A stretch of DNA of 34,400 nucleotides from a virus, in IMG/VR virus record IMGVR_UViG_3300007363_000057, positions 1 through 34,400 of that record; one strand, 5' to 3'. The notes beneath the pieces were generated by a model. It searched no databases. It was not told the origin of the DNA and was given only the letters and a program-made list of their open reading frames with translations. Positions 1 to 34,400 of this stretch are shown piece by piece; position 1 is the first letter of the stretch, and every line of letters begins with the position of its first letter. A program made the position numbers and the translations under genes.

Positions 1-25
1 GCTTCGCGCACCCGCATAGAATCAT
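1..25 (-). CDS. Possible start of next early-operon gene (partial)
   Basis: An ATG on the minus strand at 25 opens a frame running off the window edge, with two cysteines in the first six residues (MILCGCAK). It lies 26 bases after the stop of the preceding gene in the same operon. No clear Shine-Dalgarno sequence is visible, so this is only a candidate start. Confidence 0.25.
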
Positions 26-51
26 GCTCGGGAAGGACCCGTGAATTATTT

Positions 52-717
52 TCACTGAATAACCTGCCGCATCAGGATCGCCTTTGCGCGTTCGAGCGTG
101 TCGAGCTCGCAGGTGGCACGCTGGATAGCATTGTCCAGCACGCTCATCAATGCACTTCCCGCTGTGACAAGCGGGCGAGGCGTGGGTAGCGTCTCTGGTT
201 CGCGCATGGCCGGGACACTCACAACCGCAGCGGGGCTCTTCCTCGGCCGTCCTGGTTTCTTCTTGGCCGTGGTTTCCTGCCCCCCAGCTGCCTCACGCTT
301 CAGCTTCCGGGATAATTTCTGCCCGGCGATCCATCTCTCCCGATGCTCCTCACTGACAAACTTCGGCATGACCGCCTTCTCCTTCTTCTTCGGCTCCCGC
401 CTTACCCGCACATCCTTCATCGCCAGATCGAGCGGCGAGACGACCGGCTCTTCCAACGGATCGAGATCGTCGAACGCGTCAGCGTGGTCATGCGCGATGC
501 GTCGATCCTCGGCATCGAATCCATCATCACCACCAGCTTCCTCTGTTGCCTCGTCCGGCTGCCATTCCTCGAACGCCCGCTTGACCGTGTCAAGCACATC
601 CGCATTCGGATCCCAGCACTTCCCGCATGACATGCACTTGCGCCAATCACGCACCCCGTCAGGCGCTTCGTTCATGGCTGGAAACACCGATTGTCCGCCG
701 CACTTCACGCAGATCAT
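52..717 (-). CDS. Zinc-ribbon protein with AT-hook-like motif, unknown function
   Basis: This 221-residue protein starts at the ATG that forms an ATGA overlap with the stop of the upstream gene; a longer open frame upstream is not needed. Residues 3-6 (CVKC) and about 27-33 (CMSCGKC) make a four- to five-cysteine zinc-ribbon-like module at the N-terminus. An acidic middle follows, then a basic stretch KKKPGRPRK that resembles an AT-hook, which binds the DNA minor groove. The C-terminus is a predicted helix (ALMSVLDNAIQRATCELDTL). DNA binding is inferred from the motifs only, and the family is not recognised. It is among the last genes of the leftward early operon, just after the replication module. 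Confidence 0.6.
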   Translation of the reverse strand: MICVKCGGQSVFPAMNEAPDGVRDWRKCMSCGKCWDPNADVLDTVKRAFEEWQPDEATEEAGGDDGFDAEDRRIAHDHADAFDDLDPLEEPVVSPLDLAMKDVRVRREPKKKEKAVMPKFVSEEHRERWIAGQKLSRKLKREAAGGQETTAKKKPGRPRKSPAAVVSVPAMREPETLPTPRPLVTAGSALMSVLDNAIQRATCELDTLERAKAILMRQVIQ

Positions 718-1010
718 GCCGCGGCCTCTTCCGCGTGCCAGACGGAATGCAATCCCTGCAACACCGGCCACAGACGATCCGCCGGCCATCCCCACCACCC
801 GTCAGACGGATACGCGCCCTGCATCCACTCCAACCACTGCGCAAACAGTTCGAACTGATGCGCTTGTGCAACGTAACTCAGGCAGCGAGCATGCCAGCGG
901 CAGTACACGTCTTTCCCCTCCAGGATCGTACACACCGGGATCTGACAGGCCTCGTTCCAGGCACAGAGCCGCCACGTCATTCCGGTCTTAGGACTGATCG
1001 CGGTTCTCAT
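714..1010 (-). CDS. Hypothetical early phage protein, Cys/Trp-rich
   Basis: A 98-residue protein joined by 4-base ATGA overlaps to both neighbours, which supports its reality and its start. It is rich in tryptophan and has four cysteines in its first half (CAWNEAC, CTILEGKDVYC, RWHARC) that could hold a metal, although no standard zinc-ribbon spacing is seen. The second half has an aromatic stretch WWGWPADRLW. No family is recognised. Its position directly after the helicase-loader-like gene suggests a role in DNA metabolism, by context only. Confidence 0.6.
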   Translation of the reverse strand: MRTAISPKTGMTWRLCAWNEACQIPVCTILEGKDVYCRWHARCLSYVAQAHQFELFAQWLEWMQGAYPSDGWWGWPADRLWPVLQGLHSVWHAEEAAA

Positions 1011-1573
1011 TCGCTGAGCTGCTCCACCAATGCCATCACCTCCGGCGCGACCACACCACCAGACGGCAGCAACCGAGCGGCATGCGCCTGCGAGATCTGA
1101 TTCTTCTGCACCGCCTCACTCAACGCCACCTCACGACCGTGGGGATCGTAGCCCAGGCTCACCGACCAGGACGGTGGCTGCCGCTGTGCCCGCGCCACAC
1201 TCACAAGTCGTGTGTACGATTCTTTGAACGTCATCCGGGCTGCGACCGGATCATTCGCCAGGGCCGAGGCCGCGCCGTACGCCTCCCGCATTTCCTCCGT
1301 CCACACGATTGACACCCGCTCATTCGCCAAACAACGCGAGACTAGGCCCCAGGCTTCTTCCGGTCCCGGATGCTGACCGGGCAAGCGATCGAGAATATCG
1401 GCCAGCGTCAACCGGCGCAGTTCACGACGGCACCGCAGCAGCGCTTCCATGACCGACGCCTCCGGATAGCGCGACAACTCCGCCACCATGCCCTCGATCG
1501 CAGCATCGCTCATCGTCTGCCCGACCAGCTCACACGTCACGAGTACCGCCTGCCCGACCTCATGAATGCCCAT
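1007..1573 (-). CDS. Putative replicative helicase loader-like phage protein
   Basis: A 188-residue protein directly downstream of the DUF1376-type initiator, overlapping it by 14 bases. The N-terminal half is helical (VGQAVLVTCELVGQTMSDAA, then MVAELSRYPEASVMEALLRC and LTLADILDRLPG). It has the layout of phage proteins encoded next to replication initiators that resemble G39P-type helicase loader/inhibitors, which deliver the replicative helicase to the origin. A PGPEEAW motif follows at about residue 69, as in those proteins. The assignment rests on remembered sequence style and gene order, not on a search; an alternative is a general replication accessory protein. Confidence 0.5.
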   Translation of the reverse strand: MGIHEVGQAVLVTCELVGQTMSDAAIEGMVAELSRYPEASVMEALLRCRRELRRLTLADILDRLPGQHPGPEEAWGLVSRCLANERVSIVWTEEMREAYGAASALANDPVAARMTFKESYTRLVSVARAQRQPPSWSVSLGYDPHGREVALSEAVQKNQISQAHAARLLPSGGVVAPEVMALVEQLSE

Positions 1574-2432
1574 TCGCCGCCTCCTTTCGCTCCAGACTGG
1601 CCATCACGCGAGCGTACTGACCCCGCACGCTATCCCGTTGCTCCGCTGATTTCGCTTCGAGCGTCGTCGCCTTCACCCCCGTCGCCCATTGCGTTCGCAA
1701 CCCCTCGGCATCCTGCACCAGCAGATTCGTCGGATGCCGGGCCGACACGTAGCGCGGCTGATTGTGTGTGAGATAAAACGCCGCCACCTGCGGAGCCTCC
1801 TCCGCCCCCAGCCGATCCACCAGCTGACAGAGCTGCGCGTTGGTTTTCGAGTTCCGCACCGGTTGCACCCCGTATCGCCTCCGATACCCCTCCGCGTACG
1901 CCTCCCACGTCGCGACACTCTTTGGCACAGCGGGCAGCGTTTTCACCTGCCCGCCACTCTTCTCTTTCTTCTCTTTCTTCTCTTCTCTTTCTTCTTCTGA
2001 TACTGACTCTGATTTATGATCTATGACTTCTGATTTATGATATATCCCTGTGACAGAGGTGGGACTAGGGCGTGACTGACTGCGTGACTCATCACCATCC
2101 CGTTGTTTTTGCTTGCGCTTTCTGGCCTGCTTGCGTGCGCGTTCATCGCGCACCATTCGACGCGACATGACAGTGATTTTGCCGTCATTTTCACGCGAAA
2201 TTTCTCCAACCTCCGACGACATGAGCTCGTCCAAGAGGGGCGCCACCTCCTCAATCGACTTCCCGATCTCGCCAGCCCACCCTGCCAACGAGAGCGTCCG
2301 TTGTCCGCGCTTCGGGGCATGCCACAACGTGCAGAGAAGATCCATCCAGGCCCCACGGGCAGCCAACGACAAGCAGCGCGTATCCCGCAAATAGTCCGAA
2401 GGAAAAAACGGCATAAACGGCAGTTTGGCCAT
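1560..2432 (-). CDS. Phage replication initiator-like protein (DUF1376/YdaU type)
   Basis: A 290-residue protein. Its N-terminus (PFMPFFPSDYLRDTRCLSLA, then ARGAWMDLLCTLW) is the hallmark of the DUF1376/YdaU family, a winged-helix domain found in phage replication initiators comparable to lambda O. Residues 1-100 are this DNA-binding part. A charged linker of about 80 residues follows, very rich in Lys, Glu and Ser (EEREEKKEKKEKS). A C-terminal helical domain (about 175-290) probably recruits the helicase machinery. The next gene encodes a loader-like protein, fitting an O/P-style replication module. The replication origin may lie inside this gene, but no clear iterons were identified. Confidence 0.75.
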   Translation of the reverse strand: MAKLPFMPFFPSDYLRDTRCLSLAARGAWMDLLCTLWHAPKRGQRTLSLAGWAGEIGKSIEEVAPLLDELMSSEVGEISRENDGKITVMSRRMVRDERARKQARKRKQKQRDGDESRSQSRPSPTSVTGIYHKSEVIDHKSESVSEEEREEKKEKKEKSGGQVKTLPAVPKSVATWEAYAEGYRRRYGVQPVRNSKTNAQLCQLVDRLGAEEAPQVAAFYLTHNQPRYVSARHPTNLLVQDAEGLRTQWATGVKATTLEAKSAEQRDSVRGQYARVMASLERKEAANGHS

Positions 2433-2434
2433 CG

Positions 2435-2674
2435 TTACCCCACCACCAACGCCTTTCCTGCGTCCGTTACCTGAAAGTGGATCATCGTGGATGTATAGGT
2501 CGCGCTTCGTTCCAGCAGCCCCTTCGCCGCCAGCTGCACACAGAGCGGATACGTCTCCGCCTTTGGGCTCACGCTGTAGTGATTGCGATAGCTGATTCGC
2601 GCGCGATCGAGGCCGAGGGCATGGCTAAGCAGATCGCGTTCTTGCGGCGTGACACTCACTGGCGTTTCCATCAT
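2435..2674 (-). CDS. Small winged-helix-like phage protein
   Basis: A 79-residue protein ending two bases before the initiator gene starts. The ATG at 2674 is preferred because GGGG lies five bases upstream; a GTG at 2680 is also possible. The sequence TPQERDLLSHALGLDRA, followed by CVQLAAKGLLERS and a strand pair ending FQVTDAGKALV, reads like a helix-helix-wing arrangement. DNA binding is therefore possible. The TDAGKALV ending is common in small phage proteins from early regions. Function unknown. Confidence 0.6.
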   Translation of the reverse strand: MMETPVSVTPQERDLLSHALGLDRARISYRNHYSVSPKAETYPLCVQLAAKGLLERSATYTSTMIHFQVTDAGKALVVG

Positions 2675-2744
2675 CGGCACCCCATCGCGAGATCAAGAAG
2701 GGCTATTGTGATCGCCCCAACCAAAAACCCCCATTGGAAGCTAC

Positions 2745-2909
2745 TCACCGCGTCCTCTTCATTGAATCAATCCATTTGAAGTACCCGTCACCGATAGGAA
2801 GACGAACGGCGCATCTCCTCCAGCGCGGGATATTGCAATAGCACTGGCGGCAGACATGCCCACCGAACGGCAGGATCTTGCTGCACCGCTTGCACGTCTG
2901 GCCGCTCAT
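2745..2909 (-). CDS. Zinc-ribbon microprotein, 54 aa
   Basis: This 54-residue open frame starts with an ATG overlapping the TGA of the upstream gene (ATGA), the usual junction of this operon. Cysteines at 6, 9, 20, 23, 25 and 33 give two CxxC knuckles (CKRC and CRQC) spaced as in a zinc ribbon. The C-terminus is basic. Nothing points to a specific partner; nucleic-acid binding is the common role for such folds. It lies in an AT-richer part of the operon. Confidence 0.6.
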   Translation of the reverse strand: MSGQTCKRCSKILPFGGHVCRQCYCNIPRWRRCAVRLPIGDGYFKWIDSMKRTR

Positions 2910-3160
2910 CCCGCCTCCTGTTCCAGGCGATCAAGGATCTGGTCGGCTTCGCATGTCACGCATGGGGACGGCAGCGCAATCCCTGTGTAGCAGCAATGGC
3001 ATTCGACTTCTTTTTGTACCCGCTTCAACGCCGCCACCAGCGCGGGGCCGTGGGCAGTGACGAGATCGAATAGCTTTGCCCTGGCTGGAACGGGCACTAA
3101 CCCGCCAACCTGTTCACGGCCAGCCTTCTCTATCAGCGCGTCCAGCTTTGGTGTCTCCAT
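2906..3160 (-). CDS. Small cysteine-rich phage protein, 84 aa
   Basis: An 84-residue protein whose ATG overlaps the stop of the gene before it (TGATG) and whose stop overlaps the next ATG. The N-terminal half is helical (PKLDALIEKAGREQV). Four cysteines follow in CHCC and CVTC groups near residues 54-70, resembling a metal-binding knuckle, then a final helix QILDRLEQEAG. No family is recognised. The tight coupling to both neighbours supports expression. Confidence 0.6.
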   Translation of the reverse strand: METPKLDALIEKAGREQVGGLVPVPARAKLFDLVTAHGPALVAALKRVQKEVECHCCYTGIALPSPCVTCEADQILDRLEQEAG

Positions 3161-3338
3161 CAGTCAGTGCCCTCCTTCATGTACTGAATCACGGTTTCCA
3201 TCGCTTCCTCAGTTCCCAGCGGCACCGTTCTAAATGGCCAACGAGATTCCAATTACCTTCTAACCTCTTTGCCACACGCAACTGCCTTGTAGCACCCGTC
3301 CCCAACCCCCACCGATACACGCCACGGTTGCGGGTCAT
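3160..3338 (-). pseudogene. Frameshifted small phage gene
   Basis: An ATG at 3338 has a strong Shine-Dalgarno sequence (GGAGG, six bases upstream). It opens a frame reading MTRNRGVYRWGLGTG up to about LEGNW near 3249. Beyond that the frame gives an unusual Arg/Trp-rich tail and stops at 3189. The -1 frame from the same place reads SRWPFRTVPLGTEEAMETVI and ends in a TGA that overlaps the next ATG (TGATG), the normal junction here. One missing base near 3247-3252 would join the halves into about 59 residues. It could be a disabled gene, a sequencing error or a programmed frameshift; no slippery heptamer is seen. Confidence 0.6.
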
Positions 3339-3354
3339 GAGTGGCCTCCATTTG

Positions 3355-3618
3355 TCATGCAGATCGAAATGCGCTCCACGATTGGAATTGTTCGCCTGGT
3401 AATTCTTTCGTTACATCGCGCTCAGCCCACTTTAAAAACGCCTCCATTGTGACACGCGGGAATTTTCTCCCTGGCGCAACAGAGGGAGAGTCGTACTGTA
3501 CATAATTCCCTAGCGAGGACACGTATAAAACAGAACGGTCATTGACTAACCCGTAACTGTTCGCTGGGCGCTTCCCCCGGTAACATCGACCGACTTTAAT
3601 GTCTGCCCCTACTAGCAT
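3355..3618 (-). CDS. Hypothetical phage protein, 87 aa
   Basis: The start is placed at the ATG at 3618, which overlaps the stop of the upstream gene by one base (TGATG). The longer open frame upstream lies inside that gene. The protein looks like a small beta-rich domain: IKVGRCYRGKRPANSYGLVN, then strands VLYVSS and YVQYDSP, and a terminal helix FLKWAERDVT. This pattern is seen in small early phage proteins of unknown function. The gene lies in an AT-richer stretch than the rest of the operon. Confidence 0.65.
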   Translation of the reverse strand: MLVGADIKVGRCYRGKRPANSYGLVNDRSVLYVSSLGNYVQYDSPSVAPGRKFPRVTMEAFLKWAERDVTKELPGEQFQSWSAFRSA

Positions 3619-4358
3619 CACACCCCCTCCTTCGGCATCTGGATCGGGCCTGCCCATTCGCCGGTATAATTCTTCAATTCCGTATCCCCTTGGCAGTTTA
3701 CTTCCAGCTTGTAGTGCGACCCATGAATGAGCACTAACACCTCTGCGGGTGCCTCCCTGTTAAGTCTGTACCAATAGCCACCCGCCACCGTCGGCTTGTC
3801 CGTGGTCCAGGTGAGTTTGGTAGGCTTAGATTCAAATGGGAGGGTTTCGCATATTGGACTGCGACCAGACAAATTATCGAGCGTCCCTTGAACCTGTGGT
3901 TCATCAAACCTGTCGGAGTCATAGGCAAACACTCCGACAACCTGATAGGCTTGAGCGCACACATCTTCCAGCTCCCGCACCCGTGCTTCCGCTTGAGCTA
4001 GCCGGTTCTCAAGATCACGGTACAGAATTTTCTCTTCGTGACTCATTGGCAAATCTGTTCGCGTACGGAGGATTCTATTTCGGCGCATGAGGTCTAGAGT
4101 TTTACGTTCCGCCGCCTCCGCTCGCTGGCGGAGCACTCGCCGCTCATCGTTCAGCTTAATCAAGACCACGCTTAACGGGTAGCCGTCCAGGTCAGGCGGT
4201 ATCTGATCTTTGGCCGTGCAGAGTTCATTCTCAGCCGCATACGCTCGCTGGCGCAGGGCGGCATCGTGGGCCAGGAGTGCATTTTTATAGCGGTACAAAA
4301 TATCTACTGGAAACCGCTCTGCTAATTCTTCCACCTGTTCCCTCGTCAGTTCCATCAT
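3618..4358 (-). CDS. Coiled-coil phage protein with C-terminal beta domain
   Basis: A 246-residue protein started at 4358 because GAGGAGG lies five bases upstream; the longer frame would overlap the previous gene without a good ribosome-binding site. Residues 1-150 are charged helix with several coiled-coil stretches (LTREQVEELAERF, ERRVLRQRAEAAERKTLDL, ENRLAQAEARVRELEDV). The last 75 residues change character to Trp/Tyr-rich strands (GGYWYRLNREAPAEVLVLI, YTGEWAGPI). Many early phage proteins show this layout, but the function is unknown. Base composition is lower in G+C than in the structural genes. Confidence 0.65.
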   Translation of the reverse strand: MMELTREQVEELAERFPVDILYRYKNALLAHDAALRQRAYAAENELCTAKDQIPPDLDGYPLSVVLIKLNDERRVLRQRAEAAERKTLDLMRRNRILRTRTDLPMSHEEKILYRDLENRLAQAEARVRELEDVCAQAYQVVGVFAYDSDRFDEPQVQGTLDNLSGRSPICETLPFESKPTKLTWTTDKPTVAGGYWYRLNREAPAEVLVLIHGSHYKLEVNCQGDTELKNYTGEWAGPIQMPKEGV

Positions 4359-4377
4359 CCCACCCTCCTCAACAGCG

Positions 4378-4542
4378 TCAATGCGGGCCTCTGCCTCGCG
4401 ATGACCTGCCACCGTGCCGCCATGCGTCATAGACCGCCCGTTCAGCCGTCCCATGATCGGCCCGCCCGCGCATGACCGACATCAGCAGCACCACGCCGCG
4501 GTTGTACCAATCGAGCTGGGCAGGAGTGAGAGTGACGCTCAT
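4378..4542 (-). CDS. Hypothetical microprotein, 54 aa
   Basis: A 54-residue protein starting at an ATG in a TAATG junction with the upstream stop. The open frame extends further upstream only inside that gene. The sequence SVTLTPAQLDWYNRGVVLLM contains a short hydrophobic helix, followed by a basic C-terminus. No family is recognised. Confidence 0.5.
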   Translation of the reverse strand: MSVTLTPAQLDWYNRGVVLLMSVMRGRADHGTAERAVYDAWRHGGRSSRGRGPH

Positions 4543-5255
4543 TAGGCAATCACCTGAACCCCAAGATTCTGCGAATCCAGCCAGAGCTTGATGGCCAGCA
4601 CCGCGTCGAGCTTCCACTTCCCGCCGTCGGCTTCGAAGAGGGCACACTCCGGCACGCTGCCATCCCGCGAGCGCAGCCGAAAGACGAATTCTGATTCCGG
4701 CTGGGCGACTTCACGAAACGTCCGATACGGGCTCAACTTCACGCGGCCCTTCACGGTGACATTTTCTTTCAGCGTGATGCCCTGCTTGACCGTAGTCCGT
4801 TGCGATACCCCGTCATCCTCCGCCAGCACCACCTGGCTCGCCGTCAATGCACTCGCCATCTTCACCACTTCCTGCAGATCCGGAGACTGCACGAAGCGTG
4901 ACAGAAGACCGATCGCAAACTCCTCCCGGTCCATGAATTTTCCAAACGCGAACGGCTGGCCGTCCTCACACGTCGACGAGGCCAACACCACACGCCGGCC
5001 ATAGGCGTCTGTGAACTTACGCACCAACTGCACCTTGGTATGGCTGCACACATGCAGCAAATAGCCATCCGTCTTCAGATCGTCCATTTTCGCCTTAACC
5101 AGATCCACCAGGCCAGTGAGCGTAAGCAGCGGCACCATCGACAACACTGGAGGCGCAATAACCGAGAGCTGCCGATCGGTATAGGCTAACCCCTCATTGA
5201 CCACCGTCTGCGGACCTGCCAGTGCAACGATCTTCTCCACAAATTCCTTCAACAT
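4542..5255 (-). CDS. Conserved phage protein paired with the 'replication terminator' family
   Basis: A 237-residue protein; the internal ATG at 5255 (MLKEFVEKIVAL) is the likely start, since the extension upstream is short and atypical. It has an N-terminal helical part, a central segment LTGLVDLVKAKM, and a C-terminal block with PYRTFREVAQPESEFVFRLR and ALFEADGGKWKLDA. The same order of blocks is typical of a conserved phage protein often encoded next to the small protein annotated 'replication terminator', which is exactly its upstream neighbour here. It also recalls DUF2303/YfdQ-like proteins. The biochemical role is unknown. Confidence 0.55.
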   Translation of the reverse strand: MLKEFVEKIVALAGPQTVVNEGLAYTDRQLSVIAPPVLSMVPLLTLTGLVDLVKAKMDDLKTDGYLLHVCSHTKVQLVRKFTDAYGRRVVLASSTCEDGQPFAFGKFMDREEFAIGLLSRFVQSPDLQEVVKMASALTASQVVLAEDDGVSQRTTVKQGITLKENVTVKGRVKLSPYRTFREVAQPESEFVFRLRSRDGSVPECALFEADGGKWKLDAVLAIKLWLDSQNLGVQVIA

Positions 5256-5288
5256 ATCGATCCTCCATCGGCACAAGCCGGAAATGAA

Positions 5289-5630
5289 TTACTTAATCGA
5301 CTTCAAGGGATTCGTATCCACCTGGGGGAAGAGCGCCACTTGGCGCTGATCCTGTGCGTAGGCCTTGAGCTGCCCCGTATGCCGAGACAGGAACATCTGA
5401 CTCTTCCGCATCTGCACGGGCTGCAGGGCCGGCTTACAGGTAAACGCCACATGCGCCCCGCTCCGGTCTTCATACGGCTTGAACACAAACTTGATCGTGA
5501 GCGACCGCGTCGCCTCCGGATCAGTATTCGGGTCCGTGATATTCGCGAGCACCTCGCGCAGTTCCCGCTCGAACACCTCCGGCACACCGCCGTCACAAAT
5601 GGTCGTCAATGAAATCGACTCAGGCTCCAT
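5289..5630 (-). CDS. Phage protein of the family labelled 'replication terminator'
   Basis: A 113-residue protein containing GGVPEVFERELREVLANITD followed by PNTDPEATRSLTIKFVFKP and YEDRSGAHV. This matches my memory of a small phage family, common in Firmicutes phages, that databases call replication terminator protein. The family label is inherited and no terminator activity is shown by the sequence. It is followed by the conserved 237-residue protein that usually accompanies it, so the two probably act together in early infection. The start at 5630 lies 11 bases inside the upstream gene, with GAGGG just before it. Confidence 0.6.
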   Translation of the reverse strand: MEPESISLTTICDGGVPEVFERELREVLANITDPNTDPEATRSLTIKFVFKPYEDRSGAHVAFTCKPALQPVQMRKSQMFLSRHTGQLKAYAQDQRQVALFPQVDTNPLKSIK

Positions 5631-5823
5631 ACACCCTCTCCTTCTCCGTTAAAAGCTTCCGTTCCCACCGTCTCGACGCTCTCGCCTGCACCGCCAACCG
5701 TGCCGCCCGCTGCCCCCGCTTCACCCGATGCCGCCGACTCATCAGCCGGCCGTTACAGTGCCGACACCGTGCCACGGATGCTTTGCTCACCGGCGCATCG
5801 CAATCGACACAGCGGCCCGTCAT
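5620..5823 (-). CDS. Zinc-ribbon microprotein with basic tail, 67 aa
   Basis: The first 25 residues contain CVDC and CRHC, a four-cysteine zinc ribbon of the type used for nucleic-acid or protein contacts. The remaining 40 residues are strongly basic (RRHRVKRGQRAARLAVQARA), which suits DNA or RNA binding. Its start overlaps the previous stop by four bases. It is one of several zinc-ribbon microproteins in this phage. Function unknown. Confidence 0.6.
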   Translation of the reverse strand: MTGRCVDCDAPVSKASVARCRHCNGRLMSRRHRVKRGQRAARLAVQARASRRWERKLLTEKERVYGA

Positions 5824-6020
5824 GGCTGCGACTCCGTCGGACGCGCCATCGTTCTCAACCCGCTCGGCAGCGCCACCCGCTTGCAGCGCTTGCCGTCCGG
5901 CCGGATCGTCGTCCGATCCATCAGCAGCCCGGCATCCAGGCTCCTCAAGAAATTCTTCCCCATCTGATTCCCGCGCCCCATCGCCCGTCGTCGCGCCGCC
6001 GACATCGGTGTTTCGCGCAT
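5820..6020 (-). CDS. Basic hypothetical microprotein, 66 aa
   Basis: The ATG at 6020 forms a TGATG junction with the upstream gene, whereas the longer open frame reads a Gly/Ala-rich translation typical of an out-of-frame shadow. The protein is basic (SAARRRAMGRGNQMGKNFLR) with a short C-terminal segment PDGKRCKRVALPSG. No family is recognised. Confidence 0.5.
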   Translation of the reverse strand: MRETPMSAARRRAMGRGNQMGKNFLRSLDAGLLMDRTTIRPDGKRCKRVALPSGLRTMARPTESQP

Positions 6021-6322
6021 CAGCGTCCTCCCACGACTTGCACCACCGGCACCGGCTGACGAGTCAGCGCCGTGAGCCCCAGCGCCACCAACAACAACAC
6101 CGCCAGGACCGCGAGCACCCGATGCGCAATCCGCTCCCCGCGCTCCGTCGCATCCGCCATGCCTCGGCACACCCCAGACGACAACCAGCGCAATTCCTCC
6201 CGCGACAACCCCGCCTCCTTCTGCGTCACCCCCGGATGCACCGCCTGCTTGAGCCGCTCCCGATGCGCCCGCATGTCGTCCCGCACGTTCGGCATCGATC
6301 CTGTCGGTTGAGTCCGTAGCAT
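6020..6322 (-). CDS. Tail-anchored membrane protein, 100 aa
   Basis: The N-terminal 65 residues are charged and helical. A single transmembrane segment (AHRVLAVLAVLLLVALGLTA) lies near the C-terminus, with only about a dozen residues after it. This suggests a membrane-anchored cytoplasmic protein, for example a superinfection or membrane-stress factor, but this is speculation. The ATG at 6322 overlaps the upstream stop (TGATG); a GTG at 6325 is an alternative. Confidence 0.55.
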   Translation of the reverse strand: MLRTQPTGSMPNVRDDMRAHRERLKQAVHPGVTQKEAGLSREELRWLSSGVCRGMADATERGERIAHRVLAVLAVLLLVALGLTALTRQPVPVVQVVGGR

Positions 6323-6540
6323 CACACCCCTCCCTGATTCAGGTTGTTGCGTCTGAACTGCTCAAGGAACGCCGCCCGCCGCATCGAAATGTCGTCGAGC
6401 GCCTCAATCACGCCCTGCATTTGCACATCTTCGAGCTTGGTGAAACTGAGGTAGGAATAGACGTTGTGCATCGCGATCTGAAGATCCCGCCACTCCGCAT
6501 AGGTGCCGAGCTGTTGACGTTGCGCCTCCGTGAGCATCAT
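6322..6540 (-). CDS. Hypothetical helical protein, 72 aa
   Basis: A small, mostly helical protein (TEAQRQQLGTYAEWRDLQIA; VIEALDDISMRRAAFLEQF). Two consecutive ATGs at 6540 and 6537 both overlap the upstream TGA, so the start is uncertain by one codon. No known family is recognised; its place among early microproteins suggests a host-interaction or regulatory role. Confidence 0.5.
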   Translation of the reverse strand: MMLTEAQRQQLGTYAEWRDLQIAMHNVYSYLSFTKLEDVQMQGVIEALDDISMRRAAFLEQFRRNNLNQGGV

Positions 6541-6704
6541 CGGATCGCGCCTTTCTTTGGCCCAGGCATCGGCGCGGGCCTCGTGAACTCAATGTGCAGC
6601 TCATAGCCATAGAACGCCGCAAACTTCGACAGGACGGCAATCGTCATGTCCCCAAACTCTTTCGCCCGCAGATCCAGATCCACCGTGACAGATTTCTGAG
6701 CCAT
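6537..6704 (-). CDS. Hypothetical microprotein, 55 aa
   Basis: Starts at an ATG in a TGATG junction and with GGAGG seven bases upstream. It carries a strand (KSVTVDLDLRA), a helix (GDMTIAVLSKFAAFYGYELH) and a Pro-rich basic tail. The longer open frame upstream is the shadow of the membrane microprotein before it. No family is recognised. Confidence 0.5.
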   Translation of the reverse strand: MAQKSVTVDLDLRAKEFGDMTIAVLSKFAAFYGYELHIEFTRPAPMPGPKKGAIR

Positions 6705-6850
6705 CAGCGTCCTCCCTCCCTGCGATACTGCCCGCGCACCCGGTCGATATGCCGCATCTTCACGAGGTAGCCGATCCCAATACCGCACACAGCGATCGCG
6801 CCGATCGCGCAGCCGAGCGCCACCCAATAGATGAACGGATAGGCGCTCAT
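6704..6850 (-). CDS. Single-pass membrane microprotein, 48 aa
   Basis: A 48-residue protein opened by an ATG overlapping the upstream stop and closed by a TGA overlapping the next ATG. Residues 6-30 are hydrophobic (FIYWVALGCAIGAIAVCGIG) and form one membrane helix, followed by a basic cytoplasmic tail. The upstream Shine-Dalgarno signal is weak, so translation probably depends on coupling. Function unknown. Confidence 0.55.
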   Translation of the reverse strand: MSAYPFIYWVALGCAIGAIAVCGIGIGYLVKMRHIDRVRGQYRREGGR

Positions 6851-7128
6851 CACCGCACCGCCTTTCGGTCCTGCGCCCGCGTCAGCAACGCGCCGACGAG
6901 CATCGGTTGTGAAATCCCCACGATCGACCGCAGCACCGGCTGCGCGAGCGACCAGGCCCAGGCCACGCGCTGCAACTCATCCGGCACCGCCGCGAGCAGC
7001 TCCCCACAGGCCCGCACCCATCCAGCCCATTCGTCCGCCTGCCACGGCTTCACCGTCGCCGCCTGGCGCTCCAGATCCTTCCGGATCTCCGCCAGGCAAT
7101 CAGTCTCGCGTAGTCGCATCGAGGTCAT
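6850..7128 (-). CDS. Hypothetical helical protein, 92 aa
   Basis: The second gene of the leftward operon, coupled to the RHH gene by an ATGA overlap. It is helical and rich in Trp and Ala (WQADEWAGWVRACGELLAAV; LQRVAWAWSLAQPVLRSIVG). It may be amphipathic or membrane-associated, but no clear transmembrane segment is seen. No family is recognised. Being second in the operon, it is a candidate partner of the RHH protein. Confidence 0.55.
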   Translation of the reverse strand: MTSMRLRETDCLAEIRKDLERQAATVKPWQADEWAGWVRACGELLAAVPDELQRVAWAWSLAQPVLRSIVGISQPMLVGALLTRAQDRKAVR

Positions 7129-7307
7129 GCGTTCACCACCTTTCCTGGTCGCTTTTTATTCTGATGCTCGACGTGCTGCCATAAAATCGACTCGATGTAG
7201 GCACTCATCGACACACGCTGATTGGAGCGGCGGCGGTATTCTTCGAGGTGATCTTTAAGTGAGGGGGAGATGTACGAAACGATTTGAACCAGATTCTTCG
7301 ATGGCAT
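7125..7307 (-). CDS. Ribbon-helix-helix (Arc/CopG-like) DNA-binding protein
   Basis: A 60-residue protein with the layout of the RHH fold: a strand (VQIVSYIS), helix A (PSLKDHLEEYRRRSNQ) and helix B (SMSAYIESILWQHVEHQ) after a short turn. RHH dimers insert the paired strands into the major groove of short, often tandem, operators. The gene is the first of the leftward early operon, with a strong GGAGG before its ATG. The tandem CCC-decamers upstream are likely targets. It could control its own operon, the divergent gene, or both. Fold assignment is by pattern; targets are inferred. Confidence 0.65.
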   Translation of the reverse strand: MPSKNLVQIVSYISPSLKDHLEEYRRRSNQRVSMSAYIESILWQHVEHQNKKRPGKVVNA

Positions 7308-7327
7308 TGCGCCCTCCGTTATGAGGC

Positions 7328-7357
7328 ACCCTACAATGCCCTACATTGCCCCGTCAA
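7328..7357 (-). promoter_or_regulatory. Candidate leftward early promoter
   Basis: On the minus strand TTGACG (7357-7352) matches the sigma-70 -35 box in five of six bases. TAGGGT (7333-7328), 18 bases on, is a weak -10 box. It would drive the leftward early operon starting at 7307. The -10 region coincides with the first repeat of the CCC-decamer array, so occupancy of the array would block it. Confidence 0.4.
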
Positions 7358-7368
7358 GCCCCTACGAA
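7329..7368. repeat. Tandem 10-bp repeats, candidate operator array
   Basis: Four consecutive decamers start with CCC: CCCTACAATG, CCCTACATTG, CCCCGTCAAG and CCCCTACGAA. The first two differ at one base. A 10-bp period places each copy on the same face of the helix. A single GTAGGG in opposite orientation lies at 7396-7401. The array sits in the divergent region between two RHH-type genes. Confidence 0.6.
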
Positions 7369-7386
7369 AGAAAAAAGTTCCGCCTG

Positions 7387-7415
7387 TTGACTGTGGTAGG
7401 GTACGGTACTACACT
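7387..7415 (+). promoter_or_regulatory. Rightward sigma-70-type promoter
   Basis: TTGACT (7387-7392) and TACACT (7410-7415) are separated by 17 bases, the preferred spacing. They match the -35 box in five and the -10 box in four positions. The spacer contains GTAGGG (7396-7401), an inverted copy of the decamer core. The promoter would serve the RHH-type gene at 7459, with a transcript start near 7422. Confidence 0.55.
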
Positions 7416-7458
7416 TAGATGCAGGAGGCCCTAACCAAGGGCGGAAACGGAGGTGAGC

Positions 7459-7677
7459 ATGTTGGCAGCACATACCCAGTTAAAACAGGTCGTCGGGTAC
7501 GTCGAGGAAACGCTGAAGGAGGGGCTTGCCGAAATTAAAGCCGCAAATCGACGGCTCTCCGAGAGTGAATTAGTAGAGGAAGCCTTGATGATTGCCATGC
7601 CGGAACTACGCCGGCGGCATCTTTCTTTTAAGAATCCCACCCAGGGTGCCCCAGGCCGGAAGAAATCGGCCGCTTGA
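7459..7677 (+). CDS. Small RHH-like putative regulator
   Basis: A 72-residue protein. The ATG at 7459 is preferred because GGAGG lies five bases upstream; GTG at 7453 is the alternative. The sequence reads as a strand (LKQVVGYV), helix A (EETLKEGLAEIKAANRRL) and helix B (SESELVEEALMIAMPEL), which fits a ribbon-helix-helix fold. A basic, Pro/Gly-rich tail follows. It is transcribed away from the other RHH gene across the decamer array and has its own promoter. It could be the opposing regulator of a two-protein switch, or an excisionase-like accessory factor for the nearby integrase. Confidence 0.55.
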   Translation: MLAAHTQLKQVVGYVEETLKEGLAEIKAANRRLSESELVEEALMIAMPELRRRHLSFKNPTQGAPGRKKSAA

Positions 7678-7739
7678 GTGGGAGTTGTACGGGGCGTAGT
7701 CAGTTTGGAGAACGTATGGCGGGAAGGATGCTGGGAAAG

Positions 7740-7787
7740 TGGTCGGGGCGAAAGGATTTGAACCTTCGACCCCTGCGTCCCGAACGC
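7740..7787 (-). other. attP: 3' part of a tRNA-Pro(CGG) gene
   Basis: Read on the minus strand, the segment runs from an anticodon loop TTCGGGA (anticodon CGG) through the 3' anticodon stem CGCAG and a T-arm GAAGGTTCAAATCCTTTC. It ends in an acceptor strand CGCCCCG with discriminator A and encoded CCA. No D-arm or matching 5' acceptor strand (CGGGGCG) lies to the right, so it is not a functional tRNA. Such fragments are the usual core of phage attachment sites in tRNA genes, and the integrase gene begins 160 bases away. Because phage genes lie on both sides, it is read as attP. Confidence 0.8.
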
Positions 7788-7859
7788 GGAGTGAGGCCGT
7801 ACACATGCAGATGCAGAAGATAGAGCACCAGCACCCCCAGGAATACCTGCGCAATGCTG

Positions 7860-7878
7860 TGTAGTCGAGACAACTACA
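7860..7878. promoter_or_regulatory. Inverted repeat upstream of integrase
   Basis: TGTAGT and ACTACA are perfect 6-bp arms separated by seven bases, about 70 bases before the integrase ATG. It could be a regulator operator or part of the attachment-site accessory region. A direct repeat ATGCAG ATGCAG lies nearby at 7805-7816 and may be an arm-type site. Confidence 0.35.
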
Positions 7879-7948
7879 AAAGGGTTACAGTCGGTGAGCG
7901 CGTTCGATGCTATGCTTCCCATATCATTTCCATTTATGGGGGTTCATC

Positions 7949-8812
7949 ATGCAGATTGGGGAATTGCTCGCACTTTATCAACAGCATCATCTCGCCGGGC
8001 GGCCGTCGGCTCGCTATTATCAACGCCTCACGCGCCAGGTATTTCCGCCCATCTCAGAGGAGCGGCTGAGCACACTCGACAAGCGCGTGATCTTGGCCTG
8101 GTGGACGTCATTGAGTGATCGCCCTGGACATGCCAATAAATCCATCGGACTTCTTCGAGCCGCCGTCAGATGGGCGCGAGCGGTCGGCCTTATTCCGATC
8201 CTGACGCCCGATCCCACCGCCGGGATCGTCAAGCGCTCTGAGCGCACGCGCAGCACCACCGCCAGCCCCGACGAATGGGCCCGGCTGCTCCCCTTCCTCG
8301 AAGATCTCCGCCTGAAACATCGCGTTTATTTCTGGTCGCTTTACCTACTCGGCTCACGTCCAGGCGAAGTGCGGACCATGAGACCGGAGCAACTGTTTCT
8401 CGATCGATCCCTCGCCGTCTGGGTCAAACCCACCAGCAAAACCGGCCGGCCGCATGTGGTGCCGCTGCCCGATCAACTGATTCCGATTTTGCGCTTGTTG
8501 TTGAGGGCGAATCCGCCTGACGCACAATGGGTCTTCTGGGGCGAATCGCCCGATGTGGTCTGGTGCCGGACCTCCGCTCAAAAACTCTGGGAGGGCATCC
8601 GGACGAAAGCCGGGCTCTCGCATCTCTGGCTGAATGATTTGCGCCGCTCGACCGCCAGCGACCTCTTGAATCAGGGCGAGAGCCTCGGTATTGTGCAGGG
8701 CGCGCTAAACCATCGCAGCCTGAGCCAGACCGCGAAATATGCCTATCTCGCCGTCACCCCGTTAGCCCATGCGCTCCAAGAGCGAACCGATACCATCGTC
8801 AACGCCATCTAA
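7949..8812 (+). CDS. int: Tyrosine recombinase / phage integrase
   Basis: A 287-residue protein from the ATG at 7949, with GGGGG eight bases upstream. Residues 1-95 form the core-binding helical domain; 105-287 form the catalytic domain. Visible catalytic positions are Arg137 (GSRPGEV), Lys164 (SKTGRP), Arg232 (NDLRRS), His255 (LNHRSL) and the nucleophile Tyr264 (AKYAYL). The usual HxxR histidine is Asn229 (N-D-L-R), an unusual substitution. The protein lacks an obvious N-terminal arm-binding domain. It would recombine the adjacent attP with a host tRNA-Pro gene. It heads a rightward unit with two lipoprotein genes. Confidence 0.85.
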   Translation: MQIGELLALYQQHHLAGRPSARYYQRLTRQVFPPISEERLSTLDKRVILAWWTSLSDRPGHANKSIGLLRAAVRWARAVGLIPILTPDPTAGIVKRSERTRSTTASPDEWARLLPFLEDLRLKHRVYFWSLYLLGSRPGEVRTMRPEQLFLDRSLAVWVKPTSKTGRPHVVPLPDQLIPILRLLLRANPPDAQWVFWGESPDVVWCRTSAQKLWEGIRTKAGLSHLWLNDLRRSTASDLLNQGESLGIVQGALNHRSLSQTAKYAYLAVTPLAHALQERTDTIVNAI

Positions 8813-8830
8813 CCCAGGGAGAAACCGCTC

Positions 8831-9280
8831 ATGACAGCAGCAATCACCCTCCTTTCTCTCTTCCTTACCATCTCAGGATGCGGCCACTTTTTAACGACAC
8901 CAGAATATAGCATTCAACCATACCAAGGAATCTCCCAGCATCAATCAGACAAGGCCACTGTAGTCTTTCTCTGGCCAGATCGACGGTACGGAACGGCCAC
9001 TCTGGCGGTGCAGGAAAATAGGGCCATCATTGGCGCGCTGCAGGGGGGAACCTATTTCTCGCGCGCTGTCACACCAGGTCCTCATACCTTCGCCGTTGAT
9101 TCCGGATTGATAGAACACTCTCGCGAGCGTGTCTCTCTGGCGGCGATCACGGGCCGAGCTTATTTCATTCGCTACACGTCCGGCGGATTCCTTGTCGTGC
9201 CGACACTCGATATAATTTCAGAGGACACCGCCCTGGCGCAATTGCCGGACCTCTCCTTGATTCAGCTCGTCGAAAAATGA
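8831..9280 (+). CDS. Lipoprotein with DUF2846-like domain
   Basis: A 149-residue lipoprotein: a hydrophobic signal segment ending in the lipobox ISGC places the lipidated cysteine at residue 17. The mature part reads as a beta sandwich (ATVVFLWPDRRYGTATLAVQ, then LQGGTYFSRAVTPGPHTFAV) that matches the DUF2846 pattern of a small peptide-like domain in bacterial lipoproteins. It lies just after the integrase on the same strand, outside the lytic operons. This is where lysogenic-conversion genes usually sit. It probably decorates the host envelope during lysogeny; an exclusion role is possible but unproven. Confidence 0.7.
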   Translation: MTAAITLLSLFLTISGCGHFLTTPEYSIQPYQGISQHQSDKATVVFLWPDRRYGTATLAVQENRAIIGALQGGTYFSRAVTPGPHTFAVDSGLIEHSRERVSLAAITGRAYFIRYTSGGFLVVPTLDIISEDTALAQLPDLSLIQLVEK

Positions 9281-9311
9281 AGACGATAGCTAAACCACAA
9301 GGAGACCTCCC

Positions 9312-9593
9312 ATGAGATTCATCGCCCTGAGCCTGCTTGCCCTCCTTGCCGCCGGATGCGCCGCACCAGAACAAGTGTATTTCACCAAGCCCGGCGAATG
9401 GGACCCGGCCGCCCTCCAGAAAGATCGCGCAGAATGCGAAGCAATGGCGGAGAATTCCGCGCCCTATCGGCGCATCTACGGCAACCCCTTCATGTCTTGG
9501 TCTTTGCGAGACACACTCGTAGAGCAGACACGGGAATGTCTGATACACGTCCACGGCTGGAAAACGACCGAGACTCTCGCCCCGCCGCCATGA
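9312..9593 (+). CDS. Small lipoprotein, putative lysogenic-conversion gene
   Basis: A 93-residue protein with a strong ribosome-binding site (AAGGAG) and a typical lipoprotein signal ending in LAAGC. The mature part has two further cysteines (near residues 39 and 78) that could form a disulfide in the periplasm. It also has an aromatic segment YGNPFMSWSLRDTLVEQ. It follows the DUF2846-like lipoprotein by 31 bases and is probably co-transcribed. Similar small lipoproteins with a C-terminal cysteine are common in Gram-negative bacteria; function unknown. Confidence 0.65.
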   Translation: MRFIALSLLALLAAGCAAPEQVYFTKPGEWDPAALQKDRAECEAMAENSAPYRRIYGNPFMSWSLRDTLVEQTRECLIHVHGWKTTETLAPPP

Positions 9594-9617
9594 CCTAACC
9601 CCTGCCCAGCCAGACGT

Positions 9618-9833
9618 CTACACCGTCGGCATCCGGGCGAACCAGAGCGCCCATTCCTTCACATCTCGCTGTTCCGCCTCGCGTTGCATCGCCAGCGCGG
9701 CGGCCTGCTCGGCCCTGGCCCGTAGGATGGCTCCATCGATCCGCTCGCCGCACGAAAAGCAACGCCACCACCAGGGGCCGCGCTCATAGACATATTCCCG
9801 CAGCATGCACCCCTGGCAGCGATCACAGGTCAT
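9618..9833 (-). CDS. Zinc-ribbon protein at end of lysis cassette, 71 aa
   Basis: Starts at the ATG that overlaps the stop of the o-spanin-like gene (ATGA). Cysteines in CDRC (residues 3-6), C9 and CFSC (about 26-29), around a WWWRC segment, form a zinc ribbon. A long charged helix follows (AEQAAALAMQREAEQRDVKE). It is the last gene of the leftward late operon and meets the rightward lipoprotein gene 24 bases away; no clear terminator hairpin is seen between them. Function unknown. Confidence 0.6.
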   Translation of the reverse strand: MTCDRCQGCMLREYVYERGPWWWRCFSCGERIDGAILRARAEQAAALAMQREAEQRDVKEWALWFARMPTV

Positions 9834-10051
9834 TCGGCCTCTCGATAGCACGCTTTCAAATCCTTCAGCATGTGCCGAAGATACGGCTTCGGAATGGTGT
9901 AATGCTCCGGCAGCAACGTACCCTGAGCGTCATAGGCCGGACGGACCTCCCGGAGATACGGGTCGGTCGCGGGCTGGCAGCCGGTCAACATCAGCCATCC
10001 CACGCTCCAGCTCATCCAAATCACGCTGCTGAATCGCCGTCCGTTTCGCAT
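9830..10051 (-). CDS. Putative outer-membrane spanin (Rz1-like lipoprotein)
   Basis: A 73-residue protein starting inside the i-spanin-like gene in another frame. It has basic N-terminal residues, a hydrophobic segment (VIWMSWSVGWLML) and the lipobox LTGC, so it should be a lipoprotein of about 45 mature residues. The mature part has Pro-containing loops and a C-terminal helix (YLRHMLKDLKACYREA). Rz1 proteins are short outer-membrane lipoproteins that pair with an inner-membrane Rz to fuse the membranes at lysis. They are often encoded out of frame within Rz, as here. The long mature helix is unusual for Rz1, so a lysis-unrelated lipoprotein is possible. Confidence 0.55.
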   Translation of the reverse strand: MRNGRRFSSVIWMSWSVGWLMLTGCQPATDPYLREVRPAYDAQGTLLPEHYTIPKPYLRHMLKDLKACYREAE

Positions 10052-10139
10052 AGGCACGCGCCTTTCGTTGCTCCACAAGCCTCAGCACAATCGGAAGTAG
10101 TGTCACGATGGCCGACAGAACGGCCAGAAACGCGCTCAT
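9930..10139 (-). CDS. Putative inner-membrane spanin (Rz-like)
   Basis: A 69-residue protein with one N-terminal membrane segment (FLAVLSAIVTLLPIVLRLV). A basic, charged helix follows (EQRKARAYAKRTAIQQRDLD) that could form a coiled coil, then a Pro-rich end. This is the layout of an i-spanin, although it is shorter than most. It is coupled to the holin gene by an ATGA overlap and contains the start of the lipoprotein gene in another frame, as in Rz/Rz1 pairs. If the basic region stays cytoplasmic, it would instead be a second holin-like protein. Confidence 0.5.
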   Translation of the reverse strand: MSAFLAVLSAIVTLLPIVLRLVEQRKARAYAKRTAIQQRDLDELERGMADVDRLPARDRPVSPGGPSGL

Positions 10140-10360
10140 GGAGGCGTGACGGGCTGCGCCACCGGCTCCGGCTTGGGTGCGTTCGATTTATTGAAATCTT
10201 TCGCGAGGGCGATGCCGACACCTGTGACAATCCCGCCGGCGAACTTGATCCATCCCGCCACGTCTTCCGGTAATCCGTGCTCAATAAACGCCTGCTGTAC
10301 GACGGTCAACACAATGACCGCATACCCGAACACCGTGGTCATCCAGCTTGCTCCAAACAT
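10136..10360 (-). CDS. Holin-like protein
   Basis: A 74-residue protein with two predicted membrane helices: VFGYAVIVLTVVQQAFIEHG and WIKFAGGIVTGVGIALAKDF. They are separated by a short loop, and a charged, Pro-rich tail follows. The ending AKDFNKSN after the second helix is typical of two-helix phage holins. It lies between the endolysin and the spanin-like genes, the expected order. Holins open the inner membrane so that the endolysin reaches the cell wall. Start supported by GGAGG seven bases before the ATG. Confidence 0.7.
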   Translation of the reverse strand: MFGASWMTTVFGYAVIVLTVVQQAFIEHGLPEDVAGWIKFAGGIVTGVGIALAKDFNKSNAPKPEPVAQPVTPP

Positions 10361-10379
10361 ACGCCCTCCTTGGTTACCA

Positions 10380-10676
10380 TTAACGCCGCCCCTTCAACTC
10401 CAACAGAATTTTCATCTGCTCATCATTTTTCTCGTTCAACGCCGTCAGCGTCAGATCGATCCGTTCCTGAAATTGCAGATTCGCCTGATGATGCGCCCCG
10501 AGCACGGCAATATGCGTGGCGTGATCACTCACCCGCGCATGGACCTGGTCGATGCGCTCGTACACCTTGCCGAATTTTCCGCTAAACCAGCCGAACACCG
10601 ACGCCATGCCGGTCAGGAGGCCCATGAGCCCTCCAGCCACCGCATCGCCCAAATCGACCTTCGACGGATCAGCCAT
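10380..10676 (-). CDS. Membrane/coiled-coil protein of lysis cassette
   Basis: A 98-residue protein starting at the internal ATG at 10676; upstream codons in the frame overlap another small gene. It has a Gly/Ala-rich hydrophobic segment near residues 10-33 (AVAGGLMGLLTGMASVFGWF). A long heptad-like helix follows (YERIDQVHARVSDHATHIAV to KNDEQMKILLELKG). This layout occurs among small lysis-cassette proteins such as antiholins or accessory holins. It could also be a membrane-anchored spacer. The role is inferred from position between endolysin and holin. Confidence 0.6.
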   Translation of the reverse strand: MADPSKVDLGDAVAGGLMGLLTGMASVFGWFSGKFGKVYERIDQVHARVSDHATHIAVLGAHHQANLQFQERIDLTLTALNEKNDEQMKILLELKGRR

Positions 10677-10776
10677 GCTGTTGCCCTTTCCGCATCGCGC
10701 ATGTAAACACCTCGTGCCAATAGCCCCCATCATGCAGATAAACCGCCCCACAGCGCGGACACCGAAACCACTTCAC
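10669..10776 (-). CDS. Zinc-knuckle microprotein, 35 aa
   Basis: A GTG start forms a GTGA overlap with the endolysin stop, and the stop lies just inside the next gene. The 35 residues contain CPRC at 6-9, a third cysteine at 26 and two histidines (15 and 22), enough ligands for one zinc. A Tyr/Trp-rich middle follows the knuckle. The junction style is the same as for the better-supported genes around it. Expression is not proven. Confidence 0.45.
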   Translation of the reverse strand: MKWFRCPRCGAVYLHDGGYWHEVFTCAMRKGQQHG

Positions 10777-11240
10777 GCCTCGCTATCTTTCAACACCACA
10801 TGCGGCTCTTCGATGTCGCAATCCATGTTGTAAAAATTCAGCCTGCCCAGTTTTCCCACGAACCGCTCCGGATGCTCCTTCGCCCACTTCGGAATCTTGT
10901 CGCCCTGCAAGCTATCGTCGTAGTAGCTGTCGATCCCCTTGAGCGGAGAATTGTGAAATTTAGTGATTACCCGCTCGGCAATCGCGAGACATTCCTCAAA
11001 ACTGGCATCATCCGATTTCGGCCAGGTCGTGAGTTGCTTGTCGTTTGGATCGGTCAGGCTGGAATACTGCCATTTCTTCGTGAGCACACTGATCCAGTCG
11101 TTCCCCCACCAGCCGGGATGATCCAGGCGATTTTTCACCGTATGCGCGACGGCAATCTTAACCTCATACGATTCGCCCCGCGCTTCACGCCAGAGCGTCA
11201 GCGCCAAGAGCGCAATCTCGTAATAGGTCCAGGCCGTCAT
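10773..11240 (-). CDS. Endolysin, SleB-type cell-wall hydrolase
   Basis: A 155-residue protein matching the Hydrolase_2/SleB domain. The motif LWREARGE (residues 16-23) contains the conserved Glu19 expected in the active site. It is followed by KIAVAHTVKNRL and by a Trp-rich WQYSSLTDPND segment; a later block ASFEECLAIAERVI is also typical. SleB enzymes are lytic transglycosylases or amidases acting on peptidoglycan. There is no signal peptide, so release depends on the holin. It is the first gene of the lysis cassette, coupled by ATGA to the tail-fibre gene before it. Confidence 0.8.
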   Translation of the reverse strand: MTAWTYYEIALLALTLWREARGESYEVKIAVAHTVKNRLDHPGWWGNDWISVLTKKWQYSSLTDPNDKQLTTWPKSDDASFEECLAIAERVITKFHNSPLKGIDSYYDDSLQGDKIPKWAKEHPERFVGKLGRLNFYNMDCDIEEPHVVLKDSEA

Positions 11241-12949
11241 GCAAAGATCTCCTGCGCCTTGAGCCAGGAGTAGCCCACACCCCCGAAGAGGCCAGCCCCG
11301 CTCGCTCCGTTGAACCGCACAGTATTCGCGTTCGCGCCCGCCCGAATCTTGAAGGTCGTCGAACTCGCCGTGCCCGTCAGCATCCGGTGCAGTAGCGTGT
11401 GCCGATAGTTCGCCGCGTTGGCGGTATGGTGCATGGCCTCCGCCGCCAGCGCGTTCGCCGTGGAGTCCTGAAACAGCGCCACGCTAATGAAGGCCGCGCC
11501 GCCCACTGCTTCATATTGCCCGCTATGCTCGATGTCCAGCAGGTTGAGCGCACTGCCCGGCGTGAGCGTGAGGCTCAGATATTGGTCGCCTTCCGTGTTC
11601 TGCGGGATCGTATTATCAAACGGCAGCGCCGTTGAGCCGGTCGCCGTGGCGCCATCACTCGCGGAGGGCGTCTGCATGATTTGCCCCGTGCGTGGAACGC
11701 CAGGCCCCAGCGTTTGGATCTTCGTGGGGCTGTTCGACCAGTTGCCGGCCGTGGCCCCGGTCTGAATTTCGATATAGCCGAGCAGCCGCACCGGGACGCC
11801 CGTCCTGGCTGTCGTGCTGTAGAGCACCTGCGCACTATCCGCCGCCCCCGCGCCCCCTTCGGCCGTCGTGCTCTGGAGCGCCGATTCATCGAGGCCCTTC
11901 AGGCTCAGTCCGCTCAGGGGATAATAGGCAAACCCCTCGACCGTCCCGGCATTGTCGAGCAATCCGGCATAGATCCGCCCGGTCTGGTTATTCGCAAAGC
12001 CCACCGTCGAACCGGCCGAGAGTGTCCAGGAGAGGGCCGAGGAGACTCGGCGGACGGTATAACCGCCATTCGTAATCGTGCTATGACGAAAGATGATCCA
12101 GACCGAATCACTCACCGAGGGATCCGCGCCGCTCTTCGTTTTCAGCGCGAAGGTCAGGATGTTGCTCCCCACGGTGGCCGTCAGCGTGCCATTCACGATC
12201 GCGCCCTGGACCTCGGCCCCGGCTCCCAGCGTGCGCAGGACGCTCGCCCACCCGCCAGCCTGCGCCGATAACACAATGCTGTCGCCAGGATTGAGCGTGA
12301 GCGTCGTCGCGCCGTCGATCGTCTCCGAGGCGTTCCCGTCGAGCGTGATGACGCCCGTCCCACTATTTTTCACCGTACACTCGAATCCTACCCCTGCCGT
12401 CGCCAATGCCAGTAGGGTGAGCGTCCAGGTGCCGCTGGTCCCATCGATGACTTTCCCCCGATCGGCGGCCACCAGCGTATAATTCGCCGTCTTGGCCGCG
12501 ATTGCCGCCACCGGCACCGCCGGGATGCGCCACAGCTCGTGCCAACTGGTACCGGTCCGCTTCAGGCAGAGCCAGTGCGTGGTGTCGCCGAGGGGAAAAT
12601 CACCGGATGTCCGCAGTAAAATCTGCCCCGATCCACCCGCCGCATGCTTCACCACCACCACCCGAGCACTACTCGCCGGGCGCAGCAGCATACAGGAGCC
12701 GTCCGGGAAATTCGTCTGCGTAATCGTCGCGAGATTGTCAGTGGCCGCCGCCGCTTCCGTGTCGATCGTGAAGATCGCCCCGCTGCCGCCTGGCGGCGTC
12801 ACGGCATCGCTCGCCAAGGTGAGCGTCGTTTCCGCCACGCCGGCGCCAGGGATCTGTTTCACCCCGGCCACGAAATCTTCAAACGCCTGTTTCAGCACGC
12901 CTTCATTGGCGGCCGTGGAAATCGCATTGAGAGCTGGCAGCGTAGACAT
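11237..12949 (-). CDS. Tail fibre / receptor-binding-type protein, 570 aa
   Basis: The last structural gene before lysis, with GAGGAG upstream of its ATG. The N-terminal part (ALNAISTAANEGVLKQAFED, then strand-rich segments to about residue 145) resembles adaptor regions of phage fibres. The middle has Gly/Ala/Ser/Thr-rich strands (TLTLNPGDSIVLSAQAGGWA) like those of beta-solenoids. The C-terminal 140 residues (from about GQIMQTPSASDG) form a beta domain seen at fibre tips (FDNTIPQNTEGDQYLSLTLT). It probably contacts the cell surface. Start and end are well defined by coupling; the receptor is unknown. Confidence 0.65.
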   Translation of the reverse strand: MSTLPALNAISTAANEGVLKQAFEDFVAGVKQIPGAGVAETTLTLASDAVTPPGGSGAIFTIDTEAAAATDNLATITQTNFPDGSCMLLRPASSARVVVVKHAAGGSGQILLRTSGDFPLGDTTHWLCLKRTGTSWHELWRIPAVPVAAIAAKTANYTLVAADRGKVIDGTSGTWTLTLLALATAGVGFECTVKNSGTGVITLDGNASETIDGATTLTLNPGDSIVLSAQAGGWASVLRTLGAGAEVQGAIVNGTLTATVGSNILTFALKTKSGADPSVSDSVWIIFRHSTITNGGYTVRRVSSALSWTLSAGSTVGFANNQTGRIYAGLLDNAGTVEGFAYYPLSGLSLKGLDESALQSTTAEGGAGAADSAQVLYSTTARTGVPVRLLGYIEIQTGATAGNWSNSPTKIQTLGPGVPRTGQIMQTPSASDGATATGSTALPFDNTIPQNTEGDQYLSLTLTPGSALNLLDIEHSGQYEAVGGAAFISVALFQDSTANALAAEAMHHTANAANYRHTLLHRMLTGTASSTTFKIRAGANANTVRFNGASGAGLFGGVGYSWLKAQEIFA

Positions 12950-12963
12950 AGGTTCGTCTCCTC

Positions 12964-14811
12964 TTAATAGCCTTTGACGGTCACGTCGGCGATCGTATCT
13001 ACGGGGGATCCCGTGCCATCGAACGCCATCAGCAACGGACCGGACACATCTTTATCCATCACCCGCACATGGGTCGCCGTCCCACTGTTAATCAATAGCA
13101 CCGGCGCCACGACCTCCACCGACCGATACGTCTGCACCAGCGACAGCCGGGTCCCGCTCGCGCTGAGCACGACCGCCGGCAGGAATTCCTCCACGTCCGG
13201 CATGTCGAAGATCGCCTGAAAATGCGTACAGCGCCCGGCGATCGCCCCGGCCAATGTGGTGAGGCGGAACCGATAGGCCTGGCGGGCGTAATTCACCAGC
13301 GAGCCCGTCCACGGGACAAATACATCCGGCGCCGTCGACCAATAGGGCGCCGCATCGTCGGTCCACGCCGGGCTGGACGGATCCGTGCTCCAGAACTGCC
13401 CGGAGCCGTCCTGCGCATAGTCGAGGTGCCAGCCGGTACCCTCCACCGCCAGCTCCAGCAGCAACGTGCCCCCGAGCCACTCCGCCGGCGGAATGATCTC
13501 CGCCTCATACACCATCTCACGGTAGCCTCCGGTCCAGACAGGGTTCGCATCGCCGGTCCAGTAGGGCGCCGCATCGTCGGTCCAGGCCGCCGACGAGGAG
13601 TCGGCCAGCAGATAGCCGCCGAACACCGTGCCCCCGGTGAGGGTGCCCGGAAATCCCAGCGTCTGCAGATCCAGCAGTTCCTCCACGTTTTGCGTGGCGA
13701 TCTGTCCATAATCCACGAGCACCGTCGCGGCCGCGAGGCTCTCATTCCCTGAGGTGTCCCGCGCCTTCACCAGATAGGTCCGCACGCCGCTATCACGAAA
13801 CAAGGGGAACGTCGTCGCGGAGATCAGGCCATCATGCAACGGCAGAGCGTCCGACCAACTGGTCCGCGTTCCGACATGCACCCGTACCACAAACCCGGCG
13901 AGATCCGGCGGGGCCTCGGGATATGCCCACACCAGCCGCTGATCGTTCCACGACAGCGCCGTCACGTTCGGCGGCGACGAGGTTTTCCCGATGACCGTAT
14001 AGGCATCGACCGTCAACCAATCCGACGCCACGCCAATCGCGCCGAGCGTTCGCACACGGAGATCATACGTCTCACCGTCCTCGACCTCCGTGAGCGCAAT
14101 CGGCACAGTGCCACCCGAGGGCGACTCGACCCGCAGCACGCGCCAGGACGATTGTCCGGTCCGCCGATACTGCACCTCCAGCGCCGTGACCGGCTGATAG
14201 GACCCCGATCCAAACCGCACCGTGAGCACAAGGCGCGGAGCCAGCGACCCATCGCTACTGCGCAGCATCACGGCTTCATCGGACGCGATCCCCTCCAGCT
14301 GCGGCGTCGGGACCGCGTCCAGCCCCACACGCGGCAAGGTAATCTGCGACTCAAACGGCGGAATCGCCCCCGTCGCGGCCAGATGCACACCAGGCGCCGC
14401 ATCGATGAGCATGAGCCGCGCCGTGAACTCCGGCCCCGGCTCGATACTTTTCACCAGCATCTCCACCGACTCGTCCGCATAGAGCCCAAACACCACGAGA
14501 TCGCCGACTTGCACCTGCGGGGCCTGAAAGAAACTGACACCGTGCCGCACGACCGCCACATACTGCACGCCGTTGCTGTCGAGTAATGCCGCCCGGTCCT
14601 GACTCGTATCGGCGCCGGCCGTGAGGGTGACGACGCCCGCATTGCTGATCGAGGGCGTCCAGATCCCCGCGGCTTCATCGACATAGACCGGCGGCGTGAC
14701 CGTGATCGCCGCCCCGACGATCGCCCACGTCACGACCCCCTCCGTCGAGATCGACGGCTGGAAGTGCGTCCCGTTAGGGCTCGTCAGACTCCAGCTGGTG
14801 AGCGTCGCCAT
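12964..14811 (-). CDS. C-terminal half of a tail-tip J-type protein
   Basis: A 615-residue protein. Residues 1-95 are a domain of unknown origin with two similar segments (PSISTEGVVTW and PSISNAGVVTL). From about residue 100 the sequence VGDLVVFGLYADESVEMLVK, SIEPGPEFTARLMLIDAAPG and IPPFESQITLP matches what follows the beta region of gpJ-like tail-tip proteins. Fibronectin type III-like domains come next (about 175-360). The rest has repeated WTDDAAPYW blocks at about residues 405-505. The first half of J lies about 2.6 kb upstream and ends where this sequence should continue. Together they would build the tail tip that meets the host surface. Confidence 0.65.
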   Translation of the reverse strand: MATLTSWSLTSPNGTHFQPSISTEGVVTWAIVGAAITVTPPVYVDEAAGIWTPSISNAGVVTLTAGADTSQDRAALLDSNGVQYVAVVRHGVSFFQAPQVQVGDLVVFGLYADESVEMLVKSIEPGPEFTARLMLIDAAPGVHLAATGAIPPFESQITLPRVGLDAVPTPQLEGIASDEAVMLRSSDGSLAPRLVLTVRFGSGSYQPVTALEVQYRRTGQSSWRVLRVESPSGGTVPIALTEVEDGETYDLRVRTLGAIGVASDWLTVDAYTVIGKTSSPPNVTALSWNDQRLVWAYPEAPPDLAGFVVRVHVGTRTSWSDALPLHDGLISATTFPLFRDSGVRTYLVKARDTSGNESLAAATVLVDYGQIATQNVEELLDLQTLGFPGTLTGGTVFGGYLLADSSSAAWTDDAAPYWTGDANPVWTGGYREMVYEAEIIPPAEWLGGTLLLELAVEGTGWHLDYAQDGSGQFWSTDPSSPAWTDDAAPYWSTAPDVFVPWTGSLVNYARQAYRFRLTTLAGAIAGRCTHFQAIFDMPDVEEFLPAVVLSASGTRLSLVQTYRSVEVVAPVLLINSGTATHVRVMDKDVSGPLLMAFDGTGSPVDTIADVTVKGY

Positions 14812-14823
14812 CGTCCATCCATC

Positions 14824-16140
14824 CTAGTGATTATCACAGCCGCAGACATCGGAGGCCGTGACAGTGAATCCGCCAATCACAAAATTATTGCCCCGCGTGG
14901 CCGTCACGGCATCCGGCGCATTAGCCCCCATCAGCAAGCCCGCATAGGGGCCAGACAACGGCGGATCCGGATCCGCGACAGACAGCACCGAAACATCATT
15001 GCGATAGATCGTCAGCACCCCATCCCGCACATGCACCCGCACGACATCATTCGTCGTCCAGGAGGTGAGCGCCTCCGATGCCAAATCCGCCACAGAGACG
15101 CCAGCGCTAAACCGCGCAATCTTCGAGCTGAAGGCGCCGCCGGTGTTCCGCGCCACCGTCATTTCATAGCAGGTATAGGTCGGCGGGGCGGTGCAGGCGA
15201 GCAGGAGGCGCACGCTCTGAAACCCGGCGCCACCAAATGCCGAGAGGGAGATTTGCGCCCAATGATTGGCCGGGACGCTCGCCCCCACATAGGCCATTGC
15301 GTTCGAGGGAGAGCCGAGCAGACTCGGCTCGACCACATTGCTCTCGATTTGCAATTCCGGGAGCGTCTGACTCGATCGGATATACCCTGACAGCCAGTTG
15401 ACGCCTAATTGCCCATTGAGTCGATCGAATCCGTCGGAGGCGATGGTGTAGCGATCCCCCGCGCCGCCAGGAGCCCCGCCCGTCGTCGCCCCAGTGATAT
15501 TGCTCAATGGGCCAAAGATCGGATTACTGCCCCAGGTCCCACTGAACGGCACCAGCTGAAATTGATAGGCGGTGGTCGTGCTTAACCCGGTCACCGTACA
15601 GGTTTTCGTGGCCCCGACCGTCGTGCCGGCCAACGGAGTCGCGCATGTGCCACTCGCAACCGACGCCGCCTGCCCCCAGGAAATCACAGGTGATTGCACG
15701 CGCACATCGTATGAACACGGGGCGCCGGCACACGCAACCTCGGTAAACGACAGGGTCACATCCGTGGTATTGACGGTCGGCACACTCAAGTTGGACACGA
15801 TATTGTCGACCACGATCACAAACGGCACTTCCGTGGCCGTTGCCGACGGGCTTTCATTGCCCGAGGTATCAAAGGCACGGGCGCTTAAATAATGCTGCCC
15901 GGCATTAAAGCCGAGCTGCGAACAGGGCACGGAGGTAATTTGCGTCCCGAACGTCGCAATGAGGTTCGGCGTCCCCGAGAGCGAGACCCGATCATAGAGC
16001 CGATATCCCGCCAGATCCGATTCGGTGTTCGCATTCCAGGCGACCGTCGCGCAAGTGCCGTTAAACGACACCCCATCAGCCCAGGCCGCCAGCGGATGCG
16101 CCAGGAGCAGGACGCACAGATACGCTATGACGCGACCCAT
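14824..16140 (-). CDS. Sec-exported FnIII/LamG-like protein, 438 aa
   Basis: The ATG at 16140 overlaps the upstream stop (TGATG) and directly opens a signal peptide (MGRVIAYLCVLLLAHPLAAW, cleavage after AWA). Two fibronectin type III-like domains follow (about 22-105 and 110-215; NTESDLAGYRLYDR is diagnostic of the first), with disulfide-type cysteines. From about residue 225 a concanavalin/LamG-like sandwich follows (YTIASDGFDRLNGQLGVNWL; VVRVHVRDGVLTIYRNDV). Such domains bind carbohydrates or surfaces. A signal peptide is odd for a virion protein and suggests export to the periplasm or surface. It sits between the two halves of J. Confidence 0.65.
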   Translation of the reverse strand: MGRVIAYLCVLLLAHPLAAWADGVSFNGTCATVAWNANTESDLAGYRLYDRVSLSGTPNLIATFGTQITSVPCSQLGFNAGQHYLSARAFDTSGNESPSATATEVPFVIVVDNIVSNLSVPTVNTTDVTLSFTEVACAGAPCSYDVRVQSPVISWGQAASVASGTCATPLAGTTVGATKTCTVTGLSTTTAYQFQLVPFSGTWGSNPIFGPLSNITGATTGGAPGGAGDRYTIASDGFDRLNGQLGVNWLSGYIRSSQTLPELQIESNVVEPSLLGSPSNAMAYVGASVPANHWAQISLSAFGGAGFQSVRLLLACTAPPTYTCYEMTVARNTGGAFSSKIARFSAGVSVADLASEALTSWTTNDVVRVHVRDGVLTIYRNDVSVLSVADPDPPLSGPYAGLLMGANAPDAVTATRGNNFVIGGFTVTASDVCGCDNH

Positions 16141-17441
16141 CAATTCGCCACCTCCGGAGAGCACGACACCTCTACCCAATTCGTCCCGTCATAGATAAAG
16201 GTCACCGTGCGGCGCGTCCCGTTGGCAGGCTTCGTGAAGCTCGCCATCTTATATTGGGTATCCCAGGTGATCGTCCCGAGCGCCCCCCCGCTGGTATTTT
16301 TCACCTGAATCAAGAGCTGCTGCCCCGCATACGCATTCAAGGGATTTGCGATGGTGAAATTGGTACTATTGGTCGCCGTGATGATATTCAGCGAGCCGTC
16401 GTTGCCGTTGATCGTCACGCTGGCCCCATAAGTGGGAGTCGCAATCGTGCCGATCCAGCGCTGGGCCAGGACCGACGTGAAATTCGCCGGACCGGGCGTG
16501 GTTCCGCCAATGAGGCCCGGCGACCCCCAGTCCACCGTCCCCGGCGAGACCGCCACCCAGCCCGTATTCCCAGTGCCCGCTTCTTTACTATAGAGCACGG
16601 TCCCGGCGCTGCCGTCGGTGCGGAAAAAGAGACTGCTCACATTTGCCGTGACGACCCCTTCAGGACTGCCTGTTCCCCAGCGGATCGTGGCCGCCGTCCC
16701 AGCATTGAACGAGCTGTTTGCCTGAACCGTCGTCCCGGTAATCGCGGCCGGCGTGGTGCTGCCGATCGCGGCCGGCGCCGACCAGTCCGCGCCATCCAGC
16801 AAATCGCCGTTGAGATTCGACACTTTAGTCGTACTCGCGATGACCAGCGGCGCGGTGCCGGAGGCCAGCGTCGAGGTGATCTGCCCAGTGGCCGAGAGCG
16901 TCGTAAACGCGCCGGTGTTCGGGGTGCCGCTGCCGATCGTGCCCGGAGCCGTCCAGCTCACGCTGGAGAGCGCGACGGCCACCCAGCCGGTATTCCCCAC
17001 GCCACTTTCCTTAATGTACAATGTGGTCCCGGTGCTGCCGTCCGTGCGGAGGTAGCGACTGCAGACCGGCGCAGTGTGGACGCCTTCTGGCGAGCCCGCG
17101 CCAGACAAGAGCTGGCAGGTCCCATTGACGAAGCTGCTCGTCGCCGTGATGGTCGTCCCAGAGATCGCCCCAGGCGTGGTGCCGCCGATGGTGCCTGGCG
17201 CGGGCCAGGTCGCACTGCCCCCGATCGCGCCACTGACGGTCGGACTCGTCAGCGTTGGCGCGGTATAACTCGCGCCGCCCGCCACGGTCCCCGAGACGGT
17301 CGGGCTGGTGATCGTCGGAGCCGTCAGGGTTTTATTCGTGAGCGTCTGCGCGCTACTGGTATTCACCTGCTCGCTCGTCTGCGCCCAGACCGCCGGACTC
17401 CAGCACGCCACCACCGCCACTAGCATCCATCGCATCAGCAT
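16140..17441 (-). CDS. Sec-exported tail-fibre-like protein, 433 aa
   Basis: The ATG at 17441 is preferred, with AAGGAG five bases upstream. A signal peptide (MLMRWMLVAVVACWSPAVWA) precedes a mature part beginning QTSEQVNTSS. It continues with SAQTLTNKTLTAPTITSPTV, a motif common in phage fibres, then Gly/Thr/Ser-rich repeats (TIGGTTPGAISGTTI). Two copies of a block with GSPEGV, RTDGS and GNTGWVAV occur near residues 115-155 and 255-300. The C-terminus has TYGASVTINGNDGS-type strands like fibre tips. The combination of fibre motifs with an export signal is unusual. It begins ten bases after the stop of the first half of J. Confidence 0.65.
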   Translation of the reverse strand: MLMRWMLVAVVACWSPAVWAQTSEQVNTSSAQTLTNKTLTAPTITSPTVSGTVAGGASYTAPTLTSPTVSGAIGGSATWPAPGTIGGTTPGAISGTTITATSSFVNGTCQLLSGAGSPEGVHTAPVCSRYLRTDGSTGTTLYIKESGVGNTGWVAVALSSVSWTAPGTIGSGTPNTGAFTTLSATGQITSTLASGTAPLVIASTTKVSNLNGDLLDGADWSAPAAIGSTTPAAITGTTVQANSSFNAGTAATIRWGTGSPEGVVTANVSSLFFRTDGSAGTVLYSKEAGTGNTGWVAVSPGTVDWGSPGLIGGTTPGPANFTSVLAQRWIGTIATPTYGASVTINGNDGSLNIITATNSTNFTIANPLNAYAGQQLLIQVKNTSGGALGTITWDTQYKMASFTKPANGTRRTVTFIYDGTNWVEVSCSPEVAN

Positions 17442-17450
17442 AGCCACTCC

Positions 17451-19937
17451 TTAAATCGGCGCGAGTAACGTCAAGGTCGACTGCACCCCTGGCACGTTGA
17501 GCACTTCGCGCTGCGCATAGGTATTATCCGACAACCGAATCCGCACCCCGTAGCGATCGCCCGCCTGCATGGTGCAGGGCTCATCGAGGGTGATCGCCGT
17601 CGTCCGGCCATAGCCATCGGTGGAGACCGCTTTGATCCGGCCGGTAATGAGCCCGAAGAGCGGCACATCATGCTGCACGAGCACCAGATCACCCCGGTTG
17701 CAGGTGAGGTGCTCCACGTCCATCTGCACCTCGTAACTTTCCGGGCGCAGTGTGGCCACAGCGAGATGATAACGGCCGTGCCGCCAGGCCAGCTCCGGAT
17801 CTGTCACGCCCGTGAGTTCGAAGGCCTCAAACCGCGTGGCGTTGGCCGCGCTATAGCCATCGGCATAGACGATCCGTTCGTCCTGCTGCCAATCCTGGTC
17901 AGGATTCACAAATCTGACTTTCAGCGCGTGCGGGATGGCCGTGAACGTCCGCGTCCCGCGAAAGCCCCAGCTGTTCCGGGGCGTGATCATCTGCGTCGGG
18001 ATCGTCTGCGGCAAATCCTCGACCACGGAAAAGAGCCCGTCCTGCCGATGCAGGCTGGCCCGCCCAGCGGCCAGGACATCGCGGCAGAGCTCAAACACCG
18101 TCGTCCGGTAGTCGATATTGGCGTTAAAGGTCCAGCCCTGCGCCGCGCAGGACTCATGAAACTGGGCGAGGCGCACGAGATCGAGCCGACCATCAGGGAC
18201 AGGCCGGGCATTCGCCGAGCCCTGCAGGACATTGCGATAGAGACTGGCCGGGTTGCTCGTAGGGCGCTCGACCCAGTCCGTCCCATTCCAATCCGGCAGA
18301 ATACTCTGTGCAATGAGGTTGAATTGATCGAGCGTGCCGTTCAGCTGATTCGTGGCCTTGATCCGCATGGCGATCATGCACAAGCCCGGCTTGGAGACCG
18401 GGGCCGCCGTCTGAATCGTGCGGAGGAGCGACCAATAGACCGTGTCGGTGCGCGTCAGTGACGCCTCGCTCGCCAGTTTGGAGACCGTCACCCGCACCTC
18501 ATACTGCATCCCTGAATCCGGCGGGACAATGGTCACCGCATAGCGAAACGGCTGGCGCGTGTTGCGCGAGACGACCAGCGGGTAGACCCCGTCGCGGCCC
18601 CCAGACAAATAGCCGCTCATATCTGTGACCGCCCCCGTGCCATCACTCCCGTCAGCGAGGGCGACCGCTAGTCGATCAGCCATGACTTGCCCAGGCGTAC
18701 TGCGGATGGCCTCAACAATCTCAGCCGCCAGCGTGCCCACCGGACAGCGCACGAGACACCAAGGCCCGATAAATTCCACCGAGATGACAAAATAGGAGAC
18801 ATCCGTCTGGATCGTGACGCGCCAATTGTTCCCCGCATAACCGACATCCGGCGCCGTAAACAACAGGTCGCTATTCGCCACCCCGAAGTCCGTCTCCAGT
18901 GACGCGATGACCGGCGGCTCATTGAGATCCAGCACGGTCCAGCCGCCGGTCCCGACCGGTCGATACTCCACGCTGAACGTCACGGTGTTGCCGATATCGC
19001 CGCGAATATCCGAGAAGTAGGTCGCCAACCCTGCGGGAAAGAAGAACTCCACCACGATTTCGCGCACGTTCGGCTGAGTCGTCCGGTGCTGCCAAACGCC
19101 GGCGGCCATTAACACCGACAGCGCATCTTCGTAGACATCGTCGGGAAACAGCGTGATCGGTGGATCGCCCGGGAAGCCATACCGGACCTCCATCTGCACA
19201 TCCTGAAAACTCTCCAACGGTGTTTGTCCGATCCGCATCTCCGACAACGCCAGAGGGCCATAGCCGCAACAGAAGAGGAGGCGCAGGTATTGATCGCTCC
19301 CGACCGCTTCGGTATAGGTGCGAGCGGCGAGCGAGGGAAAGATGCGATAGCGGCCATAGAGACGCGGAATCGGCGCATAGGGCGCGAGCTGATTCGACGA
19401 GCCTGTGAGCGAAAGCGTTGGGCTGAGATTCAGCCGGGAGAGATCTTGTAACTTCGGCGCAGCCGGAGGAATCAACGCGCTGACCGCGAGCGCGCCAAAG
19501 ATAGAGACGCCGATGCCGGCGGCGGCGGAGCCCAGCCCCCCCACACCAAACCCGGCCCCCGTCACCGCTCCGAACGCCCCGCCGCTAAAGAGTCCCGCGG
19601 TCGCTGCCAGCCCTCCGCCCGCTGTGAACGCGGCGGCCACGACCACCCCGATCATCGCCACGATGCGCAAGGCGTCTTTCCCGCCGCCACCCCCACCAGT
19701 CGGAATCACCCGCACCGTGACGAGCTGTGCGGCTTTCGGTCTAGCAAACTCCCACTCGGCCTTGAGAATCAATCGATCATCGATGAACACCCGCGCAAAG
19801 AGCGGATCAGGATTCAGGCCGATCGCCCGCAGCATCTCGGCAATGGTGCCGCCTTCGGGCACCTCGCGTTCAATCCGCGCCGTCGAAAACGGCTTGGGGC
19901 AGGCAATCAACTGCACGGCGGTGGAGTGCGCCAGCAT
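17451..19937 (-). CDS. N-terminal half of tail-tip J-type protein
   Basis: The start at 19937 is an ATG in a TGATG junction with the NlpC/P60 gene; the open frame continues upstream only as a shadow. The 828 residues contain a ubiquitin-like N-terminus (residues 1-85, PEGGTIAEMLRAIGLNPDPL). A Gly-rich hydrophobic region follows (about 95-165, IVAMIGVVVAAAFTAGGGLA). A long body then has typical J motifs (LAPYAPIPRLYGRYRIFPSL; NYGP-like LLFCCGYGPLALSEMRIGQT). It ends abruptly at QSTLTLLAPI, where complete relatives go on into a GDL-VFG segment and FnIII domains. Those parts are found in the 12964-14811 gene. It forms the tail tip around the tube end. Confidence 0.75.
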   Translation of the reverse strand: MLAHSTAVQLIACPKPFSTARIEREVPEGGTIAEMLRAIGLNPDPLFARVFIDDRLILKAEWEFARPKAAQLVTVRVIPTGGGGGGKDALRIVAMIGVVVAAAFTAGGGLAATAGLFSGGAFGAVTGAGFGVGGLGSAAAGIGVSIFGALAVSALIPPAAPKLQDLSRLNLSPTLSLTGSSNQLAPYAPIPRLYGRYRIFPSLAARTYTEAVGSDQYLRLLFCCGYGPLALSEMRIGQTPLESFQDVQMEVRYGFPGDPPITLFPDDVYEDALSVLMAAGVWQHRTTQPNVREIVVEFFFPAGLATYFSDIRGDIGNTVTFSVEYRPVGTGGWTVLDLNEPPVIASLETDFGVANSDLLFTAPDVGYAGNNWRVTIQTDVSYFVISVEFIGPWCLVRCPVGTLAAEIVEAIRSTPGQVMADRLAVALADGSDGTGAVTDMSGYLSGGRDGVYPLVVSRNTRQPFRYAVTIVPPDSGMQYEVRVTVSKLASEASLTRTDTVYWSLLRTIQTAAPVSKPGLCMIAMRIKATNQLNGTLDQFNLIAQSILPDWNGTDWVERPTSNPASLYRNVLQGSANARPVPDGRLDLVRLAQFHESCAAQGWTFNANIDYRTTVFELCRDVLAAGRASLHRQDGLFSVVEDLPQTIPTQMITPRNSWGFRGTRTFTAIPHALKVRFVNPDQDWQQDERIVYADGYSAANATRFEAFELTGVTDPELAWRHGRYHLAVATLRPESYEVQMDVEHLTCNRGDLVLVQHDVPLFGLITGRIKAVSTDGYGRTTAITLDEPCTMQAGDRYGVRIRLSDNTYAQREVLNVPGVQSTLTLLAPI

Positions 19938-20359
19938 CAGACGGGCCTCCCGGCGAGCGTGCGATGCCGCACAATGGCATCCAACCGCCGACGCCACAGC
20001 GGCGCATCCCATTTTTCTACCACCGCGCCGATGCCTCGTTGACAGTGCAGAAAGCACGGCGCGGTCAACACCAGCCCGGCATGGCACACCTGCCCCTGAA
20101 TGCGAAAGAGCGCCACATCGCCCGGCTGGGCCTCGGTGATCGACACCGGCACCCAGTCCAGCGCCTCGCGGGTGATGAGGGCGTGCAATTCTTCTCGATC
20201 CGTCGTCGTCACATAGTCCTCGGTATAATCCGGCACCGTCACTCCAAACCCCGCCGCCAGTGCCAGCCTGACGAGCCCCCAACAGTCGCACCCGGCCAGC
20301 GAGCGCCCGCGCTCTTGAAACGGCACCCCGATGAACGGCTTGGCCCACGTCATGGTCAT
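19937..20359 (-). CDS. NlpC/P60 tail-tip peptidase
   Basis: A 140-residue protein with the NlpC/P60 signature: GCDCWGLVRLALA with the catalytic Cys26, and CHAGLVL with His93, plus a PGDVALF segment (residues 79-85) before it. In siphophages such proteins sit between the tape measure and J genes (lambda gpK position). They process or assemble the tail tip or open peptidoglycan during DNA entry. Coupling to the DUF1833-type gene is by ATGA and to J by TGATG. The third catalytic residue is not identified by eye. Confidence 0.8.
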   Translation of the reverse strand: MTMTWAKPFIGVPFQERGRSLAGCDCWGLVRLALAAGFGVTVPDYTEDYVTTTDREELHALITREALDWVPVSITEAQPGDVALFRIQGQVCHAGLVLTAPCFLHCQRGIGAVVEKWDAPLWRRRLDAIVRHRTLAGRPV

Positions 20360-20835
20360 ATGCCAAACAACCCCGCAAAATGTTGCGGCGTAAAACTGCC
20401 TTCCGGGAACGGCTCCGTGATGATGTCGTCAAGCGTGAGATCGCCCTCCACCACGAGATGGTCATAACCCACCGCCTGCAACTGAAAGCCCGGAAAGCTC
20501 GCCTCGATCACATCCGGCTGACTCGCCAGGCACACATCAAGCTGCACCGTCGGCGGACTGGTCAGACGACGCAGACTTGCCACAATGGTGCGGTCGACGT
20601 TGTCGATCGCCAGGCGCATGCGCGGCGGCGACTCGTCATGTTCGTCCGGCAATTGCAACTGGAACGGAAACGCGGTGAAGAGGTCGCCATTGCTAGTGTG
20701 ATTCACCAGGTCGTTCACGACGCGAATCGGCGCGGCAAGCGAGGCATGCGCGATCGTCAGCAACAGCAAAAAGACTTCCCCGGTCTCTTGGGCCGTGACG
20801 GCCCGCCGGGCAATGGCGCTCAGGCTCCGGCTCAT
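20356..20835 (-). CDS. DUF1833-type minor tail protein
   Basis: A 159-residue protein; the ATG at 20835 overlaps the preceding stop (ATGA), and the longer frame upstream is inside that gene. The pattern SRSLSAIARRAVTAQETGEV, FLLLLTIAHASLAAPIRVVN, FPFQLQLPD and RLAIDNVDRTIVASLRRLTS, ending in TPQHFAGLFG, is the DUF1833 family of small tail proteins. These sit between the tape measure and the tail-tip genes. They occupy the place of lambda gpL-like proteins linking tube and tip. Confidence 0.75.
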   Translation of the reverse strand: MSRSLSAIARRAVTAQETGEVFLLLLTIAHASLAAPIRVVNDLVNHTSNGDLFTAFPFQLQLPDEHDESPPRMRLAIDNVDRTIVASLRRLTSPPTVQLDVCLASQPDVIEASFPGFQLQAVGYDHLVVEGDLTLDDIITEPFPEGSFTPQHFAGLFGI

Positions 20836-21188
20836 GGGAGCACCTCGACGGAGAGCGTGACGGGAATCGTATCCGGCCCGAGCATGGCCCCGAAGACCGG
20901 CGGCTTCACAAAGCGAAAATTGACCGTGGCCCCCGTCACCGGATCGGTCCACTCAAACGGCAACACCCGCTGCAAGGTCGTCTTATAGAACGTGTCCAGC
21001 GTCACCCACTGCGCCTTCGTGCAATACACCACCGGCAGATCCTGCTGATCGACTGAGGCGCTGAACCGCTGGCGCAGCTTCGGCGGCCCAGCGTCCATCG
21101 GCGAGCGAATCACCGTATCCTGCACCCGGCGGGCATAACCCTGCCAGCTCACCACTTGCGGCAATGTGACGGGCCACACCGCAGCCAT
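20832..21188 (-). CDS. Conserved minor tail protein, 118 aa
   Basis: Directly after the tape measure, in a TAATG junction. The motif set (VWPVTLPQVVSWQGYARRVQ, MDAGPPKLRQRFSA, LDTFYKTTLQRVLPFEWTDP) and the ending TLSVEVLP recall the small tail-tip-adjacent proteins of siphophages, in the place of lambda gpM. It is probably part of the distal tail between the tube and the tip. The family is recognised by pattern, not by number. Confidence 0.65.
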   Translation of the reverse strand: MAAVWPVTLPQVVSWQGYARRVQDTVIRSPMDAGPPKLRQRFSASVDQQDLPVVYCTKAQWVTLDTFYKTTLQRVLPFEWTDPVTGATVNFRFVKPPVFGAMLGPDTIPVTLSVEVLP

Positions 21189-23371
21189 TAGCGCCTCCCT
21201 GGAGACGGATTGACGCCGTAGCGTTGGCTCATCGGCGCGTCGAGTTCACCGCCCCGCACCATCCCCTTCACCGCCTCGCGCACCGTGACATAGAGCGCCT
21301 GCCGGCCATCCGGCCCGCGCCCGGTCGAGGTCTGCACCTCGCTGCTGCCATAGTTGTTCACAATGACATTCAGCCCGCCACCCAGGCCGCTTTTAATGTC
21401 GCTCACATCGCGGCGGGACAGCACAAACTCGCCCGGCGTCAAGAGCGCCGGGACCGTATCCTGGTTACCGAACCCGAGCACGGGGCCGCCGAAGGCAAAC
21501 CGCTGGATCAGACCGCCCGCATTCGCCTCAATCCCAGACACTGACGGGCTCCCGCCAAAGAAGTTTGGCATATTCCCCGAGAACGCCCCGGCGAGCTGCT
21601 TCGTAATGAGCTGCCCGGCGAATTGGCTGGCGATCTGCTTGGTGAAATTCAGGAACGCATTCAGCACATCCTTGAATCTGGTGATCCGGCCCTCCATCGC
21701 ATCGAAGAAAAAGCGGTTCGCCGATTGCTCGATGGTCTGAAACGACCGGCGGGCCATGTCAGCGGCGAGCCCGAACCCCGAACTCGTATCCCGCACATAG
21801 TTCCGCATCCCCGCCGCCCAGCCGTCGAAGAAGTCGCCCGAGAGCTCGTTGATCGCCCCCCGATAGCGCGTCTCCGCCTTCAGGAGGCTCGTTTCGAGTT
21901 CTTGCTCCGTCTTCCCGATCCGGCTCCGCATACTCTGCAGGGCGTCTTCATCGGACGTCTGCCAGGCGATCAAGAGCCGGCCCGCCGTCTCGGTGGTGAT
22001 ATCCAACTCCTTGCCGAGCTCGGCCCGAACGAGATCGAGCCGCGTCGCTAAGATCATTTCATTCGAGCCGCCGACCTTCTCGCCGTACTCCTGCCACGCC
22101 TTCAGGTTCTCAATGAGGCCGTCGCGCTCTCTCACCCGCGCCGCCTCACTCACCGAGACTTGCAGTTTAGTCTGCTCGACGATCAGCCTTCCCTGGCGCT
22201 CTTGATAGGCGTCATCTTCTTGCTCGCGCTGCAGCTGTCGCTCCGTTTGCAGACGGTAGAGATCGACCCCTTCGGTGCGGAGCCTATTTTCAATCTCGAT
22301 GGCGCGATTGCTCGCGAGGTGAATTTCCAGCAGCGCCTTGCCGAGCTTTTCCTGATCCGCCACCTGCGAGATCGGCGACTTGCCGCCACCACTCTCTCCA
22401 CCGGATCCGCCTCCGGACGGGGCCAACACGCCCGATCCCGGAGCCGGCATCCCGAGCAAATCAAACCAGAATTGCTCGCGCGGCAACGTGCCTTCACCCT
22501 TGCGATGGCCGAACCCGAGCGCCGTAAAGGCATCCATGAGCCCTTGGCCGACGCTGGTCTGCCCAAACGCATCGGACATATTTTTAAGGTTCTGCGAGAC
22601 CTGCGAGGTTTCGCTCCCGAGCTCCCTGACTTTCCCGACGAGCTTCGTGAAGCCCTCCATCGCATCGGTGAGCGTCGGGAGCAAGGCGCCCCCGAGCTGT
22701 AACGTGAGACCCCGATTCGCCGACTCTAACCGCTTAATGGCATCGTTAAAGGCGTTCGCGGCCTCGGCATCTTCTTTCGAAAGCACCACCCCGAGCCGGG
22801 ACGCTTCACTCATCAGCGCGGAAATGCCGCTCTTACCTTGATTCAGAAAGGGAATCAGATCCATCCCGGCCTTACCAAAGAGCTTGACCGCCACTTCCGT
22901 TTTCCCCGCGCCATCCGCCGAGCTCGCAAAGACCTCCGCGAGATCGAGCAGTACCTGCTCGGTCGGGCGCAGCTGACCTGAAGCGGTCAGTGCCGAGACG
23001 CCGAGCCGTCGAAAGACCGCCTCGCCATCGCCGGTCTGCCGAGCCGCTTCCACCATGTTCTGCGAGAGCGATTTCAGGCTCACAATCAGCTGCTGCTGAT
23101 CAATGTCTGCCAATTTGGCAGCATAGGAGAGCGCCGTGAAAGTTTCGACGGTCTGGCCGGCCTTCTGCGCCCCTTTGAGCGCCTCTTCCCCGAAGTTCGC
23201 CGTACTCTTCGCGATGGCAAACAACGCCGCCCCGGCTGCCGTGAGCTGCGTTTTCCAATCCTTGATAAAATTATTGAACGATCCGAGCGCCCCTTGGCTC
23301 TTCTTCAGCTCCGATTGGAACTGATCGGCCACGAGCTTGAGGACCAGCGCGAGTTCGCGATTCTCAGCCAT
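21188..23371 (-). CDS. Tail tape measure protein
   Basis: A 727-residue protein in the expected position before the minor tail genes. The N-terminal part has helical segments (ELALVLKLVADQFQSELKKS, then FNNFIKDWKTQLTAAGAALF). Residues 60-240 are a conserved helical block of TP901/lambda-type tape measures. A long coiled coil (about 330-500) follows, with charged helices such as YRLQTERQLQREQEDDAYQE. The C-terminus has the standard DTVPALLTPGEFVLSRRDV motif. The length suggests a tail of about 110 nm at 1.5 angstrom per residue. Starts at an ATG in a TAATG junction. Confidence 0.85.
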   Translation of the reverse strand: MAENRELALVLKLVADQFQSELKKSQGALGSFNNFIKDWKTQLTAAGAALFAIAKSTANFGEEALKGAQKAGQTVETFTALSYAAKLADIDQQQLIVSLKSLSQNMVEAARQTGDGEAVFRRLGVSALTASGQLRPTEQVLLDLAEVFASSADGAGKTEVAVKLFGKAGMDLIPFLNQGKSGISALMSEASRLGVVLSKEDAEAANAFNDAIKRLESANRGLTLQLGGALLPTLTDAMEGFTKLVGKVRELGSETSQVSQNLKNMSDAFGQTSVGQGLMDAFTALGFGHRKGEGTLPREQFWFDLLGMPAPGSGVLAPSGGGSGGESGGGKSPISQVADQEKLGKALLEIHLASNRAIEIENRLRTEGVDLYRLQTERQLQREQEDDAYQERQGRLIVEQTKLQVSVSEAARVRERDGLIENLKAWQEYGEKVGGSNEMILATRLDLVRAELGKELDITTETAGRLLIAWQTSDEDALQSMRSRIGKTEQELETSLLKAETRYRGAINELSGDFFDGWAAGMRNYVRDTSSGFGLAADMARRSFQTIEQSANRFFFDAMEGRITRFKDVLNAFLNFTKQIASQFAGQLITKQLAGAFSGNMPNFFGGSPSVSGIEANAGGLIQRFAFGGPVLGFGNQDTVPALLTPGEFVLSRRDVSDIKSGLGGGLNVIVNNYGSSEVQTSTGRGPDGRQALYVTVREAVKGMVRGGELDAPMSQRYGVNPSPGRR

Positions 23372-25281
23372 TACAGCACCCCCCTGACATCGTCAGCCAT
23401 CGGGAGCCGCCCGTCGAGTGATCCCACCGTAGCCAGGGCCCCAGAGACGGCCTCCAGCGTCGGCAGTCCGACCGCCCGCACGGCCTGCGCCGTTGGCAAC
23501 GCACCCACGACCCCTGCCGCATACGACATCGAGGCGGACAGATTCGTCACACGGATATAACCCACCAGACTAGAAAGGAATTGCACCGACTGAGCGAGAT
23601 CGCTCTCGGTCACCAGCCCGATCGCGAGATGCTTGTGGCGAGCCACCGGCTGCGCCAGATCTATCTCCTCGATCAGCGCCAGGCCCCGCACCTTCAGCGG
23701 CGTCACCACCGTCGCCGCGTCGGCCTCCGTCGCGAGATTGATCACCCGGAGCTTGCGGGCCGCGAGCGGCTGTGCGCTGTCGGCATCGCTCGCCTGGCCG
23801 ATACCCCGCACCTTCACCGACCTCAGCGCCTGCGCACTGCCTGTCTCACTTACCAATCCCACAAGCCGCCGGAGCGGGTTGTGGGTAATTGCCTGCGCCA
23901 GATCCGTCTCGACGACTTGCTGGAGCGCGATCGTCACCCCGCCCTGCCGCGTGATCGGCTGCGCCAGATCCGCTTCGCTTGTTTGTCCGATCGGGCGAGC
24001 CTTCTGGCTGGTGAGCGCCGCCACACTGTCCGTCTCACTCGCCAGCCCCACAAGTCGCCGCCGCGGGCTCACCGTCAGCGCCTGCGCACTGTCAGTCTCG
24101 CTCGCCTGGCCAACAAGCCGACGGCGCGGATTGACCGTGAGCGCCTGCGCGAGATCCGTTTCACTCGCCTGTCCGATCTGGCGAGCCTTCCGGCTGGTGA
24201 GCGCCTGTGCCGCATCGGTTTCGGTTGCCTGACCAATAGCCCGTATCTTCAGCGTGGCAAGCGGCTGCGCGGCGTCCGCCTCCGTCGCCAGATTGATCAC
24301 GCGGCGCTTACGGGACGCGAACGCCTGGGCACTGTCGGCCTCGCTCGCCTGGCCAATACCCCGCACCTTCACCGACCTCAGCGCCTGCGCACTGTCCGTC
24401 TCGCTCGCCAATCCCACGAGCCGCCGACGCGGGTTCACGGTAATCGCCTGCGCCAGATCCGTCTCGACGGCTTGATTGACCGGAGCCGAAAGGGCCGGAT
24501 CGGCGACCCCTCGGAGGACATCTCCTCCGCGCAGGGTGGATTGACGCATCGTAAATGGCGGACCATTAGGGGGCGGAGTCGAATCCTGCGTCGGGGAAAA
24601 TACGCCATCGGCAGTGAGCCTGCGCGGATGGTCGGCTATCGTGGTCCCCGTGACTGTAGCGGAGCCAGCGAGCGACCCCATTGAGCCATCGAGTTCAGGG
24701 GAATACTGCCCGATCAGCGGATAGTACGCCACCAGGCCACGCCGGAAGAAGCTCGGCGCATAGCCCTTCGCAAGCGCCGCATGGATCCCTGCATCCAAGA
24801 GAATATTCCACCAGCCCAGCTCTGCCGCGAGACCGTTATATTTGTTACCCGACCCGGCGAACCGCTGGCCGATGGTCATCCCGACAGTATTGGTCCGCAG
24901 TGAGGCCCCAGCCGGCGTCGAGGTCTCAGTGACCGTCTGGCTCACCCCGTCCACATACATGACGGGATCGTTAGCAGTGGAACCGCCATCATAGGACACG
25001 GAAATATGATGCCAGCCTCCTGAGGACGGAGCCGGGCATGTCCAGGTCCCCGCCGTGGTCAACCAGTTGGCGGTAAATTCAAAGACGTTCGAGCCAGCCG
25101 GGGCAAAGAGCTGCACGTTGCCGTTTGAACCAGGGGTGTCGCGCCACTCCCATAACCGCCCGTCCGCCGCGCCGTACGCGGTGACGTTGACCCATCCGGC
25201 GAACGATCGCAGCGTGTACGGCGAGAGCGCGTTGGCCGTCACGAGATAGTCGTTCGATGAGCTCGAAAACCCTCGGGCCAT
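23371..25281 (-). CDS. LamG-domain protein with tandem 20-aa repeats, 636 aa
   Basis: Residues 1-205 form a LamG/concanavalin-like lectin domain (LRSFAGWVNVTAYGAADGRL; GGWHHISVSYDGG; MYVDGVSQ) followed by LVAYYPLIG and DHPRRL, common to phage LamG proteins. Residues about 272-567 are 15 tandem repeats of about 20 residues with a core SETDSAQAL and a basic spacer (RRRLVGLA or KVRGIGQA). A short C-terminal domain closes the protein. Similar ETD-repeat proteins occur in environmental phages. It lies between the chaperone/tube genes and the tape measure, in an accessory block. It is probably an adhesin or virion surface protein with an adjustable stalk. Confidence 0.65.
   Translation of the reverse strand: MARGFSSSSNDYLVTANALSPYTLRSFAGWVNVTAYGAADGRLWEWRDTPGSNGNVQLFAPAGSNVFEFTANWLTTAGTWTCPAPSSGGWHHISVSYDGGSTANDPVMYVDGVSQTVTETSTPAGASLRTNTVGMTIGQRFAGSGNKYNGLAAELGWWNILLDAGIHAALAKGYAPSFFRRGLVAYYPLIGQYSPELDGSMGSLAGSATVTGTTIADHPRRLTADGVFSPTQDSTPPPNGPPFTMRQSTLRGGDVLRGVADPALSAPVNQAVETDLAQAITVNPRRRLVGLASETDSAQALRSVKVRGIGQASEADSAQAFASRKRRVINLATEADAAQPLATLKIRAIGQATETDAAQALTSRKARQIGQASETDLAQALTVNPRRRLVGQASETDSAQALTVSPRRRLVGLASETDSVAALTSQKARPIGQTSEADLAQPITRQGGVTIALQQVVETDLAQAITHNPLRRLVGLVSETGSAQALRSVKVRGIGQASDADSAQPLAARKLRVINLATEADAATVVTPLKVRGLALIEEIDLAQPVARHKHLAIGLVTESDLAQSVQFLSSLVGYIRVTNLSASMSYAAGVVGALPTAQAVRAVGLPTLEAVSGALATVGSLDGRLPMADDVRGVL
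23581..24468 (-). repeat. Fifteen 60-63 bp coding tandem repeats
   Basis: The repeats encode about 20-residue units with a conserved E-T/A-D and A-Q-A/P-L core. Several copies are nearly identical in DNA: the block coding KVRGIGQAS near 23790-23820 is repeated near 24345-24375, with identical stretches such as CCTTCACCGACCTCAGCGCC. The array suggests unit duplication and recombination. Confidence 0.7.
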
Positions 25282-25778
25282 TACGCCTCCCGCACCACAA
25301 TCCGGACCAGCTCCGCATCGGTCGCGATATCATCCGTGCCACTGGTGCCGTCGGCATCGCGTCGGACCTTCAGTCGGAACGGTTCATTCGCTGCCAAGCT
25401 ATCAATCTGCGCGGTCGTATGCGTGATACTGATTTTCGTCGGAATGCCACTGGTGGCACTCGCACTGCCCCCGGCACTCTGGAAGCTCCCGCTGAACGAA
25501 TCGGCGTCGAGATCCGGCCCTCCGTCATTCATCCGCTCCACGTCGGTCTGAAACCGGAACGAGCCGGTCGTGGCACTGGTCAGCGCCACATACAGATCAA
25601 TCACGAGACTCCCGCCGTTGTAATGGGCCGGCAGTACACCCTCAAAATACGCCTCCTCATCCGTCGCCCCGTCGAAATCGAGCACGGGATGATTGTTCCG
25701 CAGATCGGGCGTCGCATAATTCGATGTCGGGAATGTCGCCGCCAGCGGCGTGAATACAACCAGCGTATCTCCAGTCAT
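25281..25778 (-). CDS. Conserved phage structural-like protein, 165 aa
   Basis: Motifs YATPDLRNNHPVLDFDGATD, EEAYFEGVLPAHYNGG and a strand-rich centre (LVIDLYVALTSATTGSFRFQ) match a protein often found in the tail-region blocks of environmental phages. It is paired here, as usual, with an 85-residue protein coupled by ATGA. It is probably a virion surface or fibre-associated beta-sandwich. No functional data are recalled for the family. Confidence 0.55.
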   Translation of the reverse strand: MTGDTLVVFTPLAATFPTSNYATPDLRNNHPVLDFDGATDEEAYFEGVLPAHYNGGSLVIDLYVALTSATTGSFRFQTDVERMNDGGPDLDADSFSGSFQSAGGSASATSGIPTKISITHTTAQIDSLAANEPFRLKVRRDADGTSGTDDIATDAELVRIVVREA

Positions 25779-26032
25779 GGCTCCACCTCATAGCGCCGCG
25801 AGAGCACGTAATAGAGAATCTGCAATTTCTGCTTGGTCGTGAGCGCGGTGCGGGCCGGCAGCGGAATGGCAGTATTGAATGCCGCCTGGTTACTGTCGGC
25901 CCACGCATCGATGGCGTTCACCGCCGCCTGCAAATCCGGCTTCGACAGATTGAACACCACCCGCAGCGCCGAGAGTTGTTCGGCAAATCGTTTCAGGATG
26001 CTGAGTCGATCAGGGTCAGAGAGTACCGCCAT
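25775..26032 (-). CDS. Conserved phage protein, 85 aa
   Basis: A small protein with SILKRFAEQLSAL and PDLQAAVNAIDAWADSNQAA, FNTAIPLPARTALTTKQKLQ and YVLSRRYEV. It is a four-helix pattern that recurs immediately before the beta-sandwich protein described above in many phage genomes. It may act as a clamp or chaperone for its neighbour. The start is supported by a Shine-Dalgarno sequence (GGAGGTGGC) just upstream. Confidence 0.55.
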   Translation of the reverse strand: MAVLSDPDRLSILKRFAEQLSALRVVFNLSKPDLQAAVNAIDAWADSNQAAFNTAIPLPARTALTTKQKLQILYYVLSRRYEVEP

Positions 26033-26041
26033 GCCACCTCC

Positions 26042-27022
26042 TCAATCCTTCACCTTCGTAAGCACTAATGCGCTCCCCGTCTCAACACTCGTTGCGGTCG
26101 CCGTTTCTGAGCCATGCCAGATCTCTAGGTCTCCGGCGTCGCTCACCACCAGAACGCATTCGATCACGTTGGTAATATCGGATGCGGTCGTCGTCACACC
26201 GCCGGTATAGGGGCCTAGATTCGGCGTGCTCGTGGCCTCGGTCTTGACCGCCCAGGCTTCCCAGAGCTGCCCGTTCGCGCCCACATCATCCGCCGTCCCG
26301 TTCCCTGCCGTTGTCCCGCTGGTCGGGAATTGCAGCACGCAGCTCATTTTGGTGACGGTGCCGGTATAGTTGATGCCATAACCCAACCCCACCGTCGCGG
26401 TCGCGGATCGCACGATGAGGTTGTAGCGCGCGACATAGGTCCCAGCCGTCAGCCCGGTGGCCTGCAAACCCGTCACCTCCGTCGCCGTCGTCGAGGAGAT
26501 CGAATGCTGTGCGGTCAGCGTATAGGTCCAGGGCGTGCGCTGCATCACCCGCTTATCGGTGATTTGGTTGCTCGCCATCGTGGTATCGTTCGCGGGCACA
26601 TAGACGACCGCCAACACGATACTGTTCGCCGGAATCGCTGGGTAGACCGGCGAAGCCGCCGCCGTTCCCGCTGTGGCGGACTTCGCGCACGCATTATCCG
26701 CGACGATCAAATCAAAGCGCGGATTCGTTGCGTGGGCGGTCGTGATTGTCACATTGCCCGCCGCCACATCACACGTCGTACCCCCAACGTGAATAGTGCC
26801 CGAGGCCACGGCGACGGTCATGTCAGGCGAGCCCTGCGCCGTGACCGCCGCGCCTTGATAGACCCCGCTGCCATCGATGCCCGCGACGAGAATATCGAGA
26901 TCGACCTTATCGACCTGCGCCTGCGCCGCGTTAAACGCATCACTGACGTTCGGAATCGTGAAATCCGCCCGCGCCGGACTGGCCAGCAGCAGCGCGAGCA
27001 GCAGGATCGTTAAGGCTTGCAT
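26042..27022 (-). CDS. Sec-exported phage protein with beta structure, 326 aa
   Basis: It begins with a clear signal peptide (MQALTILLLALLLASPARA) and then DFTIPNVSDAFNAAQAQVDK. The middle resembles phage baseplate/fibre proteins that start with a coiled trimer and a YQGAAVTAQGSPDMTVAVAS region. The C-terminal half is strand-rich (TLTAQHSISSTTATEVTGLQ; TYVARYNLIVRSATATVGLG). Its ATG overlaps the upstream gene by 13 bases. Without the signal peptide it would be called a fibre protein. Export by the host Sec system is the inference from the signal. Confidence 0.6.
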   Translation of the reverse strand: MQALTILLLALLLASPARADFTIPNVSDAFNAAQAQVDKVDLDILVAGIDGSGVYQGAAVTAQGSPDMTVAVASGTIHVGGTTCDVAAGNVTITTAHATNPRFDLIVADNACAKSATAGTAAASPVYPAIPANSIVLAVVYVPANDTTMASNQITDKRVMQRTPWTYTLTAQHSISSTTATEVTGLQATGLTAGTYVARYNLIVRSATATVGLGYGINYTGTVTKMSCVLQFPTSGTTAGNGTADDVGANGQLWEAWAVKTEATSTPNLGPYTGGVTTTASDITNVIECVLVVSDAGDLEIWHGSETATATSVETGSALVLTKVKD

Positions 27023-28350
27023 GTGATGGTCCTCTTGGTGCCGGTGCCGGTCGTCAAGGCCCTGGTATAGCGTGTCGGATCACAGGCGATGAACACTTTG
27101 TCACCGCTCATCGTCACTGTCGCCGGCGGAACGGGCACCGGAGCTGGCACAGGATCATGAACCGGCGCAGGGACCGGAGGCGGCACAGGGCTGGGAGTCG
27201 GCAGCGGGACAGGATCTGGCGACACGGTCCCCACCGGCATCTGCACGCAGCGCTGCTGGCCACTCTCGCTCAGCCAGGGGCTCGCGAGACTTCCCCGCAC
27301 GGCCCGCGCATCCCAGCACGCTCCGCGATCACCGGTTGTTTCAGGCAGCGCAGAAAACGTCTGCGCATAGGTGCCGGTCGTGCTATCGAGATTTGCGGCG
27401 ATCGGCTCCCAGGCCCAGCCGTTCGCAAAATGTTTCCAGCGCAATTCATAGCGAATCGTCGCATCCGTGGTAGGCTGCCACGAGAGCGTGGCGGAGGCGT
27501 TCGTTAGGGCCTGCGCGTCAGACGGAATGATCCACTGCCAGGCCAGCGAGAGCCGGTCTGTGAGCGCCTCCCACAATTCTGTAACACGAAGATTGATCAC
27601 GGGGGCCGGAGGCGTCGTATCGATCGTCCCCCCCAGGCATCCAATCCGGGCATTGCCGACCGCGAGCCGGTCCAGCCAGATACTCCCCAGGCCCGTTTGC
27701 CGATATAGGCGATTGTTGGCAAATAAGGAGTTGTCGCCCGTTTGGCGATATTGAATATCTGTGCGATTCAATATCTGGACGCCATCGGCCCAGGCTTGCT
27801 GCACGCCGTTGGCGACGCCAGGCGTATTGAGTTGCTCGTACGTTTCAAGGCAGACCCATTGATTCTTGGGCATCGTGTACGAGGTAAAGATATTGGAGGA
27901 CGCCCCCACAGCCGGCACATTCTGGTCGGTGACAAAGAAGGTGCCATTCCCCCACATGCCAAAGCCCCACCAATTACTATTGGGGCCGGTCGTATCGGAG
28001 CGCATGAGCTTGGTGTACACATCGGACCAGGTAAACCCGCTGCTGACCCGGATATAGAAGCGCCGCCAGAACGTGCCCGTGTTGGTGAAGAGACGGTCAC
28101 TGAACCCCCCGCAATTCGTTTGCGCCGCCGCATCGGGGTAGCAGACCGCATCGAAGTTATAGCGAAGCGAACCAGCCCCGCTGAACTTCACGGTCGTATC
28201 AAACGTCATCGGGGTGGAGGCGTACCCAGTCGGGAGCGTATAGCCGGTATTGCCGGACTCCAGTTCATCGTCCCAATACGTCGCCGCCTGCGCGGGCGCA
28301 CTCCAACACCACACACTCATCAGCAAGAGGCCTATCTTGATGATCATCAT
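27010..28350 (-). CDS. Sec-exported lectin/lyase-like protein with Pro-rich linker, 446 aa
   Basis: Started at the ATG at 28350, behind GGGGGGG, directly at a signal peptide (MMIIKIGLLLMSVWCWSAPA). Mature residues 25-240 form a jelly-roll pattern (YWDDELESGNTGYTLPTGYA; WGFGMWGNGTFFVTDQ; QWVCLETYEQLNTPGVANGV; QAWADGVQIL) as in polysaccharide lyase or concanavalin-type enzymes. A FnIII-like domain follows (about 245-385), then a Pro/Val linker (PLPTPSPVPPPVPAPVHDPV) and a small C-terminal domain with two cysteines. Binding or cleavage of a surface polysaccharide is possible. No catalytic residues were assigned. Confidence 0.6.
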   Translation of the reverse strand: MMIIKIGLLLMSVWCWSAPAQAATYWDDELESGNTGYTLPTGYASTPMTFDTTVKFSGAGSLRYNFDAVCYPDAAAQTNCGGFSDRLFTNTGTFWRRFYIRVSSGFTWSDVYTKLMRSDTTGPNSNWWGFGMWGNGTFFVTDQNVPAVGASSNIFTSYTMPKNQWVCLETYEQLNTPGVANGVQQAWADGVQILNRTDIQYRQTGDNSLFANNRLYRQTGLGSIWLDRLAVGNARIGCLGGTIDTTPPAPVINLRVTELWEALTDRLSLAWQWIIPSDAQALTNASATLSWQPTTDATIRYELRWKHFANGWAWEPIAANLDSTTGTYAQTFSALPETTGDRGACWDARAVRGSLASPWLSESGQQRCVQMPVGTVSPDPVPLPTPSPVPPPVPAPVHDPVPAPVPVPPATVTMSGDKVFIACDPTRYTRALTTGTGTKRTITCKP

Positions 28351-28434
28351 CCCCCCCATTAGTTCATCAGAAAGCTGCCGATCGCCCTCCGTGGGCGCGT
28401 CGCGCGCAGGCACTGCAAGCACGTCCCTCCTCGC

Positions 28435-28908
28435 TTAACTCGCCCGGTAGAACCCGGCTGCCGCGATCTGCGCCGTGATGTCGGAGCCGTCCGGCGTCAC
28501 CACGAAATCATGGAGCGTCAACGGCACGATGTTCGCGTCTGTGCCGCCCGTCGTATCGTTATCATAGGCCACCACCACATCATTCCATCCATCGCCGGCT
28601 GCCACGCCGGTCCACGTCTGATCGGGAATGTCGAGATCGACCCGATCGTTCGTATCGTCCGGAGCAAACGCCACAATGTCGGCGTCCGTCAGCACTTTGC
28701 GGGCATAGCCGGAATTCGTGACTTCGTTGGTCGTGCCAGCGACCAGCGCGGTGACGGTATCCACATCGCGCAGCGTCGCGTCCGACTCGATGCCCGACGT
28801 CGCCAGCACCAGAATGATCAGCGCCGAGTTGGCCGGATCGTTGGTATCGACCCGGTTATACAGTTCCGCGACCCGACCCTTCGCAATATTGAAGACCAAA
28901 TCAGCCAC
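28435..28908 (-). CDS. Conserved phage structural-like protein, 157 aa
   Basis: A 157-residue acidic protein (pattern AKGRVAELYNRVDTNDPANS; IVLATSGIESDATLRDVDTV; FAPDDTNDRVDLDIPDQTW; GWNDVVVAYDND) that resembles a common small virion protein in the tail block of environmental phages. It overlaps the upstream gene by eight bases and is followed by an 84-base untranslated gap before the next gene. Specific role unknown. Confidence 0.55.
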   Translation of the reverse strand: MADLVFNIAKGRVAELYNRVDTNDPANSALIILVLATSGIESDATLRDVDTVTALVAGTTNEVTNSGYARKVLTDADIVAFAPDDTNDRVDLDIPDQTWTGVAAGDGWNDVVVAYDNDTTGGTDANIVPLTLHDFVVTPDGSDITAQIAAAGFYRAS

Positions 28909-29305
28909 GAGCCACCTCCTTCACATGCGCCTTCCGCTTCGGCGTGATCCCCTGAGCCAGATACAGGTCCTCACGGCGCTGCGCTTCGGTCTTTGCGCCA
29001 TACGCCGCCTGCTGCTGGGCGTCCAGCACGCAGTCATAGTAATGGATCACCTCGTAGCCAGCCGCTGCTGACGCGCAGGGATATTTCCCGGGCACGCGCA
29101 AGATGGTGTACCGCAACGATTCCGGTTGAGCCTGCAGGGTCAGGACATCCCCATGAATCGAGATCCACCCTTCCGTAAGTCCGGCGGCCACCAGCTCGGC
29201 TGAAAAATGCTGAGCCCGCGTCGTGCCGGTATGCTGCACTTCCACATAGGCCAACACCGGCACGGCGCCATCCGCCCCTGACTTGTAGTGTCGCTTCAAT
29301 CGCAT
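28901..29305 (-). CDS. Hypothetical phage protein, 134 aa
   Basis: A strand-rich N-terminal part (VPVLAYVEVQHTGTTRAQHF; WISIHGDVLTLQ) is followed by a segment YTILRVPGKYPCASAAAGYE and a charged helix (EAQRREDLYLAQGITPKRKA). The ending is basic. No family is recognised; it is in the accessory structural block and probably associated with the 157-residue protein. Confidence 0.5.
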   Translation of the reverse strand: MRLKRHYKSGADGAVPVLAYVEVQHTGTTRAQHFSAELVAAGLTEGWISIHGDVLTLQAQPESLRYTILRVPGKYPCASAAAGYEVIHYYDCVLDAQQQAAYGAKTEAQRREDLYLAQGITPKRKAHVKEVARG

Positions 29306-29316
29306 GACTCGCCTCC

Positions 29317-29736
29317 TTAGCTCACCTTATTGAGATTCCGCACGGGATAATCCACTTCGTACTTGAGTCGCTTCGTGCTGCTATACCCCACCTCGATCAA
29401 GAGCCGATGCCACTCCAACTCCGTGGCGGCATTCGCAAGACTGTTATCGAGCGCGACGGGCTCGATCGTCAGCAGCCCGCTGGTGGCATGGATCGTCCCG
29501 CGTCCCACGTTCTTGATATCCACCTGCGTGACACTATTGATGATGGGCTGAGACGGTTCATCGCGGGCGTAGATCGTGAGTGTGGCGGTCTGGATCGCCG
29601 CCAGCGGCACCGCCGCACCGGTCTCATCGAGCAAGGTCATCGTGATGCGCGGCCCGGACGATTGCTCCGGCACAACAAGCTCAGCCCCGCCGGCATCTTT
29701 CAGGATCGTCAGATTTTCTTTGATCGGTGCCGCCAT
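29317..29736 (-). CDS. Phage structural-like protein, 139 aa
   Basis: First gene after the tail-assembly chaperones; AGGAG lies ten bases upstream of its ATG. The sequence is mostly strands (PRITMTLLDETGAAVPLAAI; TLTIYARDEPS; GLLTIEPVALDN) and fits an Ig-like beta domain (ATLEWHRLLIEV-type). Such a fold is common in tail or baseplate decorations. It opens the accessory block between chaperones and tape measure. Confidence 0.5.
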   Translation of the reverse strand: MAAPIKENLTILKDAGGAELVVPEQSSGPRITMTLLDETGAAVPLAAIQTATLTIYARDEPSQPIINSVTQVDIKNVGRGTIHATSGLLTIEPVALDNSLANAATELEWHRLLIEVGYSSTKRLKYEVDYPVRNLNKVS

Positions 29737-29748
29737 TGCGCCGCGCTC

Positions 29749-30060
29749 CTAATTCGGACAGGTTCGGCAGGCCTGCGCCAAGCCGTCCCCGAAGATCGTC
29801 GTACACTCCGCGATGCAACTGCCCCCGCAAAACTGCCCGAGGGCCTGATCGCGCTTCCCCTTCGGCTGATCCGTCAGCCATGGCAACTCGATCCCACAGA
29901 ATCCAAGGATGCCGCGCTCGGCGGCGATGTGCTCAAGGCATCGCTTGAGGAACGCATCGGAGTCAGCAGGGCCGAACTCGGTGCAGACGGCCCGGAGCTT
30001 GGTGACGTCTCCTCCAGTGAGGGCGACGAGACTGCGTTCGACCCATTGGCTCCAGGTGCA
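29749..30060 (-). CDS. T-like extension of tail-assembly chaperone (frameshift product)
   Basis: In the -1 frame relative to the G-like gene there is a 103-residue extension (TWSQWVERSLVALTGGDVTK, then AVCTEFGPADSDAFLKRCLE, AERGILGFCGIELPWLTDQ and CTTIFGDGLAQACRTCPN). It ends at a TAG 13 bases before the next gene. It has protein-like composition and high third-base G+C but no start codon near its beginning, so it must be reached by a -1 shift from the G frame, as in lambda G/GT. The fused product would be about 240-250 residues and guide tube assembly around the tape measure. Confidence 0.6.
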   Translation of the reverse strand, partial: CTWSQWVERSLVALTGGDVTKLRAVCTEFGPADSDAFLKRCLEHIAAERGILGFCGIELPWLTDQPKGKRDQALGQFCGGSCIAECTTIFGDGLAQACRTCPN

Positions 30061-30485
30061 TCCAACCGTGCGAGCGCCTCCAGGTGATTTTGAAACACCC
30101 GGCCCGGCACCAACATCGCCATCTGATCCGGCCGATTGCTGTAAAAAAAATGCGGCCCGAACAAGGCCACCTCCCCGCCGGTCAAGTGCCCGGCGAACGC
30201 CTGCGCCCGCTCCGCAATCGCGCTGAACGGCTGGCGGGAATGCGCCGCCCGGTCATGCCCATCCGCGATCAGGCAGATCGCCATGAAGAGCGGACCCTTC
30301 TCGCGCAGCAGGTCATGCACGGCCGCATAGTCGAGCGCCTGCATGTCGATCCCGTTGAAGATGTGCTCGCCGAGCCACTTGTTCTGCTGCCAGGACAGCG
30401 GCTCCAGGCGATACGTCACGCCGTCGATCCGGTAGATCTTCTCCGTCACGTCGTCGGTCTGTTCCACAGCCGCTCCTATGTCCAT
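29874..30485 (-). CDS. G-like tail-assembly chaperone
   Basis: It follows the tail-tube gene. The first 142 codons read as a helical chaperone (ITDGVTYRLEPLSW-type EKIYRIDGVTYRLEPLSWQQ, EHIFNGIDMQALDYA, YSNRPDQMAMLVPGRVFQNH, LEALARLD). This is the same length as lambda gpG. After residue 142 the frame gives a Ser/Pro-rich tail of low complexity while the -1 frame gives a better protein. The true product is probably G plus a minority GT. The exact slip point is unclear: a perfect T_TTT_TTT slip site lies at 30150-30144, but codon usage argues for a shift near 30060. Confidence 0.6.
   Translation of the reverse strand: MDIGAAVEQTDDVTEKIYRIDGVTYRLEPLSWQQNKWLGEHIFNGIDMQALDYAAVHDLLREKGPLFMAICLIADGHDRAAHSRQPFSAIAERAQAFAGHLTGGEVALFGPHFFYSNRPDQMAMLVPGRVFQNHLEALARLDAPGANGSNAVSSPSLEETSPSSGPSAPSSALLTPMRSSSDALSTSPPSAASLDSVGSSCHG
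30144..30150 (-). promoter_or_regulatory. Slippery heptamer T_TTT_TTT in the G-like gene
   Basis: Eight consecutive T (minus strand, 30150-30143) in the zero frame (CAT TTT TTT TAC) meet the X_XXY_YYZ rule for -1 slippage. From here the -1 frame stays open to the T-like stop at 29749. It is a candidate for programmed frameshifting, but polymerase slippage or sequencing error is also more likely at such a run. Confidence 0.4.
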
Positions 30486-31423
30486 GCTTCGGAGAGTTCG
30501 TCATCGCCGCCGGCAGCACTGCGCGCGAGCAGGAAATCCACCCCCAACGTCGCGAGTCCGTTCCGGTCTTGCGGGGAGAGCTTGGTGTACTGGCAGACTG
30601 GCGCGCTGACCGTCAGGATATTGCCCGCCGAGCCCGCATGCTTCCAGGTGAGGATCCCCGTGGTCCCCGCGAGCAGACGCCCGTAAAAATCGTGCGTCGC
30701 GACGAGTTCGAGCTCCGGATCGATGCTGCCGATCACGTTGCGCTTCGTCAGCACGGTGCTGATATAACCCTCCGCTTTATTGATGTCTGGCCGGGGCTCC
30801 AGCGTATTGCCGAGATCGATGGCGATCTGCGAGACGAACGCGGAGAAGCTGGCCACACTGAACACCGCCGTGAGTAAGGCCACCGGCACCGTGGTTTCCA
30901 CCCCAGACGGAGTCGGGAGCGCCACATCCGTCACGCCGTCATAAATGCCGATGAAGGTGTACTCATAGACCCCCGGTTCGCCGTTCTTCGCCGTATATTT
31001 CCGCGTACCACGCGCCCCGCGAATCTGTTGCCGAACCCCATCCACATAGACCGCCATCGTCAAGGTCGGAATGCTGGCCAGCGCGGAGACCGGCGCATAC
31101 GTCACACTGGTGACGGCGACGATGGTTTCCCCGAGACCACAGGCTTTATTGAGCTTACCGAGCGCAGGGGCCGTGCCTGCCGTCCCCGATCCCTTCGCTT
31201 CCACCTTGCAGCTGATCTGCGCCAGGCGGGTGCCCGGAATCATCTTGAAGGCCGATAGCGAGACACTCAGGAGATTTCTCGCGAACATGGAGATGTTCGG
31301 CTCGAACTTCGCCGGCTCCAAGAGCTGCACATTGCAATCCGCCCCCGCCAGCGATTCGGCCACGCCTTCTGACGCTTCGATCTTCGCTCCAAGCACCTGG
31401 CGATTACTGAGAATGCGTCCCAT
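30476..31423 (-). CDS. Tail tube protein
   Basis: A 315-residue protein with features of the siphophage/Mu-like tail tube (lambda gpV-type) fold. An N-terminal arm (RILSNRQVLGAKIEASEGVA) is followed by beta-rich segments (RLAQISCKVEAKGSG; PTLTMAVYVDGVRQQIRG; GVYEYTFIGIYDG). A C-terminal domain continues to about residue 290 (IDPELELVATHDFYGRLLAG). It is followed by the chaperone genes, the expected order tube-chaperones-tape measure. It polymerises into the tail tube. Overlaps the chaperone gene by ten bases. Confidence 0.8.
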   Translation of the reverse strand: MGRILSNRQVLGAKIEASEGVAESLAGADCNVQLLEPAKFEPNISMFARNLLSVSLSAFKMIPGTRLAQISCKVEAKGSGTAGTAPALGKLNKACGLGETIVAVTSVTYAPVSALASIPTLTMAVYVDGVRQQIRGARGTRKYTAKNGEPGVYEYTFIGIYDGVTDVALPTPSGVETTVPVALLTAVFSVASFSAFVSQIAIDLGNTLEPRPDINKAEGYISTVLTKRNVIGSIDPELELVATHDFYGRLLAGTTGILTWKHAGSAGNILTVSAPVCQYTKLSPQDRNGLATLGVDFLLARSAAGGDDELSEAWT

Positions 31424-31452
31424 CGTTCACACTCCTTCCGCGCAGGCGCGGC

Positions 31453-31611
31453 TTAATCCCGTTCAGATCGTTTCGGCGGCTCCACCAGCTCGGCACTTCC
31501 CCCGCGCAACAACCGCTCGGCCTCCGCTTTCGGCAGATCGAGCACATCGTGCGGTTCGCCGACCTTCTCGCCCTTCTCGTCGTGATACGTGCAACTCAAT
31601 TTGATTTTCAT
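31453..31611 (-). CDS. Small conserved phage protein next to tail tube, 52 aa
   Basis: The ATG at 31611 lies three bases from the upstream stop; the longer frame is a shadow. The sequence KIKLSCTYHDEKGEKVGEPH then DVLDLPKAEAERLLRGGSAE is the pattern of a small phage domain usually found near head and tail genes, in which the ending LLxxGxAE recurs. It may be a structural accessory or a chaperone. Function unknown. Confidence 0.55.
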   Translation of the reverse strand: MKIKLSCTYHDEKGEKVGEPHDVLDLPKAEAERLLRGGSAELVEPPKRSERD

Positions 31612-31613
31612 CG

Positions 31614-32081
31614 TTACCCCGCTGTCGTCGGATCGAGCCGGCTGTGCCGGTAGTGGATGCGATAAGCCACGGTGCACGAGAGCACCGGCTGCCCCTCTTC
31701 GATCTGCACTGGCCCGACGCCAATTTCTTCCGTCAGTGTTGCCAGGTTGTCGCGGCGCTCGTCGGCTTGCAGGCTCTTTTGCACATCGGCAATCAGGCTA
31801 TTCATGACCTCTGAGGCCGACCGCGCATCGATGTCGTCGTCCTGCTGCACGAGCAACACCACCCCCACCTGCAACTGACGCGACAGATACCCCAACGGCG
31901 CTTCGGCGAGCACATCATCATCGCCCTCCAACAGATAGGCCATCGGCGGCTGCGTCGTTTGTCCCCGCTGGAGCGTGCGCTCAACGGCCGTGAGGGTGTT
32001 CGCATACCCATTCGCCACCGTGATCGTTTCCAGCGCGGCCTGTAGATGCTTCATAATGCGCTCCCGCACACTGTCAGCCAT
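31614..32081 (-). CDS. Tail terminator-like protein
   Basis: A 155-residue protein between the neck protein and the tail tube. The sequence RERIMKHLQAALETITVANG, VLAEAPLGYLSRQLQVGVVL and VMNSLIADVQKSLQADERRD shows the alpha/beta layout of gpU-type tail terminators, which cap the tube and attach it to the neck. Assignment by position and pattern; a head-tail connector of another type is the alternative. Start overlaps the upstream gene by eight bases. Confidence 0.6.
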   Translation of the reverse strand: MADSVRERIMKHLQAALETITVANGYANTLTAVERTLQRGQTTQPPMAYLLEGDDDVLAEAPLGYLSRQLQVGVVLLVQQDDDIDARSASEVMNSLIADVQKSLQADERRDNLATLTEEIGVGPVQIEEGQPVLSCTVAYRIHYRHSRLDPTTAG

Positions 32082-32622
32082 TGACCACCCGCTGCACGAC
32101 CGAGCTGATCGCTTTCATGCGCCGATCGAGCGCCACCGACATCGCCCGGTGCACGGCATCACTGACCTGCTCGCCCGCTTTTGGAATTTCTTGCTGCCAC
32201 GGCTCCAACATCTTTACCCGCGCCGGAATCCGCACCGACTTGACCCGCGCAAACACTTTGCCGGTTCCCGCCTTGCCATTCTTGCGACTCAGAAAGAGAA
32301 ACCCAGCGCCCTTCGCGGTGATCGTCGCGCCCTCGACATGCGTGCGGAGAATGCGCGAGACTTTATTCACCGCCTTGAGGCTGCCGAGATCACTGCCGGT
32401 CGAAAATCCCTGCACGTTCTTGTCTTTCACCCGCTTCCACGGGCCGCCGTCGATCCCTGGCCTCCCGCTCAGCGACTCCACCTTGATGCGCTTCGCCACC
32501 CGCCGGGCAAACCGAAAGAGTGGCGTCTTGACGTACCGCGCCGTTTCGACCGGCGCCTCCGCCAGCGCCTGCTGGAGCTCCTCGAAATTGATCGCCTCGG
32601 CAATGACGGCATCCGTCGGCAT
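32074..32622 (-). CDS. HK97 gp10-like tail completion protein
   Basis: A 182-residue basic protein (RFARRVAKRIKVESLSGRPG, IDGGPWKRVKDKNVQGFSTG; ILRTHVEGATITAKGAGFLF; WQQEIPKAGEQVSDAVHRAM). Such short basic proteins between the head-tail adaptor and the tail terminator are typical HK97 gp10/gpZ-like tail completion factors. They complete the neck of the tail. The family match is by pattern and order. Its start joins the previous stop in a TGATG. Confidence 0.65.
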   Translation of the reverse strand: MPTDAVIAEAINFEELQQALAEAPVETARYVKTPLFRFARRVAKRIKVESLSGRPGIDGGPWKRVKDKNVQGFSTGSDLGSLKAVNKVSRILRTHVEGATITAKGAGFLFLSRKNGKAGTGKVFARVKSVRIPARVKMLEPWQQEIPKAGEQVSDAVHRAMSVALDRRMKAISSVVQRVVNG

Positions 32623-32969
32623 CAGGCCCTCACCTCGACCCTGAACATCCCGCCATCGCTGGCGATCAATCCCGCGTCTTCCTGGATCACCTTATTCACC
32701 GTGAACTCCGTCTCCTGCACATCACCGAGACTCTTTTTGAACCGTACCCGGTCTTTCCGCTCTTGCACCGTGAGCACCCCGTCTGTCGCCTCACGCGGAA
32801 TCAACAATTCGATCGTGTTGGCCCCATACTGGAATCCCCCGGCGGTCTCGACCTGCATCGGCCTCCGCTCGACAATCGCCTTAAACGTCGTCGGCACCCC
32901 GCCATACGGCAGATAGGTGACGAGTTCACCGCCCAACTGTGCGACCAGCATGGCGCTCAGGGATGGCAT
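32622..32969 (-). CDS. Head-tail joining protein
   Basis: A 115-residue beta-rich protein: LVAQLGGELVTYLPYGGVPT, TFKAIVERRPMQV, NTIELLIPREA and VRFKKSLGDVQETEFTVNKV. This is the layout of head-tail stopper/attachment proteins of the lambda FII / Gifsy-2 type (an OB-like barrel). It would close the portal after packaging. Order capsid-accessory-stopper-completion-terminator matches standard siphophages. Confidence 0.65.
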   Translation of the reverse strand: MPSLSAMLVAQLGGELVTYLPYGGVPTTFKAIVERRPMQVETAGGFQYGANTIELLIPREATDGVLTVQERKDRVRFKKSLGDVQETEFTVNKVIQEDAGLIASDGGMFRVEVRA

Positions 32970-32972
32970 CGT

Positions 32973-33278
32973 TTAGCGAGGCCTCTTCCTCTTGTCAGCC
33001 CATCCAGAGGCAGGCGCAGAGACAGATGCCGCCAGCTCGGGCTCCGCCGCGCCATCGTCAGCGAGCAATTCGACGTGGTCCGCGTGCGCCTTTGGGATGA
33101 CGTAGTCCACCAACCCGACACGCTCCCCCGCTTTGAACTGCAGCGGCTCCTTCGTCCGATAGAGGCCCTCCCCGACGTGGTCCAGCCGATGCTGGCGCGA
33201 CCTCACCTGCTCTGCACTGAGTGAGACGAGCGTGCCCTGCCCCACTTCAAATACCTTCACCATGCGATAGATCTTCAT
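32973..33278 (-). CDS. Conserved capsid-adjacent phage protein, 101 aa
   Basis: A protein directly after the major capsid gene, with the sequence SAEQVRSRQHRLDHVGEGLY, RTKEPLQFKAGERVGLVDYV and a Ser/Pro/Lys-rich end. The motif QFKAGE is common in small proteins encoded between the capsid gene and the head-tail genes. It may be a minor head or neck component. It follows a hairpin that could tune its expression. GGAG lies upstream of the ATG. Confidence 0.55.
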   Translation of the reverse strand: MKIYRMVKVFEVGQGTLVSLSAEQVRSRQHRLDHVGEGLYRTKEPLQFKAGERVGLVDYVIPKAHADHVELLADDGAAEPELAASVSAPASGWADKRKRPR

Positions 33279-33303
33279 AGACTCCTCCGACTCGGATATG
33301 CGG

Positions 33304-33335
33304 ATCCGGAACCCGCCGCACGGCAGGCCCCGGAT
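33304..33335 (-). terminator. Strong intercistronic hairpin after the capsid gene
   Basis: Minus-strand arms ATCCGGGGCCTGCCG and CGGCGGGTTCCGGAT can pair over 15 positions (three G.U) around a two-base loop. There is no T-tract afterwards, so a full terminator is unlikely. It lies 24 bases after the capsid stop and 26 bases before the next ATG, where it could attenuate transcription or protect the capsid message. Confidence 0.55.
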
Positions 33336-33358
33336 CGTCGTCCACGGTCAGACCGCCG

Positions 33359-34309
33359 CTAGATCATCGTGACGTAGCAGGCGCGCTGCCAATAGCCGTA
33401 GCCCACGCCGCGCCAGTTATCGATGCCGAACTGCCAGGCATCGTTGTCGAATTCAAACTCCGAACCCTCAGCCTTCGCCTTCAGCTCAGTCTCCTGCTCG
33501 GTCTGCCGGATAAAGCCCTTGATCGGGCTATCGGTCCTGAACACCGCAAACGAGTCGGTCCAGGTGAGCCGCGCATTCATCTGCACGTTCACCGTCAATC
33601 CGGCGATGAGATTCGGATTGAGGTTCTGCTGCAGCGCCATCGTCGTGAGCGCGCTCACGGAGGCAATCGCCGTCAGATACAACCCCACCGGGACGATCAC
33701 GGTGAAGCTGCGGGCGTTTTCGTTCATCGGCTCGCCCTTGTCGTCCTTGAACGACAAGATCTGCGCGATGCCTGCCAAGATCGCCTGTTGCATCTCCTCG
33801 ACGCTCGGCGCCGTCACGACTCCGTGCGCCGCGGCCGGCAGGGCAGAAATATCGACAGTGATGTCGTTGCTCTGCGAACCAGAGTCGCCCTCACTGTGAT
33901 CCGTATCGAAATAGTATTGCCCGTCGTAGCAGGCGGTGGATGGCGCATTGAGCAGCAGCGCGGAGAGCAGGCTCGCCCAATGAGTCTGCGCCCGATCGGC
34001 AAACTCGCCGATCCGGGCTTGCAATTGCGGCGTCTTATCCCGCCGCACATCGCGCTTCTGCACTTCGATCGTCGCCTCGTAGTGCTTATTGACGATCGTC
34101 AACCCCTGCCCGGAGAAGCCTTTAGCCTGGCGGCCGGCGACCCACTCGCGCATGGCGGGCGACTGCCCCAGAAAATTGTACGTCTCGCTCGCCTGGTCGG
34201 AGCTGAAGAGATTGGAAATGCCGTCGATCCACCCCATGCCGGGATCGGCTTCGAGGCGGGCAAAGTACAGGCCCATGATCGCCCGGCTTGACAGTAATGA
34301 TTGATCCAT
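33359..34309 (-). CDS. Major capsid protein, Mu gpT-type
   Basis: A 316-residue protein matching the Mu-like major head subunit family (PF10124). The N-terminal part (MDQSLLSSRAIMGLYFARLE, WIDGISNLFSSDQASETYNF) is followed by a gpT-like region with GFSGQGLTIVNKHYEATIEV, DRAQTHWASLLSALLLNAPS and YYFDTDHSEGDSGSQSN. It ends with the ARLTWTDSFAVFRTDSPIKG and DNWRGVGYGYWQRACYVTMI segments. It forms the icosahedral shell. A Mu-type capsid together with a siphovirus tail shows the modular origin of this phage. Upstream terminase and portal genes are beyond the window. Confidence 0.8.
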   Translation of the reverse strand: MDQSLLSSRAIMGLYFARLEADPGMGWIDGISNLFSSDQASETYNFLGQSPAMREWVAGRQAKGFSGQGLTIVNKHYEATIEVQKRDVRRDKTPQLQARIGEFADRAQTHWASLLSALLLNAPSTACYDGQYYFDTDHSEGDSGSQSNDITVDISALPAAAHGVVTAPSVEEMQQAILAGIAQILSFKDDKGEPMNENARSFTVIVPVGLYLTAIASVSALTTMALQQNLNPNLIAGLTVNVQMNARLTWTDSFAVFRTDSPIKGFIRQTEQETELKAKAEGSEFEFDNDAWQFGIDNWRGVGYGYWQRACYVTMI

Positions 34310-34362
34310 CGTCGTATCCTCCTTCTACAAGTGAAATGCCGTCGTGCCGGCGTTCGATCGTC

Positions 34363-34400
34363 TTAGGCCCAGATGCCCCGCATCTCGGTGACCATGTAGC
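34363..34400 (-). CDS. C-terminal end of upstream head gene (partial)
   Basis: The minus strand carries the last eleven codons (YMVTEMRGIWA) and a TAA stop of a gene that begins outside the window, 53 bases before the capsid start. In Mu-like gene order this would be a head decoration or protease-region protein, but too little is visible to decide. The frame has no competing reading. Confidence 0.4.
   Translation of the reverse strand, partial: YMVTEMRGIWA

Follow-up and report, generated by a model that had tools for sequence, protein, structure and literature searches.

A lambda J-type tail hub encoded in two pieces around two genes for predicted exported proteins

Here we describe a phage tail hub of the lambda J type that is encoded as two consecutive pieces, with two genes for apparently exported proteins lying between them. 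The window, a stretch of 34,400 nucleotides covering positions 1 to 34,400 of the viral record IMGVR_UViG_3300007363_000057 (IMG/VR), carries the N-terminal piece (J-N), P0003, P0004 and the C-terminal piece (J-C) in this order, all on the minus strand. Profile comparisons confirmed, at the sequence level, that J-N and J-C are consecutive pieces of one hub protein, and we consider it likely that they form a functional hub of two chains, which would associate non-covalently and complete their shared beta-domains in trans.

J-N (17451..19937, 828 residues) contains the gpI-like N-terminus, the hub domains and most of the OB domain, and it terminates in ...STLTLLAPI followed by a TAA stop. The 828-residue start is preferred over a 1004-residue open reading frame because its ATG overlaps the end of the gene directly upstream, which encodes an NlpC/P60 tail protein of the lambda K type (19937..20359). 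The next cistrons are P0003 (16140..17441, ATG at 17441), P0004 (14824..16140, ATG at 16140) and J-C (12964..14811, 615 residues, ATG at 14811); the P0004 ATG overlaps the P0003 stop, and the gaps in the run from J-N to J-C measure 0 to about 12 nt. J-C begins with an extension of about 95 residues (14527..14811), found among the loci fetched in split phages only, and continues with a remnant (14332..14508; VGDLVVFG...VKSIEPG...DAAPGVH) that is predicted to hold the last OB strand, the final strand of hub domain IV (HDIV) and a linker, followed by two FnIII domains (residues 164-371) and a C-terminal part. A P0005-type gene (11237..12949) marks the downstream end of the module. The genes follow the lambda-type order of tape measure, M-like, L-like, NlpC/P60 (K) and J, as they do in the relatives. 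The insert does not stand out as a sharp island in GC content, and no repeats of the kind that flank mobile elements were recognised beside it. Ahead of the tape measure gene lies a minus-strand gene (23371-25281) with a LamG N-terminus and many GLASETDSAQAL-type repeats, which has a relative in locus L048. The record probably covers part of a temperate phage genome, since it carries an integrase gene on the strand opposite to the late genes (7907-8812, plus strand) and ends near the major head protein, with no portal or terminase seen among the genes scanned.

The two pieces complement each other closely. PHROG 31 (central tail fiber J) matches J-N at profile positions 140-798 (E 2e-96) and J-C at 761-1071 (E 1e-13), and J-N additionally matches the Pfam families FNIII-A_GpJ and Phage-tail_3. 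When both were aligned to an intact-J profile built from 108 unsplit relatives, J-N covered nodes 1-231 and J-C nodes 240-369, so that the only piece absent is a linker of 8 residues. A preliminary description of this DNA had proposed that J stops at TLTLLAPI, that its continuation lies in the gene at 12964-14811 and that this second half has gained a new N-terminus, and these results bear it out: set against complete J proteins of one family, the halves are complementary, and the extension of roughly 100 residues is conserved in a second split locus, L005. The opposite outcome, in which J proteins of relatives end at this point and the downstream protein belongs to a different family, was not what the comparison returned.

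The break lies inside a folded domain. In lambda gpJ, the OB beta-sandwich (residues 483-569) interrupts HDIV, with strand 477-482 before it and strand 570-578 after it (PMC10721106). The J-N alignment extends to lambda J residue 538, and by interpolation the break maps near lambda J 546-555, within the OB domain. In the model of an unsplit relative, whose residues 6-478 align to lambda J 107-604 with a Z score of 27.7, it falls in a loop between strands 410-421 and 432-437 (pLDDT 92-97). Because the break lies in an OB loop, this model leaves J-C with two strands to supply, the last one of OB and the one that closes HDIV. The preliminary description was thus right about the position of the split, at TLTLLAPI/GDLVVFG, but the break lies within a domain and not between domains. 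Since this loop belongs to an OB domain inside HDIV, we infer that J-N and J-C assemble in trans; no single polypeptide spans HDIV and OB in the window, where they are divided over two open reading frames, which would imply a hub subunit made from more than one chain, of the kind known from lambda, RcGTA and JBD30. Folded alone, J-C gave a confident FnIII pair and a poorly modelled N-terminus and remnant, with residues 90-112 largely below pLDDT 50, compared with about 94-96 for the equivalent segment of the intact model. The poor model of the remnant fits a need for J-N, although part of the low confidence over J-C residues 1-112 may come from the alignment, which is shallow there because only two sequences carry the extension. 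The OB domain is a decoration that is absent from some hubs (LSH1; PMC13243795), whereas the HDIV strand in J-C belongs to the core. The OB part of the split phages shares a cysteine in the motif DEPC; we do not propose a disulfide link through this residue, as cysteines occur at or near the same place elsewhere in the family (e.g., L069, L118, L141).

We compared the window with related J loci, of which 135 were sampled (window included) and 123 show both sides of the break site. In line with the earlier expectation that J is normally one polypeptide, 121 of these encode it as one open reading frame: 118 with at most 150 nt, mostly 15-48 nt, between the two matches, and three in which a long insert keeps the frame (L003, 1248 nt; L071, 1440 nt; L152, 663 nt). 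The remaining two, the window and L005, are split. L005 has the same order of J-N, P0003, P0004 and J-C, at 44-45%, 60%, 46% and 52% identity, respectively, and 53% at the start of the next gene. On two shorter contigs, L022 and L049, J-N stops at the same residue, with the signal-peptide gene P0003 next. L022, assembled independently, has DNA 99.6% identical to that of L005 (15 differences in 3899 nt) and spans the J-N/P0003 junction, and L049 is a further divergent contig with a signal-peptide homologue of P0003 right after J-N. Given that the record is itself a metagenomic contig, unrelated pieces could in principle have been joined by misassembly, but the recurrence of the same order at about 50% identity in L005, the independent contig crossing the junction and the additional divergent contig make this explanation scarcely credible. 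The whole split arrangement is visible in two cases only, and every split case is metagenomic; the 50 bacterial-genome loci were all unsplit or incomplete, and no cultured host or isolate with the split form was found. Searches of viral contigs returned L005 as the sole match to alignment A1 and no match to P0002 as a single protein. A further candidate, L112 (3000-4400), was excluded from the split cases: its J-N match is cut short by about 60 residues and shows a frame change, the open reading frame after it is unrelated, and the locus probably reflects gene breakage or faulty assembly.

Within this sample, the unsplit form is ancestral. In the unsplit members of the same clade, L045, L048 and L071, J is directly followed by the P0005-type gene, and P0004 is absent from L045 and L048; we therefore regard the P0003 and P0004 genes as inserted, in agreement with the invasion suggested beforehand. 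The in-frame inserts of L003, L071 and L152 sit at the same loop as the break in the window, which marks this loop as a tolerated insertion site, and those of L003 and L071 contain LamG (concanavalin-like) domains.

The preliminary description had also placed two genes with signal peptides between the halves, and the open reading frames 17441-16140 and 16140-14824 indeed have hydrophobic N-terminal cores (maximum mean hydropathy 2.1-3.2) with A-x-A sites resembling those of signal peptidase. P0003 combines a predicted signal peptide (..AWA|QTSEQ) with tail-fibre-type repeats (GSPEGV...GNTGW) that are found across many phage fibre proteins, and occurs in L005, L022 and L049; its listed homologues outside the split phages lack an evident signal peptide. 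P0004, which is present in L005, has a predicted signal peptide (..AWA|DG), an Fn3 domain and a C-terminal end CGCDNH, conserved as CGCD(N/Q)H; it gave no PDB sequence match and no PHROG, and no relatives were found in phage records. Signal-peptide-like N-termini are kept in L005 for both proteins and in L049 for P0003. From their sequences, the two look like Sec-exported fibre/Fn3 proteins with a putative role as exported adhesins or host-surface proteins. They may be adhesins associated with the virion, although we consider this somewhat less likely than not; otherwise, they would be morons acting on the host surface. Signal-peptide-like N-termini were also seen on small Fn3/fibre-like proteins among the structural genes of environmental phage contigs (L006, L007, L008, L010, L013, L181), apparently including one tail protein without the signal in L008 (7012-8556) and with it in L181 (7551-8540). 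In the Bradyrhizobium phage ppBdUSDA122-1 (L040), the gene directly after an unsplit J (8332-9780) encodes a protein with a hydrophobic, signal-like N-terminus.

The arrangement of starts and stops bears on whether the halves could end up in one chain, whether by splicing of an intron or intein, by readthrough of the stop codon or by frameshifting. In the window, P0003 starts in the frame of the J-N stop, and readthrough could give a J-N/P0003 fusion there, but P0003 starts 2 nt past the stop in another frame in L005, and start and stop overlap (TAATG) in L049, so this frame relation varies. Moreover, each of the two genes that make up the insert is complete and has its own start, as does J-C, whose added N-terminus is conserved. 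No Rfam match to a group I or group II intron was found in the window, and no splicing domain was found in Pfam for the insert proteins. We regard joining of the halves as very improbable.

The split module has a history that differs from that of the rest of J. In the J-N tree the window pairs with the unsplit L045 (100/99); a clade uniting all three split J-N sequences is rejected by an AU test (p=0.0017). The J-C tree instead groups the window with the split L005 (100/99), and here the AU test rejects the pairing with L045 (p=6e-6). Along J-N, informative sites favour L045 by 146:34 over residues 1-749 and the split pair by 17:5 over residues 750-828, with a breakpoint near residue 749 (Fisher 7e-8 at the best cut; 0/300 permutations as low). 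This cut lies near the start of the OB domain, whose N-terminal part, as delimited by the informative-site scan and the published OB limits (PMC10721106), corresponds to the last ~71 residues of J-N (17451..17666). Between the window and L005, this OB part (62.5%) is the most conserved of the J-N regions compared and the remnant (69.5%) the most conserved of the J-C stretches; the extension is 58% identical over residues 1-95 and has no convincing match outside the split phages. Taken at face value, these patterns show the split module being exchanged between phages as a unit, and the simplest reading would be a transfer of the OB N-part, P0003, P0004 and J-C from an L005-like into an L045-like phage. 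Alternatively, the OB part may have converged under the split, and this would likewise point to pairing in trans.

These results also allow us to weigh two other accounts of the locus. The insertion of P0003 and P0004 into an ancestrally unsplit gene, together with an integrase that could mark a prophage, would be expected if J had been destroyed and the record came from a decaying prophage or defective phage. We consider this quite unlikely, as open frames are full length on both sides with 44-60% identity kept in L005, few parts are as well conserved as the strands that flank the break, and the module has been exchanged between lineages. Of the earlier proposals, assembly in trans and gene invasion, offered as alternatives, both appear to apply, whereas a wrecked gene does not agree with a split form that has been conserved over a long evolutionary time and has spread. 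Alternatively, J-C could be autonomous, its extension replacing the OB strands in cis, with J-N acting as a truncated hub onto which J-C docks as a separate fibre protein. The extension is predicted to be beta-rich and is conserved, but the closing HDIV strand resides in J-C and the rest of HDIV in J-N, so core pairing would still be needed; the low-confidence extension model shows no sign of completing the OB fold, and the OB N-part is a conserved stretch of J-N that has been inherited together with J-C. An autonomous J-C therefore seems improbable, if less so than a destroyed hub. A working hub of two chains is favoured because the split is conserved and spread and the flanking strands are so well preserved.

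In such a two-chain hub, both pieces would be translated from neighbouring cistrons of one tight operon. From J-N would come the hub domains, as far as the penultimate strand of the HDIV-inserted OB domain, and from J-C the last OB strand, the closing HDIV strand, the linker and the two FnIII domains closing the tail tip; the two would associate without a covalent bond, completing the shared beta-domains in trans. The break loop would be a surface insertion site, which holds in-frame inserts in relatives (LamG lectin domains in two of them) and, in the split lineage, two cistrons for exported adhesin-like proteins instead, and the module from the OB N-part and stop through P0003 and P0004 to J-C has been exchanged among phages as a unit. 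A more far-reaching version, which we regard as rather doubtful, is that completion in trans is by design. The break would then allow phages to swap the receptor-proximal half, made up of the OB part and J-C, as a cassette with two exported adhesins, and these adhesins might reach the tip from outside the cytoplasm, either once the cell has lysed or at its surface.

The OB loop of J thus tolerates a range of changes, from lectin domains and other inserts to full interruption of the chain by foreign genes. In a protein central to infection, this marks it as a place where splitting and insertion occur naturally, and the split module is a concrete case of modular exchange within one protein. It also raises the question of why tail-tip cassettes carry proteins with export signals.

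Hub subunits of one to three chains are already known (PMC13243795). One hub module is spread over several polypeptides in lambda gpL, gpI and gpJ as compared with T5 pb3 (PMC10721106, PMC13243795), and the lambda HDII-insertion is shared by gpL and gpJ with genes between them (PMC10721106). The window resembles this hub in having one beta-domain common to two chains with other genes between, but the lambda division falls at the HDI/HDII end, whereas gpJ is cut here inside the OB domain of HDIV, and the intervening genes encode apparently exported proteins and not hub or assembly proteins. Lectin-type domains in hub or distal tail proteins are known from the megatron and Dit insertion of roseophage R4C (PMC10276861) and the carbohydrate-binding modules of 936 lactococcal phages (PMC6669499). 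These are inserted in frame within one chain, as in L003 and L071; in contrast, the split lineage has a broken chain, and what is inserted takes the form of separate cistrons with predicted signal peptides. The lambda lom gene, for an outer-membrane protein, is similar in its position beside a tail-tip gene (lambda record), but sits after J, not inside it. The papers searched contained no earlier case of a J in two pieces or of tail fibres with signal peptides, and none described a gpJ interrupted inside OB/HDIV by genes for exported proteins. A multi-polypeptide hub as such is therefore already known, and a gpJ divided within OB/HDIV around genes for apparently exported proteins would be a new form of it.
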